Shown piece by piece: positions 1 through 64,000 of a DNA stretch of 64,000 nucleotides. The notes under the pieces were generated by a model. It saw nothing but the letters and a program-made list of their open reading frames with translations. It did not search any database and was not told the DNA's origin. The DNA is from a bacterium (GTDB lineage Bacteria; Bacillota_I; Bacilli_A; Izemoplasmatales; UBA1188): positions 62,001 to 126,000 of the forward strand of contig JAFXYB010000022.1 in the NCBI GenBank assembly GCA_017541975.1, read 5' to 3'. Each line of letters begins with the position of its first letter. Within the stretch, counting starts at the first letter, position 1. The translations under genes were made by a program, and so were the position numbers.

Positions 1-882
1 TTTACTGACTTCTATTATGAAGATGGAAAAGTATCCTATTCCTTAGAGTTTAACAATCTAGATGTTTCTAAAGATAATACTCTATCAATCCAAGTCCACG
101 AAGAAAAAGATGAACTTGTTGAATACAAACTCATCTATGACTATGATACAGTCGTCATCGATAAAAACATTAGATCAATCAAGAAACTGAAGGATTGTGG
201 CATAGAAGAAGATTTAATAATAGATGAATCACACTCTCTATCCTCATATCTTAGAGATATGAAAGACGGAGAAGCTATCTCCTACACCTACTTTATGAAT
301 GAAAATGATATAACATATTATGAAAGTACCATTCTCATGAATAAAGGCTTAAAAGGTGAAATAAAAGGCTATTTCACTATCAATATGGATAGGATAGTTG
401 AAGAGCTCAGTCAAGATGGTGAATTCATGCACTATTATGCAACGCTAAAAGGTAGCACCGGACTATTGGATAGAACCTTCGATAGAATGGCAGTCAAAGT
501 CACGGCCTTAATTTCCGAGTTTAATAGTTTAAGCGGTGAGTGCCACTGTGTCACAAGAAGTGCAGATGGAACCTATCATCTTAAACTAGATTATAAAGAC
601 GATTATGGATATTTTAATTTTCAAGATATCTATATGAAAGATATAAACGGTAACGAAAGTGGCCATATAACTGAATCCTCTAATTGGCACGATGAAATGA
701 AGATTCCTGTATTAAATCTTTCAGGTAGTGCTGAAATCCACATCATCTACATCGATACATCAATAAATAAAAAAGTAGAACTGATATTTAAAGATGGAAG
801 TAAAGATGTCTTTGTTAGATATGATGATGGAATAGAAGAAATATTTAAGAGTTTTGAAGAAGAATTTGATATAAAAGTATAA
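1..882 (+). CDS. Hypothetical protein, 5'-truncated by window edge
   Basis: Frame 1 is open from the first base to a TAA, giving 293 visible residues; the start lies outside the window. An internal ATG at 259 exists, but the open frame continues upstream with the same acidic, lysine-rich composition, so the gene is read as partial. The visible part is soluble, rich in D, E, K and Y, has no membrane segment, and looks beta-strand rich with repeated short DG turns. I recognise no family. It ends 11 bp before the MscS gene, whose ribosome site (AAGGAGA) lies just past its stop, so the two are probably co-transcribed. Confidence 0.7.
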   Translation, partial: FTDFYYEDGKVSYSLEFNNLDVSKDNTLSIQVHEEKDELVEYKLIYDYDTVVIDKNIRSIKKLKDCGIEEDLIIDESHSLSSYLRDMKDGEAISYTYFMNENDITYYESTILMNKGLKGEIKGYFTINMDRIVEELSQDGEFMHYYATLKGSTGLLDRTFDRMAVKVTALISEFNSLSGECHCVTRSADGTYHLKLDYKDDYGYFNFQDIYMKDINGNESGHITESSNWHDEMKIPVLNLSGSAEIHIIYIDTSINKKVELIFKDGSKDVFVRYDDGIEEIFKSFEEEFDIKV

Positions 883-893
883 GGAGAAAGAAA

Positions 894-1892
894 ATGAAAC
901 AAAAGGGAATTATCGGTATCATCATCAGATGTATCTTAGGATTAATTGGTATCGCAATAATGGTACTATTAATTGGTAGAGAACAATTCTTTAGAGATGA
1001 TTCATATTTTTACACATTATTTGATGAAGCATCTAAATTAACTTCAGTTCAGTTATTAGTTAGAAGTGTAATCATCATTCTTATGGTTCTTGGGATCTAT
1101 GTTTTTATAAAATTCATAATGAATATCCTAACCATCAAGAATCAAAAGGCAAGAACACTATGTGATTTAATTATCTCCCTTGCGAACTATGTCTTCGCAA
1201 TTGCGATTATTCTAATCATCTTAAGTGCTTTTGGTGTTGACACATCAACACTTATCGCAAGCGCAGGTATCTTATCACTAGTTATAGGTCTTGGTTGCCA
1301 AACTTTAATTAGTGATATTGTCGCAGGTCTATTCATTGTCTTTGAAGGAGATTTCAAAGTTGGCGATGTGGTTGTTATCAATGGTTGGAGAGGAACTGTT
1401 CAAACTATCGGCATTAGAACAACTAAGATTATAGATGCTGCCGGAAATGTCAGCATAGTAAATAATAGTTCCATCCAAAACATCATCAACAACACTAAAG
1501 AACTATCTGTTGCAATTATAACTTGTGGTATTGACTATAATGAATCAATTGAAAGAGTAGAAAAGATTATTGAAACTAATCTCAACTATTTCAAAGAAAG
1601 AATTCCAGCTATTGTCAATGGTCCATTCTACAAGGGTGTTGAAGAATTAGGTGACAACGCCGTCATAATCAAGATTGTGGCTGAATGTAAAGAAGAAGAT
1701 AAATATCAAGTTCAAAGAGATATGAATAGATGTTTAAAACTCATCTTCGATAAAAATCATGTCAATATTCCATTCCCACAAATCGTTATCAATCAACCAG
1801 TTGAACCAGTTAAAGCTGAACCTGTCAATATGGATGATTTTGTCGATTCTCAAAAAGAAGAATCTAAGAATATTGATGATATCAATCAATAG
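894..1892 (+). CDS. MscS-family small-conductance mechanosensitive channel
   Basis: 332 residues. Three hydrophobic segments (about residues 8-26, 50-75 and 90-115) are followed by the pore helix and the beta domain typical of MscS: residues around 120-145 are Gly/Ala/Ser-rich (GVDTSTLIASAGILSLVIGLG) and lead to FEGDFKVGDVVVINGWRGTV, the conserved MscS-fold stretch. The C-terminal alpha/beta domain runs to about residue 300 and ends in an acidic tail. The family opens on membrane tension to release solutes during hypo-osmotic shock. The start has a good AAGGAGA site. It lies in a tandem run with the genes on either side. Confidence 0.9.
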   Translation: MKQKGIIGIIIRCILGLIGIAIMVLLIGREQFFRDDSYFYTLFDEASKLTSVQLLVRSVIIILMVLGIYVFIKFIMNILTIKNQKARTLCDLIISLANYVFAIAIILIILSAFGVDTSTLIASAGILSLVIGLGCQTLISDIVAGLFIVFEGDFKVGDVVVINGWRGTVQTIGIRTTKIIDAAGNVSIVNNSSIQNIINNTKELSVAIITCGIDYNESIERVEKIIETNLNYFKERIPAIVNGPFYKGVEELGDNAVIIKIVAECKEEDKYQVQRDMNRCLKLIFDKNHVNIPFPQIVINQPVEPVKAEPVNMDDFVDSQKEESKNIDDINQ

Positions 1893-1904
1893 GAGGAAGC
1901 GTTT

Positions 1905-2600
1905 ATGATGTATGTATTAGTTGGAGTTATCGCACTTGCACTCTGGGCACTATATTATTTTCTATCTAAACTCACAGATAAATATATCGTTAAAGATAAT
2001 AAAACTCTCTATTATTTTTCACCACTAATCGCCGCTTTTATTCCAACACTTGTAATAGTTATCGTTCAAATTGTAAGAGGCGATATTGTCTTTAATCTTG
2101 GAGAATTATTAGATTTAGAATACTGGGGAATTATTCTTCTTGCGGTTGTGATTTCTTCAACCCTAACTATCGTATTTTCTCCATCTCCAAACAAGGTTGA
2201 ACCAATGGAACTCTCAATGAGATGCGTACATGGTGGACTTATGGAGATACCAGAAAGAATGATGATGCAAGGTTTCGTATTATTAATCATGGAAGCCTTT
2301 AATGCAAATCAATCTGATCACGGTTATATTGTTCAAGAAAAGAACTGCGTTCTTATTGCATCAATAGTTATCTGCCTTGGAATCATCATAGAAGCCATAA
2401 TTAAGAAAGATAAAAATTATAAAGCTTTAGTTGTAAAAGTATTATCTTCTCTAATCTTCTCACTTCTCGTTGGACACGTTTACTATTTCTCACAAGGTTG
2501 CATAATTTACTGTATCGTAGGTCATATGCTAGAAAGATTCATTTCTAATATCTTTTATATTAGAAAGAAAATCACAGATTCATATGATTATGAAGAATAG
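1905..2600 (+). CDS. Membrane protein, possibly CPBP (CAAX protease-like) family
   Basis: 231 residues with six or seven hydrophobic segments. A central stretch, EIPERMMMQGF at about residue 105, followed later by VGHVYYF and IVGHMLERFISN, resembles the three motifs of CPBP intramembrane proteases (E-x-x-x-R, F/H and H-x-x-x-N/D), but the first motif is divergent (EIPER rather than EExxxR). The CPBP assignment is therefore tentative. Two ATG codons are adjacent at the start (1905 and 1908) behind AGGAGGA. It is followed by only 2 bp before the next gene. Confidence 0.6.
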   Translation: MMYVLVGVIALALWALYYFLSKLTDKYIVKDNKTLYYFSPLIAAFIPTLVIVIVQIVRGDIVFNLGELLDLEYWGIILLAVVISSTLTIVFSPSPNKVEPMELSMRCVHGGLMEIPERMMMQGFVLLIMEAFNANQSDHGYIVQEKNCVLIASIVICLGIIIEAIIKKDKNYKALVVKVLSSLIFSLLVGHVYYFSQGCIIYCIVGHMLERFISNIFYIRKKITDSYDYEE

Positions 2601-2602
2601 TT

Positions 2603-3448
2603 ATGGAATATTATCTTAAAAGTGGAAATCTTGAAGTAACCATCTCATCACTTGGTGCCGAAATGGTAAGCGTTAAGTATGATGGCAAAGAACGTTTATG
2701 GCAAAACGATAATAACACATGGAGTGGACACGCTCCTGTGCTTTTTCCTATCGCTGGCAAGATAAAAGTTAAAATAGATGGTATTACTTATCCTCTTCTC
2801 CAACATGGTTTTGCGAGAAGAAGAGAATTTGAATTTGTATCAATTGAGAATAATCAAATAACATTCAAATTATCTAGCGATGATGAAACCCTAAAATTAT
2901 TCCCTTATCGTTTCAATTTATATATCAGCTATACGCTTTCAGATTCTCTAATCGAAATGAGATACAAAGTAGAAAATACCGATGATAAAGATATCTATTA
3001 TTCGCTTGGAACTCATACTTCATTTAGTTTAGATGACACAATCGATAACTACTACGTTGAACTATCTAAAGATAAAGAACTATGGAATAATATTAACGAT
3101 AAAGATCCTAGTTTAACTGGAGAATTCATAAAGTTATCGGATAATGGTATATTAGATCTCTCAACTGAATATATCGATAACGCTAAAACAATCATCTTTA
3201 AAAACTTAAAATCTAAAACCGCAACTCTCATCCATAAAAGTGGAAAGAAGATTGCCGAGATTGAATACGAAGGTTTCCCATATATCCTCTTTTGGCACCC
3301 ACTAGATTCTAAAATGGTTTGTATGGAACCATGGCATAATATCTTAGATACTAAGGGTGATGAAAGAGAATTTAAGGATAAAGACAATATTATAAAATTA
3401 AAACCACACGAATCAAAAGAATTAACACAAAGAATCAGGTATTATTAA
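2603..3448 (+). CDS. Aldose 1-epimerase family (LacX-like) protein
   Basis: 281 residues of the galactose mutarotase-like beta-sandwich family. Visible motifs are the N-terminal LGAEMVSVKYDGKERLWQ, the block W-x-GHAPVLFPIAGK (about residues 45-60), QHGFARRREF (residues 75-85) containing the conserved His-Gly-Phe-x-R, a central SLGTHTSF, and a C-terminal FWHPLDSKMVCMEPW. This pattern is close to the LacX-type subgroup, which is thought to interconvert sugar anomers. The start follows the preceding TAG by two bases with no strong ribosome site, suggesting translational coupling. The stop overlaps the next start (TAATG). Confidence 0.88.
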   Translation: MEYYLKSGNLEVTISSLGAEMVSVKYDGKERLWQNDNNTWSGHAPVLFPIAGKIKVKIDGITYPLLQHGFARRREFEFVSIENNQITFKLSSDDETLKLFPYRFNLYISYTLSDSLIEMRYKVENTDDKDIYYSLGTHTSFSLDDTIDNYYVELSKDKELWNNINDKDPSLTGEFIKLSDNGILDLSTEYIDNAKTIIFKNLKSKTATLIHKSGKKIAEIEYEGFPYILFWHPLDSKMVCMEPWHNILDTKGDEREFKDKDNIIKLKPHESKELTQRIRYY

Positions 3449-3987
3449 TGAAATTATTTAAGCATTTCTTTACAATAACTCATCATAGACATTTAGTCAT
3501 GAAATACTGTTTTAAAGTAGGTATTGGTTTCCAAGGCCTTTTTCATGATCTTTCTAAATATAGTTTTAAAGAGTTTTTTAGAAGTGTTAAATACTATAAA
3601 GGTGATAAATCACCTACAGAATATGAAAGACTTGAGAACGGATATTCTGAAGTATGGATGCATCACAAAGGAAGAAATAAACATCACTTCGAATATTGGA
3701 CTGACCTCGATACTGATAAGATGAAATACATCGCATACCCTATGCCAATGCGTTATGTAAAAGAAATGTTATGTGACCGTATTGCGGCATCCAAAACTTA
3801 TCTAAAAGATAAGTATACAGATGCATCTCCATATGAATATTTCAGCACCCACTGCGGTAAATACAACATGAACGCAAAAACCAGCGCATTAATCGAATCT
3901 TGGCTAATAATGCTAAAGGACAAAGGCGAAAAAGAAACGTTCAAGTATATTAAATCAATCAAAAACAACTACAAATATTATGATTAA
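3448..3987 (+). CDS. DUF5662 family protein
   Basis: 179 residues, His- and aromatic-rich: H-R-H-L-V near residue 14, GLFHDLSKYS near residue 31, and WMHHKGRNKHHFEYW near residues 70-85. The HD and HHxxxxHH spacing suggests a metal site. It resembles the DUF5662 family found in many Bacillota and phages; the function is unknown and I do not infer one. The ATG overlaps the mutarotase-like gene's stop by 1 bp, and the 3' end overlaps the radical SAM gene by 8 bp, so the three are read as one operon. Confidence 0.75.
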   Translation: MKLFKHFFTITHHRHLVMKYCFKVGIGFQGLFHDLSKYSFKEFFRSVKYYKGDKSPTEYERLENGYSEVWMHHKGRNKHHFEYWTDLDTDKMKYIAYPMPMRYVKEMLCDRIAASKTYLKDKYTDASPYEYFSTHCGKYNMNAKTSALIESWLIMLKDKGEKETFKYIKSIKNNYKYYD

Positions 3988-4819
3988 AAAATGTTATCTT
4001 GAAATCACTAATATATGTAATATGTCGTGCAGTTTCTGTCATGGTACGAAAAGGCCTCCAAAAAGTCTAACTATGGAGGATTTTTCTTATATATTAAATA
4101 AACTAAAGGGTAACATTAAATATCTATATTATCACCTCTTAGGTGAACCACTACTCCATAAGGACTTAGGTGAGTTTATCAAACTCACTAAAGAAAGTGA
4201 CATTCTTCCAATAATAACCACTAATGGAACATTAATAGATGAAAGATATGATGATTTAATCAAAAACAATCCGTATAAAATAAATATCTCACTTCATTCA
4301 TTAGAAGCCAATAATAGAGATGATTATGATAAATATTTAGATATAGTCATAAACTTCATAAAAGAAATATCTAATAAAGGAACATTAATAAATTTAAGGC
4401 TTTGGAATGAAGGCGGTCTAAACAGTAATAATAACCTGATATTTAAAAAACTAAAAGACGCCTTTAGTAGTGAATTTATAGAATGTTATAACGGATATAA
4501 GATAACGAAAAATATCTATATCGATATCGCCTCTAAATTTGATTGGCCAGATATCAATAATAATGAATTTGAAGGTAGTGTGTTCTGTTACGCGCTAAGA
4601 GATCAAATAGGAATATTAGTAGATGGTACTGTAGTTCCTTGTTGTCTTGATGCTGAAGGCATCATGAGTCTTGGAAATATTTATAATAATTCTCTAGATG
4701 AAATAATAAATTCTAAAAGAGCTAAAGCAATTTATGATGGTTTTACAAACCATCAAGCAGTAGAATCTTTATGCAAAAAATGTGGCTATGCTAATGAAAC
4801 AAAAAAATATCGTAATTAA
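3980..4819 (+). CDS. Radical SAM/SPASM domain protein
   Basis: 279 residues. The [4Fe-4S] cluster motif CxxxCxxC appears at the N terminus (CNMSCSFC, residues 13-20). The partial TIM barrel follows, with LLGEPLLHKDL and TTNGTLI typical of SPASM/Twitch enzymes. The C terminus holds auxiliary cluster cysteines: VPCCLDAEG near residue 213 and CKKCGY near residue 266. Family members modify peptides or act as anaerobic maturases. No small precursor peptide gene is visible next to it, so the substrate is unknown. The start codon lies within the end of the DUF5662 gene. Confidence 0.88.
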   Translation: MIKKCYLEITNICNMSCSFCHGTKRPPKSLTMEDFSYILNKLKGNIKYLYYHLLGEPLLHKDLGEFIKLTKESDILPIITTNGTLIDERYDDLIKNNPYKINISLHSLEANNRDDYDKYLDIVINFIKEISNKGTLINLRLWNEGGLNSNNNLIFKKLKDAFSSEFIECYNGYKITKNIYIDIASKFDWPDINNNEFEGSVFCYALRDQIGILVDGTVVPCCLDAEGIMSLGNIYNNSLDEIINSKRAKAIYDGFTNHQAVESLCKKCGYANETKKYRN

Positions 4820-4869
4820 AATGTGACTTTTTAATTATTTAAGTTGTTATATAGGTGAAGGGATAAAGA

Positions 4870-5355
4870 ATGGATAAATCTAAAGAAGAATATTTTTCTA
4901 AAGTATATGATTATTCATATCAAGAAGTATTCAATGTCATATACTCATATGTAAAAACTAAATATGATTCCGAAGATTTACTTCAGGATACTTTCATATC
5001 TTTTTTAGATAAGAACCCTTCATGTAAATCCCTTTCAGAATGCAAATACTGGTTGATTAGAGTTGCTATCAACAAGAGTATTAACTTTCTAAAAAAGAAG
5101 AAAAAAGAAACAATGCTTGATGATGCTTATGAAGTCAAGGATGAAACGTATTATGATAGTGATGAAAATAATCTCATCTTTAACAAACTGACATCCCTTC
5201 CAGAAAAGTTAAAGATAGTAATGATTCTCTATTACTATGATAATATGAAGATTAAAGATATTTCATCCACTCTTAAAATAAGCGAATCAGCAGTAAAAAT
5301 GCGCCTAGAAAGAGGCAAAGAACAACTTAAGAAAGAATTAGGAGGTCTCATATGA
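4870..5355 (+). CDS. ECF-type RNA polymerase sigma factor
   Basis: 161 residues with the two sigma-70 regions of the extracytoplasmic-function class. Region 2 spans about residues 10-75 and includes DSEDLLQDTFISFL. Region 4 spans residues 100-155 and ends in a helix-turn-helix (MKIKDISSTLKISESAVKMR). The start is preceded by GGTGAAGGGATAAAG. Its stop TGA overlaps the next gene's ATG (ATGA at 5352-5355), the usual sigma/anti-sigma arrangement. The A/T-rich upstream stretch 4820-4869 could hold an autoregulated promoter, but I cannot define it. Confidence 0.92.
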   Translation: MDKSKEEYFSKVYDYSYQEVFNVIYSYVKTKYDSEDLLQDTFISFLDKNPSCKSLSECKYWLIRVAINKSINFLKKKKKETMLDDAYEVKDETYYDSDENNLIFNKLTSLPEKLKIVMILYYYDNMKIKDISSTLKISESAVKMRLERGKEQLKKELGGLI

Positions 5356-6833
5356 ACGACGATAAAATAAGAGAATCAAAATATGCAATCCCAGATGTAA
5401 ACTCAAATCTTAAAGAAAGCATTATTGATGAATACAATAGTTTAAATAAAGAAAAGACTTATAAAAAAGCATTAAACAAAAATAATAGATTATTTGTCCC
5501 AACATTATCATGTATCTTACTCGCCTTAATCGTGGCAATAAGTACTGTATTTATTCCTTTATCAAAGAATGAATCTTCCTCAGCTTATATAGATGATGAT
5601 GGAGGTTGGTCTATTCCAGTTGAATCAGCGTCAAGAGAAAGTGGAAGAAGATCTGATTCTTCTAAATCAGGAACAGATTTCGCAGGACTTGGAAAAACAG
5701 AATCAGGGATAGATTCAGGATATTTATCTGGTGATTCATCTATGAGTGAAAGTGCATCAGCACCATCAGCTGATAAAAATTCAACTCCATACATAAAAAC
5801 ACTTACATCAAGTTGTGTTGATGATAATGAAGAATATGTATACTGGAAAAGCTTAAATGCTGATAGTTTTAAAACATATAGTGAACAGACAGCATTTAGA
5901 ACACTAAATAGAATTAAAGTAACACTTCCAAAAGGTATTACAGCCAAAGTATCACTCTTAAGTGATAATGAAGTAATATTCACATCTATTCCAAATAGAA
6001 ATGGTATCGCCTATGTATTCGCAAATAGTGAACAAAGCGAATACAAATTAAGAATTGAATATGCAACAAGCAAAACTTCAACAAACACCATTAGCGATGT
6101 TGTTACAGGCGATAAAGATTACAGCGAAATAATCACTGATGGTTATGACAACCATAGAGATTTAATTGAACTTGCAGTAGTAATCGATACTACAGGGTCA
6201 ATGGGAGATGAAATCACATATCTTCAAAAAGAACTAATTAATGTAATAAACAAAGTAAAAGAAGATAATCCTAATACAGAAATCAAGGTATCAGTAATCG
6301 CTTATAAAGATGAATGTGATGCTCAAGATGAATATTTAATTAAGAAATATGATTTCAGTAGTGATCTCACAAAAGTAAATGAATTCTTAGCAACCCTTTA
6401 TGCATCTGGTGGTGGAGATTTTGAAGAAGCTGTAGAACTCGCCCTTAAACAAACAACTGAACTTAGTTGGTCAAGTGATGATTCTACTAAACTCTGTTTA
6501 TTTGTTGCCGATGCTCCAAGTCACGATGATAAGATCTCATCTTGGGCTAAATCAGCTAAAATCTTAGCTTCAAATGGCGTTAGAATCATTGATGTAGCAT
6601 CTAGTGGAATCAATTCTAAGACAGAATATCTATTTAGAGCACAGACAATTCTTACTGGTGGAACATACGGATATTTAACTGATGATTCAGGAATTGGTGG
6701 TTCACACTTAATTGCCTCAACTGAAGAACCAAAGACTGTTGAATATCTAAATGATATGTTAATTAGACTCATTAACGGATATCATACAGGAGTGTTTGCT
6801 GAACCAGTAGCATACAACAACAATCAACAATAA
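5352..6833 (+). CDS. Membrane-anchored vWA-domain protein, probable anti-sigma partner
   Basis: 493 residues. A short cytosolic region (1-49) precedes one membrane helix (about 50-72), a Ser/Gly-rich linker (about 75-140), a small beta domain, and a von Willebrand factor A domain (about 270-480). That domain opens with VVIDTTGSMGDEI, a MIDAS-type metal site with Thr in the second position, and contains a GGGDFEEAVELAL block. The layout (cytosolic tail, one helix, external sensor domain) and the 4-bp overlap with the sigma gene suggest it holds the sigma factor at the membrane. That role is inferred; no classical zinc anti-sigma motif is visible. Confidence 0.82.
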   Translation: MNDDKIRESKYAIPDVNSNLKESIIDEYNSLNKEKTYKKALNKNNRLFVPTLSCILLALIVAISTVFIPLSKNESSSAYIDDDGGWSIPVESASRESGRRSDSSKSGTDFAGLGKTESGIDSGYLSGDSSMSESASAPSADKNSTPYIKTLTSSCVDDNEEYVYWKSLNADSFKTYSEQTAFRTLNRIKVTLPKGITAKVSLLSDNEVIFTSIPNRNGIAYVFANSEQSEYKLRIEYATSKTSTNTISDVVTGDKDYSEIITDGYDNHRDLIELAVVIDTTGSMGDEITYLQKELINVINKVKEDNPNTEIKVSVIAYKDECDAQDEYLIKKYDFSSDLTKVNEFLATLYASGGGDFEEAVELALKQTTELSWSSDDSTKLCLFVADAPSHDDKISSWAKSAKILASNGVRIIDVASSGINSKTEYLFRAQTILTGGTYGYLTDDSGIGGSHLIASTEEPKTVEYLNDMLIRLINGYHTGVFAEPVAYNNNQQ

Positions 6834-6840
6834 TATTTAA

Positions 6841-6873
6841 AAATCATCTTCGAAAAAAAGAAGATGATTTTTT
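6841..6873 (+). terminator. Rho-independent terminator after sigma/vWA operon
   Basis: An 11-bp perfect stem (AAATCATCTTC / GAAGATGATTT) with an 8-nt A-rich loop is followed by a T run. It begins 7 bp after the vWA gene's stop. Confidence 0.93.
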
Positions 6874-6927
6874 ATCATAATATGATAAACTTAAATGTGT
6901 AAGAATATTTAAGGAGAAAATTTAAAA

Positions 6928-7218
6928 ATGACATTAAATCAAATCATTCTACTTGCTTATGCTGGTCTAATGGTGCTTATGTCTTTTGTAGCTCTAATTG
7001 CTTTCTTTAGAGATAAGAAATTAGCTGTTAAGCAAAAAGAAAGAACAAAAGAAAAAACATTATTATTCTTTAGCGTATTTTTTGGCGCTCTTGGTGCTTT
7101 AATTGGAAGAATACTTGCTCACCACAAAACTGATAAAGTATATTTCAGTATTGTAATCTATTTCTCATTACTAACTCAACTTGCAACACTAGGTTTACTA
7201 GTATTCTTTGTATTATAG
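6928..7218 (+). CDS. DUF1294 family membrane protein
   Basis: 96 residues with three hydrophobic segments. The central stretch, an Arg/Lys-rich loop (FFRDKKLAVKQKERTKEK) followed by FSVFFGALGALIGRILAHHKTDKVYF, matches the DUF1294 pattern (G-G-x-G-x(n)-HKT-x(n)-F). The function is unknown. It is preceded by AAGGAGAAAA. The next gene's ribosome site (AGGAGG) overlaps its stop codon, so the two small membrane-protein genes are coupled. Confidence 0.85.
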   Translation: MTLNQIILLAYAGLMVLMSFVALIAFFRDKKLAVKQKERTKEKTLLFFSVFFGALGALIGRILAHHKTDKVYFSIVIYFSLLTQLATLGLLVFFVL

Positions 7219-7228
7219 GAGGAAGAAT

Positions 7229-7465
7229 ATGGCAAATAATCGTCCAACACAAAACGATGCTGAATCACTAAAAAGATCACATTCAGCTTCATCAAATTTT
7301 AAACTCACAATGTTATGTCTATTATCATCTGTTGCTTTAATGGCACTTGTAGTAGGCCTTGGATTAATCGAATATAAAACAATGGAATTTGCATTACCAT
7401 TTATCATTGGTGGAGGTGCAGTATTCCTACTATCTTTATTCTTATTCTCAGCATTCAAACGTTAA
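7229..7465 (+). CDS. Small two-helix membrane protein, unknown
   Basis: 78 residues starting MANNRPTQND. The ATG at 7229 is chosen because AGGAGGAAG lies just upstream; a longer reading from 7208 would place that site inside the coding region. A Ser-rich polar N terminus of about 30 residues is followed by two hydrophobic helices (about 31-50 and 56-76). I recognise no family. It is followed immediately by a strong terminator. Confidence 0.7.
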   Translation: MANNRPTQNDAESLKRSHSASSNFKLTMLCLLSSVALMALVVGLGLIEYKTMEFALPFIIGGGAVFLLSLFLFSAFKR

Positions 7466-7470
7466 TAAAT

Positions 7471-7496
7471 AAAAGGTCTGACATCAGACCTTTTAT
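7471..7496 (+). terminator. Rho-independent terminator
   Basis: Stem AAAAGGTCTGA / TCAGACCTTTT with a 2-nt apex, starting 6 bp after the preceding stop. The stem ends in T residues and works best on the plus strand. Confidence 0.92.
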
Positions 7497-7515
7497 TATG
7501 TGGAAATGCCTTATC

Positions 7516-7544
7516 TTGATTTATTTATATTTTTCTTGTAAAAT
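7516..7544 (+). promoter_or_regulatory. Promoter of GPH transporter gene
   Basis: TTGATT at 7516-7521 and TAAAAT at 7539-7544 are separated by exactly 17 bp. They lie about 50 bp upstream of the transporter start, and the ribosome site GGAGG sits at 7587-7591. Confidence 0.7.
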
Positions 7545-7595
7545 ATAAATAGAAACAAAGATTTATATCTTTTCATTTACGTTCATGGAGGTTTT

Positions 7596-9086
7596 ATGGA
7601 ACAAGAAATTAATAATGTGCAAAGTAGCGATTACATTGCACGTACGAGTGGTCTTGAAAAGAGAGACTATCTTGGTTACGCAATGGGAGACTTTGCAGGA
7701 TGTTTATGCTTTGCGACTGTCACTACATTACTACAAAAATACTATACAGATATTCTAGGTTTAAGCCCACTATTCATCATGATCATGTTCATTGTTGCCC
7801 GTATTTGGGATGCAATCAATGATCCAATTATGGGACGTATAGTAGATTTAAGAAAATCAGACAGTAGAGGTCGTTATCGTGTTTGGATGAAGTTTATATC
7901 AATTCCACTTGCTATTGCGACAATACTAATGTTTATCCCATCTACAGGAATAGCTGAAGCACTTGGACCTGTTGGAATTTGTATTTATGCAACTATCACT
8001 TACATAGTATTTGGTATGGTTTATACAATGCACCAAATACCATATGGTTCTTTAGCATCTGTCGTCACAACTGATGATAAAGAAAGAAATAAACTTTCAG
8101 TATTTAGATCTGTGGGAGCTGCCTTAGGTTCAATTCCTGTACTCGTTGTTACATTCTTTTGGGCTAAGAAGGTTACACTTGATGATGGTACAGTAGTATC
8201 ACAAGTACAATATATGCCAATAATAATTGGTGTAGTATTATCATCTATTGTTGCTTGTCTTTTATTATTCCTCGCTTATAAATGGAATAAAGAACGTGTT
8301 GTAACAGTTAATAAAGAAAAAAGCGAAAAGAAGAAAGGCGAAACAATTGAAATTGTTAAAGCGTTACTTAAAAATAGATCATTCTTAGGCGCTTGCCTTG
8401 TTGGTATGTTACTACTTGCTGGACAAATGTTCACACAATCATTCTATACATATTTATTCAATGACTTATTTGGTAAGAATGAAATGAATATGTTATCGAT
8501 GGTTTGTACATATGCTCCTATGGCAATTCTAATGTTATTTGCTGGTAAACTTGTAAGAAAATTCGGTAAGAAAGAAATATGTGCTGTTGGTGCCGCTCTT
8601 GCAGCTATCGCAAATATAGGTGCCTTACTCCTTAAAGGCGTAATTATCAATATGCCATATTTATTCTTAGTATTCTGTATTATTTCTGGATTTGGTCTAT
8701 CAATTATCACCCTTGAAATATGGGCACTAGCAACTGATGCAATTGATGATGTTGAAGTTAAGACAGGAAGAAGAAATGATGGAACAAGTTATTCAATATT
8801 CATGTTCTTTAGAAAACTTGGTCAAGTATTAGCTGCCGTTGCCGTTAACTCTGCTCTTCTTGCGATGAACTATTTCGTTCAAACAAATGTAGTATTTAGT
8901 GAAGCACAATTAAATACAATGTATTTAATGGCAACTCTAATTCCTGCAATTCTCTTTGGCCTTATGTCAGTTGTATTATTCATTATCTATGGATTAAATC
9001 ATAAGAAGACTGCAGAACTTCAAGTTGAAAAAGAAAAGATGCTTGCTCGTCAAGTTGAAAACAACGAAATTGTATTAGGCGAATAA
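7596..9086 (+). CDS. GPH-family (MFS) sugar transporter
   Basis: 496 residues with about twelve membrane helices. The N-terminal block DYLGYAMGDFAGCLCFATVTTLLQKYYTDILGL and the following WDAINDPIMGRIVDLRKSDSRGRYRVWM are hallmarks of the glycoside-pentoside-hexuronide:cation symporters (D-x-x-N-D-P-x-M-G and R-x-G-R-x-R). These import glycosides with Na+ or H+. The gene has its own promoter and converges on the GH31/esterase operon, so alpha-glucosides are the likely cargo. That link is inferred from position only. Confidence 0.92.
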   Translation: MEQEINNVQSSDYIARTSGLEKRDYLGYAMGDFAGCLCFATVTTLLQKYYTDILGLSPLFIMIMFIVARIWDAINDPIMGRIVDLRKSDSRGRYRVWMKFISIPLAIATILMFIPSTGIAEALGPVGICIYATITYIVFGMVYTMHQIPYGSLASVVTTDDKERNKLSVFRSVGAALGSIPVLVVTFFWAKKVTLDDGTVVSQVQYMPIIIGVVLSSIVACLLLFLAYKWNKERVVTVNKEKSEKKKGETIEIVKALLKNRSFLGACLVGMLLLAGQMFTQSFYTYLFNDLFGKNEMNMLSMVCTYAPMAILMLFAGKLVRKFGKKEICAVGAALAAIANIGALLLKGVIINMPYLFLVFCIISGFGLSIITLEIWALATDAIDDVEVKTGRRNDGTSYSIFMFFRKLGQVLAAVAVNSALLAMNYFVQTNVVFSEAQLNTMYLMATLIPAILFGLMSVVLFIIYGLNHKKTAELQVEKEKMLARQVENNEIVLGE

Positions 9087-9095
9087 AGAACAATA

Positions 9096-9135
9096 TAATA
9101 ATAAGACATGCTCGTTTGAGCATGTCTTATTATTA
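9096..9135. terminator. Bidirectional terminator between GPH transporter and GH31 gene
   Basis: An 18-bp perfect inverted repeat centred on GTTT (core AAGACATGCTC / GAGCATGTCTT) has A/T-rich outer arms on both sides. It serves the two convergent transcripts. Confidence 0.93.
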
Positions 9136-9138
9136 TAC

Positions 9139-11325
9139 TTATTTAATTACAAGACGTCTATTTTTATTGTCATGTAAGACTACAGTTTCATTTTCCCTTA
9201 TTCCACTAACTATTATTTCATCATCAAGACAATCAACTTTAATTGTTCGATAATTATTAGTAGTTCCTTCATCATCATAATATTTATATATAAATGAATT
9301 ATTATTGAAGGTATAGATATTAAATTCAGTATTTCTCTTATCGAGTGGAATAATAGATGAAGCTTTTATAAAGAATACAGGAAGTCCTTTAAGTGGCGCT
9401 TTAAGAGTTATATTACCACTTATTATTTCATCATTATAGAACCAATTATCTTGAGGAGGTAAATCAACAGTTATTTTATTTATTCCTTCATCAAAGACAG
9501 GACATACGAGGATTGAACTTCCACACATAAAATAATCGCTTTCAGTGTTATATGAAGGATATTTTAAGAATAAAGGTGAAACAAGAGGTTCATATTCTTC
9601 AATGGATCTATTAGCTTCACTATAGAGATATGGAACTAATTCTTTTCTAAAATTAAATAATTTCTTAACTGAAGGCATTAAATCTTGATATAACCAAGGC
9701 ATGGTTGGCTCTACACCCTCTTTCCATGAATGGAGAGTAAATCTTGGCGTAAAAAGCCCATATTGAATCCATCTTAAGAAAAGTTCTTTAGATGGACTTG
9801 GTCCATAGAATCCACCGATATCTTGACCAGTTAGAATAAATCCTGATAAAGATAAAGTCATAAGCATCTTATGGTTTTCTCTAAAGTCAGAAAATGATGT
9901 GTAATTATCGCCAGTCCAGGTTTGACTAGTCCTAGTAATACCTGTGCATCCACTTCTTGATACAGACATTATTCTTTTATTATTATCTACTGCATCAAAT
10001 GAAGCTCTAGACATTAAAAGTGGGAATAATGGCCTAATGAGTCTCGCTTTTATTTCGTGGCCAAAGCCATTTGCGTAGACATTTTCATCTCTTATATCGT
10101 ATTCGTTATTATCATTCCAAATCGATTCGTAGCCTTTTTCTACAAGGTTATTTTTGACACATTCACTCCAAAATTTATATGCATCAATATTGGTGAAATC
10201 AAGATATGAGGCAACGCCTCCCCAAAATGGGAATAATGCTGGTGAACCATCTTTATAATGAAGGAAAAATCCTCTCTTAGCTATTCTTTCATAGAGTGGA
10301 TGTGAAGTTAAAAATGCTGGTTTAACATTTGGTAGGAAATGAATTCCATTCTTTAAAAATTTATTTGATAATTTAGTAGGACTTTTAATTTTGTCTTTGT
10401 TCCAGTGAAATACATATCTCTTGCCATCCATTTCAGTATAACCACTTGATAGATAAAATCCACCACAATCAATTTTATATTTCTTTAATAGTTTTAAGAA
10501 CTCATTTAGTTTATTTTCTGTATCGTTTGCATCTGTATAAGACATGGTTGATGCAGTATATTTAAATGACCATTTTGGTGGTAAATTTGTCTTACCAGTC
10601 ATATACATGAATCTACTTAATATTGATTTAACATCGCCAAATATTACATAGTATACAAGTGAATCTTCTTCAAAATGAGCGTATTTATATGGTGGATAAT
10701 AATTATTTATTTCTCTTCCAAAATCCATTTCTCCATTTGAATATGTATCGTAGTATATACCATAACTTCCTACATCATTTTTGCAGATATAAAATGGAAC
10801 TTGTTTATATAAAGGATCTGAAGATTTGGCGTTAAAACCCATAGAATCTGAGGTTTCAAGTTTAAAATATCTAAGTGATTTATCTATATCACCAGTTTTA
10901 TCACCTAACCCAAAAATCTTTTCATTTTCCATTCTTGTAAGATAATGATATGAACCATTTCCGAATTCATTATCAAAATTATAAGATAGAATATCACGAT
11001 CAGCAAATAATAGCTTATCGCCTTTATAATAACTAATTCTAAAGTTCTTTAAATCAATTTTGATGTCAATATCATCAATTCTAATATTCTCATCCATTTT
11101 AATTGGATCTAATCCAGATTGATCTAATCTATCTCTACCAAATTCACTTGGTTTTGTATCTCCTGGAGAGACTGAAAATGTTGGGAATAGATATGCATCT
11201 TTTTTGTAAATCACAACTCTAAAAATAGATTTGAAAAAATCAATTCTTACTATATTATCGTCCGACTCATATATACGATATGTTTTATAGTCATTCACTA
11301 ATTTGAAGTTGTGATTCCATTTCAT
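9139..11325 (-). CDS. Glycoside hydrolase family 31 alpha-glucosidase-like enzyme
   Basis: 728 residues. An N-terminal beta domain (to about 230) contains FGLGDKTGDIDK and the loop YGIYYDTY. The TIM barrel carries WNDNNEYD with the expected nucleophile Asp at residue 405, the RSGCTGITRTSQTWTGD block with acid/base Asp at residue 473, and GQDIGGFYGPSPSKELFLRWIQYG. The C-terminal beta domains follow from about 600. No signal peptide is seen, so it probably acts in the cytosol on sugars brought in by a transporter. The start codon overlaps the stop of the upstream esterase by 4 bp. Exact linkage specificity cannot be read from sequence. Confidence 0.93.
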   Translation of the reverse strand: MKWNHNFKLVNDYKTYRIYESDDNIVRIDFFKSIFRVVIYKKDAYLFPTFSVSPGDTKPSEFGRDRLDQSGLDPIKMDENIRIDDIDIKIDLKNFRISYYKGDKLLFADRDILSYNFDNEFGNGSYHYLTRMENEKIFGLGDKTGDIDKSLRYFKLETSDSMGFNAKSSDPLYKQVPFYICKNDVGSYGIYYDTYSNGEMDFGREINNYYPPYKYAHFEEDSLVYYVIFGDVKSILSRFMYMTGKTNLPPKWSFKYTASTMSYTDANDTENKLNEFLKLLKKYKIDCGGFYLSSGYTEMDGKRYVFHWNKDKIKSPTKLSNKFLKNGIHFLPNVKPAFLTSHPLYERIAKRGFFLHYKDGSPALFPFWGGVASYLDFTNIDAYKFWSECVKNNLVEKGYESIWNDNNEYDIRDENVYANGFGHEIKARLIRPLFPLLMSRASFDAVDNNKRIMSVSRSGCTGITRTSQTWTGDNYTSFSDFRENHKMLMTLSLSGFILTGQDIGGFYGPSPSKELFLRWIQYGLFTPRFTLHSWKEGVEPTMPWLYQDLMPSVKKLFNFRKELVPYLYSEANRSIEEYEPLVSPLFLKYPSYNTESDYFMCGSSILVCPVFDEGINKITVDLPPQDNWFYNDEIISGNITLKAPLKGLPVFFIKASSIIPLDKRNTEFNIYTFNNNSFIYKYYDDEGTTNNYRTIKVDCLDDEIIVSGIRENETVVLHDNKNRRLVIK

Positions 11326-12656
11326 TTTGGATCTCCTTTAAATGTATTGAGAATCAATTTAAAGTTTTTAATTCTCTCCATTTTATTATATGTGCTTGTG
11401 AAGTGCATTGCCTTATTTTTATATGTATTCCATTCTGCTAATCCATCACCATTTGGATTTGAATTTTTGACAAAATTTGCAATATAATTCATAAATATTT
11501 CCGATTGTTTATAATCGGTTTCATCATATGGTCTCCATGAAGATGATAATGTGCCAAATGCATATCTTAAATCGCATGAATGGAAAGCTAAATTATTATC
11601 ACCTTTAGCATCTATATCGAAATAATATAGATAAGCATTATGGGCTTTTGCATATTTTTTAGAAATGTGAGCAAGAATTATTGTAAACATATCATTATTG
11701 GTAATACCTATCATTAATGGTAATTCTCTTGGAGTTTTCATTAATACATCAACTGAGTCGTTAATTAGATATTGATCAACGACAGGCATCGTATTATAGG
11801 TGCTATCTTTTCTAAGAGATCTTTGTTTATCAACGGCTTCTAATAATTTATAACTATCTAATTCTTTAAATTCATCAAATGTTTCGCATCCAGCAAGCTT
11901 CATTACTTCAAGCCAGTATTCATGAGTATCATTTGATTTTCTAGGTAAACTAAATTTAGGGAAAAGTCCAGCACCACTCATCATAATAGCTTTATCAAAT
12001 AAATCATTTGATTTATCAGATAGAAGCATATATTGAATTGACATCGCTCCTGCAGATTGGCCCATTACAGTAATGTTGTTACTATCACCATAAAAATTAG
12101 ATATATGAGCTTTTACCCATGATAAGCCTTTATACATATCATCTAAGCCAAAATTACCATCATGACCATATTTATTGTAGATATCTTCATGAGTAAAATA
12201 TCCAAATATACCAAGTCTATATTGGATGAATACAACCACTATTCCCCTTTTAGTTAGAGAATCACCATCAAAAGGTGATTCATAAATAGAACCACTATCG
12301 AAGCCTCCACCATGCAAGAAGATGAGAACAGGATATGTTCCTTTTTCTTTTGGAGTATATATTTTTAAGTTTAAACCATTTTCTTCACTATATGAAAAAT
12401 TGATGTTCTCTCTAAATTCTTTATGATAAAAAGCTCTCTGTGGTATTTCTAGATGTTCAAATTCTTTATATGCCCTTTTTTGCATTGTGGCAGGGCCAAC
12501 TTTAGTACAATCGGTATTTTCATCATATTTATTGATTAGTTCAGCATATTCAAATCTAGAAGCATTAGCGAATTTTATATTATTAAATTCATAAGAGTTG
12601 TCTTTTTCGTTTCCAATAAAAGAACCAATTTCAGTTTTGAATAAAATAGTATCCAT
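11322..12656 (-). CDS. Type B carboxylesterase (alpha/beta hydrolase)
   Basis: 444 residues. The motif LNLKIYTPKEKGTYPVLIFLHGGGF (oxyanion hole HGGGF) and the nucleophile elbow GQSAGAMS, with Ser at residue 201, define the carboxylesterase type B family. FGLDDMYKGLSWVKAHI is the conserved helix before the elbow. At 444 residues it is somewhat shorter than typical members (about 480-550). It is the first gene of a two-gene minus-strand operon with GH31 and may remove acyl groups from glycosides; that pairing is inference. The ribosome site is GTGAGG. Confidence 0.9.
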   Translation of the reverse strand: MDTILFKTEIGSFIGNEKDNSYEFNNIKFANASRFEYAELINKYDENTDCTKVGPATMQKRAYKEFEHLEIPQRAFYHKEFRENINFSYSEENGLNLKIYTPKEKGTYPVLIFLHGGGFDSGSIYESPFDGDSLTKRGIVVVFIQYRLGIFGYFTHEDIYNKYGHDGNFGLDDMYKGLSWVKAHISNFYGDSNNITVMGQSAGAMSIQYMLLSDKSNDLFDKAIMMSGAGLFPKFSLPRKSNDTHEYWLEVMKLAGCETFDEFKELDSYKLLEAVDKQRSLRKDSTYNTMPVVDQYLINDSVDVLMKTPRELPLMIGITNNDMFTIILAHISKKYAKAHNAYLYYFDIDAKGDNNLAFHSCDLRYAFGTLSSSWRPYDETDYKQSEIFMNYIANFVKNSNPNGDGLAEWNTYKNKAMHFTSTYNKMERIKNFKLILNTFKGDPK

Positions 12657-12677
12657 AAATTATTACCTCACAGGATT

Positions 12678-12736
12678 ATTGTATCATATTTAAATAAATA
12701 AAAACATTTGAAGTTAACTTACAAATGTTTCTCCTT
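12678..12736 (-). promoter_or_regulatory. Leader of esterase-GH31 operon: hairpin and internal -10
   Basis: Reading the minus strand, AAGGAG (12736-12731) is followed at once by a hairpin with 9-bp arms AAACATTTG / CAAATGTTT (12730-12702) and a run TTTTTATTTATTT, which looks like an intrinsic terminator inside the leader. A TACAAT -10-like box (12683-12678) follows and could be a second start site. No coding frame follows the AAGGAG. The region may be an attenuator. Confidence 0.5.
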
Positions 12737-12781
12737 ATAATTACTTAACAAAATATAAGTGATATTTTATCAAAATAAATG

Positions 12782-12795
12782 TCAAAACGTTTGCA
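12782..12795 (-). promoter_or_regulatory. LacI/CcpA-type operator overlapping a TTGACA box
   Basis: On the minus strand the site reads TGCAAACGTTTTGA, matching nine of eleven specified positions of the cre consensus (TGWAANCGNTNWCA). Its last bases overlap a TTGACA -35-like box on the same strand, so a bound repressor would block the promoter. No regulator of this class is encoded in the window. Confidence 0.6.
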
Positions 12796-12913
12796 TTATC
12801 AAAATTAATTTAATTTTCAATTAATTTCACATCTAAAAGATTTATATTGAGAAGGAATTAAATATGATGTAAAATAAAAATATAAGAATATTTTTAGATA
12901 AAAGAGGCTTATT

Positions 12914-13477
12914 TTGAAAACATATCAGATTATTAAGTTTATATTCTATATACTTCTTGGTACCTTAATACTATTATTTAATAACCAACTCTTAGAATAT
13001 GTTCCATTCTTAGTTGGAAGCATAATGATTCTATATGGTCTTGAAGATACCATAGTTAAAATATTTTTGAGGAAGTTTAAGGAAGATATCACCAAGTCAG
13101 TTGATAATCTATTGATTATCATGCTCGGAATTATAATGTTTTTCTTATATAAGCCTGAACACTTTGTACCAGCTTGTATCATTTGGGCTACATGGTCAAT
13201 ACTAAGAGAAGAATGGGAGATAAAAGAAAAAGCAATTGAACAATCAAATAGTTTAGTTATTGCCATAATCAATGTCGTCGAATCTATTGTTTTAATTGTG
13301 TTTTCTATATTGCTCATCTTTAATCCAACTGAACATCATGCTCATGTTCACATTATCTTACTTGGTATTGAACTAATGCTATAGGTAATATTCCCAGTTC
13401 TTGATGAACAATTCAGCAAGCTATTCCCAAAAAGTAAATTATTGGAAAATATACAAGAAAAAGAAAAAGAATTGTAG
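12914..13477 (+). pseudogene. DUF308-like membrane protein gene interrupted by in-frame TAG
   Basis: The open frame from 12914 gives 156 residues with about five membrane helices, then TAG at 13382-13384. The same frame continues without shift for 31 more codons (VIFPVLDEQFSKLFPKSK...) to a TAG at 13475-13477. The break falls just after HVHIILLGIELML, where a last hydrophobic segment appears to run through the stop. The predicted product without the stop would be 187 residues. The reading as a DUF308/HdeD-like protein rests on the repeated short helix-loop pattern. The start is ATG-less: the codon at 12914 is TTG behind AAGAGG, and the next in-frame start is not obvious. It could be a pseudogene, a base error, or a tolerated truncation. 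Confidence 0.6.
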
Positions 13478-13484
13478 GAGGATT

Positions 13485-14480
13485 ATGAAAAAACTAATAA
13501 CTTTTTTAATCACATTCTTACTAATACTATCTCTTACCGGATGTAAAGGTAAAGCATATGATGCAAAAGAATATATGTTAGAGATGGCATATAAGGATGG
13601 ATTTAAAATTCTTCAGCTCACAGATACCCATGTGGCAGCTAAAGATGATAGGCAAAGACAATATAATTTCCTTAAAAAAGTTATAGATGAAGCCGATTCT
13701 GATTTAATTGTTGTTACAGGAGATTTATTCACTTTTGCTGATAAGACAACCGCAAAAGAATATTTTGCATTCTTAGATAGCTTTGAAACACCATGGACAA
13801 TAGTTTTTGGAAACCACGATGAACAATGCTATTTCTCAATAGAATGGGTAACTGGTTATCTAAATGATTTAACAAAAGATACTAAATCATATTGTATATT
13901 TAAAGATATACAAGATGATGATGTTACTGGTAATTCAAACTTTGTAATTAACTTAAAAGATGGTGATGAAATTATCGAACAATTGATTTTTATAGATAGC
14001 AATCGTTATCATTTTGGCTCTTATATAGGCTATGACTATATAAAAGAAAATCAAATAGAATGGTATAAAAGAGTAGTAGATGCTACTACAACTTTAAATG
14101 GTCATCTAACTGAATCACTACTTTTCTATCATATCCCAATTCCAGAATTTAATGATGCATATGATGCAGCAATAAATGGTACTGATGGTGCCGTCCTCGA
14201 AGAAGGAGAAAAGAGAGAAAATGTATGTTGTCCTGAATATAATAGTGGATTATTTGATGCTATCTTAGAAAAAGGTTCAACAAAGGGTATGTTTGTAGGA
14301 CATGACCACGTTAACAACTACCGTGTTTTATATAAGGGAGTGTATTTCTCTTATGGTGTAAACTCAACTGATAGAATCTATTTCGATGAAGATCTTATCG
14401 GTGGACAAGTAATCACAGTAAATAGAGATCATTCACTAGGCTTTAATCAGTTGATTAAAACCTATGAGGATTATGAATAG
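13485..14480 (+). CDS. Metallophosphoesterase lipoprotein
   Basis: 331 residues. The ATG at 13485 is chosen because AGGAGG lies 6 bp upstream and the protein then begins with a clean lipoprotein signal (MKKLITFLITFLLILSLTGC, lipobox LTGC at residue 20). The calcineurin-like motifs follow in order: LTDTHV (D-x-H), VTGDLF (GD), FGNHDEQ (GNHD), a His in LLFYHIP, and FVGHDHVN (G-H-x-H). The metal-site residues are all present, so it should be an active extracellular membrane-tethered phosphoesterase; the substrate is unknown. It follows the split DUF308 gene and precedes an unknown membrane protein, probably in one transcript. Confidence 0.9.
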   Translation: MKKLITFLITFLLILSLTGCKGKAYDAKEYMLEMAYKDGFKILQLTDTHVAAKDDRQRQYNFLKKVIDEADSDLIVVTGDLFTFADKTTAKEYFAFLDSFETPWTIVFGNHDEQCYFSIEWVTGYLNDLTKDTKSYCIFKDIQDDDVTGNSNFVINLKDGDEIIEQLIFIDSNRYHFGSYIGYDYIKENQIEWYKRVVDATTTLNGHLTESLLFYHIPIPEFNDAYDAAINGTDGAVLEEGEKRENVCCPEYNSGLFDAILEKGSTKGMFVGHDHVNNYRVLYKGVYFSYGVNSTDRIYFDEDLIGGQVITVNRDHSLGFNQLIKTYEDYE

Positions 14481-14492
14481 GAGGATAGAATT

Positions 14493-15398
14493 ATGAAAAA
14501 GAAAACTACAATTATCCTCTTACTTGTAATTGGAATATTAGGTTCATTTATTGCATTCTATTCATTTAACATGTTATTCTCTGATCTCTCTAACATGTTC
14601 TATGGAACTCATGATGCATATATCATCACATCAATTCCACTCTTCATGATAACTTTAGATATCATGCTTTCATTCCTCTTTGTAATAAGGCTTTATAGAA
14701 GACCAGAGTATAAGAAGGCAATGATTAAATTATATTCAATCTATATGGCTATCAATGGTGCAATTGGTACGGTCACATCAGTTATGACTGGAAGAGTATT
14801 ATATCATTCATTCTTAGCGCCATATCCATTCCCTCTGTATTCATTACTCATGTTAATAGTAAATATACTATTAATGGTTTTAGGTCTCGTGATAAGAATC
14901 ATATTAGTAGAAAAAGTAGATGATGATTTAGAAAAGAGAAAGATGACTATAGGTTATATGCTATTTAGTGCAGCATTATTTATCGTAATAATGTTTGCCT
15001 TTGATAAATTTGGTGCAATTCTATGGTCACCAGTTTATACATCATTTAGATCCCTCGATATAACTATTTGGTTCTATATTTGGATTCTTATTCCACCAGC
15101 AATCATCATTTATTACATACTAGATAACTTTAAAGTATTTAGTAGAAAAGGAAAAGTAATTTTTAGTATAACTGTCACAGCGCTAAATATCATACTTGGT
15201 GTAGTAGTTTATTTGATTTCATCAAATAACCCACTCCTAATTAGTTCTGTATCTCCAATTGTTCCACTTGAAAGACTTGCGACTATGCCAGTGAACTTCA
15301 TTGCTGAATTCTTTGGAGTCACTCTCTATGGCGGTTATATGATTTATCAAACAGTTCATTCATATCTAAAACATAAGAATGATCCAGTAGAAGAATAA
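14493..15398 (+). CDS. Polytopic membrane protein, unknown
   Basis: 301 residues with roughly seven or eight hydrophobic helices (for example about residues 5-28, 45-66, 85-105, 110-140, 155-172, 180-205 and 215-245). The loops are short and Lys/Arg-rich on the predicted inner side. I recognise no family. Its ribosome site AGGAGG overlaps the end of the phosphoesterase gene by position, indicating co-expression, and a terminator follows. Confidence 0.75.
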   Translation: MKKKTTIILLLVIGILGSFIAFYSFNMLFSDLSNMFYGTHDAYIITSIPLFMITLDIMLSFLFVIRLYRRPEYKKAMIKLYSIYMAINGAIGTVTSVMTGRVLYHSFLAPYPFPLYSLLMLIVNILLMVLGLVIRIILVEKVDDDLEKRKMTIGYMLFSAALFIVIMFAFDKFGAILWSPVYTSFRSLDITIWFYIWILIPPAIIIYYILDNFKVFSRKGKVIFSITVTALNIILGVVVYLISSNNPLLISSVSPIVPLERLATMPVNFIAEFFGVTLYGGYMIYQTVHSYLKHKNDPVEE

Positions 15399-15414
15399 TA
15401 AAATAAATAATGGC

Positions 15415-15445
15415 AAAAGGATGTAATTTTATTGCATCCTTTTTC
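15415..15445 (+). terminator. Rho-independent terminator
   Basis: Stem AAAAGGATG / CATCCTTTT with additional A-T pairing in an 11-nt spacer, followed by TTTC. It lies 16 bp past the preceding stop. Confidence 0.88.
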
Positions 15446-15491
15446 TAAACAATTTATAATATATATATAAAATATAATTCGAGGTATACAC

Positions 15492-16652
15492 ATGCAAAAC
15501 TTTATCTATTACACTCCAACCAAAGTATATTTCGGAAAAGACGAAGAAGAAAAGGTTGGGAAGATCATCAAAGAATATAATCCTAAAAAGGTATTAATCC
15601 ACTATGGAATGTCATCGGCAGAAAAAAGTGGTCTTTTAGATAAGGTTAAAAAATATCTTGATGAAGAGAATATATCTTATATAACTCTTGGTGGCGTTAA
15701 ACCAAACCCAGAACTATCACTAGTTAGAAAAGGAATTGAACTCTCTAGAAGAGAAGGTGTTGATTTCATCCTCGCAGTTGGCGGTGGATCAGTAATCGAT
15801 TCTGCCAAAGATATCGCAAATGGTCTTGCGAATCCTCTTGATGATGTGTGGGACTATTCAATCGGTGTTAAAAAGCCATTAAAAACCATCAAAAAAGGAT
15901 GCATTTTAACAATCTCTGCAGCTGGTTCTGAAATGTCAAATTCCTGTGTTATCACAAACGATATCACAAAAGAAAAAAGAGGCTATGGTAGCGATATGAA
16001 TAGAATGGATTTTGCGATAATGAATCCAGAACTAACATACACTGTCAGTAAGTATCAAACAGCTTGTGGTGCAGTCGATATCGCAATGCACACCATTGAA
16101 AGATTTTTCTGTATCGGTGGCGATACATATCTAACAGATGAAATAGCTTTAGCTATAACAAAATCTGCCATGAAAGCTGGACTTGATTCCTATAATAATC
16201 CATATGATTATGCCGCAAGATCAAATATGATGTGGGCATCATCACTTGCCCATAATGGTCTAACTCAATGTTGAAGAAACTTCCTTCTTTCAGTCCATCA
16301 ATTAGAACATGAACTATCAGGAATGTACCCAGAAATAGCTCATGGTGCTGGACTTGCAGCACTCTTTCCAAGCTATGCAAGATATGTCTATAAATCAAAT
16401 ATTGAAAGGTGGACAAAGTACTCAGAATGCATCTTTGGTACTACTGATATATTAAAAGCGATTTCTCTTCAAGAAGAGTATTATAAATCACTTGGTATGC
16501 CTACAAATCTTAAACAATTAAACGTTAAAGAAGAAGACCTTGAGGTTTTAGCATATAAAACATCGAGAGGCAAAACTCGCATTCTCGATGGTTATATGAA
16601 ACTTGGTTATGATGAAATATTAGATATCTTTAAAATGGCATATAATGCCTAA
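15492..16652 (+). pseudogene. Iron-containing alcohol (butanol-type) dehydrogenase interrupted by in-frame TGA
   Basis: The frame from ATG 15492 encodes 260 residues, then TGA at 16272-16274, then continues in the same frame to TAA at 16650-16652; the joined length, 386 codons, is that expected for the family. The N-terminal NAD(P) half has AVGGGSVIDSAKDIA; the metal-site half carries ACGAVDIAMHTIE before the stop and HQLEHELSG and IAHGAGLAALFP after it. Family alignments usually have Gly in this position (C-G-R), so a single GGA to TGA change explains the break. The ligand His residues after the stop would be lost, so a 260-residue product should be inactive. TGA is a normal stop elsewhere in this window. 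Ribosome site GAGGT. Confidence 0.85.
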
Positions 16653-16674
16653 AAATAATCAAAAAGGAGCACTA

Positions 16675-17385
16675 ATGCAAGGAATTAAAGCGGTTTTTAT
16701 CGATATTGATAACACTTTATTAGATTTTAATAAATACGTTGAAAACGTCATGAAAGATGGTTTTGAAAGATTTAATATTGGAAAATTCGAACCATATATG
16801 TATGATGTTTTTGAGAGTGTCAATAACGAGCTTTGGGATAAGATAGAAAGAGGAGAAATCGACTTTATAACCTTAAGAAAAATTAGATGGAATCTCGTAT
16901 TTGAAAGAATTGGATATAGCTTTGATGGAATAGCTTTTGAGAATTATTTTAGAGAATGCTTATTCAATAGTGCTATCCCAATTTCTGGTGCTTATGAACT
17001 CTTAGATTATTTAAAAGGAAAATACATTATATGCATTGCCTCTAATGGTCCACATCTCCAACAAAAACACAGAATTGAACTAGCTGAGATGGATAAATAT
17101 ATCGATTATTACTTCACATCTGAAAGAATGGGTGTATCTAAACCAAACGAAGAATATTATATAAAATGTTTAAATGAATTAAATGCAAATAGAGATGTAA
17201 AAATCGAAAAGGAAGAAATCCTTGTGATAGGTGATTCGTTGTCATCAGATATTTATGGATCAAAGAAATTTGGCCTTAAAACATGTCTATATGAAAGAAA
17301 GACAGTATTAAATAAGAAATTAGAAAATATTGCAGATTATACTGTCGAAGACTTAAAAGATATAATTAATATACTAAAGGATTAA
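16675..17385 (+). CDS. HAD-superfamily hydrolase (YjjG-like)
   Basis: 236 residues. The ATG at 16675 follows AAAGGAG and puts the first HAD motif at the very start (FIDIDNTLLDF, nucleophile Asp in residues 9-11). The cap domain runs through about residue 90, then IASNGP (motif II Ser/Asn), the conserved Lys in GVSKPNEEYY (motif III), and LVIGDSLSSDIYGSKKFGLKT (motif IV). The pattern is that of the YjjG/YfnB group of pyrimidine nucleotide or house-cleaning phosphatases. A longer reading starting at 16645 would run through the ribosome site and is rejected. It precedes msrA by 4 bp. Confidence 0.9.
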   Translation: MQGIKAVFIDIDNTLLDFNKYVENVMKDGFERFNIGKFEPYMYDVFESVNNELWDKIERGEIDFITLRKIRWNLVFERIGYSFDGIAFENYFRECLFNSAIPISGAYELLDYLKGKYIICIASNGPHLQQKHRIELAEMDKYIDYYFTSERMGVSKPNEEYYIKCLNELNANRDVKIEKEEILVIGDSLSSDIYGSKKFGLKTCLYERKTVLNKKLENIADYTVEDLKDIINILKD

Positions 17386-17389
17386 TACT

Positions 17390-17890
17390 ATGGAAGCTTA
17401 TTTTGCAGGGGGATGTTTTTGGTGCATAAACATGCCTATATCATTAATAGAAGGTGTCAAAAAAGTTATTGCTGGATATTCTGGTGGTGATGAAATAAAC
17501 CCTAAATATGAAGATGTTAAAAAACAGCTTACTGGACATCGTGAAAATATCAAAATTATATATGATGAAAACATCGTCTCATTTGGTGAAATTCTAGATG
17601 TCTTTCTTTTAAACGTAGATCCATTTGATGAGTATGGTCAGTTTATTGACAAAGGACATTCATATACACTCGCAATCTATTATAACAGTGAAATAGAAAG
17701 AGAGATTGCATACCAAAAAATTAAAGAAATCGAAGAAGAATCAAACAAAAAAGTATACATCAGCGTTGAAAAGTTTAAATCATTTTATGAAGCTGAAGAA
17801 TATCACCAAGATTTCTATTTAAAACATAAAGACGAATTTAAAAAAGAAATGGAAGAATCAGGAAGAAATGATTATTTAAAAAATAAATAA
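17390..17890 (+). CDS. msrA: Peptide methionine-(S)-S-oxide reductase MsrA
   Basis: 166 residues. The N-terminal AGGCFWCINMP carries the catalytic Cys in the GCFWC motif typical of MsrA, followed by GYSGG (residues 29-33) and a body ending with EEYHQDFYL. It reduces the S-epimer of methionine sulfoxide, free or in proteins. Start: ATG behind AAAGGAT. It lies between a HAD phosphatase and an OFA-type transporter, with the free-methionine-R-sulfoxide reductase about 1.3 kb downstream, so this stretch holds enzymes for both epimers. Confidence 0.94.
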   Translation: MEAYFAGGCFWCINMPISLIEGVKKVIAGYSGGDEINPKYEDVKKQLTGHRENIKIIYDENIVSFGEILDVFLLNVDPFDEYGQFIDKGHSYTLAIYYNSEIEREIAYQKIKEIEEESNKKVYISVEKFKSFYEAEEYHQDFYLKHKDEFKKEMEESGRNDYLKNK

Positions 17891-17914
17891 ATGTATTAGT
17901 TTTTAGGGGAAAAT

Positions 17915-19177
17915 ATGGATACAACTATCAATACAAATGAAGAAGTGGTTATAAACACAGAATTTGAAAGGTTAAAAAATAAAAGATGGTTACTCACTAT
18001 TCTTGGCACAATAGTGATGTTTTCTATTGGAATATGTTATGCATGGAGCATATTAAATAGACCAATGAATGCTGAACTAGGCTTTAAAGTAAGTGATCTC
18101 GCTGTAGCCTTTACCATCTTTTCAGTCGTAAATTCTATTTTTGGCATTTTAAGCGGATACATAATAAGATGGATGAAAGGAAGAGTATTTTTAAATCTTA
18201 TAATTTCATCAGCTTTCTTATTTCTATCCTTTTTTATTTCTTCACTCGCAGATAATCTTGCCTTAATATATATAGGCTTTGGTGTATTTGGAGGAATAGG
18301 TGTTACATTTGCCTATAATTCATGTCTGACGGTTGCCTCTCGTTGGTTTAAAGATCATATTGGTGTTGTGAATGGCCTTTTCTTAATGGGATATGGTCTT
18401 GGTTCATTCTTAATAGGTAAAGTTTATTCGGCTTTTATATCAAACGGTTCTAACTGGAGAGATGTATTTTTATATTTTGGTATTTATCTTGCGATACTTC
18501 TTATTATTTCTTCACTGCTCTTAAGAGTGCCACCAAAAGATTATCAAACTCCACCTCCAAAACCAAAAATTAGAAAACAACCTATTGAGGCAATTGAGTG
18601 TACTCCGCTTGAACTTCTTAAAAGAAAATCATTCTACTATTTATTCTTCATGGGACTATTCATGATGCTTGTCTCTATGTCCATAATTTCTAATGCGAGT
18701 TATATCGTTACTGAAGTATCTCCTCTAACCACAGAAGCTAATATTGCGACAATCGTTGGTTTAATATCAATATTTAACGCTCTTGGAAGAATCTTAATCG
18801 GATTCATAAATGATTACCTTGGTGTTCGTTATAACATAGTTATAAGTACATCATTCCAAGTTTTTGCAATATTCCTTTTAGGCTTTGCAGTAATGAGTGG
18901 AAGTTTAGCATTTCTCATTATCTGTTTTATATTATTTGGTATAGGCGCTGGCATGACAGCGACATTAGGCGCTAATGTAACACTATTATTCTTCGGACAA
19001 AAGCATTACCAAGTAAATATTCAAATAGTAATGCTTGTCGGTGGACTTGGATCACTAGGAGCTATGCTTATGGGATTCCTCTATGATTCAATGGGCACAT
19101 TCGTATGGCCAATATTCATTATTGGCGCAATGGGTGTCCTAGGACTCGTATCTGCATTATTATTAAAACGACCATAG
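17915..19177 (+). CDS. OFA-type (MFS) transporter
   Basis: 420 residues and twelve predicted helices. The N-terminal segment FSIGICYAWSILNRPMNAELGF with a Trp-Ser-Ile before a polar loop is typical of the oxalate/formate antiporter family, and YNSCLTVASRWFKDHIGVVNGLFLMGYGLGSF is the conserved MFS helix 4-5 block. The cargo of this branch is usually a monocarboxylate, but specificity is not readable here. Ribosome site: AGGGGA. Its stop is followed by 8 bp to the fRMsr start. Confidence 0.88.
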   Translation: MDTTINTNEEVVINTEFERLKNKRWLLTILGTIVMFSIGICYAWSILNRPMNAELGFKVSDLAVAFTIFSVVNSIFGILSGYIIRWMKGRVFLNLIISSAFLFLSFFISSLADNLALIYIGFGVFGGIGVTFAYNSCLTVASRWFKDHIGVVNGLFLMGYGLGSFLIGKVYSAFISNGSNWRDVFLYFGIYLAILLIISSLLLRVPPKDYQTPPPKPKIRKQPIEAIECTPLELLKRKSFYYLFFMGLFMMLVSMSIISNASYIVTEVSPLTTEANIATIVGLISIFNALGRILIGFINDYLGVRYNIVISTSFQVFAIFLLGFAVMSGSLAFLIICFILFGIGAGMTATLGANVTLLFFGQKHYQVNIQIVMLVGGLGSLGAMLMGFLYDSMGTFVWPIFIIGAMGVLGLVSALLLKRP

Positions 19178-19185
19178 GTATAAAT

Positions 19186-19641
19186 ATGACTAATTACAAA
19201 CTCTTAAATGAACAATTAAAATCCATAATAGAAGGAGTAGAATCAAATATATCTAATCTTGCGAACGCAAGTGCTTTAATCTATAATACTCTAGAGAATA
19301 TAAACTGGGCTGGATTTTATCTTATAGATAAAGACTACCTATTATTAGGACCATTTCAAGGTAAGGTTGCCTGCACAAAGATAAAAGTAGGAAGTGGTGT
19401 TTGTGGTACTGCAATTAAGAATATGAGAACCTTAGTTGTACCAAATGTCCATGAATTCAAAGGCCACATCGCCTGTGATACTGACTCTAATAGTGAGATT
19501 GTAGTTCCACTAATTAAGGATGGAAAGGCATATGGTGTATTAGATATTGATAGCCCAATATTTGATAGATTTAAAGAAGAAGATAGAGAAGGATTAGAAG
19601 CATTTAGAGATATATTAATTAATTCTATTAATTTAGAATAA
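19186..19641 (+). CDS. msrC: Free methionine-(R)-sulfoxide reductase (GAF-domain, fRMsr)
   Basis: 151 residues, a single GAF domain. Motifs: NWAGFYLID, LLLGPFQGKVACTKIKVGSGVCGTAI and HEFKGHIACDTDSNSEIVVPL, which contain the three conserved cysteines (VACTK, GVCGT, IACD) used in the reductase mechanism. It reduces the free R-epimer of methionine sulfoxide. The ATG at 19186 is used; an upstream reading inside the transporter gene is only a frame shadow. A weak AGGT site precedes it. The gene is followed directly by the infC promoter. Confidence 0.92.
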   Translation: MTNYKLLNEQLKSIIEGVESNISNLANASALIYNTLENINWAGFYLIDKDYLLLGPFQGKVACTKIKVGSGVCGTAIKNMRTLVVPNVHEFKGHIACDTDSNSEIVVPLIKDGKAYGVLDIDSPIFDRFKEEDREGLEAFRDILINSINLE

Positions 19642-19648
19642 ATTTTTG

Positions 19649-19677
19649 TTGACAAAGATAAATTAGAATAGTATAAT
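19649..19677 (+). promoter_or_regulatory. Promoter of the infC-rpmI-rplT operon
   Basis: Perfect consensus boxes: TTGACA at 19649-19654 and TATAAT at 19672-19677, with a 17-bp spacer. Such a strong promoter fits a ribosomal-protein operon. Confidence 0.95.
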
Positions 19678-19683
19678 ACACGA

Positions 19684-19800
19684 GGAAATAGAAAGATGAA
19701 GGTCCACTTCACACCTGAGAATCGCTTGAGAATCTAGGTAAAAGAGCTAAAAATAGATTATTCTTAGTTTTTAAAAGTGGGCTTATGTCCACTTTTTATT
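19684..19800 (+). promoter_or_regulatory. L20-type attenuator leader of infC-rpmI-rplT
   Basis: The leader ends in an intrinsic terminator (stem AAAAGTGG 19773-19780 / CCACTTTT 19789-19796, then T-rich). An early segment, GTCCACTT at 19702-19709, can pair instead with AAGTGGGC at 19775-19782 (8 bp including one G-U), which would break the terminator. This mutually exclusive pairing is that of the L20 leader known in Bacillus, where excess L20 stabilises the terminated form. Confidence 0.85.
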
Positions 19801-19828
19801 TTCAAAAATATTTTAAGAGGTGAATATC

Positions 19829-20383
19829 ATTAAGTACGCTTACATTCAAAAACCAGTAAAGAAAGAAGGAAATTTAGTCAACGAAAACATTCGTTTTCCA
19901 AAAGTAATGGTAATTTTAGAAGATGGAACTAGTCTTGGCGTTATCGATACAAACAAAGCTATCGATGAAGCTTACAAAAGAGATTTAGATTTAGTTTGTG
20001 TTGCACCACAAGCTAATCCTCCAGTATGCAAAATTCTCAACTACTCTAAATTCAGATATGAAAAAGAGAAGAAGGAGAAAGAAGCACTAAAGAACCAGAA
20101 GATTATTGAAGTTAAAGAAATTCAATTATCTCCAGTTATTATGGAGCATGATTTTAATACGAAATTATCGCAAGCTCAAAAGTTCTTATCTCAAGGAAAT
20201 AAAGTAAAAGTTACCATTAGAATGTTTAGAAGATTTATGCCACTTTTAGATCAAGCTTTAAATAATGTGAATGTATTTGCCGAAAAATTATCTGAAATTG
20301 CAACTACAGATGGCAAAAAAGCTGTTCTAGATGGAAATACAATTTCACTCATGATATCACCAATCAAGAAGAAAACAAAATAA
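19829..20383 (+). CDS. infC: Translation initiation factor IF-3, probable AUU start
   Basis: 184 residues from ATT at 19829. Motifs: VNENIRFPKVMVILEDGTSLGVIDTNKAI (N domain), then DLVCVAPQANPPVCKILNYSKFRYE, the conserved P-P-V-C-K-I-x-x-Y-x-K-x-x-Y hinge, then the C domain ending IAT-x-x-G, SPIKKK. The only in-frame GTG upstream (19820) overlaps the ribosome site AAGAGGTGA (19814-19822) and so cannot be used. ATT at 19829 sits at correct spacing, and infC in many bacteria starts with AUU, which lets IF-3 repress its own translation. It is followed by rpmI and rplT. Confidence 0.95.
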   Translation: MKYAYIQKPVKKEGNLVNENIRFPKVMVILEDGTSLGVIDTNKAIDEAYKRDLDLVCVAPQANPPVCKILNYSKFRYEKEKKEKEALKNQKIIEVKEIQLSPVIMEHDFNTKLSQAQKFLSQGNKVKVTIRMFRRFMPLLDQALNNVNVFAEKLSEIATTDGKKAVLDGNTISLMISPIKKKTK

Positions 20384-20397
20384 AGGAGATATATAAT

Positions 20398-20595
20398 ATG
20401 CCAAAAATGAAATCACATGGTGGAACTAAGAAGAGATTCAAAGTTACAGCTACTGGCAAAATCATAAGAGGCCAGGCTTATAGAGACCACCTACATAGTC
20501 ACAAGAAAGCTTCTGTCAAGAGATCACTTAGAAGCGATAAAGTAGTTTGCACATCTGATGCTAAAGCAGTAAGACGTCAAGCTCCATATTTATAG
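20398..20595 (+). CDS. rpmI: 50S ribosomal protein L35
   Basis: 65 residues. MPKMKSHGGTKKRFKVTATGKI is the conserved N terminus, and the C terminus has ASVKRSLR. It binds 23S rRNA and lies between infC and rplT as in nearly all bacteria. Ribosome site: AAGGAGA 10 bp upstream of the ATG. Confidence 0.98.
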   Translation: MPKMKSHGGTKKRFKVTATGKIIRGQAYRDHLHSHKKASVKRSLRSDKVVCTSDAKAVRRQAPYL

Positions 20596-20608
20596 GAGGA
20601 AATAAACA

Positions 20609-20965
20609 ATGGCAAGAGTAAAAACTGGTAAAACAAATCATCAAAGACATCTTAAAGTCTTAAAACTTGCAAAGGGCTACTTCGGTGGTAAACATTGTTT
20701 ATATAAGAGTGCTCATGAACAAGTTATGCATAGTGGTAAATATGCATACAACGACAGAAGAAAGAACAAAAGCAACTTCAGAAAACTTTGGATTCAAAGA
20801 ATCAATGCTGCTGCAAGAATGAACGATCTTTCTTATTCAATGTTAATGCATGGCTTAAAGCTTGCTAACATCAACATCAACCGTAAGGTTCTTGCTGAAA
20901 TCGCTGTTGCAGATGCTAGTGGATTTGCTGCTATCTGCGATCAAGCTAAAGCTGCTTTAAATTAA
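20609..20965 (+). CDS. rplT: 50S ribosomal protein L20
   Basis: 118 residues. MARVKTGK and the basic helix with [25 protein letters not shown] are typical, as are [19 protein letters not shown] and the C-terminal [25 protein letters not shown]. It is needed for early 50S assembly, and in Bacillus it controls its own operon through the leader listed above. Ribosome site: AGGAGG. Confidence 0.98.
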
Positions 20966-20974
20966 TCAATCAAA

Positions 20975-21005
20975 AAAAATATTGGACAGGCTCCAATATT
21001 TTTTT
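20975..21005. terminator. Bidirectional terminator, rplT and ispG
   Basis: Stem AAATATTGGA / TCCAATATTT, loop CAGGC, with an A run on the left and a T run on the right. It ends 3 bp before the minus-strand ispG stop and serves both convergent operons. Confidence 0.9.
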
Positions 21006-21007
21006 AT

Positions 21008-22051
21008 TTAAAAATTAATAATTTCTTTTTTAAGTTTCTCAATTGCTTCATCTGGAGTTCCCTTAAATACGACAACACCTTTTTTGAATAAAACACCTTG
21101 TTTAGAGATGAAGGCTACACCCATATCGGCATCTTTTGCCTCTCCTGGTCCATTCACAAGACACCCCATTACGGCAACTGTAATCTTTTTGTCTACAGTT
21201 TTTAAGAATGTGTCAATTTCTTTAGCGTATTTTTCAAGATCAACCTCGGTTCTGCCACAAGTAGGACAACTGATTAAATCAGGTGAATCTAAGAGCCCAA
21301 GAGATTTTAATATTCCTTTTGCTGCATAGACTTCTCTGACAGGATTTCCCGTGAGAGATACTCTGAGAGTATCCCCTATGCCATCCTCAATTAGTGTGCC
21401 AAGTGCGATAGATGATTTAATTATTGCATCATCACCAACTCCTGATTCAGTAAGTCCAATATGAAGAGGATAATCATATAATTTAGATATCTCTCTATAT
21501 GCCTCAATTGTGTCAAGCACATTAGATAGTTTTACGGATAATACAATCTTTTTAAGGCCTAGTATTTTAACCTTTTCTATATATCTTTCTAAACTTAAAA
21601 CACACTTTTTTACATTTGATATTTCAAGTTTATCGATATCCTTTTCAATGCTTCCAGAATTAACACCTATTCTTACTGGAATATCATATTCAATACATTT
21701 ATCAATTAGTGCTTTAAGCTTATCATCGCTACCGATATTTCCAGGATTAAATCTAATCTTATCGACACCATTTTCAATCGCGATAATACCCAGTTCATAG
21801 TTAAAATGGATATCCGCAACAATAGGCACATTAACAGCCTTCTTGATATCCTTTATCATCATGGCGTCTTCCTTAGTTTTAATCGCAACTCTTACGATAT
21901 CACATCCAGCATTTTCAAGTTCTAAACATTCCTTTATGCACGCATCTTTATCGCTTGGAAGATGTGTAGACATCGATTGAATTAAAATCCTACTATCGCC
22001 ACCGATTTCTTTATTTCCAATTTTAAATTTGATCGTCTTTTTTCTATTCAT
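21008..22051 (-). CDS. ispG: 4-hydroxy-3-methylbut-2-en-1-yl diphosphate synthase
   Basis: 347 residues. The N terminus has ILIQSMSTHLPSDKDACIKECLELENAGCDIVRVAI; HFNYELGIIAIENGVDKIRFNPGNIG is the conserved barrel block; the C-terminal [4Fe-4S] site holds SCPTCGR and AVMGCLVNGPGEAKDADMGVA. The enzyme reduces MEcPP in the non-mevalonate isoprenoid route. Length is typical of bacterial IspG. TATAAT lies only 6 nt before the ATG, implying a leaderless mRNA. Confidence 0.97.
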   Translation of the reverse strand: MNRKKTIKFKIGNKEIGGDSRILIQSMSTHLPSDKDACIKECLELENAGCDIVRVAIKTKEDAMMIKDIKKAVNVPIVADIHFNYELGIIAIENGVDKIRFNPGNIGSDDKLKALIDKCIEYDIPVRIGVNSGSIEKDIDKLEISNVKKCVLSLERYIEKVKILGLKKIVLSVKLSNVLDTIEAYREISKLYDYPLHIGLTESGVGDDAIIKSSIALGTLIEDGIGDTLRVSLTGNPVREVYAAKGILKSLGLLDSPDLISCPTCGRTEVDLEKYAKEIDTFLKTVDKKITVAVMGCLVNGPGEAKDADMGVAFISKQGVLFKKGVVVFKGTPDEAIEKLKKEIINF

Positions 22052-22057
22052 GTTTTA

Positions 22058-22066
22058 ATTATACCA
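22058..22066 (-). promoter_or_regulatory. Extended -10 of ispG, leaderless layout
   Basis: On the minus strand TGGTATAAT (extended -10, TGNTATAAT) ends 6 nt before the ATG, and no ribosome site fits between. A transcript would start at or very near the A of ATG. Confidence 0.65.
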
Positions 22067-22191
22067 TCAATTTGTTAATAAAATATTTAAATATAATTTA
22101 AAACTATTAATTTCAATAAATAAAAACTTGATTTATGTTTAAAATAATGCTAATATTCTTAATAGAATAAAAATGGAGGCAGAAGCTAAAG

Positions 22192-22350
22192 ATGGCTGAT
22201 GGAAGATTAAGCTTTGTATTAAAATGTAGTGAATGCGGTAGCGAAAACTACAATGGTACAAGAAACAAAAAATTACATTCAGAAAAAATGGAAGTTTTAA
22301 AATACTGCAGAGTTTGCAATAAGAAAACTGTCCACAAAGAAAAGAAATAA
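22192..22350 (+). CDS. rpmG: 50S ribosomal protein L33
   Basis: 52 residues, MADGRLSFVLKCSECGSENY followed by a basic stretch and C-R-V-C-N-KKTVHKEKK. Two CxxC pairs (C12/C15 and C39/C42) form the zinc ribbon of the Zn-containing L33 type. GGAGG lies at 22175-22179. It is a single-gene unit followed by a terminator. Confidence 0.95.
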   Translation: MADGRLSFVLKCSECGSENYNGTRNKKLHSEKMEVLKYCRVCNKKTVHKEKK

Positions 22351-22353
22351 AAT

Positions 22354-22379
22354 AAAACTTCAATTTGAAGTTTTTTTTA
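22354..22379 (+). terminator. Rho-independent terminator after rpmG
   Basis: Nine-bp stem around CTTCA / TGAAG with a 3-nt loop, followed by eight T residues. Confidence 0.92.
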
Positions 22380-22401
22380 TTTTTTATAGTATAATTTAGA
22401 T

Positions 22402-23043
22402 ATGAGAATACTAAGAGTAAGTGATGCTATTTATGAAGAGAACTGTTATATAGTTATAAAGGACAATGATGCAACAATAATTGATCCTGGTTTTAACTAT
22501 CGAAAAATTGTCGATTTCTTCGATAAAAATGGCATAACTCCATCAAGAATAATTCTAACTCATGGTCATATAGACCATATCTCTGATATCGATAAATTAT
22601 CAGAAAAGTATAAAGATATCCCAATCTATATACATGAGGAAGATTCAGATTTCCTCTTTGATGGTTACTTAAACTGCAGTTCTCATTTTGGCGCAACTAA
22701 AACATATCCAATGACTCTAAATGTTATTCAGGTAAAAGGAAAAGAAGCAAATATCGATGGCTTTAAAACTTACCTTACACCAGGTCACACAAGAGGAAGT
22801 ATGGTTATAAAGATAGATGATAAACTCTTTACTGGTGATACGCTGTTTGCCGGGTCAATTGGTAGATCCGACCTACCTACTGCCTCAGAATCTAAATTAA
22901 AAGAGTCACTTGAATTTATCAAAAAATCATTCTCCAAATCTACTACAATCTATCCTGGACACTACGATATGACAACTCTCAAAAAAGAGATAGATTCTAA
23001 TCCGTATCTAATTAAAAAACGTAAAGGATTCTTTAGCAAATGA
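22402..23043 (+). CDS. MBL-fold metallo-hydrolase (glyoxalase II-like)
   Basis: 213 residues. The zinc-site motif THGHIDHISD (H-x-H-x-D-H) is at residues 53-62, followed by TPGHTRGSMVIK, FTGDTLFAGSIGRSDLP and YPGHYDMTTL near the C terminus, all hallmarks of the YcbL/glyoxalase II-like group that hydrolyses thioesters. The TATAAT at 22390-22395 ends 6 nt before the ATG and no ribosome site is present, so the mRNA may be leaderless. Its stop overlaps the guanylate kinase start (ATGA). Confidence 0.93.
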   Translation: MRILRVSDAIYEENCYIVIKDNDATIIDPGFNYRKIVDFFDKNGITPSRIILTHGHIDHISDIDKLSEKYKDIPIYIHEEDSDFLFDGYLNCSSHFGATKTYPMTLNVIQVKGKEANIDGFKTYLTPGHTRGSMVIKIDDKLFTGDTLFAGSIGRSDLPTASESKLKESLEFIKKSFSKSTTIYPGHYDMTTLKKEIDSNPYLIKKRKGFFSK

Positions 23044-23576
23044 TAATATTAATTGGGCCATCCGCAAGTGGAAAGACAGAAGTAGTTAAATATTTAGTTA
23101 ATAATTATGGTTATACCAAGCTAGTAACCAACACCACAAGAGAAAAAAGAATTGGTGAAATCGATGGTAAAGATTATAATTTTATAACCAAGGAAGATTT
23201 CCTATCTAAACTCAAAAATAACGAGTTTTTTGAATATGTTGAATATAATTCAAATTTCTACGGAACACTTAAAAAAGATATCACCAAAGAAAAAGTAGTA
23301 ATACTTGAACCAAAGGGATATCAAGCATATAGACATTCATCCCTTGAGGGTATTGTCTCATTCTATTTAGACACAAGAGATGATATAAGATTTGAAAGGA
23401 TGTTAAAAAGAGGAGACAAAGAAGAAAAAATCAAAGAGAGAATTGACAGCGATGGTATCATCTTCAACAGAGAATCAATTGATGGAGTTGACTATATCTT
23501 AAATTCAAATGACCTCACAGTTCCTGAACTTGCGATAGAAATTGATAAATTATATAGACAAGCATTTAAAAAGTAG
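23040..23576 (+). CDS. Guanylate kinase-like protein
   Basis: 178 residues. P-loop GPSASGKT at residues 6-13, followed by TNTTREKRIGEIDGKDYNFITKEDF, the guanylate-binding region (T-T-R-x-x-R-x-G-E-x-x-G-x-D-Y-x-F). FFEYVEYNSNFYGT matches the E-x-x-x-Y-x-G-x-x-Y-G-T block. The C-terminal lid is simplified. Guanylate kinase makes GDP from GMP; whether this is the main one or a paralogue cannot be judged from the window. It is encoded 4 bp overlapping with the MBL hydrolase. Confidence 0.85.
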   Translation: MIILIGPSASGKTEVVKYLVNNYGYTKLVTNTTREKRIGEIDGKDYNFITKEDFLSKLKNNEFFEYVEYNSNFYGTLKKDITKEKVVILEPKGYQAYRHSSLEGIVSFYLDTRDDIRFERMLKRGDKEEKIKERIDSDGIIFNRESIDGVDYILNSNDLTVPELAIEIDKLYRQAFKK

Positions 23577-23594
23577 ACCTTTTGGTCTACTTTT
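23569..23594. terminator. Terminator, overlapping 3' ends of gmk-like and PH-domain genes
   Basis: Stem AAAAGTAGACC / GGTCTACTTTT with a TTTT loop, overlapping the stop codon of the plus-strand gene and reaching the minus-strand stop at 23587. It is symmetrical enough to work in both directions. Confidence 0.85.
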
Positions 23595-24846
23595 GTTTTA
23601 ATTCAGAGGCATCATTGAGTGATGTTACTTGGCTGAATTTCTTATCGTATATAGAATAGGTAATAGTCCTATAACCTCTAAATGATCTTTCAATCTTAAT
23701 TCTCTTGATTGTTTCATACTTCATAACTCTATATAGTGATATGATGAATTTACATTTAATGATTAATCTTTCATTATCAATAATCGTATATGTATCAATA
23801 TTAAAGATAGATGTGATGATAAGAAGAAGCATAAACATCGATATTCCCCCAACGATATTGAATATCATTATTGGAATAGTGACAATTAAAGATACAAGTG
23901 TATAGATTAAAAATAGTGGTAGAATTGTTTTTCCTCTTATAGTCTTATTAATAATAATTAATAAATCTTTTTCGATGTTTTCTCTATGCATTGGTATATA
24001 CACAACTCTAAGCTTAGATATAACAATCATCATAGTATAACTATTTAATGTATTGGCGAAAGGGCCACCGATAATAGTTACATCATCAAGCTTAGATTTT
24101 GGTAAGTAATAATTATTCTTAAATAATAATCCTTTTTGCATATGAATATTGTGTTCATCAACTTTAGATATTAAGTTAGATGAATGCATAGTGAAATATA
24201 GTAGAGATATAATAAATACTAGTGTATAGAACATAAAACCAATAAACAATAATCTTGGAATACCATCGATAATAAATCCAAAGATAAAGTTATAGATTAA
24301 TGTCAGAAGAATGGCAGTAAATATTGAATCATAAACAAACGATTCAATTACCTTACTGTCTCTAAAGAATTCTTCATTCTTCTTAAATGGTTTCTTACTA
24401 TCAGTTTTAACCTTTAAAGTATCGTTGATGATATTTATAGAATCATCTTTTTCAATATATATAGCAAGAATCCTTCTTTCATCTAAAGTATAAATAGTAA
24501 GTTTTTCTAAGTAAAAAAGAGATAAAAGGAAATTTGTGCTGATTCTGATAATTATTTTTTCATTATTGAAGAATGAAACAGTTTTTCTATCAAAAAATAA
24601 GAATTTATATCTTTTTTCAATATATTTATCAGTAACAGTGTAATTGAGTGGAAGAAGTATTATTAGTAGTATAGAGTAGATAACAACATACAAAACAAAA
24701 TAGAATAAACCAATTAGAATAATGTTATTGTTAAAGAATTTTTCAAAGATGTAATTATTCCAAGGTAGAATGATGATTGAGAAGATGATAGTTAAGAATA
24801 ATGCTCTAGATAAGATGAAGACATTTTTATGTTTAAGATTTCTCAT
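23587..24846 (-). CDS. Bacterial PH-domain membrane protein (YdbT-like)
   Basis: 419 residues. Membrane helices pair with repeated bacterial PH (bPH2) units: one near residues 60-130, one near 210-290 (HMQKGLLFKNNYYLPKSKLDDVTIIGGP), and a last unit near 350-415 (IKRIKIERSFRGYRTITYS). This two-to-three-unit arrangement is that of the YdbT family, encoded beside YdbS in Bacillus, where the pair has been linked to resistance to certain antimicrobial peptides. Its ATG overlaps the upstream PH gene's end by 14 bp. Confidence 0.82.
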   Translation of the reverse strand: MRNLKHKNVFILSRALFLTIIFSIIILPWNNYIFEKFFNNNIILIGLFYFVLYVVIYSILLIILLPLNYTVTDKYIEKRYKFLFFDRKTVSFFNNEKIIIRISTNFLLSLFYLEKLTIYTLDERRILAIYIEKDDSINIINDTLKVKTDSKKPFKKNEEFFRDSKVIESFVYDSIFTAILLTLIYNFIFGFIIDGIPRLLFIGFMFYTLVFIISLLYFTMHSSNLISKVDEHNIHMQKGLLFKNNYYLPKSKLDDVTIIGGPFANTLNSYTMMIVISKLRVVYIPMHRENIEKDLLIIINKTIRGKTILPLFLIYTLVSLIVTIPIMIFNIVGGISMFMLLLIITSIFNIDTYTIIDNERLIIKCKFIISLYRVMKYETIKRIKIERSFRGYRTITYSIYDKKFSQVTSLNDASELKQK

Positions 24847-25291
24847 GTTCCATCCTCTTTTCTAAGATATTTAGAAACGTTTCTAAATCATCTTCATCGT
24901 AAATATAGAGATTGTAACGCTGTTTCTTTAGCAAAAACTTAATATTTTTCACCTTATCTTTGTGATAAAAAGCTTTAAAAACTTTTATATCATATAGTAG
25001 GTATTCTTTAAAATTATCATTTGTCTTATCATTAATTATGAGTTTATCATCATCAACTTCTATAACTATATTCTTTAACATCATTGTTTCATGGACTAAA
25101 AAATAATATACAAGTCCAATAAACCCAAGTTCAATGACAGTTACAATAATTAGTAATATCAAACCATTATCGAATAATATTTTTACAAAATAAAAGAAGA
25201 GCCAGATAAGTAGCCCTATGATAATAAGGAGTGCGCTAATCGCCTCTATTAACATAACCTTAAACTTTGATTTAGAGTATTCGAGTTTCAT
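24833..25291 (-). CDS. Bacterial PH-domain membrane protein (YdbS-like)
   Basis: 152 residues starting MKLEYSKSKFKVML. The ATG at 25291 is chosen because a well-formed promoter (TTGACT-17-TACAAT at 25336-25308) lies immediately upstream, so longer readings would start inside the promoter. Two membrane helices are followed by a single PH unit (KLIINDKTNDNFKEYLLYDIKVFKAF). It is the small partner of the larger PH protein with which it overlaps, the usual YdbS/YdbT pairing. Confidence 0.78.
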   Translation of the reverse strand: MKLEYSKSKFKVMLIEAISALLIIIGLLIWLFFYFVKILFDNGLILLIIVTVIELGFIGLVYYFLVHETMMLKNIVIEVDDDKLIINDKTNDNFKEYLLYDIKVFKAFYHKDKVKNIKFLLKKQRYNLYIYDEDDLETFLNILEKRMEHEKS

Positions 25292-25307
25292 TTTATTACC
25301 TAATAAA

Positions 25308-25336
25308 ATTGTATTGTTTTTTCTTCTTAAAGTCAA
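25308..25336 (-). promoter_or_regulatory. Promoter of the PH-domain operon
   Basis: On the minus strand TTGACT (25336-25331) and TACAAT (25313-25308) are separated by 17 bp, giving a leader of only about ten bases before the ATG at 25291. Confidence 0.8.
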
Positions 25337-25346
25337 ATGACTTAAT

Positions 25347-25366
25347 ACAAATATTTAAATATTTGT
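25347..25366. promoter_or_regulatory. 20-bp perfect palindrome between divergent operons, likely operator
   Basis: The sequence reads ACAAATATTT followed by its exact reverse complement. It sits between the -35 of the minus-strand PH promoter (25331-25336) and a -10-like TAAAAT (25369-25374) for the plus-strand ABC gene, where a dimeric repressor could control both. It lacks a T run, so it is not a terminator. Confidence 0.6.
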
Positions 25367-25391
25367 GGTAAAATCATTATAGAAGGTATTT

Positions 25392-26045
25392 ATGGACATT
25401 ATTGAGGTAAAAGATTTAAGAATAAATGTGAATAACGATTATTATCTAGAAAACATTTCTTTTAGCATTCAAGAAAAAGAAACAGCTATTTTGGTTGCGC
25501 CAAAAATAGAGGCAAGCGCAATACTGAAAGCCATATATCTAGATAAGAAGGCAATAGATGGTGAGATCTATTATTTTAATGAGTCTATAAACAAATACAA
25601 TAGAAGTGATATCGATGAATGGCATGCGAATGATATATCATATATCGATAATAATGATGGTCTATTCTTCAATTTAAATATCAAAGAAAATATCACTCTT
25701 CCTCAATCAATAAACAGAGTTGAGATTGATAAAGATTATTTAAATGAAATAATAAATGTTTTAAATATTAACGAATTAATGAATAAATATCCAATTGAAT
25801 TATCACAGTATGAAAGGTTAAAAGTAAATATCGCAAGGGCGGTTATTTCTAAACCATATATTGTTTTAATCGATAATGCTTTTGATTTTCTAAATCAAGA
25901 ACACAAAGAAGAAGCATTCAAACTACTAAATACCTTAAGTAGTATGTTTAATATTGCCTTATTCCATGCGACCACAGATATCAATATGCTCAAGTTTGGT
26001 ACCAAGAAGCTTGTACTCGAAGAAGGTATCTTAAGCGAATTATAA
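25392..26045 (+). CDS. ABC-type ATPase-like protein with lost nucleotide-binding motifs
   Basis: 217 residues. The overall ABC-ATPase layout is present: VKDLRINVN-x-x-YYLENISFSI at the start, a Q-loop-like stretch, an ABC-helix region (LSQYERLKVNIARAV, residues 138-152) and an H-loop (LFHATTD). However, Walker A reads LVAPKIEASAILKAI, with neither the Gly-x-x-Gly pattern nor the Lys-Ser/Thr. Walker B ends IDNAFD, with Asn in place of the catalytic Glu, and the signature LSGGQ is replaced by LSQYE. The protein is therefore unlikely to hydrolyse ATP. It is followed by its permease 2 bp downstream. Ribosome site AGAAGG. Confidence 0.85.
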   Translation: MDIIEVKDLRINVNNDYYLENISFSIQEKETAILVAPKIEASAILKAIYLDKKAIDGEIYYFNESINKYNRSDIDEWHANDISYIDNNDGLFFNLNIKENITLPQSINRVEIDKDYLNEIINVLNINELMNKYPIELSQYERLKVNIARAVISKPYIVLIDNAFDFLNQEHKEEAFKLLNTLSSMFNIALFHATTDINMLKFGTKKLVLEEGILSEL

Positions 26046-26047
26046 TC

Positions 26048-27781
26048 ATGTTTAATTATTGTTTTAGAATTGCATCAAAACCGATGAATAAACTTATAGT
26101 GAATATTTTGAAATATTCACTTCTTTCTATATCGGTATTTTTTATGTTTCTATTTATGAACAAGGAAGGTATTTCTCTTCCTGTAATCAATAAATACAAT
26201 CGTATGAATTTATTCTTGTTTTATGAAATACTCTTTTTTGTATATTCGATATATCTTCTTTTCTATACAGGGAAAAATAAACTAGATAAAGAACTATTAC
26301 TATCTATAGATAAACTCCCTATCCACAAGAAGAAGAAATATTCATTCTATCTTTTTGTGAAACTAATTCCAACTATTATCGCATCAGTGATATCACTTAT
26401 TCTTTTAATTCTATTTTATGTGATATTCTTCCTCGTTTTAAAGAACCTTTACGGCTATAAATTTGAACTGAATATCATCACATGTTTAATGACTCTCATC
26501 ATTCCATCCCTCATCTCATTTATAGCTGCATCATATTCATTTTTAGATTATTTCAATTCAGAATTCTTTGATAAATATGATCTTGTCTTCTTTATTTCAG
26601 CACTCATATCTATCTTCCTATACATCTTCATAAATAGATCGATTATAGTGTTTGTATTATTCGTATTATCCGCAAGTATATTCATAGTATCTGCAGTATA
26701 TAACCTTATTTATTTCTATTCCTTAAGAAAAAGAGTTAATCTTTCAAGAAGATCTTCCTTTATCTATTTATTAATTAGAAGAAAGAACATCGCTTATTAT
26801 GTTTTTGCAGTTTTAGTAATGTTTGTGAATGTGGTGTTTATTGCCTCTAACTACAACAAGTTCAAGGATACATCATCTTTTTATAAATATGATTATATCC
26901 TTGAAACTAATGATCCAAACGAATATTTAGAAGAACTCATCACCTCAAACGAAGTTGACTATAATGTAATAAATTCAAAAATAGAGATTGTAGATAACAA
27001 TGAAAAATACAACCTATATAGCCTTGATTTAACTAAATTTAAAGACTTCTATAATATAGATAGTCTTGAAGCGATGTATTTGATGCCTGAAAATGCAATC
27101 ATCCTTCCAAGAACTATCTATAATGAAAATAATCATTATTTAGGTGAAAGAATTAAGATTGAAATTGGTAGAGTTGAAAGAGAATTTGTCCTCTATGGAT
27201 TTATAAACGATATGACTGGATGTAATGCATTTACCAATGTAGAAATAGAATCAAATAGTTCAAAGTATATTTTAATCAATGACTTAATTCAAAGAAGTAG
27301 TATTACCTCATATAATTCTTTGAATAAAATGTTTGGTGGTAATCTCCACAGAAAATTTGAAATAGATGGAGCTAATTACTATGCAGCTATTTTTAAGTTG
27401 GTTGCATCAGTAATTCTATTCATCTTTATCTCGTTCTTTGTCATAACCACTTATATTCTTGAAAGAAGAACTTTTGATGAATCGATAGAATACGATAAAA
27501 CTAAATTATTATCGGCAAATCTCAAAACTGATGAGGTATTTAAAACCATTCTTTCTGCAAACTATTTGATGTTTGTCTTATCGTTTACAGTAATCTTTAT
27601 ACTACTCATTATGGTGTCTTTTTACAACACAAATTATATAAATATAATTTTTAAAGTAAATTATTCATATGTAGATATTTCAGGATATTTCATTTATTTA
27701 CTTGAGATTTTTACATTTTTCACTATAATTATATTTGTTGACTATTTAGTCGAAAAAGGTAAAGTTGATCATGAATTCTAA
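26048..27781 (+). CDS. ABC-permease-like membrane protein (FtsX-type), partner of degenerate ATPase
   Basis: 577 residues with about nine or ten hydrophobic segments. A first group of helices (1-240) is followed by an external domain of about 150 residues (about 270-430) containing SLEAMYLMPENAIILPRTIYNE and LGERIKIEIGRVEREFVLYGF, a beta-rich section resembling the extracytoplasmic domain of FtsX/MacB permeases, and a final three helices. With its neighbour it forms an ABC-like complex that likely lacks its own ATPase activity. Start codon ATG, 2 bp after the preceding stop. Confidence 0.7.
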   Translation: MFNYCFRIASKPMNKLIVNILKYSLLSISVFFMFLFMNKEGISLPVINKYNRMNLFLFYEILFFVYSIYLLFYTGKNKLDKELLLSIDKLPIHKKKKYSFYLFVKLIPTIIASVISLILLILFYVIFFLVLKNLYGYKFELNIITCLMTLIIPSLISFIAASYSFLDYFNSEFFDKYDLVFFISALISIFLYIFINRSIIVFVLFVLSASIFIVSAVYNLIYFYSLRKRVNLSRRSSFIYLLIRRKNIAYYVFAVLVMFVNVVFIASNYNKFKDTSSFYKYDYILETNDPNEYLEELITSNEVDYNVINSKIEIVDNNEKYNLYSLDLTKFKDFYNIDSLEAMYLMPENAIILPRTIYNENNHYLGERIKIEIGRVEREFVLYGFINDMTGCNAFTNVEIESNSSKYILINDLIQRSSITSYNSLNKMFGGNLHRKFEIDGANYYAAIFKLVASVILFIFISFFVITTYILERRTFDESIEYDKTKLLSANLKTDEVFKTILSANYLMFVLSFTVIFILLIMVSFYNTNYINIIFKVNYSYVDISGYFIYLLEIFTFFTIIIFVDYLVEKGKVDHEF

Positions 27782-28970
27782 TACAAATAAAAACAATAAA
27801 AAGAAAAGAATGAGAAAGCCTAGCTTTTTCATCTATTATATCCTTGGCCCTATCGTAATCCTTTGGCTTAAAACAATGCTTAAGTTTAGAAGAAATAAGC
27901 TTAAAATCAAGGGGCCATCTCTCATTATCGCTCCTCATAGATCTTACTATGATTTTTTAACTATCCCATATCTCATCTACCCAACAAGAAGTCACATCGT
28001 TGCGACAACTTATTGGTATCGTAATAAGTTTTTAAAATTCTTACTAGATATCACTGAAACTATCCCAAAAGACCAATACAGAAACGATGTTAGAAGCATC
28101 TTAAAAATCGCAAGTTACCTAAAGGCTGGAAGAAACGTAATGATGTTCCCAGAAGGTCAACTTTCAACTTATGGAACTCCACTTGCCCTACCAAAAGGAC
28201 TCGATAAATTAATTCTAAAATATAAGCCAAATGTATATTTCATCAATCCAAATGGTACATATCTATTTAGTCCAAAATGGAATAATACACCAGGAAAAGG
28301 AAGAATAGATGCTACGCTTGAACTCTTAATCGCAAAAGAAGAACTTGAAACAATCACAAACGAAGAAATAGTAAACAGAATCTCTAACGCCTTTAAGAAG
28401 AACGATGATCTACTCTACATGAGAGAACACCCAGAATACAAATACCTAAGGAAAAACAAAGCCAAAGGCCTTGAAATCGTCCTAATGAAGTGCCCTGAAT
28501 GTGGGGCAATCATGCCATTTAAAACTGATAAACTCAATTTAACTTGTGAATCATGTGGATTCAGTCTAGATTTTGAGAAAGATAGCTATAAATTTACTGA
28601 TACAAGTAAATTCTTAGATTTAAAGGATCTATTTGATTACGATTTAAACGAATATCATAAAGAAATCGATAATGGTCTCGTGCTTGAAGATGAGGCAACT
28701 TTCTCTTACTTTGAAAACATTACTGAAATGCCACTATTCAGTGGAAAGGTGAGAATGGATAATGAAAAGATCGCATTTATCTGTGAAGAAGATGAATCTA
28801 AGAATATTGAAATACCTCATGAAAGAGTAATCAATTACACAATCGCCCTTGGCAAATCATTTGAAGTGCCAATCCCTGAAAAAACATTTAAGATTTATCC
28901 AAAAGATGGAAAACATGCAATATTCTACTGGAACTATATTGCATATCTAAAGGAGAAGAATAGAATATGA
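27771..28970 (+). CDS. 1-acyl-glycerol-3-phosphate acyltransferase (PlsC-like) with zinc-ribbon C-terminal region
   Basis: 399 residues from ATG 27771. The acyltransferase HxxxxD motif is HRSYYDF at about residue 48, with FPEGQLSTYGTP (the conserved E-G-x-x-S/T) at about 127. After the acyltransferase domain ends near residue 230, CPECGAIM and CESCGFSL form a two-pair zinc ribbon (about 240-265), followed by a ~120-residue C-terminal domain not typical of PlsC. The enzyme acylates lysophosphatidic acid in phospholipid synthesis. The upstream TTG at 27765 is an alternative start. It overlaps the permease end by 11 bp and the next start by 4 bp. Confidence 0.85.
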   Translation: MNSNTNKNNKKKRMRKPSFFIYYILGPIVILWLKTMLKFRRNKLKIKGPSLIIAPHRSYYDFLTIPYLIYPTRSHIVATTYWYRNKFLKFLLDITETIPKDQYRNDVRSILKIASYLKAGRNVMMFPEGQLSTYGTPLALPKGLDKLILKYKPNVYFINPNGTYLFSPKWNNTPGKGRIDATLELLIAKEELETITNEEIVNRISNAFKKNDDLLYMREHPEYKYLRKNKAKGLEIVLMKCPECGAIMPFKTDKLNLTCESCGFSLDFEKDSYKFTDTSKFLDLKDLFDYDLNEYHKEIDNGLVLEDEATFSYFENITEMPLFSGKVRMDNEKIAFICEEDESKNIEIPHERVINYTIALGKSFEVPIPEKTFKIYPKDGKHAIFYWNYIAYLKEKNRI

Positions 28971-30598
28971 TTTTAAAAATAAATAATGAATCAAAAGAAT
29001 ATAAAGACGGAACCACACTTGAAGCTATATCTAAAGATTATGAAGGTTCATTTTTCGCCGCAAAAGTTAATAACCGTGTTAGAGAACTAACATACTCTCC
29101 AAAAGATGGTTCAACAGTACAACTTCTAGATTTAACAGAAGGAAATTCTATTAGAATTTATCAAGCAACCCTAAGATACATCATTGCGATGGCACTGCAT
29201 AACGTATATCCTAATGAGAATATCCGTTTTTCTAATTCAATCTCTATGTCATTATTCGCTAAGATAGTTGGTAAAACTACCACTAAAGATATGCTAGAAA
29301 AACTTGAAAAAGAAGTAAATAGAATCATCGCCGAAGATTATAAGTTTGAAAGAAAAACTTATTCCATTGAAGAGATGAAAGAATATTATAAGAACCTTGG
29401 ATATATGGATAAAGTTGAAAATCTTGAATATCGTGGTGAAAATGTTCACGTATATGAATGCAATGGTTATAGAAACTATATGTATTCATATATGACTCCA
29501 AGTTCTGGCTACATTAAAGAATTTAAATTCATCCTTTATTACCCAGGATTTATGATTCAATTCCCAAGAAAAGAAGCTAAAGGATATATACCTCAGTTTA
29601 TCGATGAGCCAAACTTCTTAAAAACTCTCGCAAGAGCTAATAAATGGGCAACTATTACCGACTCAGAAAACATCTCTCACATCAATAAAAAGTGTGAAGA
29701 TTATGATGAATTAGTTAAATATATCGGTGTTTGCGAAACAAGACAAAACCACGATATTGAAGAGATTGGTAAGAGAGTAGAAGAAAACATCGATGATTTA
29801 AGATTGATTGCTATCGCAGGTCCATCGTCATCAGGCAAGACCACCTTCTCAAAACGTCTTGAAATCGAATTATTATCGAGAAATATTCATCCACTTAGAA
29901 TCAGTTTAGATAATTACTACCTAGATGAAAAAGATGCCATAAGAGATGAAGAAGGTAAGGTTGACTGGGAACATATTGAATCATTGAATATTTCTTTATT
30001 TAAAGAAAACATAACTGATTTCTTAAATGGAAAAGAGGTATGTCTTCCATATTTTGACTTCCAAACAAGAGAAAAAGGCTTTATGAAGCCAGTAAAACTT
30101 GAGAAAGATTCAGTAATAATAATTGAAGGTATTCATGCCTTAAATTCAATTCTTACAGATTCAATCCCTAAAGAAAATATCTTTAAAATCTATATCGTTC
30201 CACTAATCCAAAGAAATATCGATAATCATAATCCAATAAGCATTACCGATATAAGACTAGTTAGAAGAATAGTAAGAGATAAAAACTTTAGAAATACGAC
30301 TGCATATAAGACACTATCATCTTGGAAGAGTGTAAGAAATGGTGAAAGAAAATGGATTTATCCAAATATGGAACAAGCTGATTTCATTTTCAATTCTGAA
30401 CTTGGTTATGAACTCCTTGTCTTAAAGAAATATGGCATGGAATCACTCCATGAAGTTGGTTATGATTCTGATCAATTCATAAATGCCAACAGAATCTTAA
30501 AATTCTTAAAAGTATATCGTTCAATAGATGATAATTTAGTGCCTAATAATTCGATACTAAGAGAGTTTATAGGCGGTTCTGTATTCAAAGATATTTAA
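28967..30598 (+). CDS. Uridine kinase-like P-loop protein with N-terminal TGS-like domain
   Basis: 543 residues. An N-terminal ubiquitin-like TGS segment (about 1-60) and a threonyl-tRNA-synthetase second-additional-domain-like region (about 60-240) precede a uridine/phosphoribulokinase-type kinase, with P-loop GPSSSGKTTF at about residue 285 and LRISLDNYYLDE, VDWEHIESL, FDF, IIIEGIHALN typical of uridine kinases. This domain order is a recognised but poorly characterised Bacillota family. Nucleoside kinase activity is likely; the role of the tRNA-synthetase-like part is unknown. The ATG overlaps the acyltransferase stop (ATGA). Confidence 0.88.
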   Translation: MILKINNESKEYKDGTTLEAISKDYEGSFFAAKVNNRVRELTYSPKDGSTVQLLDLTEGNSIRIYQATLRYIIAMALHNVYPNENIRFSNSISMSLFAKIVGKTTTKDMLEKLEKEVNRIIAEDYKFERKTYSIEEMKEYYKNLGYMDKVENLEYRGENVHVYECNGYRNYMYSYMTPSSGYIKEFKFILYYPGFMIQFPRKEAKGYIPQFIDEPNFLKTLARANKWATITDSENISHINKKCEDYDELVKYIGVCETRQNHDIEEIGKRVEENIDDLRLIAIAGPSSSGKTTFSKRLEIELLSRNIHPLRISLDNYYLDEKDAIRDEEGKVDWEHIESLNISLFKENITDFLNGKEVCLPYFDFQTREKGFMKPVKLEKDSVIIIEGIHALNSILTDSIPKENIFKIYIVPLIQRNIDNHNPISITDIRLVRRIVRDKNFRNTTAYKTLSSWKSVRNGERKWIYPNMEQADFIFNSELGYELLVLKKYGMESLHEVGYDSDQFINANRILKFLKVYRSIDDNLVPNNSILREFIGGSVFKDI

Positions 30599-30604
30599 TA
30601 AATT

Positions 30605-30628
30605 GTGTGAGTTTACTCACACTTTTTT
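30605..30628 (+). terminator. Rho-independent terminator
   Basis: Stem GTGTGAG / CTCACAC, loop TTTA, followed by a T run; it starts 6 bp after the kinase stop. Confidence 0.9.
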
Positions 30629-30669
30629 ATTGGATTTTTTTCTTTCTTAACCACATATCATTAAAATTA

Positions 30670-30678
30670 TGATATAAT
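30670..30678 (+). promoter_or_regulatory. Extended -10 of P-type ATPase gene
   Basis: TGATATAAT (extended -10) ends 9 nt before the ATG at 30688, leaving no space for a ribosome site; transcription would start within a few bases of the start codon. Confidence 0.6.
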
Positions 30679-30687
30679 TAAAATGAT

Positions 30688-33123
30688 ATGATTATAAAAG
30701 ACGACATTATATTTGGTCTAACACCAGAAGAGGTGGAAGATAGAATAAAAAAAGGTCAAGTGAACAAAAAAGAAAACAGAAAGACCAAAAGCTATAAAGA
30801 GATCTTCTTTAACAATTTATTTTCTGTTTTTAACCTTGTAATCTTGATCATGGCTTTACTCGTTATTCCAACTATCAAAAGAATTGGTGATTTATCAAAT
30901 ATTATCTTCGTTTTTATTGCACTATTAAATCTTTTAATTGGTATCATTCAAGAGATTAAAGCGAAAAGAATCGTCGATAAACTTGTCCTCGTTAATTCAG
31001 AAAAAGTAAAGGTTTTAAGAAATCTTTCAACTGAATTCATTCAAAACGAAGAAATAGTTTTAGACGATATTTTGATATTGGAAGCAAATAAACAGATTCC
31101 TGCCGATTCCTTAGTTCTTGATGGTGAAATCTATGTCAATGAATCAAATATCACTGGTGAATCTGATGATATTCTAAAGAAAAAAGGCGATAGTCTTTAT
31201 TCTGGATCATTTGTCGTATCTGGCGAATGTAATGCCAAAGTAATACACGTTGGAAAAGATAACTTTATTGAACAACTTTCCAGTCAGGCAACTAAATATT
31301 CAAAACCTAATTCAGAGATAATGAATTCTCTAAATAAGATTATCACAATCATTTCTATATCACTTATTCCTTTATCAATACTTTTATATTTCGTATATAG
31401 AGGTTATTCTAATTATATTTCTGAAGATTTTGTAATATTTAATCTCACAAGAGAACTAGTCCTCGGACTAGTTAGTGCCATCAATGGCATGATTCCATAT
31501 GGCCTATTCCTCTTAACATCAGTTTCTCTTGCGGCATCTATCATCAAACTTGCGAAGAGTAAGACTGTCGTTCAAGAACTCTATTGTATTGAACAACTCG
31601 CAAGGGTCGATGTCCTCTGTCTTGATAAAACAGGAACTATCACTGATGGTACAATGAAGGTAGAAGAGTTAATACTCGTTGATCCAAAGTACCAAGCTCT
31701 TGAAATCATCTCTTCGATGAATGGAACACTAAAAGGCACAAACCAAACAAGCAAAGCTTTAAAAGATAGATTTGGTGATTCGATATATTTCTCGGCAACA
31801 TCAATCCTCAATTTCAATTCTACAAACAAATTTAGCGCAGTTACCTTTAAGGAAGTTGGTACATTCGCACTTGGTGCTCCAGATATTTTAGTAAAACTAA
31901 AAAAGAATGATCCTTATCTAAAACTCATGAACTCAAGAGCTCTATCGGGAAATAGAGTACTTGCCTTATGTAAAACTCCATCAAAAATCAAAGATAATAA
32001 GCTTGCGGGTCCATTTGAACTTGTGGCATTAATATCTATCCACGACAACATTAGAGAAGGTGCAAAAGAAACCATTAAAGAATTCATCGATAATGGCGTT
32101 CAAATCAAAATAATCTCTGGCGATAATCCAATGACAGTCAGCGCTATCGCGAGGGATGCCGGTGTACCAAACTACGATAAATGGATTTCACTCGATGGTT
32201 TAACTGATGAAGAAGTAGTTGAGGCCGCCAATGAATACGCCGTATTTGGTAGAGTAAAACCTAAACAAAAGAAACTCTTAGTTCAAGCACTAAAGAAAGA
32301 AGGACACAAAGTCGCAATGACAGGCGATGGTGTAAACGATATCTTAGCTTTAAGAGAATCCGATTGTTCAATCGCGATGGCAAGCGGTAGCGAGGCAGTA
32401 AAAACCGTTGCCCACTTAGTACTACTCGATTCAAACTTCTTAAGTCTACCAAAGGTAGTTAATGAAGGAAGAAGAGTAATAAACAACATCGAAAGAAGTG
32501 CTTCACTCTTCCTCTCTAAGACATTCTTAATGATACTAATCAATATTACCGCTATAGTTCTATTCTTTATGAATCCAGAACTTGAATTCACAAACCCATT
32601 TAGGCAACCATCTCAACTTATGATAATTGAAACATTTATCATAGGTATTCCATCCTTAATACTAGCTCTTGAACCGAATGCACAGATTATAAGTGGTAAG
32701 TTCCTCACAAATATCTTTAAAGGGGCAGTCCCAGGCGCAATTATCGTCTTTATCGACCTTCTCCTTGTAAGATTCTTATCGCCTATCTTTGGCTTTAGTG
32801 ATTTAGTAGAATCAAATATCTCACTATTAACTTCAACTTATGCATTCTTTATGGTTCTAATCTATATATCGATTCCATATTCAAAACTTCGTATGTGGGT
32901 ATCGATTATTACCGCAGTACTGATATCTCTTTGCCCGCTAATTTCAATCTATACTTTAGAGACATTTGGTGCTGATTTCTTCCACTATGGTTTCATCGGA
33001 AATGTCTTCCAAATGGAACCTGCAGGGTATTTAATGACCGTATCCCTCATCTTAGGATCCGCTCTTCTTTATGCCCTCTTCCTTTTCTTAAAAATCAATA
33101 AAATAAGGAGTGTCAAAAAATGA
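30688..33123 (+). CDS. HAD-IC family cation-transporting P-type ATPase
   Basis: 811 residues. VNESNITGESDDI holds the actuator TGES loop (about residue 153); CLDKTGTITDGT gives the phosphorylated Asp at about residue 312; GDGVNDILALRESDCSIAMASGSEAVK is the P-domain hinge. About ten membrane helices are predicted. It has no N-terminal heavy-metal domain and lacks the K-type or H-type motifs; overall it resembles the CtpE-like calcium or cation exporters. The ion is not readable here. The TGA stop overlaps the next gene's ATG. Confidence 0.92.
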   Translation: MIIKDDIIFGLTPEEVEDRIKKGQVNKKENRKTKSYKEIFFNNLFSVFNLVILIMALLVIPTIKRIGDLSNIIFVFIALLNLLIGIIQEIKAKRIVDKLVLVNSEKVKVLRNLSTEFIQNEEIVLDDILILEANKQIPADSLVLDGEIYVNESNITGESDDILKKKGDSLYSGSFVVSGECNAKVIHVGKDNFIEQLSSQATKYSKPNSEIMNSLNKIITIISISLIPLSILLYFVYRGYSNYISEDFVIFNLTRELVLGLVSAINGMIPYGLFLLTSVSLAASIIKLAKSKTVVQELYCIEQLARVDVLCLDKTGTITDGTMKVEELILVDPKYQALEIISSMNGTLKGTNQTSKALKDRFGDSIYFSATSILNFNSTNKFSAVTFKEVGTFALGAPDILVKLKKNDPYLKLMNSRALSGNRVLALCKTPSKIKDNKLAGPFELVALISIHDNIREGAKETIKEFIDNGVQIKIISGDNPMTVSAIARDAGVPNYDKWISLDGLTDEEVVEAANEYAVFGRVKPKQKKLLVQALKKEGHKVAMTGDGVNDILALRESDCSIAMASGSEAVKTVAHLVLLDSNFLSLPKVVNEGRRVINNIERSASLFLSKTFLMILINITAIVLFFMNPELEFTNPFRQPSQLMIIETFIIGIPSLILALEPNAQIISGKFLTNIFKGAVPGAIIVFIDLLLVRFLSPIFGFSDLVESNISLLTSTYAFFMVLIYISIPYSKLRMWVSIITAVLISLCPLISIYTLETFGADFFHYGFIGNVFQMEPAGYLMTVSLILGSALLYALFLFLKINKIRSVKK

Positions 33124-33368
33124 AACACTATGAATATAAAACACATGGAACATGTTCTCAAAGAATAATATTTGATGTTGACGATGATAATAAAATCCAT
33201 AACACCACTTTTATTGGTGGTTGTAATGGAAACCTCAAAGCTATCTCAAAGCTTGTTGAGGGCAAAGATAAAGATGAAATCATCACTATTTTAAAAGGCA
33301 ACACATGTGGTCCAAGACCAACTTCATGTGCTGATCAGTTTGCTAAAGCGTTAGAAGAAGTTAAATAA
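33120..33368 (+). CDS. TSCPD-domain protein (TIGR03905 family)
   Basis: 82 residues: YKTHGTCSQRIIFDVDDDNKI then FIGGCNGNLKAISKLVEGK and CGPRPTSCADQFAKAL. The three conserved cysteines (residues about 10, 38 and 61) and the C-x-x-R-P-x-S-C-x-D pattern mark the family, related to a C-terminal domain of some ribonucleotide reductases. The function is unknown. It overlaps the P-type ATPase stop by 4 bp and precedes glgA. Confidence 0.88.
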   Translation: MKHYEYKTHGTCSQRIIFDVDDDNKIHNTTFIGGCNGNLKAISKLVEGKDKDEIITILKGNTCGPRPTSCADQFAKALEEVK

Positions 33369-33392
33369 AGATTTCATAAAAAGGAGGAAATC

Positions 33393-34829
33393 ATGAATAT
33401 TTTATTTGCGGGTGTAGAATGTTTCCCTTTCATCAAAATTGGAGGGTTAGGTGATGTCCTTGGTATATTACCGAAAGAATTAAATTCTCTTGGCGATGTA
33501 GACACAAGAGTAATTATGCCAAAGTTTTCTGTCATCAAAGAAGAACTTTTAAAAGATATTGAATTTGTTGATGAATTCTATGTTTTCGTTGGCCAAAAGG
33601 CTCACAAAGTTAAATTATGGCAAGAGAAATACAATGGCTTTATTATTTATTTCTTAGAAAACGAGAAATACTTTAACCGAGAAAGGGTTTATGATTTCCC
33701 TGATGAACTTGAAAGATGGGCACTATTCCAAGTCGGCACAGTTGAAGCGATGAAATATATGAAGGATTTCAAAGTTGACGTTTTAAACTGTCACGACTGG
33801 CATACAGGAATGATTCCAGAAATCATTAAAGTAAAATACTTTAAAGAATTTGGAAATATCAAAACCGTCTTCACAATCCACAACATCATGTTCCAAGGAG
33901 AATGTGATAGACAAACTGCAAAACTCTTCAATATGCCTTTTTCTAATGTGATGGAAATGAATGGCAAAATGAATTTCATGAAGAGCGCAATTGTATCAGC
34001 TGACTATGTAAATACTGTCAGTGATACCTATTCAAAAGAATTATTATCAAGTGACTATTTCTCAATGGGACTTGGTTCAATTCTCAATCAAAAAGCTAAG
34101 GCTAAAGCATTCGGTGGTATTTTAAATGGTTTAGATTATGTCCTTTGGAACCCAGAAACTGATAGTGGTATTCCACTAAACTACACATTTAAAAACTACA
34201 AAGAAGGTAAAGAAAAAGCCAAAAGAGTTTTATATGATAAACTCGGAAGAGAAGATTTTTATACTGATACTCCAATGATGGCAATTGTCTCAAGACTTAC
34301 ACGCCAAAAAGGTCTTGATCTAATAACTCACGTAATTGATAATCTATTAAATGATTATACATTTAAGTTCGTTGTCATCGGTTCTGGTGAAAGGGGATAT
34401 GAAGATTTCTTCAGAGATTTAGAAAAACGTCATCCATATAAAGTTAAATGCTTCATAGGTTATTCGGATGAACTCGCACATCTAACATATGCTGCATCAG
34501 ACTTATTCTTAATGCCAAGTGCATTTGAACCATGTGGTCTTGGTCAAATGATTGCCTTAAGATATGGTTCTCTTCCAATTGTAAGAGAAACTGGCGGCTT
34601 AAAAGATTCAGTTATGCCGTTTAATGAATATACAATGGAAGGAAATGGCTTTAGTTTCACTAACTATAATGCTTATGATATGGATTATGTAATAAGATAT
34701 GCATTTAGAATCTATAAAGAGAAAGATAAATGGGATACTCTCGTAAAGCATGCGATGGAGTCTGATTATAGTTTCAAACAAAGTGCAATCAAATATTATA
34801 AAATGTACAAAGATTTGTTAGATAAATAG
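33393..34829 (+). CDS. glgA: Glycogen synthase (ADP-glucose)
   Basis: 478 residues. The conserved N-terminal K-x-G-G-L motif appears as FIKIGGLGDVLGILP, HDWHTGMIPEI is present, followed by VFTIHNIMFQG, and the C-terminal E-rich block SAFEPCGLGQMIALRYGSLPIVRETGGLKDSV. This GT5 enzyme adds glucose from ADP-glucose to glycogen. AAAGGAGGAA precedes the ATG. Followed 14 bp later by glgC; no branching enzyme or phosphorylase gene is in the window. Confidence 0.97.
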   Translation: MNILFAGVECFPFIKIGGLGDVLGILPKELNSLGDVDTRVIMPKFSVIKEELLKDIEFVDEFYVFVGQKAHKVKLWQEKYNGFIIYFLENEKYFNRERVYDFPDELERWALFQVGTVEAMKYMKDFKVDVLNCHDWHTGMIPEIIKVKYFKEFGNIKTVFTIHNIMFQGECDRQTAKLFNMPFSNVMEMNGKMNFMKSAIVSADYVNTVSDTYSKELLSSDYFSMGLGSILNQKAKAKAFGGILNGLDYVLWNPETDSGIPLNYTFKNYKEGKEKAKRVLYDKLGREDFYTDTPMMAIVSRLTRQKGLDLITHVIDNLLNDYTFKFVVIGSGERGYEDFFRDLEKRHPYKVKCFIGYSDELAHLTYAASDLFLMPSAFEPCGLGQMIALRYGSLPIVRETGGLKDSVMPFNEYTMEGNGFSFTNYNAYDMDYVIRYAFRIYKEKDKWDTLVKHAMESDYSFKQSAIKYYKMYKDLLDK

Positions 34830-34843
34830 GAGGAATTATATAT

Positions 34844-36085
34844 ATGAAAACTTTAGCAATCATTCTTGCTGGTGGAAGAGGTTCAAGACTCGATATTCTA
34901 TCTGAAAAACGTGTTAAACCTTCTGTACCATTCGCAGGTAAATATCGTATTATTGACTTTACACTTTCAAACTGCTCAAATTCTGGTATCTACAACGTAG
35001 ATATACTCACTCAATATCTACCATTATCATTAAATGAACATATTGGTGCTGGTAAACCTTGGGATATGGATAGAAGAGATTCACATGTAACTCTCCTTCA
35101 ACCTCATTCAGAATGGTACAATGGTACAGCTGATGCAATAAGAAAGAATCTTCATTGTCTCTATCAAAGTGATGCTGATTATGTTTTAATTCTATCAGGC
35201 GACCATATCTATAAGATGGATTATCGTAAACTTATCGATTTCCATGTTGAAAAGAATGCTGAAATCACTATCGCATGTAAGGTAGTTCCACTAGAAGAAG
35301 CTTCTAGATTTGGAATTATGGAAGCTGATGAAACTCAAAAAGTTGTAAGATTTGTTGAAAAACCTAAACAACCAAAGAGCGATCTCGCATCAATGGGTAT
35401 TTATGTATTCAATAGATTAAAATTAATCGAACTCTTAGAAGGAAATGATGATATTGAAGATTTAGATTTCGGTGGACACATCATCCCTCAAATGATTTCA
35501 TCAGGTAAGGTTTATGCCTATAAATTCTATGATTATTGGAAAGATGTAGGTACATATGATTCATATCTAAAAGCTAACCTAGAACTCATTGAAACAGTTG
35601 ATAAGATTCAACTTGATATGTATGATCCTAACTGGAAGATTTACACAAGAAGTGAAGATATGCCAGCTGTTAAAGTCGGAAGTAAAGCTAAGATCAATCA
35701 AGCATTACTTTCTAATGGTGCAATAATCGCAGGTGAAGTTACACGTAGTGTAATCTCTCCAGGCGTAATCGTACATCCAACTGCCAAGGTATTTAACTCT
35801 GTTATATTAAATAATACAGAAATTAAAGCTGGTGCTGTCATTGAAAATGCCATCATCGATAAGAACTGCGTTATCGGTGAAAATGCAAGAATTGGTGAAT
35901 TTGAAAACATTCCAAACAAAGAAAAACCAAGCTTACTTTCATCTGGTATAACAGTACTTGGTAAGGGTGTAGTAGTTGGCAATGACGCTAAGATTGGTAA
36001 GAATGTAAGAATCTTCCCAGGAATCAATTTAGAACAAAGGAAATTAAACGTAGTTCAATCAGGAGAAACTATCGTTAAGGAATAA
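34844..36085 (+). CDS. glgC: Glucose-1-phosphate adenylyltransferase
   Basis: 413 residues. IILAGGRGSRLDILSEKRVKPSVPFAGKYRIIDF is the nucleotide-binding loop and allosteric region; GTADAIRKNLH and LSGDHIYKMDYRKL contain the active-site residues; the C-terminal beta-helix starts near 290. The typical GlgC catalytic signature is intact, so I call GlgC rather than the regulatory GlgD subunit. It makes ADP-glucose from ATP and glucose-1-phosphate. AGGAGG precedes the start. Confidence 0.96.
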   Translation: MKTLAIILAGGRGSRLDILSEKRVKPSVPFAGKYRIIDFTLSNCSNSGIYNVDILTQYLPLSLNEHIGAGKPWDMDRRDSHVTLLQPHSEWYNGTADAIRKNLHCLYQSDADYVLILSGDHIYKMDYRKLIDFHVEKNAEITIACKVVPLEEASRFGIMEADETQKVVRFVEKPKQPKSDLASMGIYVFNRLKLIELLEGNDDIEDLDFGGHIIPQMISSGKVYAYKFYDYWKDVGTYDSYLKANLELIETVDKIQLDMYDPNWKIYTRSEDMPAVKVGSKAKINQALLSNGAIIAGEVTRSVISPGVIVHPTAKVFNSVILNNTEIKAGAVIENAIIDKNCVIGENARIGEFENIPNKEKPSLLSSGITVLGKGVVVGNDAKIGKNVRIFPGINLEQRKLNVVQSGETIVKE

Positions 36086-36087
36086 TT

Positions 36088-36900
36088 ATGCTAGAAAAAA
36101 TAATAAAAAAATATCATAAAAGGATAGCCTTTTCGCTCTATGGTATTCTCGGTATAATCACAATGATTTTACCATTCGTAATCCTAGGTTTTGGTATATA
36201 CTTTGTGATTACTCAGGAACAAAAAACCGGTGGATACATGTGGATTATCGTGAGTGTAATCGCCTTCCTCTTCGCATTTAGAAAATTAAAGGATTTTCTA
36301 ACAACTTACAAATACATCATAAATCCAAAGAAATTCCCAGCTTATGAAAAGTTAATTGAAGATGGAAAAGATCCAGAAAAATATGATTCTGAACTCGAAC
36401 AAGCTGGTGTCTTAGATGGTCTTACTAAACAAAACCCAATCATTATGACTGATAATTTCATCTTTGGATTTAGCCAAGTATCTTTTTTCTTCTTAGATAA
36501 GAGTAAAGTAATTTGGGCATATGAATATAATGGAAATGGAATCGTATTCTTTGATTCACATAAATTATATGGATTTACATATTTCCCAACTGTAGATGGC
36601 AATGATATCTTAGTTGAACAGTTAAAAGTAGATATGCCTTATATCTATCTTGGTACCGAATTCGATTATAAAACTGTAATGCATGATGAGTTTGATGAAA
36701 CAGTTAGAAAACTCGAAGAAGAACGTTTAGAATTCTTAGCCGATCCTGAAGCTTATAGAATTAAAAAAGCTGAAGAAGAAAGATTAAAAGCTGAAGCTGA
36801 GGCAAAGAGACTCGAAGAAGAAAAACTAAACCAAGAAGCTGAAGACACTATAGAAAAAGAAGAAACTGAAAATAATAATGATGAAGAACCTTCGAAATAG
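36088..36900 (+). CDS. Two-helix membrane protein with charged coiled-coil tail, unknown
   Basis: 270 residues. Two helices (about 14-40 and 48-70) near the N terminus are followed by a soluble domain (about 75-205; IMTDNFIFGFSQVSFFFLDKSKVIWAYEY) and a Lys/Glu-rich coiled coil (about 210-265). I recognise no family. It starts 2 bp after glgC. A small hairpin (GAAGAACC / GGTTCTTC, 36883-36907) overlaps its stop codon and may attenuate transcription into the next operon. Confidence 0.7.
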   Translation: MLEKIIKKYHKRIAFSLYGILGIITMILPFVILGFGIYFVITQEQKTGGYMWIIVSVIAFLFAFRKLKDFLTTYKYIINPKKFPAYEKLIEDGKDPEKYDSELEQAGVLDGLTKQNPIIMTDNFIFGFSQVSFFFLDKSKVIWAYEYNGNGIVFFDSHKLYGFTYFPTVDGNDILVEQLKVDMPYIYLGTEFDYKTVMHDEFDETVRKLEEERLEFLADPEAYRIKKAEEERLKAEAEAKRLEEEKLNQEAEDTIEKEETENNNDEEPSK

Positions 36901-36927
36901 GTTCTTCTTATAAAATAGGGGGCTATT

Positions 36928-37656
36928 ATGTTAGAAATTAGAAACGTATATAAGAGTTATGATGGAAAGAAAGATGCCATTAAAGATATAACACTCGATA
37001 TTGAAAGTGGAGATATTTTTGCCTTCATCGGTCACAATGGCGCTGGTAAAACAACTCTTATCAAATGTATTGTCGGATTATTAGATTATGATAAAGGTTC
37101 AATTAAAATCGATGGTATCGATGTAAAAGAGAATTTGCTCGCTGCCAAAAAGATTTTTGCATATATTCCAGATAATCCTAATATCTATGAAACTATGTCT
37201 GGAATTCAATATCTAAACTTTATTTCTGATGCCTTTAATCTTTTTGAAACTGAAAGAAAAGAAAAGATAGGAAAATATTCGGAAATCTTAGATATGACTT
37301 CAAAACTAGGAGATAAAATCAGTTCATATTCTCATGGTATGAAACAAAAACTCGTAATCATCGGAGCTTTAATTCATTCTCCTAAACTTTTAGTTTTAGA
37401 TGAACCATTCGTTGGTCTTGATCCAGAAGCATCATTCAAAATTAAAAACATCTTTAAGGAGCTTACAGAGGAAGGTACTGCCATATTCTTCTCAACTCAC
37501 GTTCTTGAAACTGCAGAAAAGATCTGTAATAAGGTTGCAGTAATAAGACATGGTGAAGTAATCAAATGTGGCGAAATGTCAGTAATCAAGAAAGATGAAT
37601 CACTTGAAGATGTATTTATGGAACTCTTAGGTGAAGGCGATGGTAAAGACATTTGA
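36928..37656 (+). CDS. ABC transporter ATP-binding protein, intact
   Basis: 242 residues. Walker A GHNGAGKTTLIK at about residue 35, signature YSHGMKQKLVII (S-H-G-M-K-Q), Walker B LLVLDEPFVGLDPEA and an H-loop STHVLE. All the residues for ATP hydrolysis are present, unlike in the degenerate ATPase at 25.4 kb. It resembles the exporter family of ATPases working with ABC-2-type permeases. Ribosome site: AGGGGG. Its TGA lies within the start of the permease gene. Confidence 0.95.
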   Translation: MLEIRNVYKSYDGKKDAIKDITLDIESGDIFAFIGHNGAGKTTLIKCIVGLLDYDKGSIKIDGIDVKENLLAAKKIFAYIPDNPNIYETMSGIQYLNFISDAFNLFETERKEKIGKYSEILDMTSKLGDKISSYSHGMKQKLVIIGALIHSPKLLVLDEPFVGLDPEASFKIKNIFKELTEEGTAIFFSTHVLETAEKICNKVAVIRHGEVIKCGEMSVIKKDESLEDVFMELLGEGDGKDI

Positions 37657-39259
37657 TTTAGTTAAGATTTTCCTTAAGGAAATGTATAAGTTCAACAATA
37701 GAACAGTAAATAAGAGAAAGAGTAATTCTAAAGGACTTTTAATTCTTTTAATTGTATTAGTTCCTATCTATTTATTGATGTTTGTGTCGAATTTTATACA
37801 AATCTTTATAAGTTTTGGAAATGGTGTAGTTGATATATTTGATAAATCAATTTACACAATTGTCGTATTGACATCTGTGTCGTCATTATTCTTTATTGTC
37901 ATTTCTGGTAACCAACTCGCTATGACTGAAAAAGATAATGATGTACTTGGTACACTACCTATTCCTGAAAGAACAATCATTTCAGCAAAGCTTATTACAG
38001 CGATGATCGTTGAATCGTTCTTTGAAATCTTTATTGGAATTTCAGGACTTATCGCTTATTTAGTTGTTGGGAATATCACTTTAAACGGACTCCTTGTCCT
38101 ATTAATTGCTCCGATTCTCTCAATCGTTCTCCCTACAGTACTATTCTCATTCTTAATATTAGCTGTAAGAAAAGCCATTCAAAAAAGCAAGTATAAAAGA
38201 GTGCTTGAATTATTAGGTCTTGTACTAATGATTGTCTTTGTCTTTGGCTTAAGTTTTATGATAAGCATGACTACATCAGCTGGAGAAATGGACAATCCAA
38301 ATATTTTAACTGGCATGATGAACGCTTATGAGGCTTTTATGACGTATTTCCCAGGTCTTATTCTCATAAAACTTTCTATTGAACAGAACAATATCCTATT
38401 CTTTATTCTCTATGTTGCATTAATGATTGGTTTATTCGCAGTATTTACTGTCTTATTCCAAAAATTTGCCTTCAGAATGATGGTTTATGAAAAGGTAAAC
38501 AATCAGCAGAACAAAAAGGATAAAATTGAATATAAAAACTCTACTATATTTAAAACATTGTTAAAGAAAGAATTTACAAAATTATTCAACGATAATTTAT
38601 ATATTGTAAATGCGTTACTCTTACCTGTCTTTGCAGTAGTTGGTGCTATTTTAATAGCCGTCTTTAAAAATGATATGATAATGGAAGTAGATGGTGATAC
38701 AGCATTCAATTTCACCATACTCATATTCCCTATTATCCTTGTGCTCCTTTCAATGATGACCTTGACATCTTCATTTACACTATCACTTGAAAATAAAAGC
38801 ACATGGTTCTTAAGAACGCTTCCAATCGATGAAAAGACAATCTTTAGGGCAAAAGCTGTATTTAATTTGATTCTCTATTATGTACCCGGCATTATAATAT
38901 ATGCAATATATATTATTACCGTTCTTCCAAATTTCCTTGAAGCATTTGGAACACTATGCTTAATGGTGGGATCTTCAACTTTAACAACTTACATTAATCA
39001 ATTTATCAACTTAAGACATCCTGCAATCGATATGGAAGATAAATATGTAATAAAACAATCGACATCTGTCATGATTGCATCATTCTTAATAATCGGAGAA
39101 ATGTTCCTCTTCCCAGGCCTTATAGTAGGTATGTATTTTGCAACTTCAAGCTTTGGAATAGGCTTCATTCTCGCCGGTGTAATTCTATTCTTATTTGGAT
39201 TATTATTCATTTATTTAATCAATAAGAACGGTAAGAAGCTTTATAAGAGATTCTGTTAG
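37640..39259 (+). CDS. ABC transporter permease (ABC-2-like exporter)
   Basis: 539 residues from ATG 37640, with roughly twelve hydrophobic segments in two groups of six separated by a soluble linker near residues 280-320. GTLPIPERTIISAKLI and its second-half counterpart LRTLPIDEKTIFRAKA form a repeated motif (L-x-x-L-P-I-x-x-x-T-I) seen in several Bacillota exporter permeases with duplicated halves. A GTG at 37631 is an alternative start but the GAAGG/AGGTGA site fits ATG 37640 better. Its start overlaps the ATPase gene by 17 bp. Confidence 0.85.
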   Translation: MVKTFDLVKIFLKEMYKFNNRTVNKRKSNSKGLLILLIVLVPIYLLMFVSNFIQIFISFGNGVVDIFDKSIYTIVVLTSVSSLFFIVISGNQLAMTEKDNDVLGTLPIPERTIISAKLITAMIVESFFEIFIGISGLIAYLVVGNITLNGLLVLLIAPILSIVLPTVLFSFLILAVRKAIQKSKYKRVLELLGLVLMIVFVFGLSFMISMTTSAGEMDNPNILTGMMNAYEAFMTYFPGLILIKLSIEQNNILFFILYVALMIGLFAVFTVLFQKFAFRMMVYEKVNNQQNKKDKIEYKNSTIFKTLLKKEFTKLFNDNLYIVNALLLPVFAVVGAILIAVFKNDMIMEVDGDTAFNFTILIFPIILVLLSMMTLTSSFTLSLENKSTWFLRTLPIDEKTIFRAKAVFNLILYYVPGIIIYAIYIITVLPNFLEAFGTLCLMVGSSTLTTYINQFINLRHPAIDMEDKYVIKQSTSVMIASFLIIGEMFLFPGLIVGMYFATSSFGIGFILAGVILFLFGLLFIYLINKNGKKLYKRFC

Positions 39260-39262
39260 ATA

Positions 39263-39299
39263 GTTAAGAGCTACTTCGGTAGCTCTTAACTCATTTTTT
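39263..39299 (+). terminator. Strong Rho-independent terminator
   Basis: A 12-bp perfect stem GTTAAGAGCTAC / GTAGCTCTTAAC capped by a TTCG tetraloop and followed by T residues, just after the ABC permease stop. Confidence 0.97.
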
Positions 39300-39358
39300 C
39301 ATATTATGAAATAAAAGTGAAGTAACAAATTTTATTATATAAAATTCGTTATATAGTA

Positions 39359-39387
39359 TTGTACTAATAAGTGTATTATGATAATAT
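39359..39387 (+). promoter_or_regulatory. Candidate promoter of structured RNA
   Basis: TTGTAC (39359-39364) and TAATAT (39382-39387) with exactly 17 bp between them; the predicted start lies at the 5' base of the closing stem described in the next entry. Confidence 0.5.
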
Positions 39388-39391
39388 TAAA

Positions 39392-39556
39392 GTGTCATTA
39401 TCTTAATTACTTTTAGGACCCCAAACAATTGTTTTATGGACTGACATTGTAGTTGTGTTGAACGCAAACTCATGTTTGAATCCTAATGCTACAAAAAAAG
39501 TCTTACCGTTAAGATGACCACGGTCATCTATTAGTAATCAAGATAATGATTTTTTT
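39392..39556 (+). ncRNA. Structured RNA, possibly 6S-like
   Basis: The ends pair over 16 positions with one mismatch (39395-39410 with 39534-39549), followed directly by a T run (39550-39556). Inside are a strong hairpin on the 3' side (AGATGACC/GGTCATCT, 39512-39529), a broken long arm (GACT/AGTC, TGTAG/CTACA) and an apical hairpin (CAAAC TCAT GTTTG). This closing stem, bubble with a 3' hairpin, and long arm is the layout of bacterial 6S RNA, which binds RNA polymerase. The conserved primary motifs of 6S were not confirmed, so this is only a candidate; alternatively it could be a leader RNA for the GH2 gene. No protein frame is supported here. Confidence 0.45.
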
Positions 39557-39572
39557 ATTGGAAAGGTAGATT

Positions 39573-41297
39573 ATGTTCAAAGTTAAGAGTTTTAAAGAGA
39601 ATCATCCAAACCCATTAATGTATCGAGATAAGTATCAAATCTTAGATGGAATATGGGATTTTTTCATGGACTATCATAATATTGGAGAAATAAAAGGATA
39701 TCAAAAATTTTTCCCAATAGGTTCAACTATAAATGTGCCATATTCATATTTATCAGAAGAATCAGGTATTCACATCAAAGATAAGTGCGATCATGTTTGG
39801 TATCATAGGACATTTGAATATAAAACCGTTTTAAACGAACTAGTATTTATCCATTTTGAAGGTAGTGATAATGTCACTAAACTCTATATTAATGGTAAAT
39901 ATGTAGGAAAAGATAGAGGTGGCTATCATAGAATATCATTTGATATAACCAAATATTTAATTGACGGTACAAATGATATAACTGTCAAATGCAATGACAA
40001 TATGAGCGTTCTAAAACCTCGTGGCAAACAGAGATTTAGAAAAGAAAATTTCTGGTGTTGGTATGAAGAAACTACAGGGATTTGGAAAACTGTATGGATC
40101 GAATATCGAAAGAAAGCATACATTGAATCATATAAGATTACCCCATCATTTAAGAATAAATCATTCGAAATTGAATTACATTCAAATGAAATAATAAAAG
40201 ATTTATCAGTTAAGGTAAGCTATAAAGATAAAGTTGTATACAACAACACAAATTTGACATCTTATACTAATTCAATTGAACTTACAGTAAACCTTGAAAA
40301 TGACTTTCATCCTTGGGATACTTTAGCTCCTGAACTATACGATATTGAATTTAATCTAAATAGTGAATATGGCACCGATAAAGTCTTAACTTACGTAGGA
40401 ATAAGAGATATCTATGTAAAGGATTCTAAAATATATCTAAATGACCATGAACTATATCAAAAACTAATTCTTGATCAAGGTTACATCGAAAGAGGAGATA
40501 TGACACTCACGCCAAAAGAATTAGAAAATGATATCATAAATATGATAAATATGGGATTTAATGGCGCAAGAAAGCACCAAAAGTTTGAATCTGAGGTTTA
40601 TTATTCTTATGCAGATTTCTATGGATATTTGGTATGGTCTGAGATGCCAAGCATGTATCTAACAACCATTTCATCTGGCATAAACTTTAAAAGAGAATGG
40701 TTAGAAATTGTTAAACAATCATATAATCATCCATCAATAATCACCTACACTCCATTCAATGAATCATGGGGTATTTGGGGGATTGATCATAAAGACCCAG
40801 GCACAATTCTCTTTGTTAAACAAGTATATAATTTGACAAAATCTTATGATAAAACAAGACTCATCACTGTAAATGATGGCTGGAGTCATTTGGATGGAGA
40901 TATCATCACGCTTCATCTTTATAATCAAGATAAAGAAAGTTTAAAATATGATATTGATAGAGCTTTCAATGATAATTTTGTAAATTATAAAAAGGGAAGA
41001 ATCTTCGTCCTTAAAAAAGAATATCTTAAAGATAAACCTGTATTATTAGATGAATTCGGCGGAACATCTTTTGATGAAGGTAAGGAAACTTTTGGATATG
41101 GTAATAATGTCAAATCTTCAGAAGAATTTGAAGAAAGACTCACTGAATTATTTGGAACAATCCTAGATGATGATAGATTTGGGGGATATTGTTATACACA
41201 GCTATCTGATGTAAGGCAGGAGATGAATGGCCTTTATACGATGGATAGAAAAAGAAAAGTTCCAGACGAAATGATGAGAAGAATTCAAAGAAGTTAA
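39573..41297 (+). CDS. Glycoside hydrolase family 2 enzyme
   Basis: 574 residues. The N-terminal sugar-binding domain has WYHRTFEYK, VTKLYINGKYVGKDRGGYHRISFDIT and PRGKQ...CWYEETTGIWKTVW (typical GH2 jelly roll). An Ig-like domain spans about 185-270, then the TIM barrel with the acid/base Glu in FNESWGIWG (residue 397) and the nucleophile Glu in LLDEFGGTS (residue 494). Substrate may be a beta-galactoside, beta-glucuronide or beta-mannoside; the sequence does not decide. It is shorter than full-size LacZ (about 1,000 residues) and has no signal peptide. Ribosome site GAAAGG. No promoter other than that of the upstream RNA is evident. Confidence 0.9.
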   Translation: MFKVKSFKENHPNPLMYRDKYQILDGIWDFFMDYHNIGEIKGYQKFFPIGSTINVPYSYLSEESGIHIKDKCDHVWYHRTFEYKTVLNELVFIHFEGSDNVTKLYINGKYVGKDRGGYHRISFDITKYLIDGTNDITVKCNDNMSVLKPRGKQRFRKENFWCWYEETTGIWKTVWIEYRKKAYIESYKITPSFKNKSFEIELHSNEIIKDLSVKVSYKDKVVYNNTNLTSYTNSIELTVNLENDFHPWDTLAPELYDIEFNLNSEYGTDKVLTYVGIRDIYVKDSKIYLNDHELYQKLILDQGYIERGDMTLTPKELENDIINMINMGFNGARKHQKFESEVYYSYADFYGYLVWSEMPSMYLTTISSGINFKREWLEIVKQSYNHPSIITYTPFNESWGIWGIDHKDPGTILFVKQVYNLTKSYDKTRLITVNDGWSHLDGDIITLHLYNQDKESLKYDIDRAFNDNFVNYKKGRIFVLKKEYLKDKPVLLDEFGGTSFDEGKETFGYGNNVKSSEEFEERLTELFGTILDDDRFGGYCYTQLSDVRQEMNGLYTMDRKRKVPDEMMRRIQRS

Positions 41298-41369
41298 TGA
41301 AATAAATAAGGTATCTTATTTCTTTACATTAAAAATCAAAAATGATAAAATACACCTTAGGTGAATAAT

Positions 41370-43052
41370 ATGTTAGACGAGTTAAAAGTAAAAATTCAAG
41401 ATTATCTAAATAATAAAATCGAAACGGAAATGAATGTTCCTGTTGTTTTATCTATCGAAACTCCAAAAGATAAAACTAAAGGTGATATCGCAGTTCCTTC
41501 ATTTCAGCTTTCTAAAGTTCTCCATAAGAGCCCAATGGAAATTGCTCCAACTTTAAGAACTTATCTTGAAGAACTTCCATATTTTGAAAAAGTAGAATGT
41601 GTTGGCCCATACGTTAATGCATTTTATGATCGTAAGAAACTTGCTAAACTCGTTTTAGATGAAGCATATAATGGCAGAAATAATGATAAAGTTTTAGGCA
41701 CAGTCGCAATAGATTATTCTTCACCTAACATCGCAAAAAACTTCTCAATTGGTCACTTAAGGAGTACAATTCTTGGTCAATCACTTGGAAACATCTATGA
41801 ATATTTAGGATATAACGTTATAAGAATAAATCACCTCGGTGATTTTGGAACTCAATTTGGTAAGCTAATCTATGCATATTTAAATTGGGGTGATGAGAAA
41901 AAAGTTATGGAAGATCCTATAAACGAACTCGTTTCTTTATATGTTAAGTTCCATGAAGAAGCCGAAAAAGATCCTAAACTTGATGATGAAGCAAGAAAGA
42001 TTTTCAATGAACTTGAAGAAGGAAATAAAAAATATAGAACTCTTTGGGAAACCTTTAAAAACGCTTCATTAAAAGAATTCAAAAGAATATATGATTTATT
42101 AGGTGTTACTTTCGATGAATATTCAAGTGAAGCTAATGCTTCAAGAGATTCGAAGAGAGTTCTTGATCTATTAGATAAAAAAGGTTTACTTGAAATCGAT
42201 GATGGTGCAACAATCATCAGAATCGGTGATGATATCCCACCAGCAATCGTTAAAAGAAGTGATGGTGCAACTCTCTATATCACAAGAGATTTAGAAGAAA
42301 TCCATCGTCGTTATGAGAAATATCATTTCGATAAGATGCTATACTGCGTTGGTAATGAACAAAAATTATATTTCACACAATTAAAACGCGTTCTATCTAA
42401 AATGGATGCTCCATTTAAAGATGCAGTTAAACATGTGAATTTCGGTTTAATACTAACTGATGGCAAAAAGATGTCTACAAGACACGGAAATGCCATCAAG
42501 CTAAATGATGTTTTAAATGAATCGATAAGACTCGCAAAAGAACATATTGAAGAAAAGAATAAAGATCTTGAAAATAAAGACGATATCGCTAAAGCTGTAG
42601 GTGTATCTGCGATAATCTTCAATGATTTAAAGAATTATCATGAAAATGATTACGAATTCAATCTAGAAGATGCAACAAGGTTTGAAGGACAAACAGGACC
42701 ATATCTACAATATACAAGTGTAAGAATTGGCTCTATCCTAAAGCAAGCTGAATTCGATAGAACAAATATTTCATTAGATTTATTAATTCAAGATAACTTC
42801 TTTGAAATAATCAAGAAGTTAGATGAATTCGATCAGATAATTCAAAAATCTGCGGACGAATATTCACCTAACTACCTTGCTAAATATTTATTAAATCTCG
42901 CATCAATGTTTAATAGTTTCTATTCAAAAGAAAAATGTTTATGCGAAGACGTATTAGAAAGAAATACTAAGTTATATCTCATCTATCTCATTAAATCAAG
43001 ACTTGACCTTGGAATGAAACTCTTAGGTATGAGTGTTGTAGAGAAGATGTAA
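41370..43052 (+). CDS. argS: Arginyl-tRNA synthetase
   Basis: 560 residues. The ATG at 41370 lies just after TTAGGTGA; a GTG at 41361 is part of that ribosome site. Class I motifs: SSPNIAKNFSIGHLRSTILGQS (HIGH = GHLR box) and KMSTRHG (KMSKS-like, residues about 370). The N-terminal add-1 domain and the anticodon-binding C-terminal helices complete the family length. It charges tRNA-Arg. It is followed 13 bp later by tRNA-Leu. Confidence 0.97.
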   Translation: MLDELKVKIQDYLNNKIETEMNVPVVLSIETPKDKTKGDIAVPSFQLSKVLHKSPMEIAPTLRTYLEELPYFEKVECVGPYVNAFYDRKKLAKLVLDEAYNGRNNDKVLGTVAIDYSSPNIAKNFSIGHLRSTILGQSLGNIYEYLGYNVIRINHLGDFGTQFGKLIYAYLNWGDEKKVMEDPINELVSLYVKFHEEAEKDPKLDDEARKIFNELEEGNKKYRTLWETFKNASLKEFKRIYDLLGVTFDEYSSEANASRDSKRVLDLLDKKGLLEIDDGATIIRIGDDIPPAIVKRSDGATLYITRDLEEIHRRYEKYHFDKMLYCVGNEQKLYFTQLKRVLSKMDAPFKDAVKHVNFGLILTDGKKMSTRHGNAIKLNDVLNESIRLAKEHIEEKNKDLENKDDIAKAVGVSAIIFNDLKNYHENDYEFNLEDATRFEGQTGPYLQYTSVRIGSILKQAEFDRTNISLDLLIQDNFFEIIKKLDEFDQIIQKSADEYSPNYLAKYLLNLASMFNSFYSKEKCLCEDVLERNTKLYLIYLIKSRLDLGMKLLGMSVVEKM

Positions 43053-43065
43053 TATATATTAATGC

Positions 43066-43147
43066 GGGAGAGTGGCGGAATCGGTAGACGCGATGGTCTC
43101 AAACACCATTGGAGCAATCCGTGTGGGTTCAAGTCCCATCTCTCCTA
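43066..43147 (+). tRNA. tRNA-Leu (anticodon CAA)
   Basis: Class II cloverleaf: acceptor GGGAGAG (43066-43072) with CTCTCCT (43140-43146), D-arm, anticodon stem ATGGT/ACCAT with loop CTCAAAC giving CAA, a long variable arm, and T-arm TTCAAGT. Discriminator A; the CCA end is not encoded. It reads UUG codons. Confidence 0.97.
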
Positions 43148-43170
43148 CATAAAATTTGGAGGTTTATAAA

Positions 43171-44040
43171 ATGTATTGTAGATACTGTGGATACGATTTA
43201 GGCGATAAGGAAACTGCACCAACATATTGTCCTAACTGTGGTGCAAAAGTAGTAAAAAGTGAAACAGATGCTTATAATGAGTCAAGCACTAAATCTACTA
43301 CTTACACAAGCAAAATAAAACAAGAAGCAAACAAATATAATGATGTAGATGAAAGTACAGAAAAGACTCGTCGTCTAGGTAGATTATTTATCACCCTTGC
43401 GATTGTACTTTTCTTCACATGTGGTATTATCACAATAATCATATATTTAAGCGGTGATATATTCAATTTAAGAAGACTTGTGATTGCGCCAATTATGTAT
43501 GGAATATCAATTCCATTCATTCTAATGATGCTAATATTTGGTATTATATACCTAAGAAAGAAAATGAAGAATGCAGTCGCTATTATCATTTTCTCAATCC
43601 TAATGCTATTATCAAGAGTTAATATGTTCAGAAGAACATTAGAATTATCTCAATCATGTTTTTATGATAGAACAAATACTGCTAACTATTATACTGATTT
43701 CTTCACTAATGCAACTGATCCAAAAGATGTAAAAGTATATGATGCAGTAATTGATACAGAAATATTCTATACATATATTGAATTTACTCAAGAAGAGAAT
43801 CAAACATTCTACGATAATCACGTTACAGCCAACCATTTAGAGGATATTGGATATGAATTATTTGGTTATAGTTTTGTAGGCAGAGGCGACCTTTCATCTA
43901 AAACATTTGTACTCGATGAAACTGCTTCAAGCGATGTATTATTCTTCTATAATTCAAAGAATGGTAAACTCGTTATGTTCTATATAGAAATGACTGGTGA
44001 AGCATATCAAGCAATGGAAGATGGAACTTTTATTGTCTAA
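43171..44040 (+). CDS. Zinc-ribbon membrane protein, unknown
   Basis: 289 residues. MYCRYCGYDLGDKETAPTYC: two CxxC pairs (C3/C6 and C20/C23) form an N-terminal zinc ribbon, followed by a Ser/Thr-rich linker, three membrane helices (about 75-100, 110-130 and 135-155) and an extracellular alpha/beta domain (about 170-285). The ATG at 43171 follows GGAGG; a TTG at 43156 is upstream of that site and is rejected. Zinc-ribbon proteins with this layout are common in Bacillota, but no function is known. Confidence 0.8.
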   Translation: MYCRYCGYDLGDKETAPTYCPNCGAKVVKSETDAYNESSTKSTTYTSKIKQEANKYNDVDESTEKTRRLGRLFITLAIVLFFTCGIITIIIYLSGDIFNLRRLVIAPIMYGISIPFILMMLIFGIIYLRKKMKNAVAIIIFSILMLLSRVNMFRRTLELSQSCFYDRTNTANYYTDFFTNATDPKDVKVYDAVIDTEIFYTYIEFTQEENQTFYDNHVTANHLEDIGYELFGYSFVGRGDLSSKTFVLDETASSDVLFFYNSKNGKLVMFYIEMTGEAYQAMEDGTFIV

Positions 44041-44107
44041 AATGATAATTTAACGAATTATCCCCATATTTAGCGATTTACTTTCTATAAAAAAATTCAA
44101 AATATAT

Positions 44108-44153
44108 GAAATAGGTGCAAAATTAACGAAATAACTTGCACCTATTTCTTTTT
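44108..44153 (+). terminator. Rho-independent terminator
   Basis: A 13-bp perfect stem GAAATAGGTGCAA / TTGCACCTATTTC with a 15-nt loop, followed by TTTTT. It lies about 65 bp after the zinc-ribbon gene. Confidence 0.88.
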
Positions 44154-44193
44154 AAATATATAATTTAAAATGAAGTTATAGGGAGGTGTTACT

Positions 44194-45441
44194 ATGAAAA
44201 AATTCTTCTCAAGGCTGTTTAATGTTCTATTCTTCATATTTGCTGTATTAATCTTTTTACCTTGGCAAAAGATATCTAGTTTAATATCAAGAATTGGCCT
44301 TTCATCTTTTGGAACTTATTTAGAAAAACATGGTGAAATTAAATTCTTAATAATTCCATTAGTTTCAATAATCATATCTCTAATCTATCTTATCGTTTCA
44401 ATTGCTGAACGTAAGAATAGTCCAAAAGAAGTATCAAATAAACCAACACAAAATACTGCATATGGTCTTGTTTACTATATGGGTATAGCTGGAGCTTTAA
44501 GTGGTGTTATCCACAACATATTTGCCTATATCAATAAAGCGCCAAATGGTTTTGTAATCCTTGATAATGATTATTTTGGACTTGGTAGATTTGTGAATAA
44601 TATTCCATTCTTAAGAAGCAATGTTTCCTTCTTAACTGGAACATTTATATTTGTTGTTTTATTATTGCTTCAACTACTAATTGCCATCTTCAATAAATCA
44701 TATAAGAAAGGTGGATTCCTCAAGGTATTAAACTGGTTAATCCTTGTAGTTTTATGCCTGCTCTCAATAAAAGGATTCACAGACCTTTATACAGGACTCG
44801 GCTCATTCATCACACTACTAAGAAACTTACTCAATTCTTCATCACTTGCTGAAATTGAAATTGCTTATAATTTTGAATACTATACATTCTTAGTTGCAGC
44901 CGCTTTAGCAGTTGTTCTCTATATTATATTTGCCCCAATTATCGCAAAGAAAAATAAAAAAGAATTAGAAGAACAAAACAAGAAACCACAAGAAAAACTC
45001 AAAAACTTAGCACCTTATCAATCTCCATTTGAGAATCATGAAAGAATTGATGATCCTTTATACGAATTCCCAAGACAGGAAGAAGTTCTTGAAACTCAAA
45101 TTGAAGAAAAAGCTGTAATCAAACAAGTGTTATTTGAAGCATCTAATCTTGATGAAATATATGAAACTGAATTTGGATTCAAGAATTGTTCAATGGTTAG
45201 AGGTGATGCAGTAACTGACTATTATGTAAATAAGGTTAAGTTCTTAAGTCTTTCAAATCACAATCGTACAATGTCATTTAGATTGGATCTTGATAAAGCG
45301 ATAAGACTCATAATTCAATATCCATTAATTGGTAAAGACAAATACGAAGATCATAAGATATGGTTTAAGATTGAAGATGCATCAGTACTTTCAAAGGAAG
45401 TATTAGTTGGCATCATAAGAGATGCTTATACAACAGTTTAA
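44194..45441 (+). CDS. Polytopic membrane protein with charged C-terminal domain, unknown
   Basis: 415 residues. About six membrane helices within the first 250 residues (for example 8-26, 45-65, 88-108, 145-165, 178-198 and 225-248) precede a charged linker (about 250-290) and a C-terminal soluble alpha/beta domain. No motif suggests a catalytic role and I recognise no family. The start follows GGGAGGTG. A strong terminator follows the gene, so it is probably a one-gene unit. Confidence 0.72.
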   Translation: MKKFFSRLFNVLFFIFAVLIFLPWQKISSLISRIGLSSFGTYLEKHGEIKFLIIPLVSIIISLIYLIVSIAERKNSPKEVSNKPTQNTAYGLVYYMGIAGALSGVIHNIFAYINKAPNGFVILDNDYFGLGRFVNNIPFLRSNVSFLTGTFIFVVLLLLQLLIAIFNKSYKKGGFLKVLNWLILVVLCLLSIKGFTDLYTGLGSFITLLRNLLNSSSLAEIEIAYNFEYYTFLVAAALAVVLYIIFAPIIAKKNKKELEEQNKKPQEKLKNLAPYQSPFENHERIDDPLYEFPRQEEVLETQIEEKAVIKQVLFEASNLDEIYETEFGFKNCSMVRGDAVTDYYVNKVKFLSLSNHNRTMSFRLDLDKAIRLIIQYPLIGKDKYEDHKIWFKIEDASVLSKEVLVGIIRDAYTTV

Positions 45442-45469
45442 ATAACGTATAAAACAATATTCAAACATT

Positions 45470-45499
45470 AAATAGTGCTCTTTTTGAGCACTATTTTTG
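45470..45499 (+). terminator. Rho-independent terminator
   Basis: Stem AAATAGTGCTC / GAGCACTATTT with a TTTTT loop, followed by TTG and T residues, 28 bp after the preceding stop. Confidence 0.92.
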
Positions 45500-45508
45500 T
45501 TGTTTATT

Positions 45509-45514
45509 GTATAA
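45509..45514 (+). promoter_or_regulatory. TATAAT box of YitT-family gene
   Basis: A perfect -10 box lies 37 bp upstream of the ATG at 45552. A good -35 box is not evident, and the ORF reading that begins at 45507 (TTG) lies inside this promoter. Confidence 0.6.
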
Positions 45515-45551
45515 TATATATGGAAATAATAATGAAAAGTTGGTAGTTTAT

Positions 45552-46490
45552 ATGAAATTCAGTGAATTAGTAGACAAGTTGACAAAAGGCCAACCATTAA
45601 TGTTTATAAGAAACATCTTATTGATATTACTTGGAACTTTTGTTTTAGCGATGGGTACTGAAATGTTTATTATCCCTGCAGGTCTTGATACTGGTGGTGT
45701 ATCCGGTATTGCAATTTGTTTTAAATACGCAGGCGTTGATTTTAGCTCAGAAATCATTATTGGTATCATCGGCTGGATATTATTCTTTATAGGTTTAATC
45801 TTTCTTGGTTGGCGTTTTAGTGCACAAACATTACTTTCAACCATCACATATCCGATATTTTTATTGCTCATTAATTGGTTATGTACAAAGTGGAATTTCC
45901 TTTTAATATCTGAATCTGCATCACTTAAAGATAATCCTGCACTAATATCACTTTTATCTGCATTATTTGGAGGTGTTCTTGTCGGTGCTGGTTGTGCAAT
46001 AACCTTTATTGGCGGTGGGTCTACTGGTGGTGTTGATATTATCACATTCGTAATATGCAAGTTTTTAAAAAATGTTAAAAGTTCAGCATCAATATTCATT
46101 ATAGATGCAATTATAGTAGTTGCAGGTTTCTTCATCAATAAAGAACACGATATTGCATTAGCTCTTGAAGGTGTATTTAGTGCTTTTATTGCAGCTTTAG
46201 TTGTAGATAGAATATTCGTTGGACAATCACAATCATTTGTCGCATATGTTATCACAAACAAATATGCAGAAATCACAGAAGATATCATCAAGAAACTCGA
46301 TAGAACCACATCAATTCTCGATATCGAAGGTGGCTATACAAAAGAAAAAAAGAAAATGGTTATCATTTCTTTTACAGTAAGACAGTACCAAGAAGTAATG
46401 TCTATTGTTACAAGACATGATAGAAAAGCGTTCACAATGGTACATAGAACTCAAGAGATTAATGGTGAAGGTTTTAAAGAAATAGACTAA
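45552..46490 (+). CDS. YitT family membrane protein
   Basis: 312 residues from ATG 45552. Five or six N-terminal helices include the conserved GTFVLAMGTEMFIIPAGLDTGGVSGIA and CAITFIGGGSTGGVDIITF (repeated G-G-S-x-G-G-x-D/I-I). The soluble DUF2179 domain follows (about 220-310; SFVAYVITNKYAEITEDIIKKLDRTTSILDIEGGYT). The family is widespread in Bacillota with no established function. Only a weak ribosome-site match is seen before the ATG. Confidence 0.9.
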   Translation: MKFSELVDKLTKGQPLMFIRNILLILLGTFVLAMGTEMFIIPAGLDTGGVSGIAICFKYAGVDFSSEIIIGIIGWILFFIGLIFLGWRFSAQTLLSTITYPIFLLLINWLCTKWNFLLISESASLKDNPALISLLSALFGGVLVGAGCAITFIGGGSTGGVDIITFVICKFLKNVKSSASIFIIDAIIVVAGFFINKEHDIALALEGVFSAFIAALVVDRIFVGQSQSFVAYVITNKYAEITEDIIKKLDRTTSILDIEGGYTKEKKKMVIISFTVRQYQEVMSIVTRHDRKAFTMVHRTQEINGEGFKEID

Positions 46491-46509
46491 TATTAAGGAA
46501 GTTTGTAAT

Positions 46510-48084
46510 ATGGGTAAGTTTTTTAAAATATTATTTGGCATTATTGGTGGTATATTATTACTCGCTATAATTACTGTAACTATAATAATCATCAAAATAA
46601 GTGATGATAGAGATGTTAATAACCCTAATGTTGTTGAAGATAATAAGCCTCTGTCTCGAGTAATTGATAATAAATTATATGAAGGTACTGAAGATTCCGT
46701 GTCTTCTAATGAGGCAAATATCGTATTTGATGAAGAAGAATTAGAATACCTTTTATATCCAATCTTAAAATCAATTGATATCTCAAGTCCAAGAATCGCT
46801 TTCACTGGTGTAAATGTTGATGTAATTAATGGTGAATATAAAATAGAAGTATCAGCACAGTTTTTAGGTATGTTTAAAACTGTCGCAACTGCAAATCTAG
46901 ATTTCGGTTTTGAAAATCAAATATTTTCTATAAAACTAAATGAATTAAAAGCTGGCTCAATGAGCTTTACATCTATAGGCAAATTAGTTATCAAATCAAT
47001 AAATCAAGAAGAAGTAAAGAAATCATTAAAAGAAGCCAATATCTTATGTGATATTGATTTCGATAATTTCATTATTTCATTTACTGTGAATAATATGAAA
47101 GAGATGATTTCATCTGGTGTAGATAAAACAAATGCTGCCCTATTTAAATGCTTAATTGATACATTCTTAACTAATGATGAACTCTTAACTCTCGTCCTTG
47201 GGAATGATAATCTAATCGGTGCCTACATTCATTTAGGCAATGCTAAACATAATCCTTCACTACATAACGATCTACTTTATAATTATGACTATGTACCAAT
47301 CAATCAGAATGTTAAGAAACTATTAGATAATAATGTAATTGATTACGATAAAGTATCTCCATTATATAACTTTCTAGTTAGAGGTTATAAATCAATTGAA
47401 GATGAAACAAAAGCAATCATAGATCCATTAGATTTATCTATAATAGGTATCACAAATAATAGTGATTATGAAGGCATAATCAATAGATCTGATGTAACAC
47501 TGGATGGTTATATCAAAGGTTTATTTAAAAATAAATCCATAATGGAAACATCAAACATACTCTTATCTGGCCTTGCGATTCCAGATGATACATTAAATGG
47601 AATCTTCCAATCACTCCCATTTGTAGGCTTTTCAATCGCTTATGCAAATGATGATAACGAAATTGGTTCAATTGTTATAGAGCAATTAATTATCAATTGT
47701 TTAAATGAAAAATTAAAAATCGATATGGTTGTATCAGTGAACGGTTTAAGAATTGTGGCAGAAGTTAATTTTACATGTAGAGATGAAAGCAGTAATGGAC
47801 TAAGATTAGATGGTACAATCGAAAAACTCTATATCGGTTCATATGAATTAACCGATGAACAAAAAACTCTATTACTTGAATATTTAAGCGGTGTAATTAA
47901 AGAGCTTGATTGGATTACAATCAATAAAGATGAAAAGACTATGGTTCTTGATTTTACTGATGCAATCACATCAGCGATTACTGAAAACGCAACATTAAGA
48001 CAAGTAATTAACAACTTTGTAAGTTATCAAATTGATACAAGTATAGAAGAAGGATATATTGCAATAAAATATTCAATATTCTAA
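46510..48084 (+). CDS. Single-helix exported protein, unknown
   Basis: 524 residues. One N-terminal hydrophobic helix (about residues 5-28, GGILLLAIITVTIIIIKI) is followed by a mainly beta, soluble domain with no recognisable motif. The topology suggests an anchored extracellular protein. It lies 19 bp after the YitT gene and 15 bp before a GNAT gene, so the three may be one operon. Ribosome site AAGGAAG. Confidence 0.7.
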   Translation: MGKFFKILFGIIGGILLLAIITVTIIIIKISDDRDVNNPNVVEDNKPLSRVIDNKLYEGTEDSVSSNEANIVFDEEELEYLLYPILKSIDISSPRIAFTGVNVDVINGEYKIEVSAQFLGMFKTVATANLDFGFENQIFSIKLNELKAGSMSFTSIGKLVIKSINQEEVKKSLKEANILCDIDFDNFIISFTVNNMKEMISSGVDKTNAALFKCLIDTFLTNDELLTLVLGNDNLIGAYIHLGNAKHNPSLHNDLLYNYDYVPINQNVKKLLDNNVIDYDKVSPLYNFLVRGYKSIEDETKAIIDPLDLSIIGITNNSDYEGIINRSDVTLDGYIKGLFKNKSIMETSNILLSGLAIPDDTLNGIFQSLPFVGFSIAYANDDNEIGSIVIEQLIINCLNEKLKIDMVVSVNGLRIVAEVNFTCRDESSNGLRLDGTIEKLYIGSYELTDEQKTLLLEYLSGVIKELDWITINKDEKTMVLDFTDAITSAITENATLRQVINNFVSYQIDTSIEEGYIAIKYSIF

Positions 48085-48099
48085 TATTGAGGAAGATTT

Positions 48100-48618
48100 A
48101 TGAATTATGCTATAAGACTCGTTACTGAAAATGAAATAGATGAAGTTATGACAATCATAAATGATGCCAAAGAATTATTAAAAAAAGATTCTCTTCAGTG
48201 GCAACAAGGTTATCCATTTAAAGAGACAATGATGAATGATATAAAAAGAAATGAACTCTATGGCTATTATTTGAATGATTATCTTGTTGGAGTTGTGGCA
48301 CTAGTTGTTGGGCTTGATAAGAATTATACAGAAATTGAAGGCAAATGGGATATAGTCGCAAGTGAAAAAGATCTTACAATCCATAGGATTGCAGTAAGAA
48401 AAGGTTATTATCATAAGAAAATTGGAGATACTTTTATTAAACTCTCTATTGATCTTGCGAAGAAGTTATCAATTAAATCTATAAAAGCGGATACACATAT
48501 AAAAAATATTCCTATGCAAATGCTTCTAATTAACAATGACTTTTCATATAAAGGAATCATTTATCTTAAAAGAGATGAAGTAGATAATGGTAGATTAGCA
48601 TACGAATTAGTACTATAA
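48100..48618 (+). CDS. GNAT-family N-acetyltransferase
   Basis: 172 residues. The N-terminal segment IRLVTENEIDEVMTIINDAKELLKK and the core LTIHRIAVRKGYYHKKIGDTFIKL (motif A, acetyl-CoA binding, with R-x-x-x-x-K-I-G) fit GNAT. The substrate is not readable. Ribosome site GAGGAAG. Confidence 0.85.
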   Translation: MNYAIRLVTENEIDEVMTIINDAKELLKKDSLQWQQGYPFKETMMNDIKRNELYGYYLNDYLVGVVALVVGLDKNYTEIEGKWDIVASEKDLTIHRIAVRKGYYHKKIGDTFIKLSIDLAKKLSIKSIKADTHIKNIPMQMLLINNDFSYKGIIYLKRDEVDNGRLAYELVL

Positions 48619-48621
48619 ATT

Positions 48622-48657
48622 AAAATGATGATGAATTCAGTTCACCATCATTTTTAT
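48622..48657 (+). terminator. Rho-independent terminator
   Basis: Stem AAATGATGATGAA / TTCACCATCATTT with a short bulge and a TTCAG apex, followed by TTTTTATT. It ends the GNAT transcription unit upstream of the IS element. Confidence 0.88.
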
Positions 48658-48710
48658 TATTTTCACTTTTTCAGTTTATTCATTGAATAGTATTCTTTAT
48701 CTCTTTCTTC

Positions 48711-48828
48711 TTGAACCTCTCATGATTTAAATCATAAGATTCTCACTTCATAGTCCTTTGGACACTATTGCCTCTTACATGGACTCCATGAGCGTAAATT
48801 CCGGTAGTCCCTACCGTACTATTTATTT
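48711..48828 (-). ncRNA. Candidate omega/reRNA of TnpB
   Basis: Three hairpins on the minus strand follow the tnpB stop: GGTAGGGACTACC (48803-48815), CATGGAGTCCATG (48778-48790) and ATAGTGTCCAAAGGACTAT (48750-48768), then the right-end stem-loop. TnpB family RNAs arise from this 3' UTR, with a guide read from flanking DNA beyond the right end, here near 48690-48710. Confidence 0.55.
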
Positions 48829-49911
48829 TTAATTATGGGATAAGCCATAATTTAAAATGTTTAATGCTGCATTATAGTCTCTATCTATAATTAACTTGCA
48901 GTGAGGGCATCTATAGGTTTCACTTTTACCTACCCTGTAGGTTTTGCCGCAGTGACTGCAGGTTTGACTAGATGGGTAATACCTTTCTATCTTCTTTAAT
49001 TCTTTCCCATAGCGCTCACATTTATACTTAAGTAAAGTCGTTATTTGGCCTAAGGAGGATAGAAGCATTTCTCTTTTATGGATTTTTAGCTTTTGTTTTG
49101 ATAATAAATCTTTAATATCTAAATCCTCCATGTAGATAGTATCATATTTTTCAACTATGGCTTTCGTCGCTTTATGAATGGTATCTAACATGTAATGATC
49201 CTTATATTGATATACCTTAGCTAATTTTCTTCTCTGCTTATTCCAGTTATTTGAATGTAAGGTGCGCTTAGATAATCTCTTTTGTTCTTTTCTTATTTTT
49301 TTATTCAATCTATCGATATCTAAATCAGAAATATATTTATCATTATCACTTGTTGTAATTAGCTTTCTTATTCCAAGATCAATCCCAACACTATTGCCTG
49401 TCTTTAATAGTGTTTTTTCTTCACATTCATAAATTATAGATGCTTCATAGATTCCACTTTTTAATAATTTTACTGTAACATTTATTATTTTATTATCTTT
49501 TATATCTTTACCATATTTACATTTAATAATACCCAATTTAGGAAGTTTTATTCCTTTTTCATATAGTACAATATTGTTGTTTGTATAATTTGTTCTATAG
49601 GATTGGGCATTATGTTTTTTCTTAAATACTGGTTCATTAGCTCTTTTAGAAAAGAAATTCTCATATGCTCTATTTAAATTCTTTAAAGAATTTTGTAATG
49701 CGAATTTGTCTGCCTCTTTTAAGAATATTGTATCATCACTATTCTTAAGAGTTGTTAACATTTTGCTCCAATTAGTGTATTTATAGTCTTTACTATTTTT
49801 TGAATAGTCTAAAAAATAGTTATACACAAATCTTGTATGACCGAAGATAATATTTAAAGTATTAATTTGTTTATTATTTGGATATAATCTTATCCTTAAT
49901 CCTTTTTTCAT
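48829..49911 (-). CDS. tnpB: TnpB RNA-guided nuclease (IS605 OrfB)
   Basis: 360 residues from ATG 49911 (behind GGTGAGG; the upstream GTG 49920 is part of that site). The RuvC-like catalytic residues are present in order: Asp in VGIDLGIRKL, Glu in IYMEDLDIKDL, and Asp in IDRDYNAALNIL. The zinc finger CSHCGKTYRVGKSETYRCPHC precedes the last motif. Nothing is missing, so a functional RNA-guided endonuclease is expected. Start overlaps the end of tnpA by 38 bp. Confidence 0.95.
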   Translation of the reverse strand: MKKGLRIRLYPNNKQINTLNIIFGHTRFVYNYFLDYSKNSKDYKYTNWSKMLTTLKNSDDTIFLKEADKFALQNSLKNLNRAYENFFSKRANEPVFKKKHNAQSYRTNYTNNNIVLYEKGIKLPKLGIIKCKYGKDIKDNKIINVTVKLLKSGIYEASIIYECEEKTLLKTGNSVGIDLGIRKLITTSDNDKYISDLDIDRLNKKIRKEQKRLSKRTLHSNNWNKQRRKLAKVYQYKDHYMLDTIHKATKAIVEKYDTIYMEDLDIKDLLSKQKLKIHKREMLLSSLGQITTLLKYKCERYGKELKKIERYYPSSQTCSHCGKTYRVGKSETYRCPHCKLIIDRDYNAALNILNYGLSHN

Positions 49912-50305
49912 CTTCCTCACCTTGATTTTGTATATATTTCTTTATATTATCCATTACATTATCACTAGTAGTAGCTATATAGTAAGAAGGACTCCATATA
50001 TGTCCTCCATATAGCACCTTAGATAATTTATCCTTATGCTTACTATTTAACAATCTTGCAGATACTCCCTTTAGTGTTTTGATCACTACAGGAATAGAAT
50101 CCTGTGGAGATAATCCTAATAACATATGAACATGGTCTTTATCTGTATTAATTTCAACAAGGTCATAATTATTGTTTTTACAGATATTAGTAATAATATC
50201 GATAAAATCATCTTTGACATCGTCTACTAAAATTTCATGTCTATATTTAACACACCAAACAATATGATAATATAGATCATATACATATCCTCTACCATGT
50301 TTCAT
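49874..50305 (-). CDS. tnpA: IS200/IS605-type Y1 transposase TnpA
   Basis: 143 residues from ATG 50305 (AGAGAGGTAC upstream). The HUH motif DHVHMLLG and the single catalytic Tyr in NIKKYIQNQ are intact. This enzyme cuts single-stranded ends during DNA replication-linked transposition. A longer reading upstream to 50413 passes through the promoter and is rejected. A TATAAT box lies about 30 bp upstream of the start on the minus strand. Confidence 0.95.
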   Translation of the reverse strand: MKHGRGYVYDLYYHIVWCVKYRHEILVDDVKDDFIDIITNICKNNNYDLVEINTDKDHVHMLLGLSPQDSIPVVIKTLKGVSARLLNSKHKDKLSKVLYGGHIWSPSYYIATTSDNVMDNIKKYIQNQGEEDEKRIKDKIISK

Positions 50306-50346
50306 AATGTTAGTACCTCTCTCTATATATATTATACCATATTTTA

Positions 50347-50418
50347 TGACATATGCATAGAAAAATAGAAATTTTATATACAAAGTATATAATTTTATAA
50401 AAAAGGCTGACATATGCA
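50347..50418. repeat. Repeated TGACATATGCA flanking a hairpin upstream of tnpA
   Basis: The 11-mer TGACATATGCA is found at 50347-50357 and 50408-50418. Between them is a hairpin (TATATAC AAA GTATATA, about 50375-50391). The position, next to tnpA, suggests a part of the left end. Confidence 0.45.
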
Positions 50419-50460
50419 GTCTTATTTAATATTTTTTAGTCGTTTTTCTCAAAAATAAAA

Positions 50461-50500
50461 AGAGTCTTACTCACAAATCAATAAATGAGTGTGCGGCTCT
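50461..50500. other. Imperfect hairpin between IS605 element and M18-HTH gene
   Basis: AGAGTC...ACTCA / TGAGT...GGCTCT form a broken stem with a T run on the minus-strand 3' side (50460-50450). It may be an IS left-end fold or a minus-strand terminator; I cannot decide. The remaining stretch 50501-50554 holds nothing recognisable. Confidence 0.4.
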
Positions 50501-50554
50501 GATTTATCAATTATTATAAAAATATTCTAAAATTGTATTTATTTATTTTACAAG

Positions 50555-50584
50555 TTGATATACAATATAATAGATATATATAAT
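50555..50584 (+). promoter_or_regulatory. Promoter of M18-HTH gene
   Basis: TTGATA (50555-50560) and TATAAT (50579-50584), 18 bp apart; the ribosome site AAGGAG lies at 50588-50593. Confidence 0.65.
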
Positions 50585-50598
50585 ACAAGGAGAAGCAT

Positions 50599-52062
50599 AT
50601 GGAAAAATTAAAACAATATCGTACGAAACTAAACTTAACACAGAAAGAAGTTGCAGAGAAACTCGATATCTCTCAACAAGCTTATGCATTATATGAAAAT
50701 AGTGATCGAACTCCATCAGATGAAATGCTTGAAAAGCTTGCGGCAATCTTTAATATTACAAAAAGTGAACTTGAGTCTAAAGCAACAGAAATGGAATATA
50801 GACATATTGAATCAATAGAAGATTTCCTCTTAACATCTTATACTTCATATCATTCAACAAGAAATATTGAATCAATTCTAAAAGAAGATGGTTTTGAAAG
50901 ATTATATGATTATAATGAATGGAATCTTAAAAAGGGTGGAAAATATTATATTTTAAAGAATCAAAGTGCAGTTATCGCTTTTAAAATAGGAAATTTATCA
51001 AATTATGCCTTTAATATAGCTGGTTGTCACACCGATTCACCATGCTTAAAGGTTAAGGGCAATACATTAATTGACAGCAGTGAAGGCAAGAAGATAAACG
51101 TTGAAGTTTATGGCGGATTAATCCTATATTCTATGCTGGATATTCCTCTAAAGATTGCGGGTAGAATCATTGTAAATGAGGATAATAAATTAGTCACAAA
51201 AATAGTATCAAGTGATTTTAATGTTAATATTCCAAGCCTTTGTATTCATCATAATAGTACTGTTAATGATAGTTTAACATTAAATAAACAAGTTGATATG
51301 TTACCACTACTTGGTTCAAATACCGATGTATATTCGCTTCTTTCAAACGGAAAGGAAGTAATAGATGCTGATCTATATGTTGTACCAGATGTAAAACCAT
51401 ATCTTAGTGGAGTAAATAAAGATTTATTAGTATCACCAAGACTTGATAATCTTACAAGTGCTTATGCAATCGCAAAAGCTATTATAGAATCTAATCCAAA
51501 AGGTATTGCGATTGGATATTTTAGCGATAATGAAGAGATTGGCAGTGGTACTAAACAAGGTGCAAGTTCAATGTTCCTCCCTGATACACTAGAAAAGATC
51601 AATAGATCTTTAGGCTTTTCTAAAGATGATTATAATAAAGCTATCGCAAATGGTTTTGCATTATCTATAGATAATGGCCATGCCGTTCACCAAGCGCATC
51701 CAGAAAAGAGTGATATATCAGAAAAAGTATATATGAATAAGGGTATAGTTATTAAGCACCATACCAATTATTCAACCGATGGACTTTCATCTTCAATAAT
51801 CAAAACGATTGCTAAAACGAATAAAATTTCTTATCAAGATTACTATAACAGATCTGACCAAAGATGTGGTGGCACAATCGGTTTAATCACTAGTTCACAA
51901 CTAGAAATGAATGCTTGTGATATCGGTCTAGCACAGCTTGCGATGCACTCAGCAATTGAAACAATAGGATATAACGATATAAAACTAATGATGGAACTTG
52001 TAAAATCATATTTTAATACTAGTATTAGTACACTTGATAACTACGAAATCAAATTAGATTAA
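50599..52062 (+). CDS. M18 family aminopeptidase with N-terminal Cro/CI helix-turn-helix
   Basis: 487 residues. Residues 1-65 form a complete Cro/CI-type HTH (YRTKLNLTQKEVAEKLDISQ, then YENSDRTPSDEMLEKLAAIFNITKSEL). From about 72 the M18 aminopeptidase begins. The metal-site set expected for the family is present: His144 (GCHTDSP), Asp283 (PRLDNLT), Glu312-Glu313 (DNEEIGS), Asp358 (SIDNGHAVH) and His450 (QLAMHS). M18 enzymes are cobalt/zinc aminopeptidases, usually 420-470 residues with no HTH, so the fusion is unusual. All catalytic residues are retained. It has a single-gene promoter; the next gene has its own. Confidence 0.95.
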   Translation: MEKLKQYRTKLNLTQKEVAEKLDISQQAYALYENSDRTPSDEMLEKLAAIFNITKSELESKATEMEYRHIESIEDFLLTSYTSYHSTRNIESILKEDGFERLYDYNEWNLKKGGKYYILKNQSAVIAFKIGNLSNYAFNIAGCHTDSPCLKVKGNTLIDSSEGKKINVEVYGGLILYSMLDIPLKIAGRIIVNEDNKLVTKIVSSDFNVNIPSLCIHHNSTVNDSLTLNKQVDMLPLLGSNTDVYSLLSNGKEVIDADLYVVPDVKPYLSGVNKDLLVSPRLDNLTSAYAIAKAIIESNPKGIAIGYFSDNEEIGSGTKQGASSMFLPDTLEKINRSLGFSKDDYNKAIANGFALSIDNGHAVHQAHPEKSDISEKVYMNKGIVIKHHTNYSTDGLSSSIIKTIAKTNKISYQDYYNRSDQRCGGTIGLITSSQLEMNACDIGLAQLAMHSAIETIGYNDIKLMMELVKSYFNTSISTLDNYEIKLD

Positions 52063-52082
52063 AACATCATTGTTTACAATTA

Positions 52083-52091
52083 TGTTATAAT
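52083..52091 (+). promoter_or_regulatory. Extended -10 of RluA-family gene, leaderless layout
   Basis: TGTTATAAT ends 6 nt before the ATG at 52098; there is no room for a ribosome site. Confidence 0.65.
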
Positions 52092-52097
52092 TTTATT

Positions 52098-53045
52098 ATG
52101 AGAAATAAAAATCAAACATCTAAAGATGTTCAAGCAAAGAAGAAACCAATTGAATATACTTACACTTTTAAAATAAACAAAAGTGGTTTTTTACTTGAAT
52201 TCTTACTCTCTAAGATCAATCTCTCAAGAAATAGTGTAAAATCACTTTTATCTTCAAATAAAGTACTTGTAAATGGTTCAGTAGTAAGACAGTTTGATTA
52301 TCCACTCGCTAAGGATGATGAAATAAAGATAGCTAAACACTCACAAAATACATCAAATCCTGCATTAAGAAAAGCTAAAAAAGAAGAAACCTTTAATTTA
52401 AAAGAATATATTATATATGAAGATAAGAACTATATTGCAATAGATAAACCATCTGGAATGTTATCAGTTGAATCAGATACTGAAAATGAATCACTATATA
52501 AATATGTTTTTGAATATCTAACCAAGAATGATCCAAAGGCAAGGCCTTATCAATTACATAGAATCGATAAAGATACATCAGGAGTTATTGTTTTTGCAAA
52601 AGATATCAAACTTCATTCTAAACTTAAAATGCATTGGAATGAAAATGTCAAAATTAGAGAATATTATGCAATATGTGAAGGTGTATTCGAAAACAAAACC
52701 GGAACTATTAAATCATATCTAAAAGAAAATGATAATAACCTAATGTATTCCTCAAAAGATAAGAATGGTAAACTTGCCATCACAAACTATGAAGTTGTCA
52801 AATCAAACAATAAATTTAGTTTAGTTAAGGTATTAATTGACACAGGAAGAAAAAATCAAATTAGAGTGCATATGAAGGATATCGGCCATATGGTTGTTGG
52901 GGATGAAAAATACAGAAGTAGTCAAAACCCAATTGGTAGATTAGGCCTTCATGCATCAAGATTAGACTTTATTAATCCAGTAGATAATAAGATTATTTCT
53001 TTTACTGCAAAACTACCAAAAGAATTTACGAATCTCTTTAAATAG
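52098..53045 (+). CDS. RluA-family pseudouridine synthase
   Basis: 315 residues. An S4 RNA-binding domain (LLEFLLSKINLSRNSVKSLLSSNKVLVNG, about 35-85) precedes the catalytic domain: YIAIDKPSGMLSVES and RPYQLHRIDKDTSGVIVFAKD (HRLD-like motif with the catalytic Asp), then TGRKNQIRVHMKDIGHMVVGDEKY. It isomerises uridine in rRNA or tRNA; the exact site is not readable. The TATAAT box is 6 nt before the ATG. Confidence 0.92.
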   Translation: MRNKNQTSKDVQAKKKPIEYTYTFKINKSGFLLEFLLSKINLSRNSVKSLLSSNKVLVNGSVVRQFDYPLAKDDEIKIAKHSQNTSNPALRKAKKEETFNLKEYIIYEDKNYIAIDKPSGMLSVESDTENESLYKYVFEYLTKNDPKARPYQLHRIDKDTSGVIVFAKDIKLHSKLKMHWNENVKIREYYAICEGVFENKTGTIKSYLKENDNNLMYSSKDKNGKLAITNYEVVKSNNKFSLVKVLIDTGRKNQIRVHMKDIGHMVVGDEKYRSSQNPIGRLGLHASRLDFINPVDNKIISFTAKLPKEFTNLFK

Positions 53046-53052
53046 GCGATAT

Positions 53053-54264
53053 ATGAAAAAACTGAATGTTATTTACTTAATAATTTCAATAGTAATGTTA
53101 GGTCTATCAATAGCCCTATTTTGTTTTGGATCAAGTTATTCATATTTGCCACTTATAATTGGTTTAATTATCATAAATCTAATTAAAGCAAAAAAGTTAA
53201 TTTTTAAAACTATTTATTTTTCTTTATATTTAATTTATTTTGTTTTACTATTTTTGTTCTCACTTAATGTAATAAAGTTTAAAACAAACCCTATCACAGA
53301 TTATGATAAGATGATTCCAATTTGGGGAGATACTATCCCAGGAAATAGCACCAAATCTAAACTAGATGAAATGAACATAAGATACAATACCAATAAATAT
53401 ATCGCAACAAACAGATTTTTATCATTCATCGCTTTTAAAAATCCAAAATATGCTGAAAGAGTAATCGATACTTTTACATATTCTTATGAAATAAGAAGTG
53501 GATATGCAAAAGAAACTTTTGAAGATGTACCTTTTATCGTTCCATATGTAGTAGAAGGAAGCAGCCAAGCTGTAATAATCATACCTGGTGGTGGGTATGC
53601 CAATAAGAGTATGGAGGATGGTGGAACTCTAGAAGGAAAAAATGTAGCATTAGAATTAAATAAAAAAGGAATAAGTGCTTTTGTTTTATGGTACAGATCA
53701 AACCCATATGAATTTCCTATTCCTCAAATGGATCTACAAAGAGCTATAAAGTATTTAAAATACCACAAAGAAGAATATGGTATTGATGATAATAAGATTA
53801 GTATAATAGGATTCTCTGCAGGAGGATATCAAGTATCTAGTTATATTAATATCTTTATGGGAATGGATATGTGTGGAGTTGAAGGTGAATATACAAAAGA
53901 TGAAATAGACCTTATGGATGATAGCGTCTATAAAGCTGCACTAATTTATCCAGAACTTGAATTCACAGAGAATTATTCAATCATGTATGCAACATTCTCA
54001 AAAGAAAAAATAGATGATAAAGACACTAGAAAAGAACTTCAAGATAGATATAATACAATTGATAATATGAAAACGAAAGTTGTCAAACAATATATTGCAT
54101 ATGGTAATAGAGATAATATTGTAGGGACAAAATCAATTGAAAAATATATCGAAAAAGCTAAAGAACTTGGAATCGATATAAAAGTGTCAATTTGTAAAGG
54201 GCAAATGCACGCTTTTGATACTAAATATTATATAGATGACTATCTTGAATTTATGGAAGAATAA
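53053..54264 (+). CDS. Membrane-anchored alpha/beta hydrolase (BD-FAE-like)
   Basis: 403 residues. Two or three N-terminal hydrophobic helices (about 1-75) precede an alpha/beta hydrolase domain: IIIPGGGYANKSMEDGGT (oxyanion region), AFVLWYRSNP, then the nucleophile elbow GFSAGGYQVSSY (Ser near residue 258), and the catalytic His near KGQMHAFDT. The sequence resembles the bifunctional BD-FAE / acetyl-xylan esterase-like group (peptidase S9-like). It probably works at the outer face of the membrane. Start follows AGGCGAT. Confidence 0.82.
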   Translation: MKKLNVIYLIISIVMLGLSIALFCFGSSYSYLPLIIGLIIINLIKAKKLIFKTIYFSLYLIYFVLLFLFSLNVIKFKTNPITDYDKMIPIWGDTIPGNSTKSKLDEMNIRYNTNKYIATNRFLSFIAFKNPKYAERVIDTFTYSYEIRSGYAKETFEDVPFIVPYVVEGSSQAVIIIPGGGYANKSMEDGGTLEGKNVALELNKKGISAFVLWYRSNPYEFPIPQMDLQRAIKYLKYHKEEYGIDDNKISIIGFSAGGYQVSSYINIFMGMDMCGVEGEYTKDEIDLMDDSVYKAALIYPELEFTENYSIMYATFSKEKIDDKDTRKELQDRYNTIDNMKTKVVKQYIAYGNRDNIVGTKSIEKYIEKAKELGIDIKVSICKGQMHAFDTKYYIDDYLEFMEE

Positions 54265-54273
54265 GGAGCAATT

Positions 54274-54681
54274 ATGAACAACATAAAACTCACTACGATG
54301 TGTATGATCTATAATGATGGTGGTGAAATACTCGTCCAAGATAGAATTAAAGATGATTGGCCTGGCATAACATTTCCTGGTGGTAAAGTTGAAAAGGATG
54401 AAATAATAGAAGAATCATGCATCAGAGAGATCAAAGAAGAAACTGGACTAGATATAAAAAATCTTGAATGTATGAATTATATTGAATGGAATACCATAGA
54501 AGAAAATGTTAGGCATTTATGTATTCTATTTAGAACAAAAGATTATTACGGCAAACTCATTGATTCATCTGAAGGAAAAAACTTTTTCATAAAAGAAAAA
54601 GATATTGAGAAATATAACCTTTCATATGATTTTCTAAAGATCTATAAAATTTGCAAAAATGAATACAAAGAAGAGGAATAG
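54274..54681 (+). CDS. Nudix hydrolase
   Basis: 135 residues. The Nudix box is complete: G-KVEKD-E-IIEESCI-REIKEETG. The N-terminal TTMCMIYNDGGEILVQDR matches 8-oxo-dGTPase-type (MutT-like) enzymes. It hydrolyses a nucleoside-diphosphate-linked substrate. Ribosome site AAGGAG. The stop codon lies within a small terminator. Confidence 0.9.
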   Translation: MNNIKLTTMCMIYNDGGEILVQDRIKDDWPGITFPGGKVEKDEIIEESCIREIKEETGLDIKNLECMNYIEWNTIEENVRHLCILFRTKDYYGKLIDSSEGKNFFIKEKDIEKYNLSYDFLKIYKICKNEYKEEE

Positions 54682-54692
54682 TCCTCTTTTTT
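54671..54692 (+). terminator. Rho-independent terminator
   Basis: AAGAGGA / TCCTCTT around an ATAG loop, followed by TTTTTT; overlaps the Nudix stop codon. Confidence 0.85.
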
Positions 54693-54785
54693 ATTAAAAT
54701 ATATAAGTATATATAAATAAATTATATGTTAAATAATACACAAAACATCAAAAAACGATACATTTTCAAATAAAAATCATTTATT

Positions 54786-54886
54786 TGTTCATTTGTGATT
54801 ATTATTGTTCATATTATGCATGAAATAAATAAATTATTTCAACATAATAGACAAACTATTGAAATTAAACACTATATGTTTATACA
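54786..54886 (+). promoter_or_regulatory. Promoter and repeated operator-like boxes upstream of GH3 gene 1
   Basis: TGTTCAT occurs at 54786-54792 and 54806-54812, 20 bp start to start. Further down, TTTCAA and TTGAAA (54859-54864) form an inverted pair with 16 bp between, and TTGAAA with TATACA (54881-54886) at a 16-bp spacing form a promoter. Gene 2 has the same layout (see 63067-63166). The rest of this 286-bp gap is A/T-rich with no gene. Confidence 0.55.
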
Positions 54887-54979
54887 ATAAAGCAAATACT
54901 CGTGACATTTTGCTCGATAACAATTTTCAAAAATGCGATAGACACAGTCTATTTTATTTAATATGTTTTGGAGGTAAAA

Positions 54980-59959
<4,980 letters not shown>

Positions 59960-59991
59960 TTTGTACAACATAGTTTAATACTATAAAAAAC

Positions 59992-60035
59992 TCCCATACA
60001 GTCCCCCTATACTGTATGGGAGTATATTTTTATAA
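59992..60035. terminator. Bidirectional terminator, GH3 gene 1 and rsmE
   Basis: A 13-bp perfect stem ACTCCCATACAGT / ACTGTATGGGAGT with a CCCCCTAT loop, followed by TATTTTTAT; the A run on the left serves the minus strand. Confidence 0.95.
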
Positions 60036-60051
60036 AAAAAGAATGGAGAAT

Positions 60052-60771
60052 TTAGTTCTCCATTTCTATTATATATTCAAGTATTGAAAGAATATTAAAT
60101 GCTGCTGTTTCGCTTCTTAGTATTCTTTTTCCAAGTGAAACAGTATAAAATCCTTTATTAATTAAAAGAAGATGTTCTTCGTTTGTTATGCCACCTTCAG
60201 GACCAATCACAACTTTTATCTTTTTTGAATTTTTAATTATGTTTTTAAGTGTTGATAAGTTCTTTGTTGTATCACATTTCTCAAAACAAACTATTCCTAT
60301 TTCACCATCACATAGTGTGATATCTTTTAAATTTGTAATTGGGAGTATTTCAGGTACTATATTTCTATGAGATTGTTCTGAAGCGTTTTTTACAATAGTT
60401 TCATAACGTTTAATTTTTGTATCTTCCTTAGATTTATCAATCTTAACAACGTTTCTTGTGAAGATTGTAGGTGCTATAGATGAAACACCAAGTTCTGTAG
60501 CTTTTTGAAGAACTAAATCAAAATTCTCATTTCTAATTAAAGCCTGATATAATTCAATATCAACGGATAGTTCATTATCTCTATCTTGTTTTTCAATAAT
60601 CTTAATAGTATATTCATTTCCATCATAAATAAAATCACAAAGATATGCTATATCATCTTTGATACATATAATTCTTTTGTTTTTGGCTCTTAAAACAGTA
60701 GTTAAATGATAAAAATCTTCATCCTTTAATCTAAAACTATTATTAATTTCATTTACGAAATATTGTTGCAT
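60052..60771 (-). CDS. rsmE: 16S rRNA m3U1498 methyltransferase
   Basis: 239 residues. The N-terminal PUA-like domain and the trefoil-knot SPOUT motifs are present: KIKVVIGPEGGITNEEHLL, then VSLGKRILRSETAAFNILSILEY. These are the SAM-binding knot of RsmE. It methylates U1498 of 16S rRNA. Ribosome site GAGG before the ATG. Confidence 0.96.
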   Translation of the reverse strand: MQQYFVNEINNSFRLKDEDFYHLTTVLRAKNKRIICIKDDIAYLCDFIYDGNEYTIKIIEKQDRDNELSVDIELYQALIRNENFDLVLQKATELGVSSIAPTIFTRNVVKIDKSKEDTKIKRYETIVKNASEQSHRNIVPEILPITNLKDITLCDGEIGIVCFEKCDTTKNLSTLKNIIKNSKKIKVVIGPEGGITNEEHLLLINKGFYTVSLGKRILRSETAAFNILSILEYIIEMEN

Positions 60772-60811
60772 AAATATACCTCAAGTTTATCATAACATAT
60801 TTATTCTATTA

Positions 60812-60820
60812 TGGTATAAT
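60812..60820 (+). promoter_or_regulatory. Extended -10 of mtaB, leaderless layout
   Basis: TGGTATAAT ends 7 nt before the ATG at 60828; no ribosome site is possible. Confidence 0.65.
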
Positions 60821-60827
60821 CAATTGT

Positions 60828-62126
60828 ATGAAAAACTTAGTTGGAACGACTTTTAAAGTTGTAAGTATGGGATGTAAAGTTAATTATTATGAATGTGAAG
60901 CAATTGCCAACCTTTTTGAAAATAAAGGCTTTTTAAGGGTTGATACAAAAGATAATAGCGATATTTCAATAATTAATACTTGTGCAGTCACAGAAGAAGC
61001 ATCTAGAAAGGCAAAACAAATTATAAGAAGAACCATCAAACTAACAAACGATTTAACAGTTGTTTGTGGATGTTTATCACAAATAGATAGAACAATTAAG
61101 GAAATCGATGGTGTTGATATTGTTTTTGGAAGCAAAAATAAAGCCAATATCTATGATGCTGTAATAACTTATTATTCAAATAATCCTAAAAAATATGATT
61201 ATATAGATAATGATATATTTCATTCATCATTTGATGATTTAAATGTTGAAAAATATGAATCTCATACTAGAGCCTTTTTAAAAATAGAAGATGGTTGTAC
61301 AAATTTTTGTTCATATTGTGTAATACCATATGCCAGAGGAAATGTAAGATCTAAACCACTTGATGTTGTAATCAAAGAAGCCAAAACGTTGGTTTTAAAT
61401 GGACATAAAGAAATTGTCGTGACTGGAATAGATACTGGTTCATATGGGAGAGATATAAATAATAGTTTTTATAATCTTTTAGTTGAACTTGATAAGATAG
61501 AAGGGTTGGAAAGAATCCGCATTTCATCATTAGAAATAACTCAATTGAATAACGATATTATAAACCTTATTAAATATTCTCATAAAATAGTTAATCATAT
61601 TCATATTCCTCTTCAATCAGGTTCCAATAGAATCTTAAAACTGATGAATAGACACTATGATAAAGAATATTTTATAAATAAAGTATCTTATATAAGGAAA
61701 GAGATTCCAAATATAAGTATTACGACAGATTTTATCGTTGGGTTTCCAACTGAAACAGATGAGGATTTTAAAGAATCACTTGAAACTTTAAATAAAATCA
61801 AATTTGATACTATCCATACTTTCCCTTATTCTAAAAGAAGTGGAACTAAAGCAGCTACTATGGAACAAGTTCCTCAAAATATCAAAAAAGAAAGAAGAAA
61901 AATTGTATTAGAACTATCCAATAAAGGAAAACTAAACTATATAAATAATAACTTAAATACTATTCAAGACTGCATTTTTGAAATATCTGAAAATGGATAT
62001 ATTTATGGGCATACTGGTAATTACATTTATGTCAAAACCAAAGGAGATATATCGAATCTAAATAAACTTATTAAAATAAGATTATTAAAGATTGAAGACG
62101 ATGCAGTATTATCAGAAATATTATAA
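60828..62126 (+). CDS. mtaB: tRNA (t6A37) methylthiotransferase MtaB
   Basis: 432 residues. The N-terminal MTTase domain has three Cys (MGCKVNYYECEA, NTCAVTEEA, VCGCLSQ); the radical SAM CxxxCxxC is in DGCTNFCSYC; the TRAM domain ends the protein. MtaB-type enzymes add a methylthio group to t6A37 in tRNAs reading ANN codons. The N-terminal C-K-V-N-x-Y-E is the MtaB rather than MiaB form. Preceded by TATAAT 7 nt before ATG. Confidence 0.95.
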   Translation: MKNLVGTTFKVVSMGCKVNYYECEAIANLFENKGFLRVDTKDNSDISIINTCAVTEEASRKAKQIIRRTIKLTNDLTVVCGCLSQIDRTIKEIDGVDIVFGSKNKANIYDAVITYYSNNPKKYDYIDNDIFHSSFDDLNVEKYESHTRAFLKIEDGCTNFCSYCVIPYARGNVRSKPLDVVIKEAKTLVLNGHKEIVVTGIDTGSYGRDINNSFYNLLVELDKIEGLERIRISSLEITQLNNDIINLIKYSHKIVNHIHIPLQSGSNRILKLMNRHYDKEYFINKVSYIRKEIPNISITTDFIVGFPTETDEDFKESLETLNKIKFDTIHTFPYSKRSGTKAATMEQVPQNIKKERRKIVLELSNKGKLNYINNNLNTIQDCIFEISENGYIYGHTGNYIYVKTKGDISNLNKLIKIRLLKIEDDAVLSEIL

Positions 62127-62151
62127 AAAAAGAGCATTAGCTCTTTTTATT
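62125..62151. terminator. Terminator, mtaB and deoR-family gene
   Basis: Stem AAAAAGAGC / GCTCTTTTT with an ATTA loop, A-rich on the left and T-rich on the right, so it can serve both convergent transcripts. Confidence 0.9.
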
Positions 62152-62167
62152 TTATATCTAAAATATA

Positions 62168-62914
62168 TTATTCATTAATGATATTTAGATTGTTTTCCTT
62201 ATATGGCATTATCAATTCATTCGATGCGTTAGTATAAATATAGTCAAATGTATTAGGTTCATATGTTTTATATGTTGACTTTCTATTGAACTTTGTTCTA
62301 TCGACTAATAGAATTGATTTATCCGAGTATTTCTTTGCAAGTTCTTTAATTGTAGATTGATCAATAGAACTTTCATATACTCCATCAATAGAAAAACATG
62401 TGCATGAACATACAAATAAATCAAAATGGAAATTTGGTATTAATGAATTTGTGAGTGAGCCCGTTAAGGAATTAGAGTTGTAAGACAGTGAACCACCAAG
62501 AAGTATGATATTGATATCTTCTTGTTTAGATAGTTCATTTGCTAAAACGATACTATTTGTAAAAACAGTTTTATGCTTTAAATTTGTATGTAATGCCCAG
62601 CTATATGCAGTAGAAGAGTTATCAATGAACACAGTTCTAAATGGTATTTGAATAGAACTTGCAAGTACTGCAACTTCTTCCTTGCTTTTAAGGTTAGATG
62701 TCATTCTGACATAGATTGATATTTCATCAGAACTTTGAAGAATAACCGCTCCACCATGATTTCTTTCAAGAAGACCGAGTTTACTCATTTCTTCTAAATC
62801 ACGTCTAATAGTAGCGTCAGAAACGTACATAATTTTAGCAAGTTCTTTAACTTTGCTGTATCTATTCTTTTTCAAATATCCAATTATTTTTTCTTGTCTT
62901 TCAGTAAGAGCCAT
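62168..62914 (-). CDS. DeoR-family transcriptional regulator
   Basis: 248 residues from ATG 62914 (GAGGTGAT upstream; GTG 62923 is part of that site). N-terminal HTH (TERQEKIIGYLKKNRYSKVKELAKIMYVSDATIRRDLEEMSKLGLLERNHGGA) is typical of DeoR repressors, followed by the sugar-phosphate-sensing domain (FIDNSSTAYSWALHT, VTNS-like FTNSIVLANELSK, LLGGSLSYNSNSLTG, FDLFVCSCTCFSIDGVYESS). DeoR proteins usually release DNA when they bind a sugar phosphate. It lies between the two GH3 genes and may control them. Confidence 0.92.
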   Translation of the reverse strand: MALTERQEKIIGYLKKNRYSKVKELAKIMYVSDATIRRDLEEMSKLGLLERNHGGAVILQSSDEISIYVRMTSNLKSKEEVAVLASSIQIPFRTVFIDNSSTAYSWALHTNLKHKTVFTNSIVLANELSKQEDINIILLGGSLSYNSNSLTGSLTNSLIPNFHFDLFVCSCTCFSIDGVYESSIDQSTIKELAKKYSDKSILLVDRTKFNRKSTYKTYEPNTFDYIYTNASNELIMPYKENNLNIINE

Positions 62915-63066
62915 ATGTATCACCTCAATAAAATAATCAAAAAGTCACAAAATAAACACAAATAAAAATAAAATAGTCAAGATTCGTCATTATAAATCCA
63001 GGATTATTTTTAATATATTACAATTATATTATAATATACATCTCCTTTCAAAATTTCAAGCATTTA
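62915..63066. other. Divergent intergenic region of the DeoR-family gene, no gene seen
   Basis: This A/T-rich part of the 308-bp gap between the regulator and GH3 gene 2 must hold the minus-strand regulator promoter, but I could not define the boxes. ATATTATAATATAC occurs near 63028-63042. No open frame is supported. Confidence 0.5.
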
Positions 63067-63166
63067 TGTTCATTTCTGCTCATTTGTTATGTTTTAGTAG
63101 CAATAAATATTTCCATATTTCAACATTTTAATCAAATATTGAAAACATATATATTATATGTATAAA
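63067..63166 (+). promoter_or_regulatory. Promoter and repeated operator-like boxes upstream of GH3 gene 2
   Basis: TGTTCAT (63067-63073) and TGCTCAT (63077-63083), one helical turn apart, are followed by TTTCAA and TTGAAA (63139-63144) and, after 16 bp, TATAAA (63161-63166). The same boxes and order occur upstream of GH3 gene 1. Confidence 0.55.
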
Positions 63167-63222
63167 ATAAAACGAAAGACTACAAAGTCTAGTTTTTTTC
63201 AAAAATTAAATAGGAGGAAAGA

Positions 63223-64000
63223 ATGAAAAACAATTGCAAACTCATGAATATTGTTGTTAAAGTTTCTAGTTTATTACTTTTAGCTTTAATAGCAATAATC
63301 ACAGTTGCTAGTGTTAAGGCAATCGGCGTTGATGGCTACAAAGCTATCTTAGACTACGACACACTTGCTGAAGCACAAGAAGCTGCAAAGAACCTCAACA
63401 TTGAAATTACTGGTGAAGGTTCTGTATTACTCAAGAACGATGGCACTCTTCCAGTTTCTGAGAAGACTAAAGTCGTTGTATTCGGTGCTGCCGCTACATC
63501 TCTCCAAGGTGGAACAGGCAGAGTCGACACTGCACTAGCTAATGCTGGTTTCGACGTTTACCCTACTGTATATAATGAGACTAACGTAAAGAATGGTATA
63601 GATACAAGAAACTTTGATTTATTCCATGATTTAGCAGTTGTTGTATTAAAACGTGGTGGTGGTGAAGGATCAGATTTATCTGCACTCACTAACGAAGTAG
63701 CAGTATTAGAAAATGCAATTCCTATGCCAACAATCGGTACAAAAGTTGGTTTAGTTAAAGGCACAGTACTAATGAATGATGGTAAATACTATTCACTTAG
63801 TGCTAACTTAGTATCTGAAGCTTTATCTAATGATGAACTTAGTAATGCTTTGGAAAAAGCTACATTAATGTACCCTGATTCATTCGTACATGCATCACTT
63901 GGTAAGAAAACTGATGGTTTATATTATAAACATGGTCAACAACTTACTAATGATGAATATCGTATGATTGAATTCGCTAAAGCTAATTTCACTGATGTAG
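63223..64000 (+). CDS. Second GH3-type protein, truncated by window end
   Basis: 259 visible residues from ATG 63223 (AGGAGG upstream), open to the window edge. It is very similar to the N terminus of GH3 protein 1: the same signal-like segment (MKNNCKLMNIVVKVSSLLLLALIAI), then VKAIGVDGYKAILDYDTLAEA and LKNDGTLPVSE. It begins with the GH3 C-terminal domain and so is expected to be circularly permuted too. A 130-bp stretch (63302-63431) is identical to gene 1 (55059-55188), pointing to a recent duplication or gene conversion. Confidence 0.93.
   Translation, partial: MKNNCKLMNIVVKVSSLLLLALIAIITVASVKAIGVDGYKAILDYDTLAEAQEAAKNLNIEITGEGSVLLKNDGTLPVSEKTKVVVFGAAATSLQGGTGRVDTALANAGFDVYPTVYNETNVKNGIDTRNFDLFHDLAVVVLKRGGGEGSDLSALTNEVAVLENAIPMPTIGTKVGLVKGTVLMNDGKYYSLSANLVSEALSNDELSNALEKATLMYPDSFVHASLGKKTDGLYYKHGQQLTNDEYRMIEFAKANFTDV

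Follow-up and report, generated by a model that had tools for sequence, protein, structure and literature searches.

Several enzymes carry a DNA-binding domain on the same chain as the catalytic domain. In BirA, PutA, and NadR an HTH or RHH domain is joined to an enzyme; these proteins show autogenous control, and their sensing of a ligand is established, PutA and BirA being fused enzymes that are able to sense their substrates. Cro/CI-type HTH domains are also found ahead of other domains, as in the XRE-cupin, XRE-NUDIX, and HTH-M78 (ImmA/IrrE) proteins. In the first of these the added domain is a sensor fold, and in the last it is an endopeptidase; none of the three carries an M18 domain. 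An aminopeptidase can also act on transcription without a fused HTH. E. coli PepA, an oligomeric enzyme of the M17 family, represses carAB, and its catalytic activity is not needed for this role (PMC6245113). PepA contacts DNA with its own N-terminal domain and with grooves on its surface, and wraps about 230 bp. Members of the M18 family are self-compartmentalised exopeptidases, which act on unfolded peptides and whose active sites open onto an inner chamber (PMC3472314). The ApeB-type M18 enzymes of known structure, from Pseudomonas (3wt4/2ijz) and human (DNPEP, 4dyo), are without a DNA-binding domain.

The window, the 64,000-nucleotide stretch of DNA that was analysed, contains a gene that places a Cro/CI-type HTH in front of an ApeB-type M18 aminopeptidase. 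An uninterrupted open reading frame (ORF), which starts with ATG and runs from 50599 to 52062 on the + strand, encodes a protein of 487 aa. A good ribosome-binding site (RBS), AAGGAG at 50587-50592, serves the ATG ahead of the HTH; no Shine-Dalgarno sequence is seen when the sequence 5' of the internal Met65 is searched. In Pfam, HTH_3 matches residues 4-58 (E 9.6e-17; score 61 bits, cut-off 23) and Peptidase_M18 (PF02127) covers most of the remaining protein (E 9.1e-89); Pfam finds no M17 domain. The NCBIfam model NF002759 (M18 family aminopeptidase, ApeB-type) matches residues 66-474 with 407 bits, the cut-off being 356. Thus, given a single ORF, both Pfam domains, and an RBS at the start of the HTH, the HTH-M18 fusion described in the initial annotation is real. 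The protein therefore resembles BirA, PutA, and NadR in having a DNA-binding and an enzyme domain on a single chain, although the enzymes are different ones and ligand sensing is established for them and not for the window protein. Compared with the ApeB-type enzymes of known structure, it has about 70 additional N-terminal residues that include the HTH.

AlphaFold, run on three sequences, gives a five-helix fold for residues 1-60 (helices 2-10, 15-21, 26-34, 41-50, and 55-59; block pLDDT 72-87), while its M18 half is unreliable (mean pLDDT 41.7). From Pfam, the orthologue alignment, and AlphaFold, the HTH occupies residues 1-58 (50599-50772, +), with the recognition helix at about residues 26-34. 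A variable linker follows (residues 59-71; 50773-50811, +), and structure alignment and NCBIfam place the aminopeptidase domain at residues 72-474 (50812-52020, +). The HTH is therefore intact, as initially proposed, but the extent first given to it, residues 1-65, is slightly long, reaching into the poorly conserved linker. A second M18 gene in the window's own genome (G000:C13) is HTH-less and of the other type.

The aminopeptidase half has the whole catalytic domain of the ApeB type, and its intact catalytic residues predict an active enzyme. In an alignment to the Pseudomonas and human structures, H144, D283, E313, D358, and H450 correspond to the H.D.E.D.H set of M18 metal ligands, as assigned in the human DNPEP paper (PMC3472314), and E312 corresponds to the catalytic Glu. 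The initial annotation had named exactly these residues, all of them correctly, and they are invariant in those HTH_3 orthologues whose sequence spans them. The residues of the acidic P1 pocket, H361, K386, and Y391, are also present. K386 aligns with K384 of 4dyo, which, with a 10-residue offset in numbering, is Lys374 of DNPEP, a residue proposed to mark acidic specificity (PMC3472314). Because the pocket residues agree with that description, the enzyme is predicted to prefer N-terminal Asp/Glu, probably. In addition, H217, the swapped-loop His that crosses into the neighbouring subunit, is conserved; since it is, an array of HTHs on an M18 dodecamer is plausible.

The distribution of the fusion was examined in roughly 770 genomes, all inside the class, through surveys of the class, of a distant family other than the window's (f9), and of the order to which f9 belongs. 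HTH_3-M18 is present in six genomes of two families: four of the seven in the window's genus and two in f9. Within the genus, the orthologues are full length in G005 (L004, a yak-rumen genome bin; 75% identity) and G002 (L008; 63%), and split over two contig pieces in G004. The f9 orthologues share 58% (G585, L117) and 54% (G567, L118; truncated by a contig end) identity with the window protein. The gene is absent from three congeners, including one whose genome is 97% complete, and thus is dispensable. No other HTH_3-prefixed ApeB-type M18 is found among the matches listed for the class, f9, and its order, and the 54 other ApeB-type M18 genes that were inspected closely start at the enzyme, without an HTH. 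In a tree of the M18 domain alone, all of the HTH_3 proteins fall into a single clade (SH-aLRT 97); the only unlabelled row in this clade, L010, comes from the C-terminal part of the G004 fusion. G585 and G567 nest inside the clade of the genus proteins despite belonging to another family; because of this grouping, transfer of HTH_3-M18 between the two families, both gut lineages, is likely. No paper describing an HTH-M18 fusion was found in a literature search whose coverage leaves out most subscription journals.

Several long M18 frames were considered as possible further fusions and rejected. Those in G319, G348, G254, G156, and G691 have an open frame upstream or an ordinary leader, with no recognisable HTH, and the "long frames" of G122 and G111 are runs of masked N. 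The G711 gene, which aligns from residue 1, has intervening stops and no HTH.

Upstream of the window gene, a candidate operator, TTGTAT-N21-ATACAA (50533-50565), overlaps the -35 element of a sigma-70-like promoter, TTGATA-N18-TATAAT (50555-50584, +), which is assigned by its match to consensus only (11/12). The 6-bp arms of the candidate operator are invariant in G000, G005, and G004, and the 21 bp in between are variable. For this motif, which was noticed before it was tested and for which three of the four instances are homologous promoters, shuffling of alignment columns yields a conserved three-way inverted repeat in 3 of 5,000 trials (P about 0.0006). A third, weak ATACAA half-site at 50583-50588 adjoins the RBS, being part of the RBS region; it is also present in G005 and G004, and TTGTAT occupies the same place in G002. 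The G002 gene lies at an unrelated locus, beside the genes for ribosomal protein S4 and a pseudouridine synthase. Here the 75 bp upstream contain three TTGTATA/TATACAA half-sites (0/20,000 shuffles), and TTGTATAA-N9-TTATACAA straddles the -35 element. The spacing of the half-sites is unequal, 21 bp versus 9 or 13. The pattern is absent upstream of the HTH-less M18 genes (0/54), and no matching motif is seen ahead of the HTH_3-M18 genes in the two f9 genomes (G585 and G567). A search near the gene for a named RNA element also found none.

The reading that we favour, with somewhat better than even confidence, is that of a bifunctional trigger enzyme, an acidic aminopeptidase that is also an autorepressor with a built-in HTH. 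The N-terminal HTH would bind to the TTGTAT/ATACAA half-sites over the -35 element, and this binding would repress the protein's own promoter; the amount of aminopeptidase, presumably as a dodecamer, would thereby set its own expression. The proposed autogenous control is like that of BirA, PutA, and NadR, and the proposed protein is like PepA in being an oligomeric aminopeptidase with a role, in PepA a demonstrated one (PMC6245113), in repressing transcription. In the seven congeners, the operator pattern occurs genome-wide at a level near that of a reversed-pattern control, and most other copies are intragenic. A wider regulon was therefore rejected, and control would be local. Repression of its own gene was one of the roles suggested in the initial annotation. 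It is supported indirectly by the candidate operator over the promoter, which is conserved in the genus, and by the parallel boxes of the HTH_17-M18 genes described below, while the lack of the motif at the f9 HTH_3-M18 promoters, the unequal spacing of the half-sites, the faster evolution of the HTH, and the absence of the gene from three congeners speak against it. Taken as a whole, the initial interpretation is partly supported.

The same type of enzyme is also found with a second DNA-binding prefix. A search for long M18 frames brought up an M18 in G390 that begins with an HTH_17 (excisionase/MerR-like) domain. HTH_17-M18 is also present in G639, G653, G606, and G614, at 60-64% identity, and in G746 and G747, for a total of seven genomes in three genera. 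In the M18 tree these proteins cluster apart from the HTH_3 clade, alongside two HTH-less rows. Because the HTH_3- and HTH_17-M18 proteins form separate clades and their HTH families are unrelated, the tree and the domain assignments indicate that ApeB-type M18 has gained two unrelated DNA-binding domains independently, at the same (N-terminal) end. Thus, the HTH_17-M18 proteins of f9 are like the window protein in enzyme type, in the end that carries the DNA-binding domain, and in having a box at their own promoter, but differ from it in HTH family, M18 clade, and the box itself, TTGCCGATA.

In family f9, the HTH_17-type prefix is also seen on enzymes that are unrelated to M18. These are AdhE-like aldehyde/alcohol dehydrogenases of about 928 aa (L115, L120, and L173), TrpB-like PLP enzymes (L162, L171, L172, L174, and L175), Fic proteins (L114 and L167), and an HI0933-like flavoprotein (L163/L121). 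For AdhE, Fic, and the TrpB-like protein of G390, where the Pfam match is below the cut-off or unreported, the domain is assigned by sequence similarity to the others. Separately, the window's own genome encodes an HTH_3-NUDIX fusion of 227 aa (L129:1477-2157, G000:C13:12239 region; HTH_3 50 bits, NUDIX 71 bits).

The box TTGCCGATA, which was spotted by inspection and tested afterwards, occurs as an exact match within 110 bp of the start in 10 of 13 HTH_17-prefixed genes (M18 5/7, AdhE 3/3, Fic 1/2, and flavoprotein 1/1), and near-matches are present in most of the remainder. The TrpB-like genes (n=5) do not have this box; instead they have TATACCGA in common, and their HTH has a different recognition region. 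None of the 54 promoters of HTH-less M18 genes, 15 of which are in f9, contains TTGCCGATA. Since the box is found with differing HTH_17 enzymes and is absent from HTH-less M18 genes, it tracks the DNA-binding prefix rather than the enzyme. Genome-wide there are 2-22 copies per genome, and in G639 and G390 17 of the 18 other copies lie inside long ORFs. Part of this sharing could come from common descent of a promoter-plus-HTH cassette; judged by eye, conservation at the HTH_17 promoters is limited to the boxes and does not extend to the surrounding DNA.

The surroundings of the HTH_3-M18 gene vary. An IS200/IS605 element (48829-50413; TnpA and TnpB genes, - strand) lies just upstream of the HTH-M18 promoter in the window, where it separates an acetyltransferase gene from the promoter; it is absent from this place in G005 and G004. 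An RluD-like gene is downstream of HTH-M18 in G000, G005, and G004, and the neighbourhood in G002 is different. Further along the window, 54968-59959 encodes a protein of 1663 aa; it resembles a GH3 beta-glucosidase that has gained further domains, and it ends in a collagen-like Gly-X-Y stretch and then a membrane anchor.

A peptide-sensing regulator, in which the binding or turnover of a peptide in the M18 chamber alters DNA binding by the HTH and so controls the protein's own gene and perhaps further genes involved in using peptides, is an unlikely alternative. The two halves have been kept together with all of the catalytic and acidic-pocket residues, and PutA and BirA provide the precedent for substrate sensing by a fused enzyme. 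However, there is no regulon, the operator being at chance level outside the protein's own promoter, and at the loci compared no conserved partner gene for peptide transport or a peptidase is seen near HTH-M18. Furthermore, PepA can repress without catalysis (PMC6245113), and in M18 enzymes the active sites face the inner chamber (PMC3472314), whereas the N-terminal HTH is presumably on the outside.

Rather improbable is the idea that the HTH has lost its DNA binding and now serves as a prefix for oligomerisation, solubility, or targeting. Eukaryotic M18 enzymes can bear N-terminal extensions that have roles other than DNA binding, and the HTH of the fusion does evolve faster than the enzyme: its dN within the genus is 1.5 to 2.5 times that of the enzyme, and dN/dS (NG86; rough values, with dS high) is about 0.3-0.55 for the HTH and about 0.1-0.25 for the enzyme among the genus orthologues. 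Relative to the window protein, identity in the orthologues is 40-66% in the HTH, 12-38% in the linker, and 61-80% in the enzyme. Together, these values indicate that both halves are retained, the HTH under weaker constraint. Yet S25, Q26, and Q27, at the start of the recognition helix, are invariant in all six orthologues, as is Y29. In addition, two unrelated DNA-binding folds have been picked independently, and the promoter boxes go with the type of HTH. All of this argues against a loss of DNA binding.

That an HTH gene and an M18 gene were joined neutrally or by accident is very improbable. The fusion is rare, with six HTH_3-M18 genomes among the roughly 770, but it is intact in 6/6, which span two families and diverge by about 40% in amino-acid sequence, and its HTH is under purifying selection. 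Moreover, all six orthologues begin with the HTH rather than near residue 66, the key residues of the HTH are conserved, and its identity exceeds that of the linker; on these comparisons, the first two of which the initial annotation had proposed, the fusion is not accidental. Least probable is a switch like that of ImmA/IrrE (M78), in which the protease would destroy a repressor: the order of a Cro/CI HTH and then a metallopeptidase is superficially the same, but there is no Peptidase_M78 match in Pfam, no adjacent gene for a partner repressor, and no mobile-element setting save the nearby IS200/IS605, and M18 is a self-compartmentalised exopeptidase for unfolded peptides (PMC3472314).

For the bifunctional trigger enzyme, then, the weight of the finding lies more in the two separate acquisitions and in the promoter boxes than in the single protein. 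Enzymes that regulate genes are already known, mostly as single curiosities; here one type of aminopeptidase is found with two unrelated DNA-binding domains. It is conceivable, though a little short of an even chance, that small-genome gut bacteria repeatedly use HTH prefixing as a modular means of autogenous control, with the promoter/operator and HTH moving as a cassette, so that M18 (twice), AdhE, TrpB-like, Fic, flavoprotein, and NUDIX enzymes would each repress themselves without a separate regulator gene. Confirmation would give a simple design rule by which enzyme expression limits itself in reduced genomes, and with the HTH-M18 particle one could test directly whether an oligomeric peptidase can couple its substrate load to transcription.
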